NCBI GenBank assembly: GCA_017994935.1
Contig: JAGOJU010000002.1
Coordinates: forward strand, 62,001-126,000
DNA: 64,000 nt
Source: Opitutaceae bacterium
GTDB taxonomy: Bacteria > Verrucomicrobiota > Verrucomicrobiia > Opitutales > Opitutaceae
Direction: 5' to 3'
Positions within the stretch are counted from its first letter, which is position 1; the number at the start of each line of letters is the position of its first letter. This document shows positions 1-64,000 of this stretch, piece after piece. A model generated the notes under the pieces. The model was given only the letters and a program-made list of their open reading frames with translations, was not told the origin of the DNA and did no database searches. The translations under genes and the position numbers were made by a program.

Positions 1-173
1 GCGAAGTCCGTCTTTGGCGAACATGGAAAATGCCTTGGTCCGAATGGAATCGCATGACACAGGCCCTTTACCCGAGCCCGCCGATATGCCATTCCCTCGG
101 GTGCTCCTCACAGGCAGTGCCCGCATGATCGCAGGCTCTCCAAGGATCCCGGACCCGCATCCCCACTTCCTCC

Positions 174-995
174 ATGCTGCCTCAACTCATTTCCTTGCGT
201 ACGCTCTCGGCATCGACGAGCACCACCTACGACTGGCACTCCCACACCTTCGAGGAATTCACGCTCGTGACCGACGACTCCTGCCTCATCGGCTATCCTC
301 CGGGTTGGCTCCACGCAAACAACGGGACGCTTCTCCACTACCATCCGGGCGAACGTCACGGGGCCTGGGTGTCACCCCAGCAGCGTCCCCGCTTCTGGGT
401 GCTGCACTTCAAGGCCGACCAGGACCTCTATCCCACGCTCGCACCGCTCAATGTCTCCGAACCGGCGCGGCGCGTATGGACTCTCACGGCCGAGCAGCGC
501 GAGATGTTCCAGTGGCTCTTTCTGCAGATGCTCAATGAGCAGTCCGCCGAGCGTTCCCACCGGCAGGGCTCGATCTCCGCGTGGCTTCAGCTCCTGCTCA
601 TTTCCGTGACCCGCTGGGCGGGGCGTCTTGCCGACACCACCACTGTCCTTCCCTCGCAGACACGTCCCGAAGTCATCCGCCTGTGGCACCGCGTCAATGA
701 GGCCGTGAGCAAACCCAACGATGAACTCGCGGACCTGTATTCAACACCCAACTACGACTCCGTCCGGCACGCCTTCCGCAAGACCTTCGGGCATTCGCCC
801 CGCGAAATGCTGCAGCGGCTGCGAATGGAACACGCGAAGACGCTCCTTCTCGAGTCCTCGTTGAGCATCAAGGAAATCGCAATCCGGGTCGGCTACGTCG
901 AGCAGCACAACTTCAACCGCATGTTTCACCGCTATGCCGGCGTCGCCCCCTCCGTGTGGCGGACAAATCCCTTCAGCCGTTCCGTAAAGGCCTGA
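174..995 (+). CDS. AraC-family transcriptional regulator
   Basis: A 273-aa protein with the two-part AraC layout. The N-terminal half (about residues 15-110) looks like a cupin effector-binding domain: it has histidines in WHSHTFEEFTLV and HYHPGERHGAW. The C-terminal 100 residues form the double helix-turn-helix, with the hallmark stretch LLESSLSIKEIAIRVGYVEQHNFNRMFHRYAGVAP near residues 222-260. It precedes, on the same strand, the transketolase and secreted-protein genes and is a plausible local activator for sugar use. The ligand cannot be told from the sequence. No clear Shine-Dalgarno is seen before the ATG, so an upstream start is possible. Confidence 0.85.
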   Translation: MLPQLISLRTLSASTSTTYDWHSHTFEEFTLVTDDSCLIGYPPGWLHANNGTLLHYHPGERHGAWVSPQQRPRFWVLHFKADQDLYPTLAPLNVSEPARRVWTLTAEQREMFQWLFLQMLNEQSAERSHRQGSISAWLQLLLISVTRWAGRLADTTTVLPSQTRPEVIRLWHRVNEAVSKPNDELADLYSTPNYDSVRHAFRKTFGHSPREMLQRLRMEHAKTLLLESSLSIKEIAIRVGYVEQHNFNRMFHRYAGVAPSVWRTNPFSRSVKA

Positions 996-1167
996 CATTT
1001 TTCCGCGGAGACTAAAGACGCTCCGGCCCGTTTCGGTCACTCTTGCCGCTGATGACAGCAACACCGCATCGGAGCCGCAGGGCCCGCCTCATCACGCCCG
1101 CCCAACGCCCGGAACCCACGCACCGCTGCGTCCCGTGCCTGCCCGAGCCCCGCCCTGGAGGTGTGTG

Positions 1168-2007
1168 ATGCTTGATGCCTCCCAACGCCGGTTTCTGCAG
1201 GAGAAGGCCCGTCATGTGCGACGCGAAATCGTGACGATGGTCTATCAGGCCCGCTCCGGTCACATCGGCGGCAGCCTCAGCTCCACCGAGGTGGTGGTCG
1301 CACTCTACCATCACCTCATGCGACACGATCCGAGGAATCCGCGCCTGCCGGATCGGGACCGTTTTGTCCTGTCCAAGGGGCATTGTTCGCCGGTTCTCTA
1401 CGCCACGTTGGCGGACTGCGGCTACTTCCCGGCCAGCGACCTCAAGACCTTTCGACGTCCGGGTTCCCATCTGCAGGGGCACCCGTTCCAGCCCAAGACC
1501 CCCGGACTGGACGCCTCCACAGGCACGCTCGGCTTGGGACTGTCCACGGCCTGCGGTCTCGCGCTCGCGGGGATGCTGAGGAATGCCTCCCACAACGTCT
1601 TCGCCCTCTGTGGCGACGGCGAACAACAGGAGGGCCAGATCTGGGAGGCAGCCCTGTTTGCGCACAAGTACCGTCTCTCGCGGCTGATCGCGTTCACCGA
1701 TCGCAACCGCCTGCAGACCGACGGCTCCACCGAGTCGGTAATGCCTCTCGATCCGCTTCCCGACAAGTGGCGCGCATTCGGCTGGAACGTCAGCGTCATC
1801 GACGGCCACGATTTTGACCAGATCGACAAGGCCGTCGTCCAGGCCAGGGCACAGGTCAGCCGCCCCACGATGATCATCGCCAATACGATCAAGGGCCGCG
1901 GTGTCTCCTTCATGGAAAATGTCGCGGAATGGCATGGAAACCCGCCCAACGCCGAGCAGTTCTCCCGCGCCTCCGCTGAACTCGGTCGTGACGAATCTCC
2001 CGCCTGA
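1168..2007 (+). CDS. Transketolase, N-terminal (TPP-binding) subunit
   Basis: A 279-aa protein that is the N-terminal half of a split transketolase. It carries the thiamine diphosphate motif starting GDGEQQEGQIWEAA near residue 149 and ending TDRN, plus the SKGH motif near residue 70. The ATG at 1168 was chosen because GGAGGTG lies five bases upstream; an in-frame GTG at 1135 has no such site. The C-terminal subunit follows after 20 bp, so the two chains should be made together and assemble to transfer C2 units between ketose and aldose phosphates. Its place in a sugar-utilisation cluster suggests a dedicated rather than housekeeping transketolase or a related TPP enzyme. That is an inference. 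Confidence 0.9.
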   Translation: MLDASQRRFLQEKARHVRREIVTMVYQARSGHIGGSLSSTEVVVALYHHLMRHDPRNPRLPDRDRFVLSKGHCSPVLYATLADCGYFPASDLKTFRRPGSHLQGHPFQPKTPGLDASTGTLGLGLSTACGLALAGMLRNASHNVFALCGDGEQQEGQIWEAALFAHKYRLSRLIAFTDRNRLQTDGSTESVMPLDPLPDKWRAFGWNVSVIDGHDFDQIDKAVVQARAQVSRPTMIIANTIKGRGVSFMENVAEWHGNPPNAEQFSRASAELGRDESPA

Positions 2008-2027
2008 ACCACTTCTCCACCGCTGCC

Positions 2028-2975
2028 ATGCCATCGCGACAACAAACCCGCCAGGGATATGCCGACGCCCTCATCGAGCTTGCCACCACACGACCGGAGA
2101 TCGTCGTGCTCGACGCCGATGTCGCCAAGGCCACCAAGACCTGCGATTTTGAGCGCCTCCATCCCGGCCGTTTCTTCAACTGCGGCACCCAGGAGCAAAA
2201 CCTTCTTTGCGTCGCCGCAGGGCTTGCCCTCGAGGCATGGATCCCTTTTGCCACGACATTTGCCATATTTGCGACGACCCGCGCCGCCGACCAGCTCCGC
2301 AACGCCATCGCCTACCCGAATCTCAACGTCAAGGTCGTCGGCACGCACGGCGGCATCAGCACCGGAGGAGACGGCGCCTCCCACCAGGCCTGCGAGGACA
2401 TCGCCATGGCCCGTGCTCTCCCCAACATGACCGTGCTCGTCCCAGGCGACTACGAGGAGGCCCGCCAGGCGACCTTCGCCGCCGCACGGCATTCCGGACC
2501 CGTCTACCTGCGTCTCGGACGCGACTCGTACCCCGTCGTGCCGCAGCTGCACGGCGAATTTGTCATAGGCAGGGCCAAATACCTGCGCAGCGGCAACGAT
2601 CTCACAATCTGCACTACAGGCATCATGGCGCACGAGGGACTTGTCGCAGCCCGCGAACTCGAAGGTCACGGTTATCAGGCACGCGTCCTGCATTTTCCGA
2701 CGATCAAACCGTTCGACACCGACGCCCTGCTTCTCGCCGCGCGCGAAACGCGTGCCTTCGTCACCGCAGAGGAACACTCCATCATCGGTGGCCTCGGAGA
2801 GGCGGTCGCCGGTGTCCTTGCGGAAAATCATCCGGCTCCTCTGCGTCGCGTGGGGGTACGTGACCTCTTCGGACAATCGGGCCATGGAAACGAGTTGCTC
2901 GATCTCTACGGCCTGCGCGCGCGGGACATCGTCTCCCAATCGCTTACCCTGCTGCAATCCCGGGCTGTCGCATGA
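2028..2975 (+). CDS. Transketolase, C-terminal subunit
   Basis: A 315-aa protein with the pyrimidine-binding and C-terminal domains of transketolase. The stretch CGTQEQNLLCVAAGLALEAWIPFATTFAIF (about residues 55-85) holds the conserved catalytic glutamate that activates TPP. HGGISTGGDGASHQACEDIAMARALPNM follows near residue 105, and the C-terminal nucleotide-binding-like domain has VTAEEHSIIGGLGEAVA near residue 245. It begins 20 bp after the N-terminal subunit, and its stop codon overlaps the next start by 4 bp (ATGA), so translation of the three genes is probably coupled. Split transketolases of this size are common in bacteria and archaea. Confidence 0.9.
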   Translation: MPSRQQTRQGYADALIELATTRPEIVVLDADVAKATKTCDFERLHPGRFFNCGTQEQNLLCVAAGLALEAWIPFATTFAIFATTRAADQLRNAIAYPNLNVKVVGTHGGISTGGDGASHQACEDIAMARALPNMTVLVPGDYEEARQATFAAARHSGPVYLRLGRDSYPVVPQLHGEFVIGRAKYLRSGNDLTICTTGIMAHEGLVAARELEGHGYQARVLHFPTIKPFDTDALLLAARETRAFVTAEEHSIIGGLGEAVAGVLAENHPAPLRRVGVRDLFGQSGHGNELLDLYGLRARDIVSQSLTLLQSRAVA

Positions 2976-4078
2976 TTCCGTTCACACGCGCCTCGAAGGA
3001 GTTTCGAATCGGCCGTTTTGCCTTCGGAAAAATAATCCCGTGGTTCAGTCTGTCGTGGACCGCACTTTCCGGAGCAGCCCCGGTCGGCGGAACCGCTCCA
3101 GAAATCGACATCTGGTACGGAGAACGCCAGCGCGTTGGTCACCTTGGCACCGCACAGGAGGACTTCAATCTGCTCGGTCACATCGACTCCTGGCGCGAAC
3201 TCGACACCCTGGAGTGGTCACTCAATGAGCGGGCACCTGTGCCGCTGAACTTTCGAGTCTACCGGCGCCTCGCAGCCGAGGGCGACTTCAATGCCGACAT
3301 TCCCCTCGGCCGCCTCAGAGCGGGTGAGAACTCTATCAATCTCACCGCGCGCTGGCGCGACGGTCGCACCGTCTCTCGCATGGTCACGATCTCTCGCGAG
3401 CAAGGGTCAACTCCCCTGCCCCGTTTCATTCACTGGGCATCGGTGCCGAATCCGCAGGACGCCGGCCAGATTGTCGACGGTCTCTGGAGCGTCACGCCGG
3501 ACGGGCTGCGCACGGTGCTCACCGGCTACGACCGCATCTTTCTCATCGGTGAAAACAACTGGCGTGACTACGATGTCCGCACGTCCATCCGGGTCCACCG
3601 TGCACCCGACCTTTCCGAGAGCCCCGGGGTAGGCCTGATTGCGCGCTTTACGGGACACGTGGTCGGAGGCCCCAAACATTTTCCCTCCGGCCAACCCAAA
3701 TGGGGCTACCAGCCCTTTGGCACCATCGCCTGGATAAGATGGTCGAAACAAACTCCCCCGTCATCTCCGCAGGCCCAATACTTTCCAGGCAGCGAAGGGC
3801 GTCCCACGGACCTCAAGGCTGTGGCCTTCATGGTGGGCACGCGTTATGACCTGCGCGTCACCTGCAAGACACTCCCGGACGATGCCGAAGGCCGGGGGGT
3901 GACCCACTACCGTTTCAAGATCTGGCCTGCGGAAAACTCCGAGCCCGAAGCGTGGACCTGGGAGCGCACCCAGACGAGCGCGACGGCATTACGAAGCGGA
4001 GGCGTTGCCCTGCTTGCCCACAAGGTCGACGTCACCTTCGGCGACGTTACCGTGCTGCCGCTTTCTTCCGAGCCCTGA
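2972..4078 (+). CDS. Secreted hypothetical protein, LamG-like fold possible
   Basis: A 368-aa protein of unknown function. The N-terminus (FGKIIPWFSLSWTALSGAAP, residues 19-38) looks like an export signal. The C-terminal half, with NWRDYDVRTSIRVHR..GVGLIARFTGHV and later GGVALLAHKVDVTFGDVTV, reads like a concanavalin-A/LamG or DUF1080-type beta-sandwich found in secreted carbohydrate-active proteins. That assignment rests on motif feel, not on a diagnostic residue. It starts within the stop codon of the transketolase C-subunit, so it is likely co-transcribed with it, an odd pairing of cytoplasmic enzyme and exported protein. Confidence 0.7.
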   Translation: MIPFTRASKEFRIGRFAFGKIIPWFSLSWTALSGAAPVGGTAPEIDIWYGERQRVGHLGTAQEDFNLLGHIDSWRELDTLEWSLNERAPVPLNFRVYRRLAAEGDFNADIPLGRLRAGENSINLTARWRDGRTVSRMVTISREQGSTPLPRFIHWASVPNPQDAGQIVDGLWSVTPDGLRTVLTGYDRIFLIGENNWRDYDVRTSIRVHRAPDLSESPGVGLIARFTGHVVGGPKHFPSGQPKWGYQPFGTIAWIRWSKQTPPSSPQAQYFPGSEGRPTDLKAVAFMVGTRYDLRVTCKTLPDDAEGRGVTHYRFKIWPAENSEPEAWTWERTQTSATALRSGGVALLAHKVDVTFGDVTVLPLSSEP

Positions 4079-4174
4079 TCAATAACCCGCGGCCGCCCTA
4101 TCTGTACCGTTCTTATAAGCGACCCCCGAAAAACCACCCCGTTCGCAACGCCTCACTTTTACCGCCTTTCTCCC

Positions 4175-6496
4175 ATGGAATCCCGCTTCGCTCCATTCCC
4201 GCTGCCCACACTGCTTTTCATCGGCACTCTGGCCGCCGTTTCATCGTGCATCGGGGCACCCAATCCCGCTCTCTGGCGCAGGATTGACAGTTCGACCACC
4301 GGCATCCTCCCTGCGCCCGCTGCCACCCTGGTTGAACCCACGGCCGCCCGGGTGCTTGATGTCGACGGCGATGGCGACAATGACTTCATCATCGCCGGAC
4401 GCAAAGGTCCTCCGGCGCTCACTCTCTGGCGCTACAACGCAGGCAGCTGGGTCCCCGAGGTCATCGAGCCCGACTCCCTCCGCATCGAGGCGGGTGGCGC
4501 CGTCCACGACATCGATGGCGACGGTGATCCGGATGTCGTTTTTGGCGGCGACAATTCCTCTGGGAATATCTGGTGGTGGGAAAATCCGCAGCCCAAAACC
4601 GGGCGCTGGATACGTCATGTGATCAAAACAGATAAACCCACGAAGCATCACGACATGATTTTCGGCGACTTTGATGGCGACGGTCGCGCCGAACTCGTCG
4701 CCTGGAACCAGAACGGCCATCAGCTGATTCGTTTCATCATTCCCAACAATCCCAAGGCGGCCTCGCCTTGGCCCTTCACGACCATTTTTCGCTGGCAGGA
4801 CGCCGCTCAGCACGAGGGGCTCGCAGCCATTGACGTCGATGGCGATGGCGTGACCGACATCGTCGGAGCCGGGCGCTGGTTCCGCCATGCCGGCGAGGGC
4901 CGCTTCACCGAAGAAGTGGTGGACCCTTCGATGACCTTCACCCGCGCGGTCGCTGGCCAGTTTGTCAATGGCGGACGACCCGAACTGGTCTTCGGTCCCG
5001 GTGATGATGACGGTCCACTCAAGTGGTATCAGTGGGAAAATGGCCGCTGGGTCTCGCACACCCTCGAGCCCCACATGATCCACAGCCACACGCTCGAGGC
5101 GGGCGACATCAACGGCGACGGGCATCTCGACATCATGACGGCCGAAATGGGCCAGTGGTCGATAGAAGGGGGAAACAACGAGCACCCCCGCGTGCTTGCC
5201 TTCTATGGCGACGGCAAAGGCAACTTCCGCAAACAAACTGTCAGCGTCGGTCAAGGAATCCATGAAGGCCGGCTTGCCGATCTGAATGGCGACGGACGGC
5301 TCGATATCCTGGGCAAACCCTTCCGCCATCATGTGCCCCGGCTCACGCTCTGGATCAACCAGGGTGCCCATTCCACGCCGCTGTCCCTCGACCGATGGAA
5401 GCGTCACCTCGTCGACCCACCCCTCACCCCTTTCGACAGCCCCTTGCCCCCGCCGCAGCGCGCGCGTCGCCTGCTGATCGACGCCGCGGACATCGACGGC
5501 GACGGGCTACCGGATCTGATCACCGGCCCGGCGTGGCACCACAATCCCGGCAGCCCGGGCGCAACCTGGGAACGCCACAACATCGGCGGCGACTTCGGCA
5601 ATCTCGCGGTCGCGTATGATTTTGATGGCGACGGCGACATCGATCTTCTCGGGACCGTGGGGCACTTCAAAGGCGCCCAGCTCATCCTCGCCGTCAATGA
5701 CGGCACCGGGCGCTTCTCCCTGCGCACGGATCTTCCGGCAGGCAGCGGAGATTTCCTGCAAGGGGCCGTCGCGGCCCGCCTGGGCGGACGGCAAACCTCA
5801 GCAGTCCTCTCCTGGCATCGCGGTAAGCAGATCGACATGCTTTCCTTTCCCACCGGGCAGGCCACCTCTCCATGGAAACTCACAAAGCTGTCCGAAGAGT
5901 CACTCAATGAACAACTCACTGTCGGCGACATCGATGGTGACGCCGACCTCGACCTCCTCCTCGGTACCCAGTGGCTTAGAAACGACAACGACAGCTGGTC
6001 GCAACACCGCCTCGGCACCGTTGGTGACTTTGGTCCTAAGGTGAAGGCGGACCGCAGCCGCCTTGCGGACATCAACCGCGATGGCCGGCTCGACGCTGTT
6101 GTCGGACTTGAAAACGGCACAGGCATCTTCTGGTTCGAACAGCCCGAGGGCGACCCGACGAAACCGTGGACACGCCACCTTGTCGGCGACGTCGCCGGCC
6201 AGGGCTTCAGCCTGGATGTTGCCGATTTCGATGCCGATGGTGATCTCGACATCGTTGTCGGCGAGCATCGCAATCCCGACAACGTCAACCGCGTGATTCT
6301 CTTCGAGAACCTCGACGGCACCGGCGGCAGCTGGAAACAGCATGTCATCGACAGCGGCCCCGCCAACCAGATCGATCATCATGACGGCACGCTGGCCGTC
6401 GACCTCGACGGCGATGGCGACCTCGATATCGCCAGCATCGGCTGGAACAATTCAGCCGTGTGGGTCCTCGAGAACCTCGCAATCTCATCCCCCTAA
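4175..6496 (+). CDS. FG-GAP/VCBS repeat protein, probable lipoprotein
   Basis: A 773-aa exported protein built of FG-GAP/VCBS-like beta-propeller blades. About twelve calcium-loop motifs are visible, among them DVDGDGDND, DIDGDGDPD, DFDGDGRAE, DVDGDGVTD, DINGDGHLD, DLNGDGRLD, DIDGDGLPD, DFDGDGDID, DFDADGDLD and DLDGDGDLD. The signal peptide ends in AAVSSC (Cys25), which fits a lipobox, so it may be anchored in the outer membrane. Such proteins bind calcium and often act in adhesion or polysaccharide capture. It lies between two other secreted proteins upstream of a TonB receptor, which suggests a surface role in the same uptake pathway. No catalytic domain is seen. Confidence 0.85.
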   Translation: MESRFAPFPLPTLLFIGTLAAVSSCIGAPNPALWRRIDSSTTGILPAPAATLVEPTAARVLDVDGDGDNDFIIAGRKGPPALTLWRYNAGSWVPEVIEPDSLRIEAGGAVHDIDGDGDPDVVFGGDNSSGNIWWWENPQPKTGRWIRHVIKTDKPTKHHDMIFGDFDGDGRAELVAWNQNGHQLIRFIIPNNPKAASPWPFTTIFRWQDAAQHEGLAAIDVDGDGVTDIVGAGRWFRHAGEGRFTEEVVDPSMTFTRAVAGQFVNGGRPELVFGPGDDDGPLKWYQWENGRWVSHTLEPHMIHSHTLEAGDINGDGHLDIMTAEMGQWSIEGGNNEHPRVLAFYGDGKGNFRKQTVSVGQGIHEGRLADLNGDGRLDILGKPFRHHVPRLTLWINQGAHSTPLSLDRWKRHLVDPPLTPFDSPLPPPQRARRLLIDAADIDGDGLPDLITGPAWHHNPGSPGATWERHNIGGDFGNLAVAYDFDGDGDIDLLGTVGHFKGAQLILAVNDGTGRFSLRTDLPAGSGDFLQGAVAARLGGRQTSAVLSWHRGKQIDMLSFPTGQATSPWKLTKLSEESLNEQLTVGDIDGDADLDLLLGTQWLRNDNDSWSQHRLGTVGDFGPKVKADRSRLADINRDGRLDAVVGLENGTGIFWFEQPEGDPTKPWTRHLVGDVAGQGFSLDVADFDADGDLDIVVGEHRNPDNVNRVILFENLDGTGGSWKQHVIDSGPANQIDHHDGTLAVDLDGDGDLDIASIGWNNSAVWVLENLAISSP

Positions 6497-6520
6497 AATC
6501 AGGCCAACCCCGAACCAGTC

Positions 6521-7807
6521 ATGTCCCCCCTGCGCCGACTTCCGTTCATCCTCCTGCTTTCACTTGCGCCCTTCGCGCAGGCCGATCCAGGACCCGGTGA
6601 CACCTACCGCGAGTTTACCTGGCTGCCCGAAGGCAAGGGACCCAAGAGCCGCTGGCAGCGCATCACAGGACCTGAGACCAAGAATGAACGCGCGATGCGT
6701 TTCCTTCCGAACCCCGTCAACAAATTCCTGGTGACGGACCTCGCCCAGGCCGAACGCGCCGAACTCCAGCTCGAGCTTCTGCAATGCCACGTGGGAACGA
6801 TCGGCCATGCCTTTCGGATCAACGGGGGCGAATGGATGAGCATTCCGCCCTCATCAGCCATCCCTGGAAAACTCGGCGCATCGGACGGACCGCCGCAGCA
6901 ATGGCAGTCGATGCGCTATCCCTCCATGCCCGTGCTGATCGGCGCACTGAGAGAGGGGGAGAACACCCTTGAATTCACGTGCAAACCCGGTTTCGGACTC
7001 GGGAGCAACTGGCCGCAATCCCTCGTCAATGGAGCCATTCTCCGGGTTTACTACGGCCCCACCAAACCCCATGCGTCCGGGAAGATCACCGTTTCGGCAC
7101 CGCGTGACCCCGCCACCGCGGGCGTACAACTGACCTTCACTCCCGAAAGCGAATCACCGGCGGTCGACCGCGTGGATTACATCGGACACTACCTCGGATT
7201 CGACTGGCGCGGCGAAGGATCCTACCTCGCCTGGCACTACAATTTCCGCCGAGGTGAACTCGCCCGTCATCTCGGCGGCGCCGACCGTGCACCCTGGTCC
7301 GTTCATTGGGACAGCAGCTGGGTGCCGGTCCAGCCGGCGCCGGTGCGGGTCGTGGCGCGAGTCACCGACTCCACCGGACTCCGCCACATCACATCCCCGC
7401 TTACGATCGAGGACCTCAATCCCCCAAGGGGCCAGCGTGTCCAGCTGATCGAACCCTACTCCATCCCCCCGCGGTGGCACGTGCGCGCCAACCGCAAAAT
7501 GGGCTGCAAGGTCCGCTTTCCCGACGACCTCACGCACCTGCGCGAGGTGCGCGTGCTCCTTTGCTCTTGGAACGGCCACGGCGCCGACACGATCGGCATC
7601 AATGGAACGGTGATGCTTGCCGACATCGGACGCAATCACGACCTCAGCTACGACGAAATCACTGTGCCGACCGGCGCCATCAAGCCTGGGGAAAATGAGT
7701 TCATTGTCACGAGCAGGACAAAAGAGCACGGCATCGAGGTTCAGTGGCCAGGCTTTGTGGTTCTCGCCCGGTTTTCCGAACCCGGATCGCCTGAGGGCGA
7801 ACCCTGA
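6521..7807 (+). CDS. Secreted hypothetical protein, beta-sandwich
   Basis: A 428-aa protein with a clear signal peptide (MSPLRRLPFILLLSLAPFAQA, cleaved before DPGPGD). I do not recognise a catalytic family. The sequence alternates short beta-strand-like segments with many Trp, Tyr and Gly residues (WVPVQPAPVRVVARVTDSTG; LCSWNGHGADTIGING), consistent with carbohydrate-binding beta-sandwich domains. It lies 24 bp after the FG-GAP gene and ahead of the TonB receptor, so it probably belongs to the same transcription unit and acts in the periplasm or at the surface. Confidence 0.7.
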   Translation: MSPLRRLPFILLLSLAPFAQADPGPGDTYREFTWLPEGKGPKSRWQRITGPETKNERAMRFLPNPVNKFLVTDLAQAERAELQLELLQCHVGTIGHAFRINGGEWMSIPPSSAIPGKLGASDGPPQQWQSMRYPSMPVLIGALREGENTLEFTCKPGFGLGSNWPQSLVNGAILRVYYGPTKPHASGKITVSAPRDPATAGVQLTFTPESESPAVDRVDYIGHYLGFDWRGEGSYLAWHYNFRRGELARHLGGADRAPWSVHWDSSWVPVQPAPVRVVARVTDSTGLRHITSPLTIEDLNPPRGQRVQLIEPYSIPPRWHVRANRKMGCKVRFPDDLTHLREVRVLLCSWNGHGADTIGINGTVMLADIGRNHDLSYDEITVPTGAIKPGENEFIVTSRTKEHGIEVQWPGFVVLARFSEPGSPEGEP

Positions 7808-7947
7808 GCCGCCGCAGGTTTCCATCGGAGAAAGGTCAATTTCCATTGCGGGAAAAGACAGGTCTCCGTGCAACGACTAGGATGTGGGCACTCCACCACC
7901 CTACAGCCTCAGCAAGGCACGACGTGCCGCAACCCATCCCCCCTGTC

Positions 7948-10725
7948 ATGACGCTTCACCATTCCTCCTGGTTACCACGGCTCTTCGCCGCCCTCCTCCT
8001 CTCTTCCGCGCTCATGTTGGCCCAGACTCCCGTCACGGCTCAGGATGAAAACGCCGAGACGATCCGGCTGAGTCCGTTTAATGTCGAGGAGAGCAGCGAC
8101 GTGGGTTACCTCGCTCCAAACTCCCTGGCGGGGAGCAGGCTCAACACGAATCTCGAGGATATCGCCGCATCGATCTCCGTGTTCACCGAAGAGTTCATCT
8201 CCGATCTCGGCGCAAGCGACCTTACCGACGTGCTCGCCTACGCCAACAACACCGTGCTCGAACTGAATGATGCGACGAATTCCGCCGCACCGAACAACAA
8301 TGTGCTCGTGACGGGGTTTCAGGAGTTCCGCGTCCGGGGACTGGCCGCGACCCGCGCACGAAATTTCTTCGAGTATGAATTGCCCACCGACACCTACAAC
8401 GTGGGGCGTGTCGAGGATGCGCGGGGTCCCAACGCCATCCTCTTCGGCATCGCCCAGGCCGGCGGCCTGATCAACACCTACACGAAACAGGCGATCCTCA
8501 ACAAGAATTCCAACCAGATCACCACTCGCTTCAGTTCCCATGAATCCTACCGCGGCACCGTCGACCTCAATCGCACACTCATCCGGGGCAAGCTGGCCCT
8601 CCGTCTCAACGCCCTCTACGACAAGTCGAAGAGCTACCGCAACTACATGTTCGATCTTGACCGCCGGGTGCACCTAGCCGCCAAGTGGAACATCGGCCCG
8701 AACACCACTCTTCGCGCCGAGGGTGAGATCGGCACCATCAAGGCAAACCTCGCACGACCGTTCAATCTCACCGATGCCTCCCGAAACTGGCTCGCCGCAG
8801 GAAGGCCGACGATCAACACCCCTGTGGCCAATGCCCAGGCACCGACCGGCACATCCCGGCTTCCCGCAACAGCCCGCGTCACCTACATCGGAAACACGGG
8901 CCAGTTGATGAACATGGCATCCCGGATGACCACCACGGGGAGCAGCACCATCATCACGGATCCGACCATGACGGACCGCTCGATCAATGTCGTCGGACCC
9001 ATCACCTCGCGGACCGTCGACTTCAACACCGTATCCGCCTTCTTCGAACACCGTTTCAGCAAACGGACCGCCCTGGAAATCGGCTTCAACCACCAATACA
9101 TGAAAAACGACTCCCGCGACGCCACGGTGAGTTCAAGCAATCTGGTGGGCGACCCGAACAACTTTCTCCCAACTGGTGCCGCAAATCCCTACGCGGGCAA
9201 ACTCTACCTGGAAGCGGGATGGTTTCGTACGATCAACGAACAAAGAAGCGATTCCACGCGGGCGACTTTCACGACGGGATTCGACGCCGGGAAATGGGGC
9301 GACTACCGCTTTGCCGCGATGGCGGAATACCAGGACAATCACGTGAAGGCGAATCAGCTCGGCGAATTCTGGGAGGGCGCGCCCTTCAACAGCAACCCCG
9401 TGGCCGGAGCCAATCTGGTCTATCGGCGCAACTATGTCGTGGAGGGCGACTGGGACACCTACTACGTCAACAGCGACCTTTCAGACGGCTCGATCACCGG
9501 AATGACCGACCCCATCAGCAAACGCTCGCTGACTTCCACATGGCTGACCCGTCAGAATCCCGCCGACTCCGGCAGCACGCTGCAGTCCGGAATGATCGGA
9601 GCACAGGCCAAATACTTCAGCAATCGCCTCGTGTTCAACCTCGGCTACCGAACGGATCGAATCCAGTACATTGATCCCATCGAGCTCACCGATCCTGTCA
9701 CGCTGCTGCCAAGCGTCGACTACAAGAATGGACTAAAAGTCGATTTCCGAGGAAACACAAAAACCGCCGGCACTGTTTTCCACCTGACAAAATCCCTTTC
9801 GATTCTCGGCAACTACTCCACCAATATCGGTCTTCCTCCGCCACGTGCCACGGTCCTGGGCGGCTTTTCGGCCCCGGAGCGCGAAGGTGAGGGCAAGGAT
9901 GTGGGTGTTTCCCTTTCCCTGTTCGGCGGCCGCGTGTTTTCCAAGCTGGTCTACTATGAGACCGCGGGGCGCAACCAAACCGCAGCGCGGGGCTCACAGG
10001 CAATGGGAAATGCCGCGGACCGCATCCTGGATGCCCTCGTGGCCCAGGGATTGATCACACAGGCGGAGGCATCCTCTCCGGAACGCACCACCAACGGAGC
10101 CACGGCGACCGTCTACGACGTCGACTCCAGTGGTTATGAATTCCAGGTGACCGCCAATGCCACCCGCAACCTGCGATTCCTCGCGAACTTCTCCATCACC
10201 GACATCTCCGAACAGAACGTCAGCCCGGAATTCCGGGCCTTCATCGATCACAACCTGCCTTTCTGGCAAAGCTTCAACCAGTCGATTCTGACGAGCAACG
10301 GCGTCAGCATTGCGACCGAGATCCAAAGCATCACCGACCAGATGGCGGAGAATGTCGCCCTCGAGGGTCTTACCGGTTTCGGCAACAGGAAGTACAAGGG
10401 CAGCGCCTTCGCCCGCTACGGCTTCAGCGACGGTTTCCTGAAGGGCCTCTCACTCGGCCTGGGCTACCGCTACCAGAGCAAGAACGTCGTGGGTGTCGAT
10501 GGGCGCACGCTCGTCTATGGCAATGCCTTCTGGCAGGCGGATGCGATGCTCGGATACGACATGCATGGATTTCACAAGGGTCACAAACTCCGGCTGCAGC
10601 TCAATGTCCGCAATCTGTTCGACGACACGGATCCGCTCATTCTCCGCTACCAGGGAACAGGGATTCGCCGCTACAAGCTCATGGATCCGCGTGAATGGAA
10701 CCTGTCGGCAAGCTACCTTTTCTGA
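7948..10725 (+). CDS. TonB-dependent outer-membrane receptor
   Basis: A 925-aa receptor that imports a ligand through the outer membrane using TonB energy. It has a signal peptide (MTLHHSSWLPRLFAALLLSSALMLAQTPVTAQ), then ETIRLSPFNVEESSDVGY, the opening typical of Opitutaceae receptors. The plug domain (about residues 40-190) contains VRGLAATRARNFFEYELPTDTYNVGRVEDARGPNAILFGIAQAGGLINTYTK. A 22-strand barrel follows and ends LMDPREWNLSASYLF, with the terminal aromatic expected for BAM-dependent assembly. The ATG at 7948 was preferred over an in-frame start 34 codons earlier because it gives a proper signal peptide. No SusD partner is present, as usual outside Bacteroidota. The ligand is probably an oligosaccharide, judged from neighbours only. 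Confidence 0.92.
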   Translation: MTLHHSSWLPRLFAALLLSSALMLAQTPVTAQDENAETIRLSPFNVEESSDVGYLAPNSLAGSRLNTNLEDIAASISVFTEEFISDLGASDLTDVLAYANNTVLELNDATNSAAPNNNVLVTGFQEFRVRGLAATRARNFFEYELPTDTYNVGRVEDARGPNAILFGIAQAGGLINTYTKQAILNKNSNQITTRFSSHESYRGTVDLNRTLIRGKLALRLNALYDKSKSYRNYMFDLDRRVHLAAKWNIGPNTTLRAEGEIGTIKANLARPFNLTDASRNWLAAGRPTINTPVANAQAPTGTSRLPATARVTYIGNTGQLMNMASRMTTTGSSTIITDPTMTDRSINVVGPITSRTVDFNTVSAFFEHRFSKRTALEIGFNHQYMKNDSRDATVSSSNLVGDPNNFLPTGAANPYAGKLYLEAGWFRTINEQRSDSTRATFTTGFDAGKWGDYRFAAMAEYQDNHVKANQLGEFWEGAPFNSNPVAGANLVYRRNYVVEGDWDTYYVNSDLSDGSITGMTDPISKRSLTSTWLTRQNPADSGSTLQSGMIGAQAKYFSNRLVFNLGYRTDRIQYIDPIELTDPVTLLPSVDYKNGLKVDFRGNTKTAGTVFHLTKSLSILGNYSTNIGLPPPRATVLGGFSAPEREGEGKDVGVSLSLFGGRVFSKLVYYETAGRNQTAARGSQAMGNAADRILDALVAQGLITQAEASSPERTTNGATATVYDVDSSGYEFQVTANATRNLRFLANFSITDISEQNVSPEFRAFIDHNLPFWQSFNQSILTSNGVSIATEIQSITDQMAENVALEGLTGFGNRKYKGSAFARYGFSDGFLKGLSLGLGYRYQSKNVVGVDGRTLVYGNAFWQADAMLGYDMHGFHKGHKLRLQLNVRNLFDDTDPLILRYQGTGIRRYKLMDPREWNLSASYLF

Positions 10726-10876
10726 CAGCTTCCTGACTGCATTGGCCGTCAAATTTTCGCCCCGGGGGTGCGGTACGATCTCAGGCGCATTCCTCCCAGT
10801 CAGCCCACACCTGAGAAGCCCAGATTCGCCATCACGCAGCCGAAAACTCTCCCCCTACCCCGTTGCTTTCTTCATT

Positions 10877-11314
10877 CTATTCAAGGCACAAGAGATCGAG
10901 TCCCGCCGAGCGATATTGCCGGTAGCCGCGATCGAACGTCACAAAGCGCATTTCAAGGTTAATTGCTAGAGCTGCGAGGTACGCGTCCATCCAGCGTTTT
11001 GGGGCAGGTGAGCCATATCGGGCAAGCTTCAGCCAACACGCTTCCACGCCATCGGGATCGTCGCGGATGAATCCTACGCGTATGTCTAGCCGCAGCTTTC
11101 GCCATACGTCGATCGCTTCCGAATTCGTCCTCACATCCTCTTTCATCAATGCCTCCAGCGTCAGCAATCGGAGGAAAGACTGCTGAGTCAAACGACAGAA
11201 ATAGACCGACTCTTCATCCGGCAACAAATCCATAAAGGCTACTGCCTTGGCGTGGTGAGGATGGCTCGCCAATGCCAGCGCAAGGAAAACATTGCTTTCA
11301 CAGAGATGCTTCAT
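10877..11314 (-). CDS. PIN-domain ribonuclease toxin (VapC-like)
   Basis: A 145-aa PIN-domain protein, the likely toxin of a type II pair. It shows the pattern LCESNVFLALALASHPHHAKAVAFM at the N-terminus, FCRLTQQSFLRLLT near residue 40, and MDAYLAALAINLEMRFVTFDRGY near residues 110-132. The last holds two of the acidic metal-binding residues. The first catalytic Asp of PIN domains appears replaced by Glu (CESN instead of LDVN-type), still acidic. Its start overlaps the antitoxin gene by 17 bp. VapC toxins cleave RNA, often tRNA. It sits beside the type I restriction locus, a common neighbourhood for such modules. Confidence 0.8.
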   Translation of the reverse strand: MKHLCESNVFLALALASHPHHAKAVAFMDLLPDEESVYFCRLTQQSFLRLLTLEALMKEDVRTNSEAIDVWRKLRLDIRVGFIRDDPDGVEACWLKLARYGSPAPKRWMDAYLAALAINLEMRFVTFDRGYRQYRSAGLDLLCLE

Positions 11315-11561
11315 ACCGGACTCTGTCGGCGGTCATCTCCACCTGAGATGCCGCATCATCCGGGATCGTCAGTTCAGCTTTCCGGCGCGATTCCAAGAGC
11401 GGAAATTTCAGCCTTCGGCGTTTCGCGCCGCCAGCCTGGCTGCCACGAACTTCTATTTTAAGGCTGCGGGCAATCAAGTCCTTCAGTCTGATCCCCTCCA
11501 GCGCGGCCTTCGCCTTCGATTCGCGCAAAAGGTCATCAGGGATTTCAAGTGTCGTTTTCAT
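11298..11561 (-). CDS. VapB-like antitoxin
   Basis: An 87-aa protein starting MKTTLEIPDDLLRESKAKAALEGIRLKDLIARSL, the ribbon-helix-helix pattern of VapB-type antitoxins. The tail, rich in basic and then acidic residues, would wrap the toxin. The ATG at 11561 was chosen because it begins the beta-strand of the RHH fold; an upstream in-frame start adds eight non-conserved residues. It overlaps the PIN toxin gene, giving the usual antitoxin-first order on the minus strand, and probably represses its own promoter. Confidence 0.8.
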   Translation of the reverse strand: MKTTLEIPDDLLRESKAKAALEGIRLKDLIARSLKIEVRGSQAGGAKRRRLKFPLLESRRKAELTIPDDAASQVEMTADRVRYEASL

Positions 11562-11831
11562 GATGACAGCTTCCCTACTACTCAATTTTCAGCAAAACCC
11601 AAGTTGATTCCCGATCCCGTTGCCATTGGCGGGATCTTGGAGCAGCGCGGTGTGGGTTTTCGGCTCGCACGGTCAAATCACCTGCGCAATCTCGGCTCCG
11701 AACTTCCGGACATCCCTAGCTGGGAACGGGTTCACCCACCTCTCTCCCATGCCCAACCTTGAGCGCTCTTCCTGGTTTCGACGTCCCGCGACGCCTCCCC
11801 TGGCTGATGCTTATCCCTGTTAGCATTTCCC

Positions 11832-13691
11832 ATGGCCCGTTCCCGCTCCGCCAAACCCGCCGACTCCACCGCCCATCTCGGATTCGAAGCAAAGCTCTGG
11901 CTCGCCGCCGACAAGCTTCGCAACAACATGGACGCGGCGGAATACAAGCACGTCGTCCTCGGCCTGATCTTCCTCAAATACATCTCCGACAGCTTCGAGG
12001 AGCACCGCGCCAAACTCCTCGCCGGCGAGGGCGACTACGCCGGGGCCAACCCCGAAGACCCGGACGAATACCGCGCTGAAAACGTCTTCTGGGTACCCGC
12101 CGACGCGCGCTGGTCCCACCTGCAGGCCAACGCCAAGCAGTCGGCCATCGGCAAGATCGTCGACGACGCCATGGTCGCCATCGAGCGAGACAACTCCCGT
12201 CTCAAGGGCGTCCTCCCGAAAGACTATGCGCGGCCCGCCTTGGACAAACACCGGCTCGGAGAATTGATCGACTTGATTGGCAGTATTGCACTCGTGCAAC
12301 CCTCACCCCAGCCCTCTCCCACGGGGAGAGGGAGCCAAGTTCCTGAGCCAGCACAACTCCCCTCTACCTCTGGGAGAGGGGCCGGGGGTGAGGGTTGTCA
12401 GGCAATAGGTCGTCAGGCATCCGATGACACCAACCGCACCCCCAACCACCGCAGCGTGGACCTGCTCGGACGCGTCTATGAGTATTTCCTGACAATGTTT
12501 GCTTCTGCCGAGGGCAAGAACGGCGGGCAGTTCTACACCCCGTCCTGCGTCGTGCGGCTGCTGGTCGAGATGCTCGCGCCCTACAAGGGCCGCATCTACG
12601 ACCCCGCCTGCGGCTCCGGCGGCATGTTCGTGCAGTCGGAAAAGTTCGTGGAAAGTCACGGCGGCAAGCTCGGCGACATCTCCGTCTATGGCCAGGAAAG
12701 CAACGCCACCACGCGCCGCCTCGCCATCATGAACCTCGCCATCCGCGGCATCGAGGCGGACTTCGGCCCCGAGCACGCCGACACCTTCCGCCGCGACCTC
12801 CATCCCGACCTTCGCGCCGACTACGTCCTCGCCAACCCGCCCTTCAACGACTCCGACTGGTTCCGCAAGGACGACGACGTGCGCTGGCAGTTCGGCGTCC
12901 CGCCCAAGGGCAATGCCAACTTCGCCTGGGTGCAGCACTTCATCCACCACCTCGCCCCGCACGGCATGGCCGGCTTCGTTCTCGCCAACGGCAGCATGTC
13001 TTCCAACCAGTCCGGCGAAGGCGAAATCAGAATGGCCCTCATCGAGGCCGACCTCGTTTCCTGTATGGTCGCCTTGCCGGGGCAACTGTTCTACTCCACG
13101 CAGATTCCGGTGTGTTTGTGGTTCCTTCGTCGCGACAAATCCGGGCGACCACCCTCACCCCAACCCTCTCCCAGTGGGAGAGGGAGGAGCGCAGCGGAGG
13201 GTGAGGGTAAACAGGGTTGCGACCGCCGGAAGCAAACCCTGTTTATGGATGCGCGGAAGATGGGAACATTGATTGATCGCGTTCATCGTGAACTGACAGA
13301 TGCGGACATCGCGAAGATTGTGGACACCTACCACGCATGGCAGGGCCACCCTCACCCGGCCTCCGGCCACCCTCTCCCAGTGGGAGAGGGACGGGGTGAG
13401 GGTGCCGCAGGCTTAGGGAGAAGGGCCGGGGATGAGGGAAACCCAGCCACGCTCTCGAAATACGAGGACGTGCCGGGGTTCTGTAAGTCCGCAACAACTC
13501 GGGACATCGCCAGTCATGGCTGGGTTTTAACGCCCGGCCGTTACGTCGGCGCCGAGGAGATCGAGGACGACGGCGAACCCTTCGAGGAAAAGATGCCGCG
13601 CCTCGTCGCCGAACTGCACGCCCAGTTCGCCGAGTCCGCGAAACTGGAGGCTGCGATTCGCGCCAACCTCAAAGGACTCGGATTCCAATGA
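11832..13691 (+). CDS. hsdM: Type I restriction-modification DNA methyltransferase, HsdM, with in-frame repeats
   Basis: A 619-aa N6-adenine methyltransferase subunit. The N-terminal HsdM domain ([34 protein letters not shown]) is followed by SAM-binding motif I ([10 protein letters not shown], near residue 256) and catalytic motif IV (NPPF, near residue 334). With HsdS it methylates the recognition site. It differs from ordinary HsdM by three low-complexity insertions encoded by palindromic repeats, near residues 156-188, 440-459 and 505-537. All are in frame and all fall where family members have surface loops. Without them the protein would be close to the usual 500-520 aa. The end overlaps an ATGA, as if hsdS once followed directly. 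Confidence 0.93.
12299..12395. repeat. In-frame palindromic repeat 1 in hsdM
   Basis: This block of about 97 bp opens with ACCCTCACCCC and closes with GGGGGTGAGGGT, an imperfect inverted terminal repeat. Inside are two CTCTCCC...GGGAGAGG palindromes in a head-to-head arrangement. It translates as [11 protein letters not shown]...[12 protein letters not shown] within HsdM. Confidence 0.85.
13151..13208. repeat. In-frame palindromic repeat 2 in hsdM (58 bp)
   Basis: A compact 58-bp copy with ends ACCCTCACCC and GGGTGAGGGT around the internal palindrome CCCTCTCCCAGTGGGAGAGG. It encodes [20 protein letters not shown] near-identical 58-bp copy lies in hsdR at 18412-18469. Confidence 0.88.
13348..13440. 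repeat. In-frame palindromic repeat 3 in hsdM
   Basis: A full copy spans 13348-13403 (ACCCTCACCC ... GGGTGAGGGT around a CCCTCTCCCAGTGGGAGAGGG palindrome). It is followed to about 13440 by a diverged half copy ending GGGGATGAGGG. It encodes [19 protein letters not shown] and then GRRAGDEG. Confidence 0.82.
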
Positions 13692-13697
13692 ACACGG

Positions 13698-13753
13698 CTC
13701 ACCCAACCCAAAGCGCAAAGCTCCTCTCCCCCTGGGAGAGGCTGGGTGAGGGT
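13698..13753. repeat. Palindromic repeat copy just after hsdM
   Basis: The same repeat family lies just past the hsdM stop codon: CTCACCCAACCC, then CTCTCCCCCTGGGAGAGG, then GGGTGAGGGT. It is the only clearly non-coding copy in the window. Confidence 0.75.
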
Positions 13754-13854
13754 TGCTGGCCTCAAGCCAGCATTGCCATCAAAGCAAATCTGAGGGGGCT
13801 GGGGCATGGAATGTAGCCGCCCCCCCTCTGCCCCAAAGGGGCGACATGAGATAG

Positions 13855-13914
13855 CCCAGGGCAACGCCCTGGGAATCCGCCCCGAAAACAATCATCAGCC
13901 CTGAAAGGGCGAAA
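13855..13914. repeat. REP-like palindromes upstream of the transposase
   Basis: Two palindromes precede the IS200-like transposase. The first is CCCAGGGCAACGCCCTGGG at 13855-13873 (motif A). The second is GCCCTGAAAGGGCGAAA at 13898-13914 (motif B), whose end is four bases before the start codon. Both motifs recur downstream of the gene. Confidence 0.85.
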
Positions 13915-13917
13915 CCC

Positions 13918-14370
13918 ATGCCGCAATCCCTTGCCCAAATTCTCGTGCATCTGGTCTTCTCCACGAAGAACCGTGAAGCTGTATTGGGCGATGACGCCCG
14001 CGACGAACTCCACGCCTACATTGGCGGGATTGTTGAAAATCAAAAGGGCGCTTTGCTCAAGGCCGGTTCTGTCGCCGATCACATCCACCTGTTAGTCGCC
14101 CACCCGCGCACCTGTGCACCGTCGGAGTTGGTTCAGGAAATCAAGACAGGCTCCTCCAAATGGCTGAAGACCAAGTCGGCGCGTTATGCGGATTTCCATT
14201 GGCAGGGCGGTTACGGGATTTTTTCCATCAGCCCCACCCATCGCCCGGCATTGGAGCAATACATCGGCAACCAGGACGAGCATCACCGCGTCGTGACGTT
14301 TCAGGAGGAATACCGGCGCTTGCTTGCGAAATACGGCATCCAATTCGATGAACGCTATGTGTGGGATTGA
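13918..14370 (+). CDS. IS200-like / REP-associated tyrosine transposase (RAYT)
   Basis: A 150-aa Y1-type HUH transposase. The metal-binding HUH motif is HIH at residues 55-57 (DHIHLLVA) and the candidate nucleophile is Tyr115 in LEQYIGNQDEHH. The C-terminal QEEYRRLLAKYGIQFDERYVWD is typical of the family. Members nick and join single-stranded DNA at hairpins. The gene is flanked by palindromes A and B, its likely substrates. It lies between hsdM and hsdS, separating two genes that normally abut, so it probably inserted there with its repeats. The ORF looks intact. Confidence 0.9.
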   Translation: MPQSLAQILVHLVFSTKNREAVLGDDARDELHAYIGGIVENQKGALLKAGSVADHIHLLVAHPRTCAPSELVQEIKTGSSKWLKTKSARYADFHWQGGYGIFSISPTHRPALEQYIGNQDEHHRVVTFQEEYRRLLAKYGIQFDERYVWD

Positions 14371-14374
14371 TCCA

Positions 14375-14900
14375 AGCCGCAACGCGGCGTCATGCGATAG
14401 CCCAGGGCAACGCCCTGGGAACGTGGCACCACGCCCCAGCCGCAACGCGGCGTCATGCGATAGCCCAGGGCAACGCCCTGGGAACGTGGCACCACGCCCC
14501 AGCCGCAACGCGGCGTCATGCGATAGCCCAGGGCAACGCCCTGGGTATGCGGCACCATTCTTTCCACAAGCCCTGAAGGGGCGGCGCCATCGGGGTTTCG
14601 CCCTTTCAGGGCTTGGGATGGTTTGGGCGATCGCACCCAGGGCGTTGCCCTGGGCTATCACAGCGTGCCGCGTCGCGGCACCCCACGGCCCCAATGGGGC
14701 CGAATGGGAAAGCCCAGGGCAACGCCCTGGGAACGCGGCACCACGCCCCAGCCGCAACGCAGCGTCATGCGATAGCCCAGGGCAACGCCCTGGGTGTGCG
14801 GCATTATTTCATCAAGCCCTGACGGGGCGGGACTATCGGGATTTCGCCCTTTCAGGGCTTGGGTTCTTTTCGACCTTTGGACCCAGGGTTGCACCCTGGG
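14375..14900. repeat. REP-like palindrome array between transposase and hsdS
   Basis: A non-coding stretch made almost entirely of repeats. Motif A cores occur at 14401, 14464, 14527, 14713 and 14776 in direct orientation and at 14636 and 14882 (a variant) inverted. The first three are in a tandem array of 63-bp units starting at 14375, 14438 and 14501. Two larger imperfect hairpins, at about 14568-14614 and 14814-14860, pair AAGCCCTGA(A/C)GGGGCG with CGCCCTTTCAGGGCTT (motif B). Mixed orientation and hairpin form match REP/BIME structures mobilised by RAYT transposases. Confidence 0.88.
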
Positions 14901-14945
14901 CTATCACAGCGCGCCCCTTTGGGGCTGAGGAAGGAGAGCTGGGTT

Positions 14946-16448
14946 ATGGCGGGTAGCGCAGTTGCCGAGACCAAGGCACTCCACGTTCCGGCTGCCTACG
15001 GTGAACTGCCTGACGGCTGGACTTGGTCACGTCTCGACGATGTCAGCGAAGGTGTTTTCGACTGCCCGCACTCGACACCGAAGCTCACCGACAGTGGCCC
15101 CTTTGTAGTTCGAACGCAGGACATCATCACCGGCGTTTTCCGCGCCGACCAAGCGGCCCGCGTCTCAGAAGAAACCTACGCGGAACGCATTGTTCGCGTT
15201 ACTCCAAGTCGCGGCGACCTTCTCTACAGCCGTGAAGGAACCTACTTCGGTATCGCCGCTGAAATTCCAGCAATGACTCGGGTCTGCCTCGGCCAACGCA
15301 TGGTTCTCATTCGGCCAGAAAAGCAACTGCTCGATTTCAGCTACCTTCGTCATTGGCTCAACTCGCCAATCATGACGGCTCATATTCATGGCTACCGTGA
15401 CGGCTCTGTTGCGGAGCGATTGAATCTGCCCACAATTCGTGCGCTCCCTGTTCTTCTCCCACCCCTCCCCACGCAAAAAGCCATTGCGGCGGTGCTGGGG
15501 GCGCTGGACGACAAGATCGAGTTGAACCGGCGGATGAACGCGACGCTGGAGGCGATGGCGCGGGCGCTGTTCCAGAGCTGGTTTATTGATTTTGATCCCG
15601 TCCGGCGCAACGCCGACCGGCCTCAAAATCAACCCTCACCCCAGCCCTCTCCCACGGGGAGAGGGAGTAAAGACCGCGAGAAAGCGGATCTCCCTTCTCC
15701 TTTTGGGAGAAGGGCCGGGGATGAGGGTGCCTTCGGCTTTCTCGACGGCCGCCCGGCATTCCCTCTCCCGCTGGGAGAGGGCCAGGGTGAGGGTGTCGCA
15801 GACTTGGCCGCCCTCTTCCCCGACTCCTTCCAAGACTCCGAACTCGGCCATATTCCGAAGGGGTGGCGAATCGGCTCCATCTACGAAATCACGGATGTAA
15901 TCTACGGAGCGCCGTTCGCCTCAAAGCAGTTCAACGCGAACCACGATGGAAAGCCGCTGATTCGCATTCGAGATTTGGCGGACGAAAGTCCCGGCGTTTG
16001 GACGCCAGAAGTTCATCCGAAGGGCTACACTGTCCAACCCGGCGACATCGTTGTCGGCATGGACGGCGAGTTTCGCGCCTACCTTTGGGGCGGCGTGCCC
16101 GCTTTGCTGAATCAACGGGTCTGCGTGTTCGCACCAAAGCCTGGCTTCTCAGCGGCATTTGTCCGCAACAGCATCATCGCGCCGCTGGCCGAGGTTGAGG
16201 CCACCGAAACGGCAACCACCGTGATTCACCTTGGGAAGAACGACATCGACCGCTTCAAAGCCGTGATTCCACCGCCCGAAATCCACACTGCTTTCGCCAA
16301 GCTCTGCCAGCCTTGGTATGACCAGATCGTCGCCAACAAACAGCAATCCCGCACCCTCGCCACCCTGCGCGACACGCTGCTGCCGAAGCTGCTGAGCGGG
16401 GAGTTGAGCGTGGCAGATTCGGTAAACCTCATCCAAACTGCCGACTGA
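14946..16448 (+). CDS. hsdS: Type I restriction-modification specificity subunit, HsdS, with in-frame repeat block
   Basis: A 500-aa DNA-recognition subunit. It has two target-recognition domains: the first opens with YGELPDGWTWSRLDDV, the second with ELGHIPKGWRIGSIYEI. Each is followed by a helical conserved region (LPTQKAIAAVLGALDDKIELNRRMNATLEAMARALFQSWFIDFDPVR; TLATLRDTLLPKLLSGELSV). The ATG at 14946 has AAGGAG nine bases upstream; the frame extends further left only through repeat DNA. A repeat-derived block, residues about 229-283, sits in the linker between the first helical region and the second TRD. The two TRDs together read a bipartite site that cannot be inferred here. Confidence 0.92.
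   Translation: MAGSAVAETKALHVPAAYGELPDGWTWSRLDDVSEGVFDCPHSTPKLTDSGPFVVRTQDIITGVFRADQAARVSEETYAERIVRVTPSRGDLLYSREGTYFGIAAEIPAMTRVCLGQRMVLIRPEKQLLDFSYLRHWLNSPIMTAHIHGYRDGSVAERLNLPTIRALPVLLPPLPTQKAIAAVLGALDDKIELNRRMNATLEAMARALFQSWFIDFDPVRRNADRPQNQPSPQPSPTGRGSKDREKADLPSPFGRRAGDEGAFGFLDGRPAFPLPLGEGQGEGVADLAALFPDSFQDSELGHIPKGWRIGSIYEITDVIYGAPFASKQFNANHDGKPLIRIRDLADESPGVWTPEVHPKGYTVQPGDIVVGMDGEFRAYLWGGVPALLNQRVCVFAPKPGFSAAFVRNSIIAPLAEVEATETATTVIHLGKNDIDRFKAVIPPPEIHTAFAKLCQPWYDQIVANKQQSRTLATLRDTLLPKLLSGELSVADSVNLIQTAD
15632..15794. repeat. In-frame composite repeat in hsdS
   Basis: Three palindromic units in series, opening ACCCTCACCCC and closing GGGTGAGGGT. They encode [23 protein letters not shown] and FPLPLGEGQGEG. 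The block of about 163 bp keeps the hsdS frame and lies in the inter-TRD linker. Confidence 0.85.
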
Positions 16449-16450
16449 CC

Positions 16451-17860
16451 ATGGCGACGACGATTCCACAGATTGATGCGCTCCTGAGCGTTCGCTCCGA
16501 GAACGAGCACTTGGAGTTCAAGGAGGCGACGAACAACTTCCATTTCGAGGAACTGGTGGACTACTGCGTGGCGCTGGCGAATGAGGGCGGCGGGCGGATG
16601 CTGCTGGGCATCACGGACAAGGTGCCGCGCCGCGTGGTGGGCACGAAGGCGTTCGAGGTGCCTGAACGAACGGTGGCAGGTATTTACGAGCGGCTGCATC
16701 TAAAGGTGACCTTTGACGAGGTGGCGCATCCGGCGGGCCGGGTGCTGGTGTTTCATGTGCCGTCGCGTCCAGTGGGACAGCCGGTGCATTACAAAGGCCG
16801 CTACCTGATGCGGGCGGGCGAGGAACTGGTGCCGATGACGCCGGACCAGCTCAAAAAAATCATGGCCGAGGGCGAGCCGGACTGGGCGTTGAAACCGGCC
16901 ATGACGGAATGTGACGGCGAGAAGGTGGTGCAGGTGCTGGACACGCAGAGCTACTTTGACCTCCTGCACCTGCCGTATCCCGCCACGCGGGAGGCGGTGC
17001 TGGAACGCTTCGCTAGCGAGCGGTTGATCGAGCGGAGCGGAGGTTCATGGACGATCACGAACCTGGGCGCGGTGCTGTTTGCCAAGAAACTGGAGAGCTT
17101 TGACCGGCTGTCCCGCAAAGCGCCTCGGGTGATCGTGTATGAAGGCACGAACAAGCTGAAGACGAAGCTGGATAAGCCGGGCACCAAGGGCTACGCGGTC
17201 GGCTTTCAGGGCTTGGTGGAATTCATCAACGGGCTGGTGCCATCGAATGAGGTGATCGAGCTGGCGCTGCGGCGGGAGGTGAAGATGTTCCCAGAGATCG
17301 CGGTGCGCGAGTTGGTGGCGAACGCGCTCATCCATCAGGACTTCACGGAGTCCGGCACCTCGGTGATGGTGGAGATTTACAGCGACCGGATGGAAATCTC
17401 GAATCCGGGCAAGCCCTTCATCTCGCCCGACCGGTTCATTGACGAATACCAGTCGCGCAATGAGCGGCTGGCGGACTTGATGCGGCGACTCGGCATCTGC
17501 GAAGAGAAAGGCAGCGGCGTGGACAAAGTGATTCAGGCGGCGGAGGCGTTTCAACTGCCCGCGCCGGATTTCCGGGTGGGCGAGAAGCGGACTTCGGTGC
17601 TGCTCTATGGGCACAAGGACTTCGAAGATATGGACCGGAATGATCGCATCCGTGCGACCTATCAGCACTGCTGCCTGCGCTATGTGATGAACGAGAAGAT
17701 GACGAATCAAAGCCTGCGGGAGAGGTTCCGTTTGTCCGAAAAGAAGACGGAATCCGCCTCCCGGGCGATTCGGGATGCCGTAGAGGCCGACAAAATCAAA
17801 CTGGCAGACCCGGAGCAGACGTCGCTCCGCTACCGCCACTACATTCCTTTCTGGGCCTGA
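16451..17860 (+). CDS. Schlafen/AlbA-type ATP-binding, DNA-binding protein
   Basis: A 469-aa protein starting 2 bp after the hsdS stop. The N-terminus (ENEHLEFKEATNNFHFEELVDYCVALANEGGGRMLLGITD) is the Schlafen AlbA_2 domain. The middle (EIAVRELVANALIHQDFTESGTSVMVEIYSDRMEISNPG, about residues 280-320) matches the GHKL-like ATPase part of proteins often labelled ATP-dependent DNA helicase RecG-like or transcriptional regulator. A winged-helix-like tail follows. Such genes are frequent companions in type I restriction operons. Their job is unproven; regulation or extra defence are the options. Unlike the hsd genes it carries none of the palindromic repeats. Confidence 0.85.
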   Translation: MATTIPQIDALLSVRSENEHLEFKEATNNFHFEELVDYCVALANEGGGRMLLGITDKVPRRVVGTKAFEVPERTVAGIYERLHLKVTFDEVAHPAGRVLVFHVPSRPVGQPVHYKGRYLMRAGEELVPMTPDQLKKIMAEGEPDWALKPAMTECDGEKVVQVLDTQSYFDLLHLPYPATREAVLERFASERLIERSGGSWTITNLGAVLFAKKLESFDRLSRKAPRVIVYEGTNKLKTKLDKPGTKGYAVGFQGLVEFINGLVPSNEVIELALRREVKMFPEIAVRELVANALIHQDFTESGTSVMVEIYSDRMEISNPGKPFISPDRFIDEYQSRNERLADLMRRLGICEEKGSGVDKVIQAAEAFQLPAPDFRVGEKRTSVLLYGHKDFEDMDRNDRIRATYQHCCLRYVMNEKMTNQSLRERFRLSEKKTESASRAIRDAVEADKIKLADPEQTSLRYRHYIPFWA

Positions 17861-17863
17861 TTT

Positions 17864-17949
17864 TCATTTAGACGCAAACCGCCGAACTATGCTTCAGCAC
17901 GCTCAATCCCTTGAAAACACGAGGTTTGGTCATTTAGACGCAAATCGCC
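17864..17949 (+). repeat. 20-bp direct repeat pair upstream of hsdR
   Basis: TCATTTAGACGCAAAYCGCC occurs at 17864-17883 and 17930-17949, differing at one base, with a 66-bp period. It starts just after the stop of the Schlafen-type gene, in the 210-bp gap before hsdR. It may be a regulator site or a duplication scar. Confidence 0.6.
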
Positions 17950-18070
17950 ACCCGCCCAAAAATGCTGAGGCCGCCCCTTGGGGGACGCCCTCGAAAGCTC
18001 GCTCAACACATGGTTGGCAAGGCACGGAAAACTTGCCTGCACTTCGCTCGACGTCAATTCCCTTGAGCTA

Positions 18071-21937
<3,867 letters not shown>

Positions 21938-22018
21938 AACTTCGGATCGAAAATCCGAAGGCAGACTGCTCGCCGGACGCCATAGCCTCCGTCGGATTCC
22001 GCGCCTGGACTCTCCTGT

Positions 22019-23428
22019 TCACGCAACTTCCCAACCCGATCGGTAACGGCCGTGAAGGATTTCGTCCGCACCCGGCACTCCCTTTTGCGTGCACATGGCT
22101 GCGGCATTCCATTCGATCCGCTTGCGACTCCGCACGGCAAGTACTCCCAGGAGCACGAGTTCCGTCAGGCGTGCACCGTGTTCAAACGCGCTGCTTGCGG
22201 GAGGCCCGCCCTTGCAGGCATTGATCCAGTCGCGGTGATGCCCTGTCACCCGTGGGATCTCCGCCTGCGGCGTCTTTGTGCTCATTCGGAGGGCTCGTGG
22301 GAAAATGCGGGGTGGTCCTCCGCCTCCGTCGCATTCGATTACGCCCTTCTCACCGAGAAACAACACGCCACGTTGCGGAAGCACAAATCCCTCAAGCTCC
22401 GGTTGCGAAGGCGGGCGCAATCCGTTGTCCTGCCAGGTGAGCATCAGCGGCGCTCGTCCATTCCTCTCGGGAAACAGGTAATAGACCGTCGTGGCTTGCG
22501 GAGCGACATCGTCATCCCTGGGTCCAGCTCCGAAGCCTTCGATAATCTCCGGCTCGTAAAGATCGAGCCCCCACGCTGCCGCATCCATGTCGTGGCATCC
22601 CATATCGCCCAGACCTGCACCACCAAAAGCCCAGAAGTCTCTCCAGCCCATCGGATGATAGGCGGGGTGATAGCTGTACCCTTCCCTCGGTCCCAGCCAG
22701 AGATCCCAATCGAGACCCGCGGGAACCGCGGGGCGCTCCGCAGGCACGGCCATCACGGTCGGATTCACCCGACGCGCGGGCGACCACACGTGCACCTGAC
22801 GCACAGCGCCGATCGTGCCCGCACGCAAATGCTCGACCGTTTCCCGGATACCGTTGGTCGAGTGGCCTTGATTGCCCATCTGCGTGGCGACGCCGGTCTC
22901 CCGAGCGACCTTCGCCACCAGTCGGGCTTCGCGGATATTGTGCGTCAGCGGTTTCTCGCAATACACATGTTTGCCCGCACGCATGGCCATGATCGAGATC
23001 CCTGCATGCAGGTGGTCAGGGGTCGAACACACGATCGCATCGACTCCACGTTCGCGTTCCATGAGCACGCGAAAATCCAGATAGCCAGTACAACGCCACG
23101 GCCTTCCTGCCGGCTCTTCGTGCTTCCTGATCAGCTCCAAGGCTGCCCTTCGCCCGCCAAACCCCTTGTAGTAGGTGTGCTCCAGGCTGTAATGCTCCGC
23201 CGGATCCGCCACCGCCACGATTCTCACATCCCCCTCCGCCAGCAGAAACCCCGCATTCTGGAGTCCACGGCCTCCGGCGCCGATCAGCGCCACGGTCAAT
23301 GTCTCGCTGGGCGGCGTGTGTTCCGGCCCGCCGAGCAGTCTTCGCGGGAGAACCTGAAAGCCCGCAGTCAGCGCCGCCGCTCCGGTCCTCTTCAGGAAAC
23401 TTCGTCGCGTCGAGTCATTGATCTTCAT
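22019..23428 (-). CDS. Gfo/Idh/MocA-family oxidoreductase with Tat signal
   Basis: A 469-aa NAD(P)-dependent sugar oxidoreductase. It begins MKINDSTRRSFLKRTGAAALTAGF, a twin-arginine signal, so it acts outside the cytoplasm. The Rossmann motif is VALIGAGGRGLQNAGFL (about residues 45-60) and the family EKP motif is VYCEKPLTHNIREA. GLGDMGCHDMDAA carries probable catalytic residues. It is the last gene of the six-gene minus-strand operon; its ATG overlaps the upstream stop by 4 bp. Periplasmic members in Verrucomicrobia and Planctomycetes usually oxidise sugars or glycosides from polysaccharide breakdown. The substrate is unknown. Confidence 0.9.
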   Translation of the reverse strand: MKINDSTRRSFLKRTGAAALTAGFQVLPRRLLGGPEHTPPSETLTVALIGAGGRGLQNAGFLLAEGDVRIVAVADPAEHYSLEHTYYKGFGGRRAALELIRKHEEPAGRPWRCTGYLDFRVLMERERGVDAIVCSTPDHLHAGISIMAMRAGKHVYCEKPLTHNIREARLVAKVARETGVATQMGNQGHSTNGIRETVEHLRAGTIGAVRQVHVWSPARRVNPTVMAVPAERPAVPAGLDWDLWLGPREGYSYHPAYHPMGWRDFWAFGGAGLGDMGCHDMDAAAWGLDLYEPEIIEGFGAGPRDDDVAPQATTVYYLFPERNGRAPLMLTWQDNGLRPPSQPELEGFVLPQRGVLFLGEKGVIECDGGGGPPRIFPRALRMSTKTPQAEIPRVTGHHRDWINACKGGPPASSAFEHGARLTELVLLGVLAVRSRKRIEWNAAAMCTQKGVPGADEILHGRYRSGWEVA

Positions 23429-24411
23429 AACCCAAACGGAAGCGATGACACTCGTTGACGCAAAGCCTTCCAGTCCGTCCCTCCCGCCGCGTCGCGCGGT
23501 GCGGCATGCAGCGACCATTCCTCGGTGAACGACGCCCTTTCACCGGGCGTCAGCCGCTCCCTGGGTCCAATGGGCTCAATCTCCACCGCGATCGCCTCAT
23601 TGTACCAGATCGAAACGGAATTGCCCGCAATCTCCCCGTAGACCCGGTCCGCATACACCGGAAAGCGCTTCGCGAACACCAGTCCACCCGGCTGGACGTA
23701 GGCCAGCCAGCCCTCAACCGCATCGATCGCGAACTTCCGGAAGCGGGGCTGCGCGCGTATCAACAGCTGGCCATCGCGCGACTCAACCGCAGCGTCCGGC
23801 TCGGGCTGAAAATCAATTGTGTTCTTACCTGAAAAGACGACATACCCCAGCGGATAACGGCTCTCGGGATTGAGCGGCACCACACAGGTGCCGCCGGGCG
23901 GCGCAAATGTGCGACTCCAATGGAAGGTCACACGAGGACTCGCACCGCGATTGATCATCGTCTGCGTGCAGCGAAGGCGCGACGAATCGGGAGCGAGTAC
24001 AAAATCACGGACGAGTTGCAGCCCTGTCGCCGGATCAATTTCGCTCGTGAGTCGCCCGGCACGGACTCCTGTGGCCTCAGCCCTCCATGCCCCACTCCAG
24101 AGCACCGGATGGGGAGGCAATCCATTCTCGGGTCCCACATCGAAGCGCCCTCCCGGGAGCATCGACGGGCGAACATCCGCGCGCTTCGGATCCGCAGGCG
24201 CCTGCTGCAGCGCCTCGTCATCGCGCAACCGGTAGCTGAGCACTCGCCCGCCCCGCTGTGGTCCCAACACCACGCGCGTCGTCGAATTGCGAAGCTCAAG
24301 ACACCCCTCCTCTCCCCCATGGGAAATCCAGCGCACACCCTCCTCCGCACGCATGTTGCAGGTGCACAGCACCACTCCCATCAGCAATGATCCCCATGAC
24401 AGCGTCTTCAT
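23425..24411 (-). CDS. Secreted DUF4380-like (mutarotase-fold) protein
   Basis: A 328-aa protein with a short signal peptide (KTLSWGSLLMGVVLCTCNMRAEE). The sequence, with CLELRNSTTRVVLGPQRGGRVLSYRLRDDEAL and later FVLAPDSSRLRCTQTMINRG and WSRTFAPPGG, resembles DUF4380/aldose-epimerase-like beta-sandwich proteins. No experimentally defined activity is known to me for this group. Both ends overlap neighbours by 4 bp, so it is translationally coupled to the sulfatase upstream and the Gfo/Idh/MocA gene downstream. It probably handles the same glycan. Confidence 0.72.
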   Translation of the reverse strand: MKTLSWGSLLMGVVLCTCNMRAEEGVRWISHGGEEGCLELRNSTTRVVLGPQRGGRVLSYRLRDDEALQQAPADPKRADVRPSMLPGGRFDVGPENGLPPHPVLWSGAWRAEATGVRAGRLTSEIDPATGLQLVRDFVLAPDSSRLRCTQTMINRGASPRVTFHWSRTFAPPGGTCVVPLNPESRYPLGYVVFSGKNTIDFQPEPDAAVESRDGQLLIRAQPRFRKFAIDAVEGWLAYVQPGGLVFAKRFPVYADRVYGEIAGNSVSIWYNEAIAVEIEPIGPRERLTPGERASFTEEWSLHAAPRDAAGGTDWKALRQRVSSLPFGL

Positions 24412-26045
24412 CGTATCTCATCCATCCACGCATCCGGAAAAGGTGCAACACCACTCCGGTCCCCGCGCCTCCGGGGAAACTGCTCCCCCAGATTCCGCCG
24501 CACCGGCATCTCGCCTCCGCCCGTAGATTCCAGCATGTCGAACAGGCGTCGATTGAGATCAGAGGCAATCGCTCGGTACTCGGGACTATTGATCAAATTC
24601 TGCTTCTCCCTTGGGTCAGCCTGTAGATCGTAGAGCTCATCCAGATCCCATACGCCATGGGGGTGAATGTACTTGTAGCGCTGGCTGCGGATTGCAAACA
24701 GGGTCGGCGTATAGGGGCCGTTCCATTCCCAAAAGTATTCATAAAGAAAATACTCGCGCCACGGAATCTTTTCACCCCTCGCCAACCGGTAGAAGCTTCG
24801 GCCGTCCATCGCTTGCGGCGGAACAAGGCCGGCAAACTCCAACAGTGTCGGAGCGATATCGATGTTCGACACCATGTCCTCAATCCTTGTGCCGGCGCGG
24901 AATGCCTCAGGGCAGCGCAACAGCAGGGGCACCTTGATGGAATCCTCGTAGGCAGTACGTTTGTCGATCAGCCCGTGTTCCCCGAAATGAAATCCGTTGT
25001 CGCCCATGTAGACGACAAGCGTCGATTCCCCAAGCCCCTTCCGGTCCAGCCAGTCGAGTATCCTGCCCACGCTGTCATCGACAGCGAGCAGCGTTTCAAA
25101 ATAGCGGCGCGCATATTTCTCCACCGTGTAATCCGGCACGTTATAACCGTACTCAATTCCGTGGCGACTATTCCGCTGATCACGCACCCAGCGGGGCTTG
25201 TCCTGGCTGGGTGTCGGTGGTGCCGCACTCTCAGGCAAGGGAATCACCGCATCGCGATATCTGCCGAGATGTCTGTCTGCAGGCACAAAATCCGAATGCA
25301 CCGCCTTGTGACTCAGGTAGAGAAAAAACGGCCTGTCGCCTTTCCTCTCGTTCAGCCACTCCAACGCATAGTCAGTCAATTCATCCGTGATATAGCCCTT
25401 TTGCGGCTCACGCCTGCCATCCACATTGAATCCATCGTTCGTCGTCTGCGCCACGCGTCGCGTCACCCCTCGTCCGTCGGCCCAGTACGTGCCCTGTCCC
25501 TTGAAGCTCACCCAGTGGTCGAATCCCCGCTGCGGGCTATCATCGTTGCCTCCCATGTGCCACTTTCCAATGAATGCAGTCTCGTATCCCGCGGCCTGGA
25601 GATACTGCGGGAAGAAGACGAGTGAAGGATCAACAGGATTGTTGTTGTCGATTACCTTGTGATTGTGCGCATAAAGCCCCGTCAGGATTGACGCGCGGCT
25701 CGGCGAGCAGAGTGATGTCGTCACCAAGGCATTCGCACAGTAAACTCCCTCGTGCGCCAGGCGATCGAGTTGCGGCGTCTTCAGGACCGGATGCTCGAGA
25801 AATCCCATCGCATCCGCCCGATGATCATCCGTGAGGATAAAGACTATATTCCGCGGCTTCGTCCCCTCGATATGCGGAAGCCGGATCTCCGCACCCATGC
25901 CATGCGACGCTATCATGCCAAGGAGCAGTGTCATGCCTGCGACCACACGCCGTGATCGGCGCACGCCCTCGCACCTCTGATGTTTCCTCTCTGAGGGGCA
26001 CGCGTCGTCGTGCCCGAATTCCTTTTCATGTTTCTCAGCGTTCAT
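24408..26045 (-). CDS. Sulfatase (family S1)
   Basis: A 545-aa sulfatase. The FGly-forming motif CSPSRASILTG starts at Cys113; NIVFILTDDHRADAMGF supplies the metal-binding DD, and VVYMGDNGFHFGEHG the later DN. FIGKWHMGG is also typical. The ATG at 26045 overlaps the MFS stop by 11 bp. The N-terminal 30 residues are polar and basic before the hydrophobic VVAGMTLLLGMIASHGMGAE, so a later start at 25934 would give a more usual signal peptide. It needs a formylglycine-generating enzyme, which is not in this window. It probably desulfates a glycan outside the cytoplasm. Confidence 0.9.
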   Translation of the reverse strand: MNAEKHEKEFGHDDACPSERKHQRCEGVRRSRRVVAGMTLLLGMIASHGMGAEIRLPHIEGTKPRNIVFILTDDHRADAMGFLEHPVLKTPQLDRLAHEGVYCANALVTTSLCSPSRASILTGLYAHNHKVIDNNNPVDPSLVFFPQYLQAAGYETAFIGKWHMGGNDDSPQRGFDHWVSFKGQGTYWADGRGVTRRVAQTTNDGFNVDGRREPQKGYITDELTDYALEWLNERKGDRPFFLYLSHKAVHSDFVPADRHLGRYRDAVIPLPESAAPPTPSQDKPRWVRDQRNSRHGIEYGYNVPDYTVEKYARRYFETLLAVDDSVGRILDWLDRKGLGESTLVVYMGDNGFHFGEHGLIDKRTAYEDSIKVPLLLRCPEAFRAGTRIEDMVSNIDIAPTLLEFAGLVPPQAMDGRSFYRLARGEKIPWREYFLYEYFWEWNGPYTPTLFAIRSQRYKYIHPHGVWDLDELYDLQADPREKQNLINSPEYRAIASDLNRRLFDMLESTGGGEMPVRRNLGEQFPRRRGDRSGVAPFPDAWMDEIR

Positions 26046-27414
26046 CACACAAAGGCTGTACAGGATCCATCCACCACCAGCAAAGGCCTCCCGCCAGATA
26101 CACCGCACCGGATATCCAAAACGTCAAAGCCCAGTCCCTTCCCGTGGAATCCAGAAGGAACCCGATCACGAGCGGTGACGCGGCGCCTCCAAAGGCGCTC
26201 ATCATGTTCATCCCTCCCGAAACTGTCCCCGCAAAACGCCCCCCCAGATCCATGCAGGTGCTCCAGCTCAATGGCATTGTCAGGTCGTTGCAGAAGCTCG
26301 CCAATCCCATCATCAGGATTGCGACCATCGGATCCGTCACATGGAATGATCCCACCAGCAAAACGGCCGCCCCTGTAAACCCCACCTGGGCCAGCAACCG
26401 CCTCGCAATCGCCACGCCCCGCAGCCGCCTTGCCAAGCGTGCTGCGATCAGACCGGCTGCGAGGCAGCCGAGCCCTCCGACAAACAACGGGACTCCGGCA
26501 AAGACCGCCATCACGACTTTTTGAACCGTTTCCGGTGACATCCACGTCGCAAGCGCCCGCGTCAAATTCTCCATGTGAATGTTCTGCTTGAGATCCACAC
26601 CCAGTGTCTCCCGGAGATAGGTCGGCAGCCAGGTCACATAAAACATCCATCCATACGCGAGGCAGAAGTACTGGATCCAGAGCAACCAGAGGCTTCTCGA
26701 GCCCAGCAGCCGCCGCCAAGGCACAGGAGCCATTGCGGGCACCGTGGGTCTTCCCGCCTCGATAAGGGCCAGTTCCGCCGCGTTCACCCGGGGATGTTCC
26801 CGCGGACGATCGCGAAATACCCGATGGAACCACACAGCCCATACTACGCCCAGCAGACCAAAGACAACGAACGTGTTGCGCCACGAAAGCCAAGTCATCA
26901 CCCAGATCACCATCAGGGGTGTCAGGGCGCCTGCCCAACGCGCGCTCAGCCACATGATCGCCTGCGCCCGCGTGCGCTCCTCGACAGGAAGCCAGTTCAT
27001 GAAGGCACGGGTAAGATTCGGAAAGCAACCCGCCTCCCCAGCACCAAACAGAAAGCGCAGGACCATCAGCGACATCGCATTCCACGCATAACCGGTAGCA
27101 GCGGTAAAGGTCGACCAGGCGACGACAATGCGCATCAAGACCTTGCGCGGTCCGATCCGGTCGCCAAGCCATCCTCCCGGTATCTCGAAAAGGGCGTAGG
27201 CAAGCGCAAACGCGGAAAACGCCATGCCCAGTTCCACTGCAGTCAGTCCAAGGTCGTTCTGGATGTGCGGCGCCGCTTGCGCAATGCACACTCGATCCAC
27301 GTACGTGATGCCTGCCAGCACGACAGCCAGCATCACGACGCCATGCCGCACACGACCCGGTGCCTCAGTTGCACCTGGAACTCCCTCCGCTACGCCGGAC
27401 GCGCGCGGAGTCAC
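26035..27414 (-). CDS. MFS transporter, anion:cation symporter family
   Basis: A 459-aa transporter with twelve predicted membrane segments. It has the MFS loop-2 motif GGWLGDRIGPRKVLM and the ACS-family region YVDRVCIAQAAPHIQNDLGLT at the end of helix 1, seen in hexuronate, galactonate and glucarate permeases. The GTG start overlaps the enolase-family stop by 4 bp. With the upstream enolase-superfamily enzyme it fits uptake of a sugar acid or uronate monomer. The substrate is inferred from family and context only. Confidence 0.88.
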   Translation of the reverse strand: MTPRASGVAEGVPGATEAPGRVRHGVVMLAVVLAGITYVDRVCIAQAAPHIQNDLGLTAVELGMAFSAFALAYALFEIPGGWLGDRIGPRKVLMRIVVAWSTFTAATGYAWNAMSLMVLRFLFGAGEAGCFPNLTRAFMNWLPVEERTRAQAIMWLSARWAGALTPLMVIWVMTWLSWRNTFVVFGLLGVVWAVWFHRVFRDRPREHPRVNAAELALIEAGRPTVPAMAPVPWRRLLGSRSLWLLWIQYFCLAYGWMFYVTWLPTYLRETLGVDLKQNIHMENLTRALATWMSPETVQKVVMAVFAGVPLFVGGLGCLAAGLIAARLARRLRGVAIARRLLAQVGFTGAAVLLVGSFHVTDPMVAILMMGLASFCNDLTMPLSWSTCMDLGGRFAGTVSGGMNMMSAFGGAASPLVIGFLLDSTGRDWALTFWISGAVYLAGGLCWWWMDPVQPLCDER

Positions 27415-28544
27415 CCGAAAAATCCCTCCTCTGCCGTCAAGGCCTTCACGGCATCCCGGTCGAGTGAGATGCCCAGTCCCGGTCGACTCGGAATCTCCAG
27501 CATGCCATCGGCATCCAGTTTCCAGGGCACGGTGACAATCTCATCGACGAACGGACTTCCGGTGAGGTACTCCACAAAATTTGAGCTCGGAAGCGCTGAT
27601 ACCAATTGCAGGTCCGCCGCGAGCCCCACGGCTGTGTTCCAACCATGCGGGATCAAGCGCACGCCATGCGCCTGCGCTGCCCAGCCAATCTTGCGCGACT
27701 CGCTCAGCCCGCCCACCTTTGTCGCGTCGGGCTGCACGATGTCCAGTGCCCCCGCTGCAAACCATGGATCAAAGGACTGCCGTCGCGTCAGCACTTCGCC
27801 ACCCGCCACGGGCACCATCGCGTGCTCACGCAAGCGCGCATAGTCCGCGAGAGCATCCGGCACCAGGGGCTCCTCGAACCAGGCGACGTCGTATTCGGCG
27901 AGCATTGCCGCGGTCTGAAGCGCCCATTTGTAGCCATGGTTCCAAAATGCATCGCTTGCTCCCGCATCGACCATCAATTGCGACTCCGGGCCGATCGCCT
28001 CCCGCGCGGCAGCCACGATGGCTTGATCCACGCGCGTGCTGCGCCTGCCGAAAGGACCCCAGCCTATCTTGAATGCCCTGAATCCCTGCGCCTTCACCGC
28101 CAGCAGGTGATCACGCAACTTCTCCGGCTCGTCCATCAGGAGCGACGCATACGGCCTGACCCTCTCGCGGCTACGTCCGCCCAGCAGTCGCCCAACAGGC
28201 TGTCCCGTCGCCTTGCCAAGAATGTCCCACAAGGCGATGTCGATGCCGCTGATCGTGTGGGTCAGCGATCCGCCTCGGCCCAGCCAGAACGTGTGCTGGT
28301 GAAGCTTCTCGCTGACGCGTTCCGGTTCCAGTGCATTCTCCCCGCGCCAGAGGGGCTCCATCACCGCGAGTGCAGCACGAACCAGCCCATCGTTTGTAAA
28401 CACGCTGCCGAACCCCACCGCCCCATCCCCGGTGTGCACGGCGATCAGCGTGTGCACACAATCCTCTGGCTTGAGTTCGTTACTCCAGCCTCCTTCAGGT
28501 GTTCTTCCTCTCAGCCCGACACATGTGATTTCTCGAATCTTCAC
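27411..28544 (-). CDS. Mandelate racemase/muconate-lactonizing enolase-superfamily enzyme
   Basis: A 377-aa enzyme. Metal ligands are visible in LMVDAGASDAFW (Asp), WFEEPLVPD (Glu) and VAGGEVLTRRQ (Glu); base-type residues are in FRAFKIGWGPFG (Lys) and LIPHGWNT (His). The pattern suits the mandelate racemase subgroup, which includes sugar-acid dehydratases. I chose the GTG at 28544 because AAGGAA lies just upstream and VKIREITCVGLRG is the usual beginning; an in-frame ATG 55 codons earlier would overlap the previous gene. The neighbouring MFS permease supports a sugar-acid dehydratase role. Confidence 0.87.
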   Translation of the reverse strand: MKIREITCVGLRGRTPEGGWSNELKPEDCVHTLIAVHTGDGAVGFGSVFTNDGLVRAALAVMEPLWRGENALEPERVSEKLHQHTFWLGRGGSLTHTISGIDIALWDILGKATGQPVGRLLGGRSRERVRPYASLLMDEPEKLRDHLLAVKAQGFRAFKIGWGPFGRRSTRVDQAIVAAAREAIGPESQLMVDAGASDAFWNHGYKWALQTAAMLAEYDVAWFEEPLVPDALADYARLREHAMVPVAGGEVLTRRQSFDPWFAAGALDIVQPDATKVGGLSESRKIGWAAQAHGVRLIPHGWNTAVGLAADLQLVSALPSSNFVEYLTGSPFVDEIVTVPWKLDADGMLEIPSRPGLGISLDRDAVKALTAEEGFFG

Positions 28545-28563
28545 GATGAATTCCTTCTTCCTC

Positions 28564-30072
28564 TCACGTGGCACGCTGTCTATGACGGTCGAAAATACGG
28601 ACTCGGCGCTCAAAGCGCACGTCGGAATCCAGGGGAAAAATCGGTCGCACGCACCTTCTATGCCCGAGGATCCGAAGATTTGCACTGGTTGCTCCCGGAG
28701 CATCCACATCCACCATCCGCGAAACCCACCCCGCGTACATGTGATGCTGGCAATAGGGCGATTTGATCACAACGGCATCGAAATGCCTCGGATCCTGTCC
28801 GTGCGCCCAAAAGAACGATCGATCATACAGATTCACTGCCCGCGAGCTCAGGACAAAGGTGAACGGTTCGGATTCCAATACCGCCGTGGGTCCTGCATAC
28901 CACTCCTCTCCGAATGACTCACTCCGGAAGGGGCGATCTGCAAGCAGCATAACGCGACCGGTGCGCTCCAAAGGCGAAAACCGCCCGGAATCGAGTGTCC
29001 CTCCGATTGGCACTGTGATGGTTGCACCCACTCCGGCAGCGAAGGCCGCCTGTACTGCTGGCGCATCAACCACGGGGGCGAGCACGGTGCGCACATGACC
29101 GGCTGCGGCGAGGGCCCGCACGATGGCATTGCCATCGCCCGATGCCCCAGAACTCGTTGCATCCGCAGCGTCCACCAACCCCACAGTTGCAGACGCCGTC
29201 GCCGCTATTCGTGTCATCTCCTGCAGACTGACCAACGGCACCTCCATGCGCTCATGATGCCCCCAGAATTCATCCGCGAGCGCCAGCGCCTCGCGCTCCG
29301 CCCTCGCAGGATCGCCGTCCGTCGTCACACACGCATAAGTCTGCAGCTCGGGAACATCGGTGAAGGGATTTCCGATGAACATCGCGGCCGAAAGCCCCCC
29401 AGATTCCGCTTCGATCTCCGCGGCGCGGCGGGTGCATTTCCCAAACGCACCGGTTGCGGTGATCAATTCCTCTCCCCTCACCAAGGCCGGAATAGCCACC
29501 TTCGCAGTCACTGGCCGAACACCACCGTCCAGCAGCCGCAAAAGCAGCCGAGCACTGCGCTCTCCCGTGCTGAAAAAGTCAACATGGGGATAGGTGTGAA
29601 AAGCCACGATCGCATCGGCATGCTCAAACATCCTGTCAGTTGGAATCCCATGCAGGTCCATCGACACCACCAAGGGTATTCGGGCGCCCACGAGCCTCCT
29701 CGTTTCCGCCAGCAGCCAGCCTTCAGGATCCTCTTCTCCCTCCGCTGCCATGGCTCCGTGCATGCAAAAATAAACTCCATCGACCTCCCCCCCATTCCGA
29801 ATCGCGTGTACTATCTCCGAGGAGAGTCTCCTCCAATCCGCACCTGCAAGCGGTCCGCCCGAGGTGATAGAAAATGCACTGAGCGAGGGAATGACTTCCG
29901 CATTCGGCCTCGAATCAAGCACTCTGAGCGCACCACCCACCTCGTTTCTCACCGTACGGTGATAACGCAGCAGGGCCTCACCGCTCCGCACGGCAAAGGA
30001 GTCATGGCGACTCAGGTGCGGGTTGAAGGTTGAAACCTCCTGCTTGCATTCAGCGATCAGGATGCGGGGCAT
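28564..30072 (-). CDS. M81-family metallopeptidase-like protein (MlrC-like)
   Basis: A 502-aa protein of the M81/MlrC family. It starts MPRILIAECKQEVSTFNPH and has VDGVYFCMHGAMAAEGEEDPEG, VVSMDLHGIPTDRMFEHADAIVAFHTYPHVD and a C-terminal MlrC domain containing SPYCQHHM. The histidines and acidic residues in these motifs are the likely zinc site. MlrC hydrolyses linearised microcystin, but most relatives sit in sugar or amide catabolic operons with unknown substrates, as here. It is the first gene of the minus-strand operon, 19 bp ahead of the enolase-family gene. The start at 30072 fits the conserved N-terminus. Confidence 0.88.
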   Translation of the reverse strand: MPRILIAECKQEVSTFNPHLSRHDSFAVRSGEALLRYHRTVRNEVGGALRVLDSRPNAEVIPSLSAFSITSGGPLAGADWRRLSSEIVHAIRNGGEVDGVYFCMHGAMAAEGEEDPEGWLLAETRRLVGARIPLVVSMDLHGIPTDRMFEHADAIVAFHTYPHVDFFSTGERSARLLLRLLDGGVRPVTAKVAIPALVRGEELITATGAFGKCTRRAAEIEAESGGLSAAMFIGNPFTDVPELQTYACVTTDGDPARAEREALALADEFWGHHERMEVPLVSLQEMTRIAATASATVGLVDAADATSSGASGDGNAIVRALAAAGHVRTVLAPVVDAPAVQAAFAAGVGATITVPIGGTLDSGRFSPLERTGRVMLLADRPFRSESFGEEWYAGPTAVLESEPFTFVLSSRAVNLYDRSFFWAHGQDPRHFDAVVIKSPYCQHHMYAGWVSRMVDVDAPGATSANLRILGHRRCVRPIFPLDSDVRFERRVRIFDRHRQRAT

Positions 30073-30259
30073 GGTCGAAGCCGGAAAAACCCTATAGCAC
30101 CCTTGCAACTCCGTCTTTGGTCTGCATGGAAATCTGCATAGCGCACACGGAATCCTTCCTCTACGGGGCCACCGCTTCCGCCACGGCCATGTGTTTTTCC
30201 GTCACCGGCGAAGACGTTGCCGCGTCATTACGCGTATCGTGATCCCGAATCTGCCTGTC
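30073..30259. promoter_or_regulatory. Divergent promoter region of the polysaccharide locus
   Basis: This 187-bp gap separates the minus-strand catabolic operon from the plus-strand beta-helix gene and must hold both promoters. It contains TCTGCAT twice in direct orientation (30120-30137) and a match to a sequence at the window start (TCCGTCTTTGG, five bases, ATGGAAA; 30110-30132 versus 7-29). I could not assign -35/-10 boxes with confidence. Confidence 0.4.
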
Positions 30260-33200
30260 ATGCGTTTTTCCCGCCATTGCTGCCTTCTCATTGCCCTGCC
30301 TTTCTGCGGCTCGTCATTCCTGCGCGCGGAGTCGCCGCTCACGCTCGTGCTGCATCCCGTCGCCGACGCCACGATACTCAGCAATGAAGGCAGCGACCTG
30401 ACCCACGGCACACAGACTTCCCTCGCATTGCAGAAGGGCGGCGGGCGCGATTTTGAGGCTCTCCTCAAGTTCGATGTGACCACCCCCCGCACCGATGTCG
30501 CCCGCGCCACCCTCCGGCTTTTCGTTTCAAAGATCGTCAAGGGCAATCCCACCACTCCGGTCGGTGTCTGGACAACCTCTCCCGACTGGTCCGAACCAGA
30601 GGTGACCTACCGCAAGCGTCCCGCAGTCGGCCCCCATGTCGCCGACTTCTCCGGCATTCCCACCATCGGACAATGGATGGAGGCCGATGTCAGCAAGGTC
30701 ATCAAGGGACCTGGTGTCTACTCGTTCCGCCTCGCGGCCAGGGAGCGCTACAAGCTCGTGATCCCTTCGCGCGAAGCAAGGGATGACGGTGAAGTCCCGG
30801 AGCTTTCAGTCTCCTATGGTCCACCCAGTTCAGTCCCCTCCGCCAATGCGGCGGAAAGCCGCCCTGGCATCGGGAGGACTGAAACGGTTCGGCCGTGGGA
30901 TGATGTCTGGCTCGATGCGAACCGATCCGGCGCATCCGAAAATGACCTCCGGCTCGGAGGCACGGCTTCGCGCGAGGCTTTTCTCGCATTCAATCTCCTG
31001 GGGGTGAAGGGTGATGTCACGCGCGCTCGTCTCCGTATCCACGTCAACAGCAGCGGCTCAGGCAGACTTCTCCTCTTCACAACCGGAAACGGATGGGCGG
31101 AGTCCCGGATCGATTGGCACGACCGTCCCACAGCGCTTCCCGCCAAACCCCTCGCAGAGGCCCGCCTGCCTGGAGGCGCGGGGTGGATCGAATTCGATGT
31201 CACCCACGCGGTCACAGGCACCGGACGCTACTCGTTCATCCTGCGCACCGATTCCTCCAGGGAGATCCTCGTCGCCGCGCGCGAGTCCTCGGACCGCGCC
31301 CCGGAATTCATCGTCGACCACCAGGCGGGACTCAACAAGCGGGTCACGGACGTGATGGCCTCGGGAGAGCGCATCCTAGCCCGCTACGCGAATCCCAGAC
31401 TCGCCCGCGACGGCATTCTCGATGTCACCCAGGCGCCCTACTGCGCAGACCCCACCGGCCGCACGGATTCCACACTGGCCCTTCAACGGGCGCTCAACGA
31501 AGGCCGCGATGCACGGTGCACCACCTACCTCCCGGCAGGCACTTATCTCGTCAGCGACACCCTGGAGGGAGTGAGTCCCAATTATCTCGGAGGCGGCTAT
31601 CCCGGTCTGCCGCTGCGACGCGGGGAAATCGGCTGCGTCCTGCAGGGCTCCCCCGATCCGGATTCACGCGCGGTCATCCGCCTTGCACCCAATGCCGCAG
31701 GATTCGGCGACCCTGACCATCCGAAACCGGTCATCCATTTCTGGGCGGTCAACGGCATGCCGCCAAATGTGTATGAGAAGAGCAATGCGCATTTCAGCCA
31801 GCAGATCCGGAATCTGGCGGTGGACCTCGCTGCAAATCCAGGCGCGATCGGAGTCGAGTTCCTTGCCTGTGAGGACTCCTCGCTTCAATCAGTCCATGTC
31901 GAAGCAACCGGCGCATTCGCGGGATTCAAGGATGGACTGGGTTCCGGAGGAGGCATGCACAATCTTTCCGCAAACGGAGGCCGGTATGGCGCCTATCTCA
32001 GCACCACACAGCCGACCTGCTCGCTCTCACACGCCACGTTCACAGGGCAAACGACCGCCTGCGTCTACAATGACTCCCGCGGACCTCTTGTCATGCCGGG
32101 CGCCGTGCTCTCCCCCGCTCCCGGCGCCTCGGCGATCGTGATTGCAGGATCAACAAAGGGAGACCCATGGAACGCGTCGCTCTGCCTGGTCGATTCGCGC
32201 ATCGAGCTGGCGCCCCACTCCACCGCGCCCGCGATCAGTGGCAACCGCTCGATCTACCTGAATCAGGTCTATGTTCGAAATGCCGCGACCCTGTTGAAGA
32301 TCGATGATGCAGGCCCCGGCATTGAAGTCCCGGGCCGCCCCGACGGCTGGTACCATGTCGCCGAATACGCGGCCGCAGCCACGACCCCCGCCAACTCCGT
32401 GCAGCGCGGAGCGAGCACGCCGCCGCGCATGGACGCCGTCTACATCGACGGACGCAGGCGCAACGGGCCGCCGCAAGGCTCCGCAGGCGTGTCGATTGAC
32501 GCCTCAAGGATCCCGGCTGACCTGCAGAGTCGCCACACGTGGACCGGCATCTTTCCGGGCGTGGGAATGGCAGACATGCTGAACGCACGCGATTTCGGAG
32601 CCACCGGCGACGGTGATCGCGAGGACTTCACCGACCAATATCCTGCGCTCCAACGGGCGATCGACGAGGCCAGCGCCCGCAACCAGCCGTTGTTTGTCCC
32701 GCGCGGGGTTTATCGGCTTTCGCGCACGCTCGATCTGCGCTCAAACACGACCCTGGTCGGTGTGTCCCATATCTCCACCTGTTTCGCTCCCATCATCGAT
32801 CCCGCCCGTCATCCGGACGGCGACTTCCTCAACGGCAATGATCCACGTCCCCTGTTCCGCACTGCCGATGACGCAGCCGCCACGACGCGCCTGGGGTATG
32901 TCGGCATCCGCCTCCCCATGGCCACTCCCCCCGGACTCAAGACGCCGTTCTATCCCGCCTACGCGATCCTGTGGCGCGCCGGCCGCAATTCGGTCATCAG
33001 CAGTGTCCGCAGCGTGCATTCCGGGGGCCGCGGTGAGGGTCTGCCCCTCAATTCTCCGCTATTCATCTTCCGCGGTAACGGCGGCGGCCGTGCGTACGGA
33101 TTCAAGGTCACTACGACGTCCGATTTCGAGGCCATGACCGCGCGCTACACCAACTGTCTGATTGACGGCACGCACGAACCTCTCTCGATCTATCATTTTC

Positions 33201-33520
33201 AGCCGCAAGGTGCGAACAAGGGCTATTCCGGCGCGGAGATTCGCAACGCGAGCCACGTGGACGCCTTCGGTCTCAAGTACGAGGGATCCAGACCCGTGGT
33301 CACCATCCGCAATTCAAACCACATTCGCCTTTTCGGAGAAAGCGGGGGCGGCGCTCCGAAGGCACTCCTTGTCGTGGAAAAGAGCAGCGACTTCCTGTTC
33401 TCCAATCTCTATCCGCTCCGCGGCAAGAACCGGGCCGGCGACCAGGATATCGTCCACGACGACAGTGTCGTTGTCGGTGACAGCCACCAGGTCCTGCTCT
33501 ACAGGCGGGGAAATCCGTAG
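30260..33520 (+). CDS. Secreted CBM96 (DNRLRE) plus double beta-helix protein, putative polysaccharide lyase or glycosidase
   Basis: A 1086-aa exported protein (signal MRFSRHCCLLIALPFCGSSFLRAE). Two tandem DNRLRE/CBM96-like domains come first: HPVADATILSNEGSDLTHGTQTSL...LLKFDV..ARATLRLFV near 20-180 and a second with AFLAFNLLGVKGDVTRARLRIHV near 210-360. Two right-handed beta-helix segments follow, each with a pectate-lyase_3/GH55-like start: APYCADPTGRTDSTLALQRALNEG and NARDFGATGDGDREDFTDQYPALQRAIDEA. CBM96 is known to bind alginate in some proteins, so a uronate polymer is a possible target. Catalytic residues cannot be named, and the start at 30260 was chosen for its signal peptide. Confidence 0.85.
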   Translation: MRFSRHCCLLIALPFCGSSFLRAESPLTLVLHPVADATILSNEGSDLTHGTQTSLALQKGGGRDFEALLKFDVTTPRTDVARATLRLFVSKIVKGNPTTPVGVWTTSPDWSEPEVTYRKRPAVGPHVADFSGIPTIGQWMEADVSKVIKGPGVYSFRLAARERYKLVIPSREARDDGEVPELSVSYGPPSSVPSANAAESRPGIGRTETVRPWDDVWLDANRSGASENDLRLGGTASREAFLAFNLLGVKGDVTRARLRIHVNSSGSGRLLLFTTGNGWAESRIDWHDRPTALPAKPLAEARLPGGAGWIEFDVTHAVTGTGRYSFILRTDSSREILVAARESSDRAPEFIVDHQAGLNKRVTDVMASGERILARYANPRLARDGILDVTQAPYCADPTGRTDSTLALQRALNEGRDARCTTYLPAGTYLVSDTLEGVSPNYLGGGYPGLPLRRGEIGCVLQGSPDPDSRAVIRLAPNAAGFGDPDHPKPVIHFWAVNGMPPNVYEKSNAHFSQQIRNLAVDLAANPGAIGVEFLACEDSSLQSVHVEATGAFAGFKDGLGSGGGMHNLSANGGRYGAYLSTTQPTCSLSHATFTGQTTACVYNDSRGPLVMPGAVLSPAPGASAIVIAGSTKGDPWNASLCLVDSRIELAPHSTAPAISGNRSIYLNQVYVRNAATLLKIDDAGPGIEVPGRPDGWYHVAEYAAAATTPANSVQRGASTPPRMDAVYIDGRRRNGPPQGSAGVSIDASRIPADLQSRHTWTGIFPGVGMADMLNARDFGATGDGDREDFTDQYPALQRAIDEASARNQPLFVPRGVYRLSRTLDLRSNTTLVGVSHISTCFAPIIDPARHPDGDFLNGNDPRPLFRTADDAAATTRLGYVGIRLPMATPPGLKTPFYPAYAILWRAGRNSVISSVRSVHSGGRGEGLPLNSPLFIFRGNGGGRAYGFKVTTTSDFEAMTARYTNCLIDGTHEPLSIYHFQPQGANKGYSGAEIRNASHVDAFGLKYEGSRPVVTIRNSNHIRLFGESGGGAPKALLVVEKSSDFLFSNLYPLRGKNRAGDQDIVHDDSVVVGDSHQVLLYRRGNP

Positions 33521-33629
33521 CTGCCTCTACGCATGGCGCCCGCCTTTTGTCTTCCACATTCGTGATGCCAATTTCCGCGGTCGCCAAAGACAATCCATTC
33601 CCGCCGTGCTAACCTCCCGCTCGACCAAC

Positions 33630-34526
33630 ATGGCCATGCCAATTCCCCGATCCCTTCCGGACGCCCGCAGTGCAATCGTATTTTTCCTGTCCCTCTGTGG
33701 GACCGTCATCGCACTGCAAGCAGCCGGCGCCTCGGCAGAGATCGAAATCAGCGACACCGACTACGAAGGGCTCCCCCATTTCCGCATCGTGACGCCGGGC
33801 GGCACCTGGTATTACGACAAATCCGGCGGCGGATTTTCCCGCCTCATCGATCGCGACGGTCGCGATTGGATTGCCTTCCACATGACCCCTTCCCGCGGTC
33901 CGGGCGCTGCGGCGGGAGCCTACCGCGGAATCCCGAATGCCGTCTTTGGCAAGGGCAACCCTGATGCCGGAGTCGGACATCCGGGCAAGGATCGCTGCAT
34001 CAGCACACGCGAAGCAGCAGATGTAATCCGTACGGTCAGCAAATCCGGCACCTGGGCGTGGACGTGGCGCTTTACTCCAACCCACGCCATTTTCAGAATG
34101 GAGAAAGCCGATCCCGACCACCCGTGGTGGTTTCTCTACGAAGGCCCGCCCGCGGGACGATACGCACCGCGCGAACAGTACTGGGGCACATCCGAAGGCG
34201 GGCCGCGTCGCGACACGCCCACCACCGGCGGCGTCACCGGTCAGTGGAATTGGGCCTATTTTGGGGACAACCTCTCTCCGCGCGTGCTTGTGCTCGCACA
34301 GGCAAAAGCGGATTCGCTCGGGGACAGTTTTCGTTATCTCGGAACGGACGAAGCCGGCATCGACGCCCCTGACGGCATGGCAGTGTTCGGATTCGGACGG
34401 GCTCCGCGCCCGCTCCTGCGCGGCGCCGGCCACGAGTTCCGGGTCGGATTCATGGAAATGCCCGTGCCGGATGCAGCCGCACACGAACGACTCACGCGCG
34501 AAGTCGAGGTCATGCTGCAGCCCTGA
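33630..34526 (+). CDS. Secreted hypothetical protein
   Basis: A 298-aa protein with a signal peptide (AIVFFLSLCGTVIALQAAGASA). I do not recognise a named family. The sequence WYYDKSGGGFSRLIDRDGRDWIAFHM, AYRGIPNAVFGKGNPDAGVGHPG and HPWWFLYEGPPAGRY suggests a beta-rich ectodomain found in polysaccharide loci of this phylum. The frame is open leftwards into the previous gene, but the ATG at 33630 (or 33636) gives the signal peptide. It lies between the beta-helix protein and a sulfatase on the same strand. Confidence 0.7.
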   Translation: MAMPIPRSLPDARSAIVFFLSLCGTVIALQAAGASAEIEISDTDYEGLPHFRIVTPGGTWYYDKSGGGFSRLIDRDGRDWIAFHMTPSRGPGAAAGAYRGIPNAVFGKGNPDAGVGHPGKDRCISTREAADVIRTVSKSGTWAWTWRFTPTHAIFRMEKADPDHPWWFLYEGPPAGRYAPREQYWGTSEGGPRRDTPTTGGVTGQWNWAYFGDNLSPRVLVLAQAKADSLGDSFRYLGTDEAGIDAPDGMAVFGFGRAPRPLLRGAGHEFRVGFMEMPVPDAAAHERLTREVEVMLQP

Positions 34527-34556
34527 AATCACCCGCTTCTGCTCCACCGCCCTCCC

Positions 34557-36029
34557 ATGTCGCACCTCCTCCGCCTCACAGTCCTGCTCGCCAGCGCCTT
34601 GTCCCTGCCCGTCGCCAGTCTCTCTGCCGCGAGTGCACGCCCGAACATACTCTGGATCATCGTCGATGACATCTCCCCCAATTTCGGCTGCTATGGCGAG
34701 ACCGGCATCCGCACACCAAACGTCGATGCCCTGGCGAAGTCCGGCCTTCTTTTCGAACAGGCTCACACGACTGCCCCCGTCTGTTCGGCCAGCCGCTCCG
34801 CGCTGATCACCGGCATGTACCAGACCACGATCGGAGCCCAGAATCATCGCTCGAACCGAGGTGCAAACAAGGTCAGGCTTCCCGAAGGCGTCGAGCTTGT
34901 CCCCGCGCTTTTCCAGAAAGCCGGCTACTACACCTGCATCAGCGACGGAAAACCCGATGCGCGCGCACTGGGAAAGACGGACTACAACTTTGAATGGGAC
35001 CGCTCGGTCTACAACGGACCCGACTGGTCGGGGCGCAAACCCGGCCAGCCTTTCTTCATGCAGGTTCAGCTCCTCGGTGGAAAACACCGAGACCTCGGAC
35101 GCTGGAAGGAGCTCGATGCCTACTTCGGTGCCGGCGCCACTGCACCCGACTCCGTTTCGAGCCTTCCTCCCTACTATCCGCGCGATCCGGTCATCCTTGC
35201 AGACTGGGCCCACTACCTCGATTCGATGCGAATGACCGACATCGAGGTCGGACACATCATGGACCGCCTCCGCGCCGAAGGCCTGATCGAGAACACGTTC
35301 ATCATTCTCATCGGCGACCACGGAGTCAGCCATGCCCGCGGCAAGCAGTTCCTCTACACGGAAGGCACCCGCATTCCCTTCATCATCAGCGGCCCGGGCG
35401 TCCGTGCGGGACAGGTCCGAAACGACCTGATCGAACAGATCGACATGGCCGCCACGTCGCTCACCGCCGCCGGAATCCCGATCCCCGGTATCATGCAGGC
35501 CCGCGACGTGCTTTCTCCGACCTACGTCAAACGCGACGCCATCTTCTCCGCCCGCGACCGCTGCGACGAAACCGTCGACCGTATCCGTTCCGTGCGCACC
35601 GACCGCTGGCTCTATATCCGCAACTACTATCCGCTGCGGCCCCACCTCCAGCCCAACGCCTACAAGGACTCAAAGCCGATCCTGATCCGTCTGCGCGAAC
35701 TCCATGCAGCGGGCACTCTTGATCTGCTGTCCGAGCGGCTTCTCTTTGCACCGACCCGCGCACCCGAGGAACTCTACGAATGGGTCCACGATCGCTGGGA
35801 GATCAACAACCTTGCGGGCGAACCCACGCGCTGGCCTGTGTTGGCCGAGCTTCGTCAGCGACTCGACCAATGGATCGTCGAGACCAACGATCAGGGCCGA
35901 TTCCCGGAGTCCAAGGCCGTCTATGAAGGCAACGTCCGGACGCAGCGTCATCGCGACAACACCGCCGCGGCCTCGGCCATCAATCAAAACATCGAGACCA
36001 TGCTCCGCTGGCAGGCGGATGGCAGGTAG
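34557..36029 (+). CDS. Sulfatase (family S1, CSASR type)
   Basis: A 490-aa exported sulfatase with a signal peptide ending LSAASA. The FGly motif is CSASRSALITG at Cys76, the Ala-containing variant often seen in heparan N-sulfatase-like S1 subfamilies. NILWIIVDDISPNFGCYG gives the DD pair and FIILIGDHGVSHARGKQ the downstream metal site. It follows the secreted hypothetical by 30 bp and probably works with the beta-helix enzyme and the other sulfatase on one sulfated glycan. Confidence 0.92.
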   Translation: MSHLLRLTVLLASALSLPVASLSAASARPNILWIIVDDISPNFGCYGETGIRTPNVDALAKSGLLFEQAHTTAPVCSASRSALITGMYQTTIGAQNHRSNRGANKVRLPEGVELVPALFQKAGYYTCISDGKPDARALGKTDYNFEWDRSVYNGPDWSGRKPGQPFFMQVQLLGGKHRDLGRWKELDAYFGAGATAPDSVSSLPPYYPRDPVILADWAHYLDSMRMTDIEVGHIMDRLRAEGLIENTFIILIGDHGVSHARGKQFLYTEGTRIPFIISGPGVRAGQVRNDLIEQIDMAATSLTAAGIPIPGIMQARDVLSPTYVKRDAIFSARDRCDETVDRIRSVRTDRWLYIRNYYPLRPHLQPNAYKDSKPILIRLRELHAAGTLDLLSERLLFAPTRAPEELYEWVHDRWEINNLAGEPTRWPVLAELRQRLDQWIVETNDQGRFPESKAVYEGNVRTQRHRDNTAAASAINQNIETMLRWQADGR

Positions 36030-36120
36030 TGGGGGCCGTGCGATTCCGATCCGGAGGTTCAGCTCACGCCGCACGTTGCTGCGCGGTGACCGGTGCTGAT
36101 CGTCAATTGCAGAATAGACG

Positions 36121-38238
36121 TCACGGAGTCCTGACGAGACGCTCCGGCAGCGCGAACGCCACCAGAATGCCTCCTGCCGGGCGACCTGATTTCGCGCCTC
36201 CTGCGGAAATCACGACAAACTGGCGTCCCTCCGCCATGTAGACGCTCGGCGTGGCATTGCCTCCAAAGGGAAGGCGCGCGCTCCACAGGATCTCTCCGGT
36301 GTTCTTGTCAAACGCCCGGATCGTCTCGTCCGCCGTCGCAGCGATGAAGATCAACCCGCTGGCTGTGACCACCGGTCCGCCATAGTTCTCAGTTCCGGTC
36401 GGAGGGATTCCCCTCGCCGTGAGTTCGCGATACTCTCCGAGCGGTACCTGCCACTTGATCTCGCCAGCATTGAGGTCGACCGCCGCCAGCGTCCCCCACG
36501 GCGGTTTCACCGCAGGGTACCCGTCATTGTCAAGCCACCGCCTGAAACCTGCAAAGGCATACGGTGGCACCATGCGCGACCCTCCCGATGGCGGGCGCTC
36601 CCCTTCGTCCGGTCGCCCCCCTGCGGACGGCGCGTCGCCGAGCACATAGGCGAGAATCGCATCGCGCTGCCCCTCGGAGATGCGGTCAAAAGCCGGCATC
36701 CGTCCGAAGCCCTCCCTGGTGATCTTCCGGATTTCCTCCCGGGAGCGCCGTTTCTCGATGTCGATCAGCGAGGGAAATCCAGCTGCCGGCATCCCTTTGA
36801 GGTCCAGACCGTGACAGGCGGCGCAATTCACGAGGTAGTCACGCTCCCCCCGCGGCAGCCGCGTGCCGTCGGCGCGACGGGTCTCCACCATCTGCAGGAT
36901 CCAGGGCATCTCGTTCACATTGACGTAATACACGCCCTCCGGATCGACTGCCGCACCACCCCACTCCATGCCTCCGTCAAACCCGGGAAACATGATCGTT
37001 TCCATGAGTCCCGGCGCCGGGAACGGTCCGTGGTTCGGCGACACGCGGATCCGCGCGAGCGTCTGCTCGGCGGCTGCCGGCGAAATCGTTGAGGCGTCCG
37101 CCTCCGTGTAGTTCAGCCGCACGAGCGGAGCAGGCTTCGTGGGAAAGGGTTGCGTCGGCGACGCCTCTTCCCCTCTCAGTCCGGAGGTCGGCACCGGTCT
37201 CTCCTCGATCGGCCAAAGCGGTTCACCCGTCACCCGGTCGAACACAAACAGCATCCCCTGCTTGGTGCCCTGGGCGACCGCATCGATCTGTCGGCCCCCA
37301 TGCCTCACAGTGAGCAGCACCGGTGCACAGGGCAGATCGCGATCGAGCAGGTCGTGATGCACAAGCTGATAGTGCCAGAGCCGCCGTCCGGTCCCCGCAT
37401 CGAGTGCGACAAGTGAATTCGCGAAGAGATTGTCGCCGTGTCGCGTTGCCCCATAGAAGTCCGGCTCCGCCGTTTTTGTGGCGACATAGACGATGCCCCG
37501 CGCCTCATCGAGCGCCTGTCCGGACCACGGCATCCCACCGGTGGCAGTCTTGTAGGCATCGGGCGGCCATGTCTCGTAACCGACTTCACCCGGCCGCGGA
37601 ATGAGATGGAATATCCAGCGCAGTCGGCCCGTGCGGACGTCGATCGCCCGTACCGCGCCCGGCCCGCCAAAACCGCCGATGATCAGCATGTCCTTATAGG
37701 TGACTCCTGGAGTGTTCAGTCCGACCTTTGGGATATCGGCATCATCGAGTCCGATTGCAAGATGCACCAGGCCCTCCTCGCCGAAACTCCTGATGACGGT
37801 TCCGGTGGCGGGATCGAGTGCGAAGAGGTAGTTGCCCGAGGCGGTGAACAAGCGCTGCTCGCCACCCCTTGCGTCCTGCCAGAAGACCAGCCCCCGCTGC
37901 CGGCGCGCGCCCTTGCCCGCGCGCGTGTTCGCAGGATCCCAGGTCCACCGCTCGCGTCCTGTCGCCGCATCGAGCGCAATCACGCGACGGCTCGGCGTCG
38001 CGGTGTAGAGCACTCCGCCGACGATCAGATTGTTGGCCTGATATTCTCCCTTTTCGCCGGTATTGTAGGTCCAGGCGACCTCAAGCTGCGCCACATTCGA
38101 ACGATCGATCTGCCGCAGCGGCGAGTGGAGTGTGCGCGCCTTGTCGCCAAGGTAGACCGGCCAGTCCGTCTGCACATCGGCGCGAGAGACGGAAAGGGAG
38201 AGGGCAAGCAGAAGCAGACCGCGAAGGGGATGGGACAT
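36121..38238 (-). CDS. PQQ-dependent dehydrogenase with embedded cytochrome c domain
   Basis: A 705-aa quinoprotein with signal peptide MSHPLRGLLLLALSLSVSRA. The propeller shows PQQ-enzyme repeats such as VIALDAATGRERWTWDP, VRAIDVRTGRLRWIFHL and IRAFDKNTGEILWSARLPFG. A class I cytochrome c domain (CAACHGLDLKGMPAAGFPSL..GFGRMPAF) sits about residues 490-560, between propeller blades rather than at an end. Such proteins oxidise sugars or alcohols in the periplasm and pass electrons through the heme. It is convergent with the sulfatase gene, 91 bp away. The start at 38238 is the one giving a signal peptide. Confidence 0.9.
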   Translation of the reverse strand: MSHPLRGLLLLALSLSVSRADVQTDWPVYLGDKARTLHSPLRQIDRSNVAQLEVAWTYNTGEKGEYQANNLIVGGVLYTATPSRRVIALDAATGRERWTWDPANTRAGKGARRQRGLVFWQDARGGEQRLFTASGNYLFALDPATGTVIRSFGEEGLVHLAIGLDDADIPKVGLNTPGVTYKDMLIIGGFGGPGAVRAIDVRTGRLRWIFHLIPRPGEVGYETWPPDAYKTATGGMPWSGQALDEARGIVYVATKTAEPDFYGATRHGDNLFANSLVALDAGTGRRLWHYQLVHHDLLDRDLPCAPVLLTVRHGGRQIDAVAQGTKQGMLFVFDRVTGEPLWPIEERPVPTSGLRGEEASPTQPFPTKPAPLVRLNYTEADASTISPAAAEQTLARIRVSPNHGPFPAPGLMETIMFPGFDGGMEWGGAAVDPEGVYYVNVNEMPWILQMVETRRADGTRLPRGERDYLVNCAACHGLDLKGMPAAGFPSLIDIEKRRSREEIRKITREGFGRMPAFDRISEGQRDAILAYVLGDAPSAGGRPDEGERPPSGGSRMVPPYAFAGFRRWLDNDGYPAVKPPWGTLAAVDLNAGEIKWQVPLGEYRELTARGIPPTGTENYGGPVVTASGLIFIAATADETIRAFDKNTGEILWSARLPFGGNATPSVYMAEGRQFVVISAGGAKSGRPAGGILVAFALPERLVRTP

Positions 38239-38520
38239 GTTTGTACGCCCATTTGACTGTGGGAGAATGCAAAACAAGACCAGCCCGTAAACCAGCGTAG
38301 TCCAGCTCCCGTTCTTGATTTCAACAAACTTGAAAGACTGCGGTGTGGAATTGGCTCTACGGGACCTGAATCGCCCCACTCCTGTTCAATCCCGAACCGG
38401 GCACGACGAAGCACTCATGTTCGTTGCCTGAGGTTATGCCCGCGCGGAGTCTCGATCCCCGCCCACCCGGAGGACATCCGCGGATACTGGCTGAATTGTC
38501 GCGACTCCCAGACAAGCGCC

Positions 38521-39375
38521 CTAGTTTTTGGTCCGCAGGAAAACGTAGCGGTCGCGTCCGGTAAGATCCTGCACCGACTCGCAGTTTGAAAAACCTGCTT
38601 CGCCTGCGAGCTGCTTCAACTCTGTGTGCTGACTGATGCCGGTCTCCAGGGCGAGGAGTCCATCTGAGGAAAGAAATTCCCGAGCGCCACGCAGGATCGT
38701 TCGAAGGTCGTCGAGTCCGTCGGCCCCCGACACCAAAGCTACGTGGGGCTCAAAATCGCGAACATCAACCTGCGTTTCCGTGAGTTCCTTTTCCGAAAGA
38801 TAAGGCGGATTGGAAACAATCAGCGAAAAGGTACTCCCTGCGGGAAGCGAGGACAGCCAGTCCGATTTGAGAAACTCGACGCGATCAGCCAATCCATTCG
38901 CTGCCGCGTTTTCACCCGCAAGGCCCAGTGCCTCCTCACTCCGGTCCACAGCGGTGATCCGTGCAGCGGGAAACCTGCCGGCCAGCGCCAGCGCAAGGGC
39001 GCCCGTGCCCGTTCCAAGATCGAGGATCGCCGCCGGGGGCGGATCCTTGCAGCGGTCGGTGACCAGTTCGACCAGGTACTCGGTTTCGGGACGGGGAATC
39101 AACGCCCGGCGATCGCATTTCAACCTAAGCCCTGCAAAAACGGTCTCTCCCAGGATGTACTGCAGCGGTTCATGGGCCGCGCGCCGCCGCAGGAGGGGCC
39201 GGACCTTTTCCAATTCAGACTCAAGAAGCATCCGCTCGAATTGCAGGTACAACTGCATTCGCTGAAGGCCAAGCGCGTGACCGATCAGCCACTCGGCATT
39301 GAAGCGCGCGTTCTCCACACCCTTGCTTGCGAGGTAGTCGGTCGATTTCCTGACGATATCCAAAAGGGAAGTCAT
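38521..39375 (-). CDS. prmC: Peptide chain release factor N5-glutamine methyltransferase
   Basis: A 284-aa SAM-dependent methyltransferase. Motif I is ILDLGTGTGALALALA (near residue 118), and the catalytic NPPY is at residues 189-192. The N-terminal helical substrate domain is present. It methylates the glutamine of the GGQ motif in RF1 and RF2. It lies 30 bp downstream of prfA on the same strand, the classic prfA-prmC order. Confidence 0.95.
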   Translation of the reverse strand: MTSLLDIVRKSTDYLASKGVENARFNAEWLIGHALGLQRMQLYLQFERMLLESELEKVRPLLRRRAAHEPLQYILGETVFAGLRLKCDRRALIPRPETEYLVELVTDRCKDPPPAAILDLGTGTGALALALAGRFPAARITAVDRSEEALGLAGENAAANGLADRVEFLKSDWLSSLPAGSTFSLIVSNPPYLSEKELTETQVDVRDFEPHVALVSGADGLDDLRTILRGAREFLSSDGLLALETGISQHTELKQLAGEAGFSNCESVQDLTGRDRYVFLRTKN

Positions 39376-39405
39376 GCGCCTGCCAGGAGTGTCGCCATGC
39401 CCGCA

Positions 39406-40527
39406 TCAATCATCGTCACGGTCGGAACCGCGCATCGGAGCGACGACCTGGCCGGTGAGGGCCGCAAGCTTCTCTTCGAAGTCAACCTTCTGAATCGCGG
39501 TGATGATCTCAGCGATGTCCCCCTCCATCACCTGGGGCAGATTGTAGAGGGTGAGTCCGATGCGGTGGTCCGTGACGCGGTTCTGGGGAAAGTTGTAGGT
39601 CCGTATGCGTTCGCTGCGGTCCCCGGTGCCGATCTGACTCTTGCGCTGGGCCGCATATTTCGCCCGCTCCTCGTCCTCCTTCATCTTCAGAAGACGCGAC
39701 CGAAGCACAGCCATGGCACTCGCCTTGTTTTTCTGCTGGGATCGTCCGTCCGCACAGAAAACGATCATGCCCGTGGGCTTGTGGATGATTCTCACGGCGG
39801 AGTCCGTGGTGTTGACCCCCTGCCCTCCCGGTCCGCTCGCCCGCTGCACCGTGATCTCGAGATCCTGGGGATCGATCTGCAGGTCCACCTCCTCCGCCTC
39901 CGGCAAAACAGCAACCGTCACGGTCGACGTGTGGATCCTGCCGTTTGCCTCGGTTGCGGGGATGCGTTGCACGCGATGCACGCCGCTCTCGAACTTGATC
40001 TGCTTGTAGACATCGGTTCCCGTGATGAGAAAACTGACCTCCCGAAAGCCGCCGCGTTCGCTCAAACTGCTGCTCATCGGCTCAATCTTCCATCCGGAGT
40101 TGTCGGAAAATTTCTGGTACATCCGGCAAAGTTCCGCCGCGAACAACGCCGCCTCCTCCCCTCCCGTGCCGGCGCGGATCTCCATCACGGTGTTACGCGA
40201 GTCTGTCGGCTCCGGAGGAATCATCGCCATCAGCACCTGCTGACGGAGCTGCGCGAGGCGCGATTGCAGATCCGGCAATTCCGCGTCCGCGAGTTCCTTC
40301 AACTCGGGGTCACCCGCCGGATCACGCAGCAGCGCCTCGGCTTCCAAGATCTCCCGTCCGGTTCGTTCGAAGATGCGGTGGTCGGCCACCAGCTGGCCCA
40401 GCTTCTGATGTTCGCGGGACACCTCGGTGGCGCGCCGGGCATTGGCGTAGAACGAGGGCGCAGCCATCTGGGCGTCGAGTTCGTCAAGTCGACGCTGAAA
40501 CGGAATGATCGAAGGAAGCTGGTCCAT
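39406..40527 (-). CDS. prfA: Peptide chain release factor 1
   Basis: A 373-aa class I release factor. The UAG/UAA-reading PAT tripeptide is at residues 190-192 (HRVQRIPATEANGRIHTS), and the GGQ hydrolysis motif is at 234-236 (GPGGQGVNTTDSAVRI). Its length is normal. It is followed by prmC, its modifying enzyme. Confidence 0.97.
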   Translation of the reverse strand: MDQLPSIIPFQRRLDELDAQMAAPSFYANARRATEVSREHQKLGQLVADHRIFERTGREILEAEALLRDPAGDPELKELADAELPDLQSRLAQLRQQVLMAMIPPEPTDSRNTVMEIRAGTGGEEAALFAAELCRMYQKFSDNSGWKIEPMSSSLSERGGFREVSFLITGTDVYKQIKFESGVHRVQRIPATEANGRIHTSTVTVAVLPEAEEVDLQIDPQDLEITVQRASGPGGQGVNTTDSAVRIIHKPTGMIVFCADGRSQQKNKASAMAVLRSRLLKMKEDEERAKYAAQRKSQIGTGDRSERIRTYNFPQNRVTDHRIGLTLYNLPQVMEGDIAEIITAIQKVDFEEKLAALTGQVVAPMRGSDRDDD

Positions 40528-40650
40528 GCGTTTGTGTGAAAAGGGCGCCCAGTGCCCGATTATTTGCGAATTGCGTGGCAGGCCGTACGCGGATTTGTTC
40601 GCGATCCGGCTCCGGAAGGCATCCCATCCGCCTAACGGTGTTGATCAACG

Positions 40651-41676
40651 ATGGCCACGACGCTTTTCACTCAGAACACCATCGCCTGCATCTGGGATTT
40701 CGACAAGACCTTAATCCCGGAATACATGCAGTCGCCTCTCTTCCGCCGTTTCGGCATCGACGAGGCCAACTTCTGGAATGAGACCAACAGCCTGGTCGAT
40801 CACTACCGCCGCCGGGGTTACCAGCTCTCCGGTGAAATCGCCTATCTGAACCATTTGCTCACGTACGTGCTGGCAGGCAGGATGCCCAAGCTTGGCAACC
40901 GCCTGCTTCGCGACTGCGGCGCGGAGATACGCTTCTATCCTGGCTTGCCGCAATTCTTTGAGAACTCGAAGGCCTTCGTCCGGGAACGGGAGTCCCACGC
41001 CAAGCATGAGATCCAGCTCGAGCACTATATCGTCAGCACCGGACTTGCCGAGATGATCCGCGGCAGCGCCATCGCGAAATTTGTCGACGGCATCTGGGGC
41101 TGCGAATTCATAGAGAATCCGCTGCAACCCGGATTTCTTCGCCAGAAGGAATTCGCGATCGATGCCGATGCCGTGATCGCCCAGATTGGCATGGTCATCG
41201 ACAACACGACAAAGACACGCGCCTTGTTCGAGATCAACAAGGGCACCAACAAGAACCCTGCGATCGATGTGAACGCGAACATTGCCCCGGAGGACCGGCG
41301 CATTCCGTTTCAGAACATGATCTACATCGCGGACGGCCCAAGCGACATCCCCAGCTTCTCAGTCGTGAAAAAAGGAGGCGGCAAGGCCTATGCCGTCTAC
41401 AATCCGGACCGCCCCGACGAGTTTGCCCAGAACGATCGCCTCCGCCAGGTCGGCCGCATCGACCACTATGGGCCGGCAGACTACACCGAGGGCAGCAGCA
41501 CCAGCCAATGGCTGCGACTCCATATCCACGCCATTTGTGATCGCATTGTCGCGGACCGCGAGGCCGCCGTCGCCACGCGCGTGTCACGCCCTCCCCGGCA
41601 CCTCAATCACTCTCCCGAGGAAGAGGCCGCCCGGAAACAGGCGAAGGCTCCCAAGCAGCAATCTTTCCTGGAATAA
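40651..41676 (+). CDS. HAD-superfamily phosphatase-like protein
   Basis: A 341-aa haloacid dehalogenase-fold protein. Motif I is WDFDKTLIP near residue 15, motif II lies in HYIVSTGLAEMIRG, and motif IV in IYIADGPSDIPSF (near residue 230) supplies the acidic metal ligands. The tail is basic and low-complexity (EEEAARKQAKAPKQQS). It is divergent from prfA. The substrate is unknown; relatives are annotated only as HAD phosphatases. Confidence 0.88.
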   Translation: MATTLFTQNTIACIWDFDKTLIPEYMQSPLFRRFGIDEANFWNETNSLVDHYRRRGYQLSGEIAYLNHLLTYVLAGRMPKLGNRLLRDCGAEIRFYPGLPQFFENSKAFVRERESHAKHEIQLEHYIVSTGLAEMIRGSAIAKFVDGIWGCEFIENPLQPGFLRQKEFAIDADAVIAQIGMVIDNTTKTRALFEINKGTNKNPAIDVNANIAPEDRRIPFQNMIYIADGPSDIPSFSVVKKGGGKAYAVYNPDRPDEFAQNDRLRQVGRIDHYGPADYTEGSSTSQWLRLHIHAICDRIVADREAAVATRVSRPPRHLNHSPEEEAARKQAKAPKQQSFLE

Positions 41677-41714
41677 CCGCGGCCGCCCAAGCCGACCGCG
41701 CTGGCCGCCCGCGC

Positions 41715-42233
41715 CTACTGGCCTTCGTTTCTGGCGGTGCGTTGCTTGAGCGATTCGACGATGTTGACGACCCGTCTGGCGTATTGGTGAGTGGTTGCGG
41801 GGATCCGCCCGCTCAGGGTCGCAGAAAGGCCGGCGTTCCAGGCAAGGGCAATGCGGTAGGGGGTGACAGCAAGTCCCGCGCGCTCAAAGCCGCGCTTCAG
41901 CCATTCATAGTGCTTGATTGCCACGGCATCGGAATGGACACGCTCCCGGGCATATTCAAAAGGCACGGACGTATAGGTATACCACGTCGAGCGACGAAAC
42001 TGATAGGCGCCCAGCTCCCCGTAGGGACCCGGGGTCGGGCTGTTCTCCGGGTTTTCGACCCAATGGATGGCTTCCAGGGTCTCCCAGCGATCGGAGGCAT
42101 GAACTCTTGCTGCGAGGACGAGCCCAAAGCACACTGCCATTACACCCGCCCAACGGAACAGGCCCGTTTGCAGGAGACATCGTCCGCTCGCCACGCGGAT
42201 CTCTTGAGTGGATTTCCTGACAACTGAATTCAT
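41715..42233 (-). CDS. Lysozyme-like exported protein
   Basis: A 172-aa protein with a signal-anchor (GLFRWAGVMAVCFGLVLAARVHA). The mature part, with LEAIHWVENPENSPTPGPYGELGAYQFRRSTWYTYT and ALAWNAGLSATLSG, has the order Glu, G-AYQ, W-N-A-G of lysozyme-fold lytic transglycosylases; the Glu in WVENP is the candidate acid. The ATG at 42233 was chosen over an upstream TTG. It is probably periplasmic and acts on peptidoglycan, but the family assignment is by motif only. Confidence 0.65.
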   Translation of the reverse strand: MNSVVRKSTQEIRVASGRCLLQTGLFRWAGVMAVCFGLVLAARVHASDRWETLEAIHWVENPENSPTPGPYGELGAYQFRRSTWYTYTSVPFEYARERVHSDAVAIKHYEWLKRGFERAGLAVTPYRIALAWNAGLSATLSGRIPATTHQYARRVVNIVESLKQRTARNEGQ

Positions 42234-42593
42234 CGATCCGCTACTTGCGGACGTGTATTGACGCCATTTTTCGCCCCAGGTTCGAGCCAAACCACCGGCG
42301 ATCTTACAACTAATTGCGTTTCAAGGCGAAGTGGCGGTTTTAGTTGGGGGGTATTCCCTATCCTTCGGTCAAATTCGGCCAATGCAGCAGCCAATCCAAT
42401 TCATGGCTGACAGCTCTGACCGCCCTCAATCATCGCAAAACTAGAAGAGTTTTCTGAACAATGTCCCGAACGAAATGCGGATTTCGTTCACTTTTTCTGC
42501 CGGACCTCGCCTGACCGCCCTGGACGACTCAATCGGCGGCTGCCTTGCGGCTCCCGTTTCGCCTTCCCCGGGGGGGCCATCCCTCAAAACGCA
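42234..42593. other. 360-bp intergenic stretch with an orphan hairpin
   Basis: No gene is supported between two minus-strand genes here. The stretch is less GC-rich than its surroundings. The only clear structure is the plus-strand hairpin at 42468-42496, which has no plus-strand gene ahead of it. Confidence 0.6.
42468..42496 (+). terminator. Hairpin with T-run, no upstream plus-strand gene
   Basis: Perfect 9-bp arms GAACGAAAT/ATTTCGTTC around a GCGG loop, then ACTTTTT. It has the form of a rho-independent terminator on the plus strand. It could end an unannotated small RNA or be an operator. Confidence 0.5.
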
Positions 42594-44027
42594 TCACCTC
42601 AGCGACAACCACGCCCGCCGAAAAGCCGGCAACGGGGCGCCGCGGCGAACATTCTCCACGCCGATCCGGAACGCCCGGCGCCACAGCCTGCAATACACCC
42701 CCCAGCCCTGCCATACTGAGTGGCGCGCGTCACAGAGATTCCTGGTGGCGGCGATCCCCCGATCCAGTCCGACGACCTTGAATTCCCCTCGCTGAAACGC
42801 GGCGAGACCGGCTGCACGCACGCGGATTCTTCCGAAATGAAGGCCGCGCACGGAGCGTCCAAACGCATCGATTGAAGCCGCGACGGCCGGCGTCTGCAAC
42901 GCGTCCCCATTGAGCTGCGCCGCCCTGCGAACGCCCTTGCCGGAGCCGCGCAGGAGCACGCTCTCACCGCACACGGGTACGTCATCGAGACGGGAGCTGA
43001 ACTCGTCCAGGAATGCTTCGACGTTCGGGAGCAGCCGATCATCCGCAAGAATCAGCTCCTCGACCGAATGGCTGCCATCACCGGTCACGGCAAGTGGGCT
43101 CCTGTCGAGGATCGTTATCACCCGTCCCTGCGATTCAGACGGCGACCGGACGTAGAACACGTCAAATCGACTCTGAAAACATTCATTATCATCATCGTGA
43201 AGAACAGTTTCCGAATCGCATGCCAGGACGGACGAATCCTGCGTTGCCGTTCCGGTCACCGATGGCGCAGTCGTTTCGTCAACGTCGCTTCCAAGGTCGG
43301 CTGCGGAGAAAAACGTAAGCCCGCGATACCTGATTCCCAAGCCGAGAACATAGAGGGCGATGGGGGGATACTTCGCCCATCGGGGCCAGCAGGCCCAGCG
43401 CGAAAGTCGAAGCCATCGGGAACGCAGGATCCGGCGACCCTGCCACGAGGAAAGCCGGATACCCAGCTTGAGCAGGATCCAGATAAGGATCCCGCCTCCT
43501 ATCAACAGCGGAACCGTACGTTCCCAGGCATGAAACATCACGAGCAGCCGCTCCCCCGCCCATACGGTTCCCCCCACCAGCAACGGCGTCCAGATGACGC
43601 ATCCCAGCGCAAACCAGCCGATGAATGGCGCCCAGGGCACTCGGAGGATCCCCGCCGCCAGATAGGCCGGAACACGGATGCCCGGCATGAAACGCGTCGC
43701 TAGCACCAGCCGCCCGCCCTTCGTCTTGTACCACCTTTCCGCCCGTTCGATCCTTTCAGGTGATACCCGGGCTCTGACGAGCCGCATCTCAAGCATCGGC
43801 CTGCCCAGCAATCGGCCGACGGCGACGAGCAGAATATCACCCATGAGGATCCCCACCATGCAGGCTCCAAGCACGGGCCAGAACGGAGCCTTGCCACTGG
43901 CAATCAACAGCCCGGCGCCTATGCACGTAAGATCCTCGCTCAGCAGGGTCGCCAGTGCCAGCCCCACAAGTGCCAGCCAAAGCGACCCGCTGGAAAACTG
44001 CGCGGCTACCGAATCGGAGATCATCAA
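42594..44027 (-). CDS. DedA/VTT membrane protein fused to a degenerate ATP-grasp-like domain
   Basis: A 477-aa protein. Residues about 15-190 form a DedA (SNARE-associated/VTT) membrane domain, with ATRFMPGIRVPAYLAAGILRVPWAPFIGW holding the conserved F-x-PG-R. After a membrane-proximal segment comes a domain with VTGDGSHSVEELILADDR, VPVCGESVLLRGSG, LHFGRIRVRA and HSVWQGWGVYCRLWRRAFRIG. From memory this resembles an ATP-grasp-like domain fused to DedA in other bacteria. Here the usual FDVR and E-x-NG metal-binding positions read IRVR and GLDRG, and the N-terminal ATP-grasp subdomain is much shortened. Ligase activity is therefore unlikely. DedA proteins support lipid-carrier recycling. Confidence 0.75.
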   Translation of the reverse strand: MMISDSVAAQFSSGSLWLALVGLALATLLSEDLTCIGAGLLIASGKAPFWPVLGACMVGILMGDILLVAVGRLLGRPMLEMRLVRARVSPERIERAERWYKTKGGRLVLATRFMPGIRVPAYLAAGILRVPWAPFIGWFALGCVIWTPLLVGGTVWAGERLLVMFHAWERTVPLLIGGGILIWILLKLGIRLSSWQGRRILRSRWLRLSRWACWPRWAKYPPIALYVLGLGIRYRGLTFFSAADLGSDVDETTAPSVTGTATQDSSVLACDSETVLHDDDNECFQSRFDVFYVRSPSESQGRVITILDRSPLAVTGDGSHSVEELILADDRLLPNVEAFLDEFSSRLDDVPVCGESVLLRGSGKGVRRAAQLNGDALQTPAVAASIDAFGRSVRGLHFGRIRVRAAGLAAFQRGEFKVVGLDRGIAATRNLCDARHSVWQGWGVYCRLWRRAFRIGVENVRRGAPLPAFRRAWLSLR

Positions 44028-44138
44028 ACGGGATGCCTTGTGTGCAGCGCGGTCACCGGCACAGGACTATCCTTCGCAGTCCCGGAGACAAGGATCAGTT
44101 TGGCTTCCCTCGGGAACGGATTCCGTTAGCTAGACGCT

Positions 44139-45026
44139 GTGGTCATCGACGCCCATGTACACCTCTACCCCCCCGAAGTTTCAGCGGAGCCGCGCGCATG
44201 GGCGACGACGCACGGGGAATCCTGGTGGCAGAACTGCGTGGCGCCGGAAAATCGACCTTCCCTGCAGGCCTGGGCAAGCGTTGACCGTCTCCTTCGAGAC
44301 ATGGACGCCGCCGGTATCGACCATGCCGTGCTGCTCGGCTGGTATTGGGAACATCAGGCAACCGCTGACTTGCAGATCGTCTGGTTCACCGACTGGATCC
44401 AAGCCCACCCCGACCGATTGAGCGCATTCGCTCCCGTCTTGCCTTCACGGGATGGAAAGGGACTCGAAAGGACGCGGCGCGCTCTGGATGACGGCTTTCG
44501 AGGAATCGGCGAACTTCTTCCCCAGATTCAGGGATTCACCTTCAAGGACGAGGGTTTCGCTGCGCTGATGGCACTTGCGCGCGAATACCAGGTCCCGACC
44601 AACCTCCACGTGACCGATCCGGTCGCCGCAGTCCGCAGCAGGTCCCAGGTACCGACACCCCTTGAAAGCTTCCCCCAGCTCTTCGCCGACTTTCCGGAGA
44701 ACGTCTTTATACTCGCGCATTGGGGCGGTGGCCTTCCCTTTCATGAACTCAACCGTGGCAGCGCCGCGCTCTTCCGGAATGTCTTCTACGACACTGCCGC
44801 GTCGCCGCTCCTCTACGATCCACCGATTTTTCGGCGCGTATGCGATCTCATTGGATCCGATCGTATCCTTTTTGGAACCGACTATCCCCTGCTCACCCAC
44901 CCTCGCCTGTCGAATGAACCGGGGTTCTTGCTCGATCTGAGGGAAGCGCGATCCTCCGGACTGACGGAGCCCGAACTGCTCCAGGTGCTCGGTGGAAACG
45001 CCCGGCGCCTCCTGCGGCTGTCGTAG
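44139..45026 (+). CDS. Amidohydrolase-family (amidohydro_2) metal-dependent hydrolase
   Basis: A 295-aa TIM-barrel hydrolase. It starts MVIDAHVHLYPPE (HxH metal motif; the start codon is GTG). LHVTDPVAA gives a third histidine, ILAHWGGGLPF a fourth, and ILFGTDYPLLTHP the catalytic Asp. This fits the amidohydro_2 family, which hydrolyses or decarboxylates varied small molecules. The specific substrate is unknown. No Shine-Dalgarno is obvious, so the start is provisional. Confidence 0.88.
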   Translation: MVIDAHVHLYPPEVSAEPRAWATTHGESWWQNCVAPENRPSLQAWASVDRLLRDMDAAGIDHAVLLGWYWEHQATADLQIVWFTDWIQAHPDRLSAFAPVLPSRDGKGLERTRRALDDGFRGIGELLPQIQGFTFKDEGFAALMALAREYQVPTNLHVTDPVAAVRSRSQVPTPLESFPQLFADFPENVFILAHWGGGLPFHELNRGSAALFRNVFYDTAASPLLYDPPIFRRVCDLIGSDRILFGTDYPLLTHPRLSNEPGFLLDLREARSSGLTEPELLQVLGGNARRLLRLS

Positions 45027-45101
45027 TCCCTGCAACCCGCGACGGATAAGACCTCGCTCGCCAAACAGATCCGTTCACCCTCCGTTTTCCACGCGCCCTC
45101 C

Positions 45102-45608
45102 ATGCGTCATTGCAAAATTGCACTCCTCGCCGCTGCCGCATTTCACCTCCTTCTGGTGGTCTTCAACAACGTCGTCGATTACCCGACCAACTACCGCTTC
45201 GTGCAACACGTGATGGGCATGGACACGCTTTTCTCGGGCGAGGCGCAAACCTGGCGGGCCATTCGCAATCCTGTCTCCGACGGCACCCCAATCTGGTCTT
45301 ATCACGCTGCCTATCTGGCAATCATCGTCTGGGAGGGCATTGCGTGCAGCTTCATCTCCCTGGGAGCAGCCCGACTCTGGCGCATGCGCAACGCACCCGC
45401 GCGGGATTTCAATGCCGCAAAGACAATCGGCACAATCGGTCTCACCGTCTCCCTCCTCCTCTGGTTCTTCGCCTTCATCGGCATCGGGGGCGAATGGTTC
45501 CTCATGTGGCAATCGAAGTCTTGGAATGGCCTGGACGCCGCCTTCCGCATTTTCGCCTGCCACGGCATCATCCTCCTTTTCCTCAATCAAAGGGACGAGC
45601 CTTCCTGA
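45102..45608 (+). CDS. DUF2165-family small membrane protein
   Basis: A 168-aa inner-membrane protein with four hydrophobic segments. It carries the DUF2165 signatures NNVVDYPTNYRFVQHVMGMDTLF, WRAI, AIIVWEGI and GGEWFLMWQSKSWNGLDAAFR. The family has no established function. It stands alone between the amidohydrolase and the methyltransferase genes. Confidence 0.88.
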   Translation: MRHCKIALLAAAAFHLLLVVFNNVVDYPTNYRFVQHVMGMDTLFSGEAQTWRAIRNPVSDGTPIWSYHAAYLAIIVWEGIACSFISLGAARLWRMRNAPARDFNAAKTIGTIGLTVSLLLWFFAFIGIGGEWFLMWQSKSWNGLDAAFRIFACHGIILLFLNQRDEPS

Positions 45609-45679
45609 CCAGCCTGTCAGGTCATTGCCGTCGCCGCTCCCCACGCAGTCGCGGACTACGGAAAGCGATGCCATGACCG

Positions 45680-46972
45680 TTGGATTGCATTCACCGCTTC
45701 GAGCTCGCCACTTCAGGCACTGAACCTTTGCCTGCTGCCGTGGCACAGGAATCTGCACTCCTTCGTTTCCGAACGCTGCTGTCATCCGCTTTCATGGAGG
45801 GAACGCTTGTTAAATTGACCTTGGGCAAGCCCATTCCTGGAGCAGAGGAGCCCGATCTCAAGAACGTCTATGTCCGGCCAGTGATCCTGAAGTCGGGACC
45901 TCACTTCACGTTTGTCTACCGGTATGCAACGCGGGATGTGACCAAGAACTTTTCCCCTGCGACCGCGCTGGAAACCGCACGCTCCTTGCTCGGAACTGCA
46001 TTCTGCGACGCGCATCTGTTTACGCCGCTCCAGTCCGCCCAGGTGGAGATCGACGCGGAAGGCAAGGTCCGCCTGCGTCAAAAGGTTGCGGCCCAGGCAC
46101 CGCGGGCACTCAGCGAGAGGCACGATCGGGAGAAGCGTCGCCCCGTCCCGCTGACCGCACGATGGCTGCATCGCCTCGGGGTGACCAATGCCGAAGGCCG
46201 ACCACGTGAGGGAATGGCGGCAAAACTGCGGCAGATTCAGAAATTCGCGGAAATTCTCGGCTCTCTCTTCACGGAAGCCGGGCTGCTGCACGACATGGGC
46301 GCCGAGCCGGGGACGCGCACTTCGCAACCATTCACCGTCGTGGACATGGGTTGCGGCAAGGGCTACCTCACCTTTGCAGCTGCCGGCATGCTCGGTGAAA
46401 GGGCCCGCGTCATCGGTGTCGAGGAAAGGCAGGAACTGGTCACACTCTGCAATGAAATCGCCCACGAAGAGGAACTCGATTCACTGAATTTCGTTCAGGG
46501 AAACATTGCCACCGCCACTTGGGCCGATGGCAGCCGGTGCGATGTGCTGATTGCTCTCCATGCCTGCGATACAGCGACCGATGATGCGCTCGCGAGGGGA
46601 ATTGCCGCGCAGGCCCGGCTGCTTGTGGTCTCCCCCTGTTGCCAGAAGGAGCTTCGCCCACAGATTCAACCGCCCGACGTCCTTGCCGATGCCCTGCGCC
46701 ACGGCATCTTCCTTGAGAGGCAGGCCGAATTTGTCACCGACGCCCTGCGCGCCCAATTGCTTGAGTGGGCAGGCTATCGCACAAAGGTGTTTGAATTTGT
46801 CACGACGGAACACACCGCCAGAAATGTCATGATCGCCGCGATCAGGGATCAAGCGCCGGGGCGGTCGCTCAAACTGGATCGCCTGCGGGCCTTCGCGCAG
46901 TTCCATGGCATCCGCACCCAGGCCTTGGCGCGTCACCTGGGCGTCGATCTGGCAGGCGGGGTGACCTCATGA
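45680..46972 (+). CDS. SAM-dependent methyltransferase (Methyltransf_32-like)
   Basis: A protein of up to 430 aa. The N-terminal RNA-binding-like region has FMEGTLVKLTLGKPI..EPDLKNVYVRPVILK. A Rossmann methyltransferase follows with VDMGCGKGYLTFAAAGML (motif I, near residue 220), HACDTATDDALA and a Cys pair in SPCCQKEL. The group resembles GSTCD/Methyltransf_32 proteins, probably acting on RNA. The start is uncertain: a TTG at 45680 gives the full frame and a GTG at 45740 is the alternative. Its stop overlaps the Rsm22-like gene by 4 bp, so the two are coupled. Confidence 0.8.
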   Translation: MDCIHRFELATSGTEPLPAAVAQESALLRFRTLLSSAFMEGTLVKLTLGKPIPGAEEPDLKNVYVRPVILKSGPHFTFVYRYATRDVTKNFSPATALETARSLLGTAFCDAHLFTPLQSAQVEIDAEGKVRLRQKVAAQAPRALSERHDREKRRPVPLTARWLHRLGVTNAEGRPREGMAAKLRQIQKFAEILGSLFTEAGLLHDMGAEPGTRTSQPFTVVDMGCGKGYLTFAAAGMLGERARVIGVEERQELVTLCNEIAHEEELDSLNFVQGNIATATWADGSRCDVLIALHACDTATDDALARGIAAQARLLVVSPCCQKELRPQIQPPDVLADALRHGIFLERQAEFVTDALRAQLLEWAGYRTKVFEFVTTEHTARNVMIAAIRDQAPGRSLKLDRLRAFAQFHGIRTQALARHLGVDLAGGVTS

Positions 46973-47973
46973 ACTGGAGTTCGCTCGACTGGGACGCCCT
47001 GGATCGGCTCCGCGCCCAGTTTCTCGGCGGCGTGACGCCTTCAACGCCCTACTGGAAATCGCCCAACGACCTCGCCACGTATGACCTGACCTATGGCGAG
47101 CGCATCGGCTGGAAATGGGACGCCGTTCTCGCCGAACTCCGTCTTCGCCGATGGGCACCACCTGCAACGGAAAGGCTGCGGGTGTTCGATTGGGGATGCG
47201 GCTCTGGCATCGCGGGAAGGCGGGTCGTCGGATGGCTGGGTGCTGAAAGCGTGGCATCGCTGTCGGTTTGGGATCATTCACCGCTCGCCCGACGTTTTGC
47301 CGTCGGAAGGGCGCGCGAGCAGTTTCGGGAATTGGCGATCCATGAATCCACGCAGGCGGAAGCAGCCTGCGATCTCCTGGTCGTCAGCCATGTCCTGAAC
47401 GAACTGTCTCCTGAAGAGGAGCAATCGCTCCTCAAATGTTTCCCTCAGGCCCACGCTGTTCTCTGGGTCGAGCCAGGAACCCATCCGGTAGCCCGCGCGC
47501 TGCAGCGCCATCGCGACAACCTTCGATCCGCCTTTCGCGTCGTCGCCCCCTGCACGCACCAGGCCGACTGCGGCCTGCTTTCACCAGGAAATGAACACCA
47601 TTGGTGTCACCATTTTGCGCCCCCTCCCCCGGGCGTGCACGCCGACGGGAACTGGGTGAGGTTTGGACAGCGTGCAGGCATCGATCTTCGCAGCCTGCCG
47701 TATTCGTTTCTTGTCCTGGACCGGCAATCCACCCCCAACCCGCACGAACCCCGCGACGCTCCCACCGCACGCATCATCGGGAGACCCGACGCATTCAAGC
47801 CCTACGTGCGGCTGCTCGGCTGTGAGAAGGAAGGCGTACACGAACTGAGTGTCATGAAGCGGGATTGCCCGGCGCTCTACAAACAGCTTGATCGGGCCCG
47901 GGGCCCGCTCCTCTACCGCTGGCAGAGAAACGGGGACCAGATCCTGTCAGGCAGACCGTGGCCAGAGGAGTGA
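46969..47973 (+). CDS. Rsm22-like methyltransferase
   Basis: A 334-aa protein of the Rsm22 family, methyltransferase-like proteins tied to the small ribosomal subunit in mitochondria. SAM motif I is VFDWGCGSGIAGRRV (near residue 72). A metal- or cluster-binding Cys/His set lies at CTHQADCGLL...HHWCHHFAPP (about residues 196-222). DLLVVSHVLNEL is typical. It overlaps the preceding methyltransferase gene (ATGA). A role in rRNA modification or ribosome maturation is inferred from the family. Confidence 0.82.
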   Translation: MNWSSLDWDALDRLRAQFLGGVTPSTPYWKSPNDLATYDLTYGERIGWKWDAVLAELRLRRWAPPATERLRVFDWGCGSGIAGRRVVGWLGAESVASLSVWDHSPLARRFAVGRAREQFRELAIHESTQAEAACDLLVVSHVLNELSPEEEQSLLKCFPQAHAVLWVEPGTHPVARALQRHRDNLRSAFRVVAPCTHQADCGLLSPGNEHHWCHHFAPPPPGVHADGNWVRFGQRAGIDLRSLPYSFLVLDRQSTPNPHEPRDAPTARIIGRPDAFKPYVRLLGCEKEGVHELSVMKRDCPALYKQLDRARGPLLYRWQRNGDQILSGRPWPEE

Positions 47974-48459
47974 TGCAATCCTCCCCAAAGTTTGGCGGAT
48001 CGAATCACTGATATTGCATCGGGAGCAAAAACATTCATGCTCTTCGCCCGTTGGCGCCGCGCGCCATGACCCATGGCAGGCCACAAGACATCCTCTCTCC
48101 GACTTCGCACGCACTCGATGCTGGGTGCCGTGTCGCTCATGTTTGCGATCCTGACAACTGCCATCGGAGCATCTCCGGAAAAGGCTCCCTTTCCGGACAG
48201 CAAAGCTGCGCGCATCGACCGGAGCAGACGCCAGGAAGCTTCAGCCAAACGCGCGCAAGAGTCCAAAACGGCAGATGACGAGCGACACCCGGATTCCAGG
48301 AATCGGCCACCCGAAAAGCCCACCGCATCACGGGCGCGGGTATGGCTGAGCTGATTCCCGCCACGGCGGAAAGTTTTTCGGACTCGTACGTCGCAATGGT
48401 GGGTCGCTGTGCGTGATCACGTGTCGAACCGCACAAGTCAGAAACTCCTTTTGAAGGTG
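47974..48459. other. Low-content region ahead of the sulfatase remnant
   Basis: No gene is well supported. One 93-codon frame at 48073-48354 begins MAGHKTSSLRLRTHSMLGAVSLMFAILTTAIGASPEK, which looks like a signal peptide followed by a basic, low-complexity tail. It lacks a ribosome-binding site and may be the detached N-terminus of the decayed sulfatase that follows. Confidence 0.4.
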
Positions 48460-48705
48460 AATCTGTGGATGGACGCGCTTCGTTTCACGCAATTCTACAA
48501 CACCGGCCGGTGCTGTCCGACGCGGGCGAGTCTGCTCACGGGCCTCTATTCGCACGAGGCGGGAATCGGCGGGATGGTCGGCGATCAGGGCGTGCCGGGC
48601 TATCGCGGGCAGCTCAACGATTCCTGCGTCACTCTCGCCGAGGTGCTGGGCTCCGCGGGATACTTCACCGCGATCAGCGGCAAATGGCACGTGGGCCAGC
48701 CTGAC
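48460..48705 (+). pseudogene. Arylsulfatase fragment, N-terminal active-site region
   Basis: About 80 residues of clear arylsulfatase: LRFTQFYNTGRCCPTRASLLTGLYSHEAGIGG, GVPGYRGQLNDSCVTLAEVLGSAGYFTAISGKWHVGQ. The FGly motif CCPTRASLLTG is intact. The NIVLILADD-type N-terminus is missing and similarity stops after GKWHVGQ. No functional sulfatase can be made. A matching C-terminal piece lies at 52432-52611. Confidence 0.85.
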
Positions 48706-49055
48706 GCCCGCCGAGCAGTTCTCCGGGAATCGCGGCGATGGCATCATGAGCCACCGGGATGCGGTGACTTCCAAGCCTGCGCAGTTACAATCTGGGATCT
48801 GAAAATCCCATGTCAGCCTACTATGCGATACTCAACATACGCCTGTGCGGTGTGGACCTCACCGCAATCCCTGTTTTGAGCGCGCCGACTTTGCAAACGC
48901 TCTGGGCCGAGCTGGGACACCCTCTCCCTGCCTTCCCCACCGACAAACACTTCGCCAGCTGGCTCAGGCTGCGTCCACAAGATCGAGGTTGTCTCACCCC
49001 TCCGAAGTCTCAACACCGTCTGACATTATACAATTTGTCATACACCTTTGCCCAG
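48706..49055. other. Intergenic remnant DNA before the toxin-antitoxin pair
   Basis: Open frames cross this stretch, but none has a recognisable domain or a convincing start. It probably contains decayed sulfatase sequence and the promoter of the antitoxin gene. Confidence 0.4.
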
Positions 49056-49277
49056 ATGACAACCAATACTCGCACGTTCCTAAGGGATTTCGCTGCGTTC
49101 AAGGCGCAGGCGAGGAAGGGCGGCACGATTCGCGTCCAGGACAAGGAGGGCGAGTTCTTGTTTACGGCCATCCAGATCCGCAAATCACTTTTGGGCGCCG
49201 CCAAGGGAAAGATCGTCTGTCGTGACGACCTGACGGAGCCGACATTGGCCAAGGGCGGCTGGAAGCCCTCTCTTTAG
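49056..49277 (+). CDS. Phd-type antitoxin
   Basis: A 73-aa protein starting MTTNTRTFLRDFAAFKAQARKGGTIRVQDKEGEFLF, consistent with the Phd/YefM DNA-binding fold. The tail SLLGAAKGKIVCRDDLTEPTLAKGGWKPSL fits the toxin-neutralising segment of Phd partners of VapC. The ATG at 49056 is the natural start; the frame extends upstream through remnant DNA. Its stop overlaps the toxin GTG by one base. Confidence 0.8.
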   Translation: MTTNTRTFLRDFAAFKAQARKGGTIRVQDKEGEFLFTAIQIRKSLLGAAKGKIVCRDDLTEPTLAKGGWKPSL

Positions 49278-49675
49278 TGGCTCGACTCAAGTACGTTCTT
49301 GATACCCACGCTTTCCTGTGGGCTGCGACCGACGAGGACCGGCTGGGCGCGAAGGCGGCGCGTGCCATTGGCGTAACGCCTTATGAGCAGCTGGCGATTT
49401 CAGACATATCGCTTCAGGAGATCGGGCTGTTGCTCCATTCGGGAAGGATTGCCTTCAAAGGTGGCGCGCCCTCCGCTATTCTCGGCGCGCTGCTCGACTA
49501 TGTCGTCGTGCTGCCCATCAGCCTCGACGTAGCCTTCATGGCTCCCGCGCTGAGCATCCCGCATGGAGACCAGTTTGATCGCATCATAACCGCGACGGCC
49601 AAAGTGCATCGGGTACCCCTGATCACCAAGGACGCGAACATCACGGACGCCTCCGTCGTCACGACGCTTTGGTAG
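49277..49675 (+). CDS. PIN-domain toxin (VapC-like)
   Basis: A 132-aa PIN ribonuclease starting at a GTG that overlaps the antitoxin stop (TAGTG). Acidic residues are in place: LDTHAFLWA (Asp), DISLQEIGLL (Glu), HGDQFDRIITATA (Asp) and LITKDANI (Asp). It fits the Phd-VapC class of type II modules. It is unrelated in sequence detail to the PIN toxin at 10.9 kb. Confidence 0.87.
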   Translation: MARLKYVLDTHAFLWAATDEDRLGAKAARAIGVTPYEQLAISDISLQEIGLLLHSGRIAFKGGAPSAILGALLDYVVVLPISLDVAFMAPALSIPHGDQFDRIITATAKVHRVPLITKDANITDASVVTTLW

Positions 49676-49848
49676 TACCCTGTCTTAGTTGCAGTATTCT
49701 ACATGTGCCTTCGGGCTCGCCCTGCCGATGGTGCAGACTTAAAGCCACACCCCTGGCGCCCAACCTTGGGGCTTCGGCAGGCGCTCCTGCTGGAGGCTTG
49801 ACTCAAGCCGCCGGATCGGGGAAACGTAACCTTTTAACATTTCCAATC

Positions 49849-49950
49849 ATGGGTCGACAATCCAACAAGGTCATCAAGAGAAAACGGCGTCTCGCACGCA
49901 TCAAGCGCAGGAAAGAGGCTGCCAGGAAAACCGCGAAGGCCAAGAAGTAG
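49849..49950 (+). CDS. 33-aa highly basic peptide
   Basis: MGRQSNKVIKRKRRLARIKRRK followed by EAARKTAKAKK; well over a third of the residues are Lys or Arg. I recall near-identical short basic peptides in Opitutaceae but know no function. The composition suggests RNA or ribosome binding. It has its own strong terminator directly after the stop, so it is a separate, probably well-expressed transcript. Confidence 0.75.
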   Translation: MGRQSNKVIKRKRRLARIKRRKEAARKTAKAKK

Positions 49951-49958
49951 CCCCCTTT

Positions 49959-49986
49959 ACCGCGGCCCAAGTGCCGCGGTTTTTTT
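49959..49986 (+). terminator. Rho-independent terminator after the basic peptide
   Basis: Stem ACCGCGGC/GCCGCGGT with a six-base loop, followed by an uninterrupted run of T. Confidence 0.9.
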
Positions 49987-50065
49987 AGCGTGCGACGCAC
50001 GCACCCGCTTCCTGGGCGATGTGCGGGCAATTCCATTTCCGGGCACTTTGCCCGTCTCTGAAGCC

Positions 50066-51481
50066 ATGATCAAGGTCAGTCTCATTTCCCTCGGTTGCGC
50101 CAAGAATCTCGTCGACAGCGAAATCATGGTCGGACACCTGCACAAGGCAGGCATGACCGTCATTCCGGAGGCGGAGAAGGCGGATGTCGTCATCGTCAAC
50201 ACGTGCTCCTTCATCGATTCGTCAAAGGAGGAATCCATCGGTCATATTCTCGAGGTTCACCAGAACCGGGGCCTGCGCAAACGCCGCAAGGAACAGAAGC
50301 TGATTGTCGCCGGATGCATGTCACAACGTTTCTCCAAGGAACTGTCCGGAGAATTGTCACACGAGGTCGATGCCTTCATCGGCCTCGATCAGGTGACCAA
50401 GGTCGCGCCGATCATCGAGTCGATCTACGAAAAGGACCGAACGGCCAACCCCGCGCCTGAGAATTTTGTCACCCGGCACTCCACCTACATCCCGGACTAC
50501 GACACACCGCGGTTCCGGCTGACGCCCAGGCATTTTGCCTACATCAAGATCGCGGAAGGCTGCAATCACCCGTGCACCTTCTGCATCATCCCCCAGATCC
50601 GCGGGCGCCATCGCAGCCGCACCGTCGACAGCGTGGTGGCCGAGGCCAGGGGACTTGTCGCCGAAGGCGTGCGCGAACTCGATCTGATTTCCCAGGACAC
50701 CACCTTCTTCGGAATGGACACATGGGAGCAGCGCCCGAATCCACGCACGCCCGTCGATTCCTCGCGGGGGACTGCGCTGACGACCCTGCTGCACCAGCTG
50801 AATTCGATCGAGGGAGATTTCTGGATACGCCTGCTCTACACGCACCCAGCACACTGGAGCGACGAGCTCATTCGCACGATCGCGGAGTGTCCGAAGGTGG
50901 CGCGTTATATCGACATCCCGCTCCAGCACATCAGCAATCACATGCTGGGCCTGATGCAGCGCGAAACGAGCGGCGAGTACATACGCGACCTGATACGTCG
51001 CATACGCACGGGCATTCCCGGCATCGCGATTCGCACCACTTTTATCGTGGGATTCCCGGGGGAGACTGATGCGGATGTCGATGAACTGTGCGAATTCATC
51101 CGTGAGACCCGCTTTGAACGGCTCGGCGTGTTCCGCTACTCCCAGGAGGAGGGAACACGGGCCGCCAAGATGGAGGGTCAGATCCCCGCCAAGGTGAAGG
51201 AGGCGCGCTGGCACCGTGTCATGGCGCTCCAGAAGGAAATCGCCGCACAGGTCAGTGCCGCACAGGTTGGACGCAATCTCAAGGTGCTGGTCGAGGAACC
51301 CGGCGTCGCTCGTGGCGAGGCCGACGCGCCCGACATCGACGGCCGCGTCTATGTCCCACGCGAGCTGCCTGTGGGTGAATTCGCCAGCGTGAAGATCAAT
51401 GCCTGCCGCGATTACGATCTCCTGGCGCTCCCGGTCGGGCAGCAGCCCACCGCCTACAAGGTGGCGAAGCAGGCCCAGTAG
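50066..51481 (+). CDS. rimO: Ribosomal protein S12 methylthiotransferase
   Basis: A 471-aa radical-SAM enzyme that methylthiolates Asp of ribosomal protein uS12. The UPF0004 domain cysteines are Cys11, Cys47 and Cys84; the radical-SAM triad is Cys166, Cys170 and Cys173 in EGCNHPCTFCIIPQIRGRHRSR. A C-terminal TRAM domain follows. The start at 50066 (MIKVSLISLGCAKN) matches the family; an in-frame ATG 15 codons earlier is not conserved. Confidence 0.95.
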   Translation: MIKVSLISLGCAKNLVDSEIMVGHLHKAGMTVIPEAEKADVVIVNTCSFIDSSKEESIGHILEVHQNRGLRKRRKEQKLIVAGCMSQRFSKELSGELSHEVDAFIGLDQVTKVAPIIESIYEKDRTANPAPENFVTRHSTYIPDYDTPRFRLTPRHFAYIKIAEGCNHPCTFCIIPQIRGRHRSRTVDSVVAEARGLVAEGVRELDLISQDTTFFGMDTWEQRPNPRTPVDSSRGTALTTLLHQLNSIEGDFWIRLLYTHPAHWSDELIRTIAECPKVARYIDIPLQHISNHMLGLMQRETSGEYIRDLIRRIRTGIPGIAIRTTFIVGFPGETDADVDELCEFIRETRFERLGVFRYSQEEGTRAAKMEGQIPAKVKEARWHRVMALQKEIAAQVSAAQVGRNLKVLVEEPGVARGEADAPDIDGRVYVPRELPVGEFASVKINACRDYDLLALPVGQQPTAYKVAKQAQ

Positions 51482-51499
51482 CCGCGGTGGTGTTGTTCC

Positions 51500-51826
51500 A
51501 TGCGCCCAGCCCAGCTCAAGATCGGTTGGACAACGGTCGCCAACGCAAATGAGGCGGAGGCACTCGCCCGCGACCTCGTTTCGCGGGGTCTGGCTGTCTG
51601 CTGCCAGGTCGATGGGCCGGTTCAATCCGTCTACCGGTGGGAGGAAAAAATCGCATCGGCGCAGGAAGTCCGGCTTACGATCAAGTTCCTGTCTGACAAC
51701 CAATCGCGACTGGAGGCGGTCCTGCTCTCCCAGCACCCCTATGACACGCCCGAATGGGTGGTGGTCGACGTTACGGCTGTCAGTGAAAAGTACTTGTCAT
51801 GGGCGCGGTCCATGCCTCAGTCTTGA
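51500..51826 (+). CDS. cutA: CutA-like divalent-cation tolerance protein
   Basis: A 108-aa trimeric ferredoxin-like protein. It shows TTVANANEAEALARDLVSRGLAVCCQV, SVYRWEEKI and QHPYDTPEWVVVDV, all CutA hallmarks. It begins 18 bp after rimO and is probably co-transcribed. The physiological role of CutA is still debated (copper tolerance, signalling). Confidence 0.92.
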   Translation: MRPAQLKIGWTTVANANEAEALARDLVSRGLAVCCQVDGPVQSVYRWEEKIASAQEVRLTIKFLSDNQSRLEAVLLSQHPYDTPEWVVVDVTAVSEKYLSWARSMPQS

Positions 51827-51859
51827 CCTTTTCATTCGAATCAGACCTCCCTTAACGTC

Positions 51860-52015
51860 ATGTCACAGCACAAAAGTCTCCAAGGCGCCTCAGGTATCGT
51901 TGTGAAGCGCAATGTCCTCAAGCGCTTCGAGCGTGTGGACCTTCTCAGGAAGCGCGGCCAGTGGAAGGCGGGAGACCGCATTCTCGGTCTGAAGAAAACC
52001 AAGCCCGACGTCTGA
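51860..52015 (+). CDS. Verrucomicrobia/Chlamydia small basic protein
   Basis: A 51-aa basic protein, MSQHKSLQGASG then VVKRNVLKRFERVDLLRKRG and QWKAGDRILGLKKTKPDV. It fits the family described as the small basic protein of Verrucomicrobia and Chlamydiae (TIGR04137 as I remember it). The function is unknown; the composition suggests RNA binding. It has its own terminator and lies just ahead of a tRNA gene. Confidence 0.88.
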   Translation: MSQHKSLQGASGIVVKRNVLKRFERVDLLRKRGQWKAGDRILGLKKTKPDV

Positions 52016-52044
52016 TCCCGTACCCGCAGGCAAACCACCCTTTC

Positions 52045-52073
52045 AGGCAGGTCGAACATGACCTGCCTTTTTT
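52045..52073 (+). terminator. Rho-independent terminator after the small basic protein
   Basis: Stem AGGCAGGTC/GACCTGCCT with a six-base loop, then a T-run. Confidence 0.92.
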
Positions 52074-52193
52074 GTACCCTTTCAGCAGAGTCCCAATTTC
52101 CTCTCACCGGCTGCCGGACGCGGAATCCTGTCGCTACCCCGTTTCCCTACGCTTGACGAACGGGAGCAGGCCCATTTGTTTGGGCCACGCACT

Positions 52194-52268
52194 GCGGGCG
52201 TAGCACAATGGATAGTGTAGCGGTCTCCGAAGCCGTTGATGTGGGTTCGATTCCCGCCGCTCGCACCA
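52194..52268 (+). tRNA. tRNA-Arg (CCG)
   Basis: A complete cloverleaf: acceptor GCGGGCG pairs with CGCTCGC (one G-T), D-stem GCAC/GTGT, anticodon loop CTCCGAA with anticodon CCG, T-arm loop TTCGATT, and an encoded CCA end. It reads CGG codons. Confidence 0.95.
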
Positions 52269-52431
52269 GTTTCCGGGATGTGCCAGATCCGGGAGACTGC
52301 AATGACCTCCGGGGAGAGATATTCCAGCAAGGCCTGCCCGCTGGGCGGCGAATTCCTCCAGGGCGCGTTCGTGGATTGCGCTTTCGCTGTCATGTCCGGC
52401 TCCCTGTGATTCCAGACAATCAACGCCGCTG

Positions 52432-52611
52432 CGTATCGGTGACTGGAAGCAGGTCGCAAAAGGCACGGTCACTCCCTGGGAGCTCTATCGAATGGACCGT
52501 GACCGCTCGGAACTGCACGATCTTGCCGAGGCAGAGCCCAAGCGGGTCAGGGAGATGGCGGAGATTTGGGATGAATGGGCGCGGCGAACTCACGCAGTGC
52601 CCTGGCCATGA
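52432..52611 (+). pseudogene. Arylsulfatase C-terminal fragment
   Basis: About 59 residues ending at a TGA: RIGDWKQVAKGTVTPWELYRMDRDRSELHDLAEAEPKRVREMAEIWDEWARRTHAVPWP. This is the typical carboxy end of arylsulfatases of the CCPTR class. No active site precedes it in frame. It may be the other end of the fragment at 48460-48705. Confidence 0.85.
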
Positions 52612-52713
52612 TGGAAACCGCCCTATGGAGAATAGCTCGTTGATCCACCTGCAGCAGCACCAGGTCCTTGTCGGGGCTCGTCGATCCCGTCAGCTTTTCT
52701 AAACGAGCCATTC

Positions 52714-54069
52714 ATGAAACGTTTCAAACCGACAGAGTTCATCCCCGACGTCTGCCTCGGGATTTGCGCATTTCTCGTGTGCATGGGTTTCGCGGTGCAA
52801 ACTGTCGACGCCTCCAGACCAAACATCGTGCTGATCCTCACGGACGACATGGGTGTCGGCGATCTCGGAGTCTATGGGGGGAAACAGGTGCCGACGCCCA
52901 ACATCGACCGGCTGGCGAGGGAAGGCACACGATTCACCCAGTATTATTCCGCCTCTCCAATCTGCTCCCCCTCGCGCTGCGGGATCATCACCGGCATGTA
53001 CCCGGCACATTGGCGGATCACAAGTTACCTGCAGACCCGGAAAGGAAATGCCGCCTGCGAGATGGCCGATTTCCTGGACCCGACCGCACCTTCGTTGCCG
53101 CGGGTCTTGAAAGCAGGCGGATATGCGACCGCACATTTCGGAAAATGGCACCTGGGTGGCGGTCGTGATGTGCACGCTGCACCGAAGTTTGCCGCCTACG
53201 GCTACGACGAGAATGCGGGCACCTATGAAAGCCCCGAACCACATCCGGACCTGACGGCAAGCGACTGGATCTGGTCCGACAAGGATCGCGTCAAGCGCTG
53301 GAACAGAACCGCCTTTTTCGTGGACAAGACCCTGGACTTCCTTGATCGCCATCGCGGCACGCCGTGCTTTGTCAACCTGTGGCCGGATGATGTGCATACT
53401 CCGTGGGTTCCTGATGAAATTTCAGATCGCAAGGACCAGCCCGAAAACCTGCGCGGTGTCCTTGCGGAATACGACCATCAGATGGGTCGCCTGCTCCAAG
53501 GCCTGAAGGCACTTGGTCTCGAGGAGAATACGATCGTGATTTTCACGAGCGACAATGGAGCACTGCCGACGTTTGATGGAGCGCGCTCCGGAATCTATCG
53601 GGGGCACAAGCTGGCCCTGTGGGAAGGAGGCATTCGGATGCCTTTCATCATCCGTTGGCCCGGTCATGTGCCCGCCGGGCGCGTGGATGAACGGTCCGTC
53701 CTCTCGGCCGTGGACCTGTTCCCGACACTGTGCGCCATTGCCGGTGCAAAAATGCCGGAGGGCTTCTCCTTTGACGGCTTCGACGTGGCTGCTGCATTCG
53801 CCGGAAAACCCTGGAAACGCGAACACCCCCTCTACTGGGAATACGGGCGCAACAACAATTCCTTCAAGTTTGGTCCTGACAGGAGCCCCAATCTCGCCAT
53901 TCGCGCAGGAAACTGGAAGCTGTTGCGCAATGCGGATGGCACCCAGGTTCAGCTCTATGACGTCGTGAGTGACCCAGCGGAAAAGACCGATATCGCCGCG
54001 CAGCATCGCGAAATCGTGAGCGACCTCGGTGCAAAGCTGATGGCGTGGCGGGCATCCTGGCCGAAGTGA
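52714..54069 (+). CDS. Sulfatase (arylsulfatase, family S1)
   Basis: A 451-aa exported sulfatase. A hydrophobic signal segment (CLGICAFLVCMGFAVQTVDA) precedes NIVLILTDDMGVGDLGVYGG. The FGly motif is CSPSRCGIITG at Cys84. HFGKWHLGGG and VIFTSDNGALPTFDG complete the metal and substrate motifs. It stands alone next to a remnant of a different sulfatase and could be its functional replacement. Export and FGly activation in trans are expected. Confidence 0.92.
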   Translation: MKRFKPTEFIPDVCLGICAFLVCMGFAVQTVDASRPNIVLILTDDMGVGDLGVYGGKQVPTPNIDRLAREGTRFTQYYSASPICSPSRCGIITGMYPAHWRITSYLQTRKGNAACEMADFLDPTAPSLPRVLKAGGYATAHFGKWHLGGGRDVHAAPKFAAYGYDENAGTYESPEPHPDLTASDWIWSDKDRVKRWNRTAFFVDKTLDFLDRHRGTPCFVNLWPDDVHTPWVPDEISDRKDQPENLRGVLAEYDHQMGRLLQGLKALGLEENTIVIFTSDNGALPTFDGARSGIYRGHKLALWEGGIRMPFIIRWPGHVPAGRVDERSVLSAVDLFPTLCAIAGAKMPEGFSFDGFDVAAAFAGKPWKREHPLYWEYGRNNNSFKFGPDRSPNLAIRAGNWKLLRNADGTQVQLYDVVSDPAEKTDIAAQHREIVSDLGAKLMAWRASWPK

Positions 54070-54235
54070 TCGGGCGCTGAATCCAGAGGGGTGCCGCAAG
54101 AAGGCTCCACAATCTTTGGAAAGCCACGCCGACGGGTCACCAGGAACCAGAGGCTGCGGCGCCCTTCACTCGGTGTTCGTCAGGTCGCGCGGTCTGAGTT
54201 GGAGCCGCGCGCTGAGCCGTCAGCGGAGGCGGCAG

Positions 54236-54257
54236 AAAATGACATTTCTGTCATTTT
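54236..54257. promoter_or_regulatory. Perfect inverted repeat upstream of htrA
   Basis: Arms AAAATGACA and TGTCATTTT separated by TTTC, 56 bp before the htrA start, in an AT-rich pocket of GC-rich DNA. It looks like an operator. The downstream two-component regulator is one candidate binder. Confidence 0.55.
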
Positions 54258-54313
54258 GGCGAAAGACCTCAGAAATTTTCCCGTGAGATAGTGAGGTCCA
54301 TCTCGAACTCACC

Positions 54314-55831
54314 ATGAATACAAACTCCTCTCTCCGCCCGTTCCTGACCCGCCCGAAGGCCGTCATCGCTGCGGCAACACTCGCCCTCGCCGGCGTGATC
54401 GTCGGCGTTCAAGCCGCCTCGAACAACGCCAGCGCACGGGTCGAGGTCAAACGCGATTCCCAACCGATCGACCGCACCCAGCTCGAGCCCGCCAGCTTCT
54501 CCAAGGTCGTCAAACGTGTCTCGCCAAGCGTCGTGAAGATCACCACCGAGACCAAGGCCCGCCGTGTGGGAGCCACCGAAAGCGACGGAGAGGATTTCGA
54601 CAATCCCCTCTTCCGCCAGTTTTTTGGCGGCCGCAGTCCTGAAATGCAACGCCCCCCCCAGAGCGGCTTGGGCTCTGGTGTCATTATCAGCGAGGACGGC
54701 TACATCGCCACCAACAATCACGTCGTGCAGGATGCCGACACGCTGCGCGTCACTCTCAGCGACGGCCGTGAACTCACCGCCAAGGTGGTCGGCCGCGATC
54801 CGCAGACCGACATCGCGGTGATCAAGGTGGACGCCGCCAACCTTCCCGCCGTCACGCTTGCAGACAGCGACAAGGTCGAGGTGGGCGACCGGGTGCTCGC
54901 CCTCGGCAACCCTTTCGGCATCGGCGAAACCGTGACGACCGGAATCATCAGCGCCAAGGGACGCCGCCCTGGCCTGGGACTAGCCTATGAGGACTTCATC
55001 CAGACCGATGCCGCCATCAATCCCGGCAATTCAGGTGGCGCACTCGTCGACATCAACGGACGCCTCATTGGCATCAATACCGCCATCCTCAGCCGCAGCG
55101 GCGGATTCCAGGGCGTCGGACTGGCAGTGCCATCCAACCTGGTCGGCCATGTCACAGACAGCCTCGTCAAGACCGGCAAGGTCGTCCGTGGTTTTCTCGG
55201 TGTCGGCGCCCAGGATGTCACTCCCGCCCTGGCCGACTCACTCGGCTTGAGCAGTCACTCCGGTGCCCTCGTTTCCGACGTGCAGCCGAACAGTCCCGCC
55301 GCAAAGGCTGGGCTTCTCAGCGGCGATGTGATCACCGCCGTGAACGGGCAGTCAATCGATGACGCAAACAGACTCACTTTCACCGTCGGCGCGATCGCCC
55401 CGGGCACGAAGGTCACCCTCACCGTGCTGCGGGACGGGAAGTCCCAGGACATCAACGTGACCACCGGCGAGCGTCCCAAGAACGGACGCATGGGCCAGGG
55501 CTCACGCTCCGACAACGATTCCGCCAGCGCCTCCGACGTCGGCGTGCTCAATGGCGTGGCCGTCAGCGACCTCGACCAGGAATCACGTCGCACCATGAAT
55601 GTCCCCGGCCGCATCAAGGGCGCCCTGATCACAAATGTAGACCAGGATTCCGCCGCCGCCCGCGCGGGTCTTCGTCCCGGCGATGTCATTCTTGAAATCA
55701 ACCGTCAGCCCGTCGCCTCCGCCGAAGAAGCGGTCGACCTGAGTGAAAAGGCCGAGGGCAAGAAAACCCTGGTCAAGCTCTGGTCGCGCGGCAACACGGT
55801 CTTTGTCGTGGTCGACGAAAGCGGAAACTGA
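54314..55831 (+). CDS. Do/HtrA-family periplasmic serine protease
   Basis: A 505-aa DegP-like protease. After an uncleaved or signal-anchor segment (VIAAATLALAGVIVGVQAAS), the trypsin-like domain has His136 (TNNHVV), Asp166 (QTDIAVI) and Ser240 (NPGNSGG). Two PDZ domains follow (about 285-380 and 415-500; FLGVGAQDV and GALITNVDQDSAAARAGLRPGDVI). It degrades or refolds damaged envelope proteins. A terminator separates it from the two-component genes. Confidence 0.95.
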   Translation: MNTNSSLRPFLTRPKAVIAAATLALAGVIVGVQAASNNASARVEVKRDSQPIDRTQLEPASFSKVVKRVSPSVVKITTETKARRVGATESDGEDFDNPLFRQFFGGRSPEMQRPPQSGLGSGVIISEDGYIATNNHVVQDADTLRVTLSDGRELTAKVVGRDPQTDIAVIKVDAANLPAVTLADSDKVEVGDRVLALGNPFGIGETVTTGIISAKGRRPGLGLAYEDFIQTDAAINPGNSGGALVDINGRLIGINTAILSRSGGFQGVGLAVPSNLVGHVTDSLVKTGKVVRGFLGVGAQDVTPALADSLGLSSHSGALVSDVQPNSPAAKAGLLSGDVITAVNGQSIDDANRLTFTVGAIAPGTKVTLTVLRDGKSQDINVTTGERPKNGRMGQGSRSDNDSASASDVGVLNGVAVSDLDQESRRTMNVPGRIKGALITNVDQDSAAARAGLRPGDVILEINRQPVASAEEAVDLSEKAEGKKTLVKLWSRGNTVFVVVDESGN

Positions 55832-55868
55832 TCCGCCCCCTTTGGCAGCCCAGCGGAGTTTGGTTCAC

Positions 55869-55910
55869 CCGGCATCGCCTCCCCCGGTGGGAGCGGTGCC
55901 GGTTTTCTTT
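55869..55910 (+). terminator. Terminator after htrA
   Basis: An imperfect stem, CCGGCATCGCCTCCC against GGGAGCGGTGCCGG, is followed by TTTTCTTT. Confidence 0.8.
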
Positions 55911-55953
55911 CCGCCCTTTCCAACCGCGGGCTGCTCGCCCACACTGAACCCTG

Positions 55954-56625
55954 ATGAGAATCCTCGTCGTGGAAGATGATGCCAAGATAGCGTCGTTTGT
56001 CGTGCGCGGCCTGAAACAGGCGGCCTACGCGGTCGATCATGCTCCCGACGGCGACACCGCACTCATGCTCGCGCAATCGACAACCTACGACGCCGCGATC
56101 GTGGATGTCATGCTTCCCCGGCTTGACGGCCTGAGTCTCGTCCGCCGCCTGCGGGCCGCGCGAAACGTGCTGCCTGTGCTGTTTCTCAGCGCGCGAAGTT
56201 CGGTCGATGACCGGGTCAAGGGACTGCAAAGCGGCGGGGATGACTATCTCACCAAGCCTTTCGCGTTTTCCGAACTGCTGGCACGCGTGCAGGCGCTGAT
56301 ACGTCGCGCAACGCAGGCACCGGAGACGACACGCCTTGCGGCCGGCGACGTGACCCTCGACCTTGTGACCAGGGAGGTGACCTGCGCGGAGCAGCGCGTT
56401 GACCTGCAGCCGCGCGAGTTTGCGCTGCTGGCATTTCTGCTACGCCACGCCGGGCGCACCGTGAGCAAGGCGATGATTCTCGAACATGTCTGGGACTACA
56501 GCTTCGACCCCCAGACCAACGTCGTGGATGTCGTCATGCACCGTCTCCGCTCAAAGATCGATCCGGATCACACCCGGATAGAAACCGTGCGGAACGTGGG
56601 ATACCTGTTCCGCCACCATGCTTGA
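55954..56625 (+). CDS. OmpR/PhoB-family response regulator
   Basis: A 223-aa regulator. The receiver domain has the acidic pair in VVEDDA, phospho-acceptor Asp51 (AIVDVMLPRLDG) and Lys101 (LTKPF). The winged-helix DNA-binding domain includes LQPREFALLAFLLRHAGRTVSKAMILEHVWDYSFDPQTNVVDVVMHRLRSKID. It overlaps the sensor kinase gene by 8 bp, so they form one operon. The target is unknown; htrA upstream is a candidate. Confidence 0.95.
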   Translation: MRILVVEDDAKIASFVVRGLKQAAYAVDHAPDGDTALMLAQSTTYDAAIVDVMLPRLDGLSLVRRLRAARNVLPVLFLSARSSVDDRVKGLQSGGDDYLTKPFAFSELLARVQALIRRATQAPETTRLAAGDVTLDLVTREVTCAEQRVDLQPREFALLAFLLRHAGRTVSKAMILEHVWDYSFDPQTNVVDVVMHRLRSKIDPDHTRIETVRNVGYLFRHHA

Positions 56626-58048
56626 CCGTCTCCGCCAATCCCTCGCGCTGCGGCTGGCATTCCAATACGCACTGGTCTTTGCGGTCGGTACGGCGGTGCT
56701 CTTTTCCGCGCTTTATTTCTATCTGGCCGACGCGCTGGAGTCGCGGGAACGCGCCGCCGTCGAACGCAGGGCGGCCGTTCTTGCGGAAACGTACGAGCTC
56801 GGTGGCCTTTCCGCCCTGCGTGCCGACCTCACGCAGGATGCCTCGCCCGAGGTCCGCTCCTACTTTGTGCGACTCCTGGGGCCGGACAACGAAACCCTCT
56901 TTGCCTCCGTTCCGCCGGACTGGATTGAAACGTCCATTCAACAAGTGCCCCTGCCCTCCGTTCCCGGCCTGACCGCCACGCGCGAGATTCACACGGTCCG
57001 AATTCCCCAGTCTGCACTTCGTGACTACGCCATTGCATCGCGCCCCCTCGCGGCCGGGCGCCTCCTCCAGGTTGGCAGGAGCACCGACAGTCGCGCGGTG
57101 CTCCTTGCTCCCCTTCGACGCACCTTCCTGGCTCTCGGATCCGGTGCCATCGTCCTTTCGCTCCTCCTCGGAACGCTCCTTGCCTGGCGGGCGACACGAC
57201 CCCTGCGTGCCGTTTCCGAAACGACCAGGCGCATCATCGAAACCGGGGATCTGGCCGCCCGGGTTCCCGGTGCCGGCGGGCGGGGGGAACTCGCGGTGCT
57301 CGTGACCCAGCTCAATGCGCTGCTCACAAAAAACGCCGCACATGTCCAGGTCCTGCGGGACACGCTCGACAACCTCGCCCATGACCTGCGCACGCCGCTC
57401 ACGCGCCTGAGAGGAACGGCCGAACTCGCCTTGCACGATACGGGAAATGTGGAGGAGGCGCAGGCAGCGCTCGCAGACTGCATCAACGAATCGGATCGTG
57501 TGCTGCACCTGCTGGAAGCCCTGCTCGACGTCTCTGCCGCGGAGGCGGGTGCGCTCAAACTCAATCGCGACACCCTGGATGCACGTTCGCTCCTTGAACG
57601 CGCCGCCGATCTCTACTGCGAGGTTGCGGAGGAAAAGAGGATCACACTGTCGCTCAAGTTGCCGGAGACGCCCGTCGAGATCGATGCCGACGCGGTCCGA
57701 CTCGGACAGGCTCTCGGCAACCTGGTCGACAATGCACTGAAGTACACCCCCGCAGGCGGCACGGTCGTCCTCTCGGCCGAGGAGAAGGAGGATAGCGTGA
57801 TCCTCGCCGTTGACGATTCGGGTCCAGGTGTCGCTGAGGAGGAACGCGAGGCCATTTTCAGACGCCTCTACCGAAGCGACACCAGCCGTTCCCAACGCGG
57901 ACTCGGACTGGGTCTCAGCCTTGCGCGCGCCATGATCCAGGCACACGGAGGCACGATCAATGTGTCCCGCTCATCCCAAGGTGGAGCACGTTTTGCCGTT
58001 TTGCTGCGGCGCTCCGTCCGTCCGGCCGCGGCTTCGACGCCCGCGTAG
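56618..58048 (+). CDS. Sensor histidine kinase
   Basis: A 476-aa membrane kinase. TM1 is about residues 15-38, a periplasmic sensor of about 130 residues follows, then TM2 (about 170-190) and a HAMP domain. The phospho-acceptor is His255 in LAHDLRTPLTRLRG. ATP-binding boxes are N (GNLVDNALKYTP), G1 (VDDSGPGV) and G2 (GLGLGLSLARAM). It pairs with the upstream response regulator. The signal is unknown. Confidence 0.95.
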   Translation: MLDRLRQSLALRLAFQYALVFAVGTAVLFSALYFYLADALESRERAAVERRAAVLAETYELGGLSALRADLTQDASPEVRSYFVRLLGPDNETLFASVPPDWIETSIQQVPLPSVPGLTATREIHTVRIPQSALRDYAIASRPLAAGRLLQVGRSTDSRAVLLAPLRRTFLALGSGAIVLSLLLGTLLAWRATRPLRAVSETTRRIIETGDLAARVPGAGGRGELAVLVTQLNALLTKNAAHVQVLRDTLDNLAHDLRTPLTRLRGTAELALHDTGNVEEAQAALADCINESDRVLHLLEALLDVSAAEAGALKLNRDTLDARSLLERAADLYCEVAEEKRITLSLKLPETPVEIDADAVRLGQALGNLVDNALKYTPAGGTVVLSAEEKEDSVILAVDDSGPGVAEEEREAIFRRLYRSDTSRSQRGLGLGLSLARAMIQAHGGTINVSRSSQGGARFAVLLRRSVRPAAASTPA

Positions 58049-58117
58049 CCAGCTTCTGAAATCGTTGAAGCCTCCGGCTTGTCGCCGCTGGCTTTCTCCG
58101 ATGCGCTGGAGAGATCC

Positions 58118-58651
58118 ATGGCAACAAAAGCAGCCGCCTCTTCCGAACGACAGCGCGGATCGCACCGTAAAATCCTTCGCCGACGTCCTCCGGCTGGCAC
58201 TGCACTGATCATTGTGGACGTTCAGCGCGAGTTTCCCGTTCCCGCGGGTCTCGTCCGTCAGATTGAAGCGTACAGCCGGCTCTTCGCCTGCCGGGTTTTC
58301 ACGCGTTTCGTCAATCCGCCCGACTCCTTTTTCAGGAAGAAGCTCGGGATCACCTGTTGCGCCCCGGGTTCGCGGGGAACCGAGCTCCTCATAGCGCCTT
58401 CGAAGAAGGATCTGATCTTCGACAAAGACACCTATGGCCTGACAACCAGGCACCTTCGACGGCTCAAGGCACGTGGTATCACGCGGGCAGTCGTCTGTGG
58501 ACTCGAGACCGATGCCTGTGTGCTCGGCATCATGTACTCGCTCTTCGACTCGAAGATCCACGCGCGCGTGGAACCATCGTTGTGCTGGAGTTCGACGGGG
58601 CTTCACGGAGAGGCTCTCGACATCATTGCGATGCAGTTTGAGCCGGGCTGA
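58118..58651 (+). CDS. Isochorismatase-family cysteine hydrolase
   Basis: A 177-aa alpha/beta hydrolase of the isochorismatase-like group. The catalytic Asp is in ALIIVDVQREF, a candidate Lys in IFDKDTYG, and the nucleophilic Cys in LETDACVLG. The ATG at 58118 has GGAGAG a few bases upstream; a TTG 13 codons earlier has no such site. Relatives hydrolyse amides such as nicotinamide; the substrate here is unknown. Confidence 0.88.
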   Translation: MATKAAASSERQRGSHRKILRRRPPAGTALIIVDVQREFPVPAGLVRQIEAYSRLFACRVFTRFVNPPDSFFRKKLGITCCAPGSRGTELLIAPSKKDLIFDKDTYGLTTRHLRRLKARGITRAVVCGLETDACVLGIMYSLFDSKIHARVEPSLCWSSTGLHGEALDIIAMQFEPG

Positions 58652-58945
58652 CACCCCACCCCGGATTGCCCCACGTACCGCTGTTTCAGTCACTACGGTC
58701 ATGAATCGGATTCGTGCGAACCACCGCGCCCGCCAGCGCAGCCAGGGGCCCTTTGATCAGAACGCGGGATTGCAATTCCTGCGCGTGCCTGTCCCCGAGG
58801 GTCCTCTCGATCGCGGTTGTGTTCACCGGGTTCCTGCCTGAGATTTGTCCATGTCCCGGACTCCTCGAATCCTGACTCCCTACCGCAATGCGAGGTCCGA
58901 GCTGTTCACCAGGAAACAGCCCGCCTGTCCGGCGCCCTGCACCCC

Positions 58946-59419
58946 ATGGAGATAAGCCTGAGGCAGGCGACACCCGAAGACGGCACCGCGCTCGCGACAT
59001 TGTTTCTCGAGGTCCGCCGCGCGACCTTCGTATGGAAAAATCCCACGGAGTTCACACTGGCCGATTTCGAGGCGCAGACCGTCGCTGAAGCCATCACGAT
59101 CGCCGAAAACGAACGCGGTGAATTGCTTGGGTTCATTTCCGTCTGGGAGCCCGATTCGTTCATTCACCACCTGTACGTTGCGCAACGGTTTCAGGGACAG
59201 GGCGTCGGTCGAATGCTCATGGAAAGCCTCACCTCATGGCTTCCTTTGCCACATCGCCTCAAGTACGTGGAAGACAATCAGCGCGCAGGAAGATTCTACC
59301 GGCGCCAGGGATGGGAGGAGATAGGTCGCGGCTTCTCTTCGGAAGGGCCCTACTTACTGCTCCAGAAGAACCCTCCCTCCGCGACCCCGGCGGATCATGA
59401 GGAGAAAAAGTCGTCATGA
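58946..59419 (+). CDS. GNAT-family N-acetyltransferase
   Basis: A 157-aa acetyltransferase starting MEISLRQATPEDGTALATLFLEVRRATF. The acetyl-CoA motif is VAQRFQGQGVGRMLMESL (Q/RxxGxG/A type), followed by the YVEDNQRAGRFYRRQGWEEIG end typical of GNAT. The start at 58946 begins the first strand; longer frames upstream are not conserved. The substrate is unknown. Confidence 0.9.
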   Translation: MEISLRQATPEDGTALATLFLEVRRATFVWKNPTEFTLADFEAQTVAEAITIAENERGELLGFISVWEPDSFIHHLYVAQRFQGQGVGRMLMESLTSWLPLPHRLKYVEDNQRAGRFYRRQGWEEIGRGFSSEGPYLLLQKNPPSATPADHEEKKSS

Positions 59420-59494
59420 GGTGAATCTTTCGGGCGGTGAGCGGCGTTAATTGGAGGAAAGCCACTCCCAATGGAGAGGTTTTCCGCAATCGCC

Positions 59495-60349
59495 ATGAAG
59501 ACAAAATCACTCTCAATCGTTCTCCTCGGCCTGGTAGCCGGCACACTCCCCCTCGCGCACAGTCAATCCATCGTTGCGGATGATGCGCTTACCCAATACG
59601 TCCTGCCCCCAGGCATCACGCGCCTCCTCCTGGCCTCCGATCTTCAGAACGGATTTGCTCCACCGGAAGCCGCCGGGCGGGTACGCGTACCTCCCGCGGA
59701 ACAAGTCTGGCTCGTGGCCCCGCAGAACTGGCCACATGCGATCCAATGGACAAAGAACGGCAAACCTGTCGAGGGAGCGATATCGAGCCCCCTGATCCTT
59801 CGTCAGGTGACGTTCTCCGACAGCGGCACCTACGGGCTCGCCTCGCCAAGTCCAAGCAACGGCAACTTCCCGGTCATCTCGACCCGGGTTCAACTCGATG
59901 TCGTGCGCGACGGCCATTTCTGCAATCTCTCCGCCCGCGTGGATCTCCGGCCCGGCCGCGATGTTCAGATCGTCGGTTTTGTCGTCGATGGACAGACACC
60001 AAAACGCCTCCTCATTCGAACCGTGGGCCCCTCTCTGGAGAGCTTCGGCCTTTCGAATTCCGCAAGGGAGCCACGTTTCCGGCTTCTTCGCGGCGACGGC
60101 ACGGAGTTCATCGTCATCCGCCCTGCGGTCGTTCTTCCTCAGGAATACTGGACGTCCCTGTTCTCGCAGGCCGGCGCCTTTCCCCTGAAGTCGGAAGGTG
60201 CCGAGCGTCCGCATATCGCCTACGACACCTTTGACCTGCCACCGGGAGCCTATACGGTTCATGTTTCGGATGACACAGGAGTGGGCGGCGTGGCGCTCGT
60301 CGAGGTGTATGAGTTCGACTCCTACCCTCCCCTTTCTGGTGTGAAGTGA
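59495..60349 (+). CDS. Secreted protein with Ig-like and LSAR-type domains
   Basis: A 284-aa exported protein (signal ending LPLAHSQ). An Ig-like segment (IQWTKNGKPVEGAISSPLILRQVTFSDSGTYGL) is followed by the domain LSARVDLRPGRDVQIVGFVVDGQTPKRLLIRTVGPSLESFG. The same domain occurs twice in the gene at the window end. I know these only as recurrent domains of Verrucomicrobia surface proteins, without a function. Confidence 0.8.
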   Translation: MKTKSLSIVLLGLVAGTLPLAHSQSIVADDALTQYVLPPGITRLLLASDLQNGFAPPEAAGRVRVPPAEQVWLVAPQNWPHAIQWTKNGKPVEGAISSPLILRQVTFSDSGTYGLASPSPSNGNFPVISTRVQLDVVRDGHFCNLSARVDLRPGRDVQIVGFVVDGQTPKRLLIRTVGPSLESFGLSNSAREPRFRLLRGDGTEFIVIRPAVVLPQEYWTSLFSQAGAFPLKSEGAERPHIAYDTFDLPPGAYTVHVSDDTGVGGVALVEVYEFDSYPPLSGVK

Positions 60350-60521
60350 CATGGCGGACAGGTCCTTTGAACAATGCCGCATGCAGTCGTCAACAATAGC
60401 CGTGGGAGAAGTCAGATGGCGCTTGTGGAGTGCTCCGCTCCCGAGGCATCCGGCACAACTGGGTTCCTCTCACGGAGTGTACGGATCATCCCTTCCCTTC
60501 TTTTCACGGAGGTCCGCGCTG

Positions 60522-61193
60522 GTGGGTGACAGTTCAAACGCCCCGGCTTTTCCAAAGCCCCCCGCTCCCACTGAGATCGCTGCCGGATTGAATTCCTCAC
60601 CGAAGGCCTGCACTCTCGCACGAAACACTTCCGTGCCCCTCTTCGATGAACAGGCCCAGAAACAGCATCGCGTCTGGATCGCACAAGCTGCCAAGGGCGA
60701 CACGCATGCCCTGACCGCCCTGCATCGGGAGTTCGCCCCGCTGCTCCACGGCATCGCGAGGCGAATCCTCGCAGACAGTGAAGACGTTCGCGAAGTCGTC
60801 CAGGACTCCTTCGTGAAGGCCTGGCGCCGGGCCGCCGCCTACCGGCCTGAGCGGGGGGAGGTCTATGGGTGGATGGTGTTCATCACGCGCAACGAGGCGA
60901 TCGACCGGTTGCGGCGCAGCAGCCGCCGCGCGACAGTCCTTGCCAGGTTGCAGAACGAGGAACCAGACGGCGCGGGGGTTGAACCAGATGACGGATTTGA
61001 ACAGAAGGACCTGCTCGACCGAAACATGGCCCAATTGTCCGCAGCCCAAAGGCGTGCGCTCGAACTCGCCTTCTTCACTGGCTGCTCGCAGGCGGAAATC
61101 GCGACCGCCATGCGCACACCCGTCGGAAACGTCAAGAATCACCTGCGCCGCGGTCTCCTGAAGCTGCGCAAACTCGTCAACCGCCATGAATGA
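60522..61193 (+). CDS. ECF-type RNA polymerase sigma factor
   Basis: A 223-aa sigma-70 family factor. Region 2 is LHREFAPLLHGIARRILADSEDVREVVQDSFVKAWRRAAAY; region 4 is LSAAQRRALELAFFTGCSQAEIATAMRTPVGNVKNHLRRGLLKLRKL. I chose a GTG at 60522 because GGAGGT lies eight bases upstream; an ATG at 60351 and a GTG at 60633 are the alternatives. It overlaps the anti-sigma gene by 8 bp. Confidence 0.9.
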   Translation: MGDSSNAPAFPKPPAPTEIAAGLNSSPKACTLARNTSVPLFDEQAQKQHRVWIAQAAKGDTHALTALHREFAPLLHGIARRILADSEDVREVVQDSFVKAWRRAAAYRPERGEVYGWMVFITRNEAIDRLRRSSRRATVLARLQNEEPDGAGVEPDDGFEQKDLLDRNMAQLSAAQRRALELAFFTGCSQAEIATAMRTPVGNVKNHLRRGLLKLRKLVNRHE

Positions 61194-62466
61194 GGACTTC
61201 ACAACGGACGCGCTCCAGTACCTGCTGGAGGAAATGGAGCCCGCCCGCCGCGCCGCCTTCGCCGACCGGCTTGCCAGCGACCCTGTGGCTGCTGCCGCGT
61301 TCAAGACTTGCGCAGACAATCTAGCCACGTTCGCACTGGAGTCCGCGTCCGCCGCTATTCTTTCAGAAGCGGACCAGCGCGCCAGTCTTGCCGCCATCCT
61401 GGCCCAGACCGCAGCCTCCGCACCAGCACCGCGCGCCAGGATCTTTCATCTGCAACGATGGTCATGGCCCGTCGCAGCCGCCCTTCTATTTGGCTTCAAC
61501 ATTTTTCAGGGTGTCAGGCTCATGCGCTTTTCAAACATCGTCTCAAACGCGGATATCGCATCGACCTCGCCGGGAATCGTCGGCAGCTCCGCTGCATTGT
61601 CCGATGCAGATCCTGCCCGGAGGGCCGTTTCCAACGACCTTCTCCGGGAAAACACGCATGCCTCCGGCTCAGCGGCGCAAGGCGGGGTAAAGGGCGGCTC
61701 AGTGGCGGCCAGTGCCGCTTCTGGCGCCGATGGCGATGCGTCCGATCCCGTGGCAACCGACCTGGCTCATCTCAACGAACTCCGGCAGGAGTATGCGCGA
61801 CTGCAGCGCGCGCGTGAGGCGCTCGGCGAGGAGTACGATCTCGCCATTGAAAAACTCGCGAGACGCGCTCTGACCGAGCAGGGCGTCGGCCGCCTGGCAA
61901 CGATGGAGCTTGTCGACGCCGACAGCTACGCCCGCGGAGACCGGCGGGGTTTGATGAACCTTGCAAGAGGTCTGTTGACGGAACCCGGCATTGTTTCCAC
62001 CGAACCGATAGGAACCATCCAGCCGCCGGGCTCCACACCAGTCACCGGTGATTCGCTCAAGTTCGCCTACGCCGACACGACACCTTCCTTCACATTCCAA
62101 TCCCTCGGAGTCGGCGATTCCTCTGCGGAGCGACCCGGCGACTTCGGCATCGCGGCAAAACCATCGGCATCCACCTACGCCTGGTCCGTTTATGATGAGA
62201 AACAGAATCAGGGATATCTGAACCTCTACAATCTGCCTGCAGTGACATCCTCCGAACGCCTTCAAGTCTGGGTGAAACCCGTTGACGGCTCAGAATTCCG
62301 TCCCGTGGCCGAGGTTCCGGCGCAGTATTACGGCAAGTCAGGCAGCGTCCACTATCAGCTCCCGCCCTCCTCCGCCACGCCCTCCGAGATCCTGATCACA
62401 CTCGAGCCGCGCACCTCCTCCCCTCCGACGGCGCCAACAGGGAAAGTGATCCTGCGAGGCCCCTGA
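61186..62466 (+). CDS. Membrane anti-sigma factor (RskA-like)
   Basis: A 426-aa protein. The N-terminal 80 residues (LQYLLEEMEPARRAAFADRLASDPVAAAAF) look like the cytoplasmic anti-sigma helical region. One membrane segment (WPVAAALLFGFNIFQGV, about 93-110) follows, then a long Ala/Ser-rich and coiled-coil stretch (LNELRQEYARLQRAREALGEEYDLAIEKLA). The C-terminal domain (AYAWSVYDEKQNQGYLNLYNLPA..LQVWVKP) resembles RskA. Gene overlap with the sigma factor supports the pairing. The trigger is unknown. Confidence 0.83.
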   Translation: MNEDFTTDALQYLLEEMEPARRAAFADRLASDPVAAAAFKTCADNLATFALESASAAILSEADQRASLAAILAQTAASAPAPRARIFHLQRWSWPVAAALLFGFNIFQGVRLMRFSNIVSNADIASTSPGIVGSSAALSDADPARRAVSNDLLRENTHASGSAAQGGVKGGSVAASAASGADGDASDPVATDLAHLNELRQEYARLQRAREALGEEYDLAIEKLARRALTEQGVGRLATMELVDADSYARGDRRGLMNLARGLLTEPGIVSTEPIGTIQPPGSTPVTGDSLKFAYADTTPSFTFQSLGVGDSSAERPGDFGIAAKPSASTYAWSVYDEKQNQGYLNLYNLPAVTSSERLQVWVKPVDGSEFRPVAEVPAQYYGKSGSVHYQLPPSSATPSEILITLEPRTSSPPTAPTGKVILRGP

Positions 62467-62483
62467 CACCGGACCGGAAGGCG

Positions 62484-64000
62484 TCAGCGGACCTCGTAGA
62501 CTTCAGCCAGCGCAATGCCCGCACTCGCGCCGTTCCCACGAACCATCACCGTGTAGCCACCAGGATCGAGTTTCAGGACAAGCGCGGCATCGCGTGATCC
62601 AGGATGAAGCGCAAAGGCGCCCGTCCGTCCCGCTGCCTCGAACACATCGGAGGCCCCTCTCCAATTGTCATTCTGGCGAATGATCGTCTGGCCCTTGTAA
62701 ACCTCCAGGTACGGATCCGCGAGAACGCCGGCCACCCCATAACCCGTAAGCGATGGACCGACTCCGCGGATCAGGACAGTCCTTGGTCCGTCCGCGATGG
62801 TGAATCCGGCGATCAGAACCTCATCCCCCGGCGCGGAGCGCGCACGCACGGAGAGATTGACGAGACGGGAACCTGCGGCAGAACCAGCCGATGTGGCGTC
62901 GTATATCTCTGCAAGAACAACACCCGAAGCCCCGCCCGCCTCCATTCCTTTTACAGCCGCCGAAACTTGTGTGGTGTAGAGTCCAGGAACCAGAGGAAGC
63001 AACATCGCGGCGTCCCGCGAATCAGGAAGCAATTCGAAGGCGCCCACTCGCGCGGCCGCATTCGCCAGCAGCGATCCTCCACCCCAATCATCATTTGAGG
63101 CAAGCACGCTGCCCTGTTCCGAACGAAGCGTCAGCGCGGGGTCGGCCAGCCACCCAGGCACACCAAAATCGCGAAGGCCGGGTCCCACACCGCGCAACAG
63201 GAGCGTCCGGGTGTCCGCACTCGCCCCTCCCGCAACAACAAAACCCGTGATGAGACTCGCCTCTCCCGTCGATGCCACGGTACGCACGGAAAGATTTGTA
63301 AGGCGACCCGTGCCAAAATCCGGATCGAGTGCCACCGGATCATCAAAACCAGCCACGGCACGTCCCAGGCGCCGCACGTTCTGGCGGTGCTGAGGCCAGG
63401 GTGCGGACTGTCCCGATGCCCCCCGAAGGCCGACATCAAAGGCGTACAAGCGCCCGTCATTGTTGCCACAATAGAGCCGGCCCCCCGCCAGAAGAACGGA
63501 TGAACGGAACCAACCAGCCCCGGCATACGTACGCCGGAGTGTGCCGTCGCTGTTCACCTGGTGAAGGGTCTTGTCGTAGCTGCCTATGAACACCGACCCA
63601 TCCTGCGCCACAGCCGGCGACGAAGCGCGCACCTCGTCGTTCATCAGGTAGCTCCAGCGCACCACGCCCGAATCCATGTCCAGCGCATATAGCCGGTGGT
63701 CGTAGCTTCCGAGATAGGCAGTGCCGTTCGCCAGGGCCAGGGACGAGGACACAAAGCCGCCAACGGTTGTTCGCCAACGTTGAATTCCTTCCGAGGTAAC
63801 CGAGAGGACCGCCCCATTGATCGATGCGAAGTAGACATTGCCCGCCGCGTCAATTGCGGGAGACGAATAGACCTGACCGTCCGTCGCGAATCGCCATTTT
63901 CTGGTGCCGCCGGGGGTCACGGCATGGAGTGCGCCATCCCCGCCCGCAACATAGACGGTGCCGTCGGTGCCGATGCTGGGTGAGGCGTAACTTGCCTCCT
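62484..64000 (-). CDS. PQQ-like propeller plus two LSAR domains, truncated by window end
   Basis: The frame is open to the right edge of the window, so the N-terminus is missing; a GTG at 63920 is internal to a repeat and not the start. The visible N-terminal part is a PQQ-like/outer-membrane-assembly propeller (SYASPSIGTDGTVYVAGGDG, VYSSPAIDAAGNVYFASINGAV). It is followed by two copies of the LSAR domain (LSVRTVASTGEASLITGFVVAGG; LSVRARSAPGDEVLIAGFTIADGPRTVLIRGVGPSL) and ends AEVYEVR. It is convergent with the anti-sigma gene. It is probably secreted or on the surface, function unknown. Confidence 0.83.
   Translation of the reverse strand, partial: EASYASPSIGTDGTVYVAGGDGALHAVTPGGTRKWRFATDGQVYSSPAIDAAGNVYFASINGAVLSVTSEGIQRWRTTVGGFVSSSLALANGTAYLGSYDHRLYALDMDSGVVRWSYLMNDEVRASSPAVAQDGSVFIGSYDKTLHQVNSDGTLRRTYAGAGWFRSSVLLAGGRLYCGNNDGRLYAFDVGLRGASGQSAPWPQHRQNVRRLGRAVAGFDDPVALDPDFGTGRLTNLSVRTVASTGEASLITGFVVAGGASADTRTLLLRGVGPGLRDFGVPGWLADPALTLRSEQGSVLASNDDWGGGSLLANAAARVGAFELLPDSRDAAMLLPLVPGLYTTQVSAAVKGMEAGGASGVVLAEIYDATSAGSAAGSRLVNLSVRARSAPGDEVLIAGFTIADGPRTVLIRGVGPSLTGYGVAGVLADPYLEVYKGQTIIRQNDNWRGASDVFEAAGRTGAFALHPGSRDAALVLKLDPGGYTVMVRGNGASAGIALAEVYEVR

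Follow-up and report, generated by a model that had tools for sequence, protein, structure and literature searches.

Using a 64,000-nt stretch of one contig (hereafter, the window), we found that the space between hsdM and hsdS of a type I restriction operon is filled by a transposase gene, tnpA, and an ordered array of palindromes. This block is probably a REPtron-like mobile element, with a TnpA_Y1 transposase of the subclass 1.2 type, inverted palindromic ends and derived non-autonomous units, which resides as a guest at the hsdM/hsdS junction. The observations behind this reading are the anatomy of the array, its restriction to a single locus, the conserved spacing and co-variation of hairpin B, an intact tnpA under selection, the empty site of a congener and the duplicated gene ends that border guests.

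The operon and the palindrome array

The source is a 4.13-Mb MAG of 171 contigs that is 90% complete. Pfam searches of the window give the operon order hsdM, hsdS, AlbA_2/HATPase gene, hsdR, and HsdM, HsdS and HsdR are all present with their respective domains, which identifies a type I restriction-modification system; HsdM, for example, matches N6_Mtase with 332 bits and also HsdM_N. It should be noted that hsdS matches in the loci of relatives come from a translated query and represent DNA similarity only, so that statements on hsdS rest on open reading frames and Pfam. Just upstream of the operon, on the minus strand, a 145-aa ORF (10877-11314) looks, by eye, like a PIN-domain toxin.

The initial annotation had placed in a gap of about 1.25 kb an intact HUH transposase, eight B palindromes and several copies of another palindrome, and all of this is found in the window (Table 1). 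The gap from the hsdM stop at 13691 to the hsdS ATG at 14946 measures 1254 bp, and tnpA is full-length with its catalytic residues kept. Seven B palindromes are exact copies of CCCAGGGCnnnGCCCTGGG (at 13855, 14401, 14464, 14527, 14636, 14713 and 14776), the eighth, at 14882, has two compensating changes, and the C type (AGCCCTGAAAGGGCG) is present in five copies. Read from left to right, the array is A-B-C-tnpA, A-B, A-B, A-B-C-C'-B'-A', A-B, A-B-C-C'-B'-A', where A is GCCCCaaaGGGGC or GCCGCaacGCGGC and stands before every B, B is CCCAGGGCaacGCCCTGGG with a GATAG tag, and C is AGCCCTGaaAGGGCG. The outer arms (13825-13873 and 14882-14930) form a 49-nt inverted repeat that is 80% complementary, and the first MITE/REPIN-like unit has a DNA fold z of -12.7. 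At +499, the tnpA of the window has no C'-B'-A' right end of its own.

Every CCCAGGGC array palindrome of the ~4.1-Mb genome sits in this one 1.1-kb stretch, and tnpA is a single-copy gene in the genome. The initial annotation had proposed a search for the same palindromes at solo sites; a search of the rest of the 4.13-Mb assembly for B with at most two mismatches yielded three imperfect singles and no exact copies, compared to one match for the reversed-pattern control.

Table 1. Features of the operon and of the guest element in the window
Feature	Position	Strand	Basis
hsdM, type I methyltransferase subunit with in-frame P2 inserts	11832..13691	+	Pfam; purifying selection versus relatives
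hsdM tail copy 1, current hsdM stop	13620..13691	+	tail scan
hsdM tail copy 2 (...SIAIKANLRGLGHGM*), degenerate; preceded by a P2 copy at 13722-13742	13750..13818	+	double tail also in L101, L194
Whole guest element	13825..14930	.	outer 49-nt arms form an inverted repeat
Hairpin A1 (GCCCCAAAGGGGC)	13830..13842	+	palindrome mapping
Tag GATAG and hairpin B1 (CCCAGGGCAACGCCCTGGG), 63 nt 5' of tnpA	13850..13873	+	position, co-variation in relatives
Hairpin C1 (AGCCCTGAAAGGGCG), directly 5' of tnpA	13897..13911	+	palindrome mapping
tnpA, 150 aa, HUH/Y1 transposase, Y---Q--HH signature	13918..14370	+	PF01797, NF033573, conserved residues, dN/dS
A-B unit 1	14376..14419	+	palindrome mapping
A-B unit 2, 63-bp period	14439..14482	+	palindrome mapping
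MITE/REPIN-like unit 1, A-B-C-C'-B'-A'	14502..14679	.	inverted repeat, 87% complementary
A-B unit 3	14688..14731	+	palindrome mapping
MITE/REPIN-like unit 2, A-B-C-C'-B'-A', co-varied B' (CCCAGGGTTGCACCCTGGG)	14751..14925	.	palindrome mapping
Remnant of a further hsdM tail/original M-S overlap (TGAGG..GCTGGGTTATGGCGGGTAG)	14926..14956	+	alignment to L194 empty site
hsdS, specificity subunit with P2 inserts; ATG at 14946	14946..16448	+	Pfam Methylase_S, 62 bits
AlbA_2/HATPase_c_4 operon gene	16451..17860	+	Pfam
hsdR with P2 inserts and DUF559 domain within SWI2_SNF2 region	18071..21937	+	Pfam, alignment with relatives

The transposase

TnpA matches Y1_Tnp (PF01797) with 81 bits (cut-off 23) and NF033573 with 65 bits (cut-off 55); Pfam and NCBIfam group it with the IS200 TnpA, and the closest solved chains are annotated as transposases. 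The catalytic residues are intact, namely HIH (55-57), Y115, Q119, H122 and H123, in the arrangement Y115-IGN-Q119..H122-H123. Among 46 TnpA relatives, Q119, H122 and H123 are invariant and Y115 is 98% conserved, and the relatives also conserve the C-terminus (D144, E145, Y147, W149, D150). The dN/dS of tnpA, 0.04-0.12, is indicative of strong purifying selection.

The Y---Q--HH signature defines subclass 1.2 of TnpA_Y1, a low-copy group that is generally without terminal IS200 structures and occurs mostly in Cyanobacteria and Bacteroidetes, and class 2 TnpAREP (RAYT) is characterized by a Y---NP motif and a GTAG tag (Quentin et al. 2018, PMC6006769). The motif marks the protein of the window as a putative member of the little-known subclass 1.2 type. 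Its description as a REP-associated transposase in the initial annotation holds insofar as palindromes accompany TnpA, but the class 2 motif is absent. A classical RAYT is ruled out by this motif and by the tag, which is GATAG or GAAAG, not GTAG; a plain IS200 copy is ruled out by the inverted ends and the single-copy gene. A plasmid origin was also rejected, the only plasmid matches being below 60% identity.

Relatives of the element

Using tblastn, we collected 62 loci with tnpA relatives, the nearest at 91%; they come from Verrucomicrobiota, Planctomycetota, Chloroflexota and further groups. Where a close relative has an intact element, B mostly precedes the tnpA ATG by 63-64 nt, and an inverted B' follows about 499 nt after it; C and A keep their places as well, and the tag is GATAG or GAAAG. 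For the alignment of B ends, which were picked by position and tag, 20 distinct sequences were kept and three obvious tag-search mismatches were dropped. Hairpin B has an 8-bp stem in which 94% of the cells are paired and five of the eight pairs are changed on both sides. In 500 shuffles, the pairing, the count of two-sided changes and the covariation score all stayed below the observed values, and slid controls were far lower.

The B palindrome occurs in 1-83 copies in 25 of 26 genomes of relatives and is missing from one, and most of these genomes contain one close TnpA copy. Two genomes (G009 and G019) harbor inverted B pairs, 137-151 bp apart and away from tnpA, that are REPIN-like. A far larger expansion is seen in a single genome of Terriglobia (G023, locus L041), with 83 B copies and 18 TnpA matches.

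Within the hsd operon family, relatives of tnpA were found at nine loci, the window included, in at least four phyla. The gene is at the M/S junction in the window, L006 and L009, and beside hsdR in L004, L008, L010, L012, L013 and L023. The window and L121 (which is L009, from another genome) have the gene order M-tnpA-S-AlbA-R in common, and their right borders are alike. The dS values between the two are 0.99 for tnpA, 1.01 for hsdM, 0.83 for AlbA and 0.99 for hsdR; these similar values fit co-inheritance or joint transfer. The hsdR genes of L133, L004, L012 and L122 show less divergence than tnpA, suggesting that other insertions are independent and that co-inheritance does not apply throughout. 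Since the resolution of the tnpA tree is poor, the number of independent insertions is uncertain and a one-time origin of the M/S and S/R placements has no support in it. Because closer congeners are without the array, either the operon of the window is a recombinant or the relatives lost the array.

The hsdM/hsdS junction

The proposal that the array is an insertion splitting a once-overlapping hsdM/hsdS pair is upheld by two congeners, G033 (L194) and G034 (L101), in which the junction is free of the array; the latter genome, with the operon present, has neither the B palindrome nor a TnpA match, which shows the palindromes to be associated with the transposase. In simple sister operons (L100, L106 and L107), the hsdM tail, ending in GLGYGG*, and the start of hsdS share an overlap of TATGGCGGGTGA or TATGGCGGGTAG. 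The ATGA at 13688-13691, noted previously as a relic of the hsdS overlap, does exist, but it is ruled out as a former hsdS start, given that relatives have their overlap at TATGGCGGGTGA, where the hsdM tail ends. What remains of the old M-S overlap in the window is found at 13805-13818 and 14944-14956.

The empty site of L194 consists of tail 1, a P2 copy and tail 2 running into hsdS. The left flank in the window matches this site up to TATGG, and the right flank (14926-14956) repeats about 24 tail bases; tail copy 2 of the window, which is degenerate, was identified by eye. A scan for the tail peptide gave in total four copies in L101, four in L133 and two in L102, compared to none in a 151-kb shuffled control.

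Such gene ends border other guests as well. In L101 (4700-8760), hsdM tails border two four-helix-bundle genes, and in L133 they border two Abi-like genes and a tnpA element, with a tail on each side of the element; tail copies likewise surround guests in L102 and in the window. In L133 (4600-12700), hsdS tails and hsdR heads are also duplicated around TIR, DUF3800 and RhuM guests, and duplicated hsdR heads surround guests in L105 (900-6000), L193, L197 and L199. Across L133, L101, L105, L193, L197 and L199, the guests at hsd junctions include Abi-like, TIR, DUF3800, RhuM, DUF2290 and four-helix-bundle genes. These arrangements make the M/S junction a hot spot in this operon family, at which guests are placed between duplicated hsd gene ends, and the array is one guest among several and not a singular event.

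A guest gene within a type I operon is known from prrC in EcoprrI (reviewed in PMC3874165). The present case is similar in this respect and differs in that several unrelated guests are bordered by copies of hsdM, hsdS or hsdR ends. In the open-access literature, we found no precedent for hsdM/hsdS cassettes, for guests bordered by gene ends or for a combination of IS200 and hsd.

P2 palindromes and DUF559 inserts

Another palindrome, P2 (CCCTCTCCCnnnGGGAGAGGG), occurs in the source genome only within the operon (12312-19957, at most two mismatches), and its copies lie in frame within the hsdM, hsdS and hsdR reading frames, except for the copy at tail 2. By hand count, 25 other genomes contain 66 copies (at most one mismatch): 50 in hsdM, hsdS, hsdR or an operon junction, two in an MMPL/acyltransferase ORF, five in ORFs without a family and nine without a resolved location; these genomes were picked for having such operons or tnpA, and the counts are not an unbiased rate.

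In the hsdR of the window, P2 brackets a segment (19516-19957) that places DUF559 (~19613-19936) inside the SWI2_SNF2 region. The in-frame bracketing of DUF559 by P2 recurs at two sites of HsdR, site A (L122, L193, L163, L167 and L174) and site B (the window, L102, L193 and L169), and relatives show the same sites without an insert or with P2 alone. When 240 genomes were sampled evenly across the phylum, the 20 strongest DUF559 matches (L163-L182), the window included, comprised 10 that fall within hsdR or hsdM. Palindromes also lie near many of the free-standing DUF559 genes. A search of the open-access literature returned no paper connecting DUF559 with palindromes. Together, P2 and DUF559 may be an in-frame homing element, and this family looks more novel than the TnpA array.

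Discussion

With subclass 1.2, the element shares the HUH and Y---Q--HH motifs, the low copy number and a profile close to the IS200 TnpA, and differs from it in the mostly PVC membership, the conserved inverted palindromic ends and the MITE derivatives. The likeness to class 2 TnpAREP/REPtrons lies in the low- or single-copy HUH gene, the tagged palindromes in inverted flanking orientation, the inverted palindrome pairs and the non-autonomous copies. Beyond the Y motif, there are differences in the tag at the hairpin foot (GATAG/GAAAG here, GTAG/GTGG there) and in distribution, in that class 2 REPs are high-copy and dispersed whereas the palindromes here are confined to one locus. Because the tests of both motif and tag speak against RAYT membership, we regard the element as REPtron-like in its working, yet not a RAYT. 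IS200/IS605 (class 1.1) also encodes a Y1_Tnp HUH transposase, but its subterminal hairpins have the same orientation, unlike the inverted A-B-C ... C'-B'-A' found here. The units at 14502-14679 and 14751-14925 and the pairs in G009 and G019 resemble REPINs in being non-autonomous inverse palindrome pairs with a spacer. A Y1 transposase gene between terminal inverted repeats is also the plan of the TIRtron (Di Nocera et al. 2013, PMC3733652); in the present element, however, the inverted ends are three ordered hairpins, accompanied by tandem and MITE derivatives.

Under the guest-element explanation, TnpA would use the GATAG-tagged hairpins as sites for cutting and joining single-stranded DNA, and would have produced the A-B units as well as both MITE-like units. 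The block would have entered the junction via recombination inside one of the hsdM 3'-end copies. We infer this route because the block lies between hsdM-end copies, as do unrelated guests in sister operons; the shortness of the right-hand tail remnant, with only ~24 matching bases, counts against it. It is rather unlikely that TnpA instead put its own element straight into an intact hsdM/hsdS overlap, the similarity of the flanking tails being due to chance or a by-product. The ends of the element are well defined, TnpA is intact and under selection, and in many relatives the element stands between ordinary non-hsd genes, suggesting that it can insert anywhere. Nevertheless, unrelated guests at the same junction bear the same tail copies, and the element of L133 has a tail on both sides. 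IS200/IS605 and REP systems are not known to duplicate a target of ~20-70 bp, which also counts against direct transposition.

The array could be an inert, decaying relic without present activity or effect, given that solo copies are few, that drift is visible in tail 2 and in the last B palindrome and that the right end of tnpA is missing; the strong purifying selection on tnpA, its intact catalytic residues and the compensatory changes that maintain the palindrome stems make this improbable. We consider it quite improbable that the hairpins have become a regulatory device tuning hsdS relative to hsdM, an idea of the initial annotation, for example, by stabilizing hsdM mRNA or by cutting read-through. 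The array RNA has a very strong fold (-372.5 kcal/mol, z -12), and the array was retained in the window and L121 over a dS of ~1. However, a consensus scan of the hsdM-hsdS gap identified neither a T-run terminator nor a sigma-70-like promoter, the total number of terminator-like sites equals the shuffle mean, and both sister operons and closer relatives manage without the array. A chimeric MAG or a misassembled repeat would be conceivable in a repeat-rich region of a 171-contig assembly, and most of the genomes compared are MAGs in which repeat-rich junctions are prone to misassembly. This explanation is extremely improbable, since both flanks align with the congener L194, the gene order is repeated, with a similar border, at L121 in another genome, and the pattern recurs across several assemblies.

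With the element as a guest at the junction, hsdS would be translated from its own AAGGAG (14931-14936, 9 nt before the ATG), now that its start no longer overlaps the hsdM stop; a similar GGAGGAAGGAG stands at the same border in L121. Between the window and L121, omega is 0.19-0.25 for hsdM and hsdR, which is indicative of purifying selection. Given the separate AAGGAG of hsdS and the purifying selection on hsdM, hsdR and tnpA, the split appears to be tolerated by the operon, and a loss of operon function is unlikely on these sequence grounds; a quantitative effect, such as the lower hsdS expression and shifted M:S:R ratio suggested in the initial annotation, may exist.

If the guest-element explanation is correct, subclass 1.2, which has been described without clear ends, gains a candidate substrate, namely GATAG-tagged hairpins at fixed distances. 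We also put forward, with some doubt, a wider proposal for Verrucomicrobiota and their neighbors, in which type I operons may be platforms for junction cassettes with gene-end copies and for in-frame P2 palindromes that ferry a DUF559 (Vsr-like) nuclease to a few recurrent sites. If true, P2/DUF559 would be an in-frame homing element that does without splicing. It seems that restriction operons of this kind accumulate mobile passengers and yet keep working, and how they repeatedly take in guests while keeping frames, gene ends and function is a testable question. Should the cassette and in-frame routes be real, defence operons would also be vehicles for selfish or accessory DNA.
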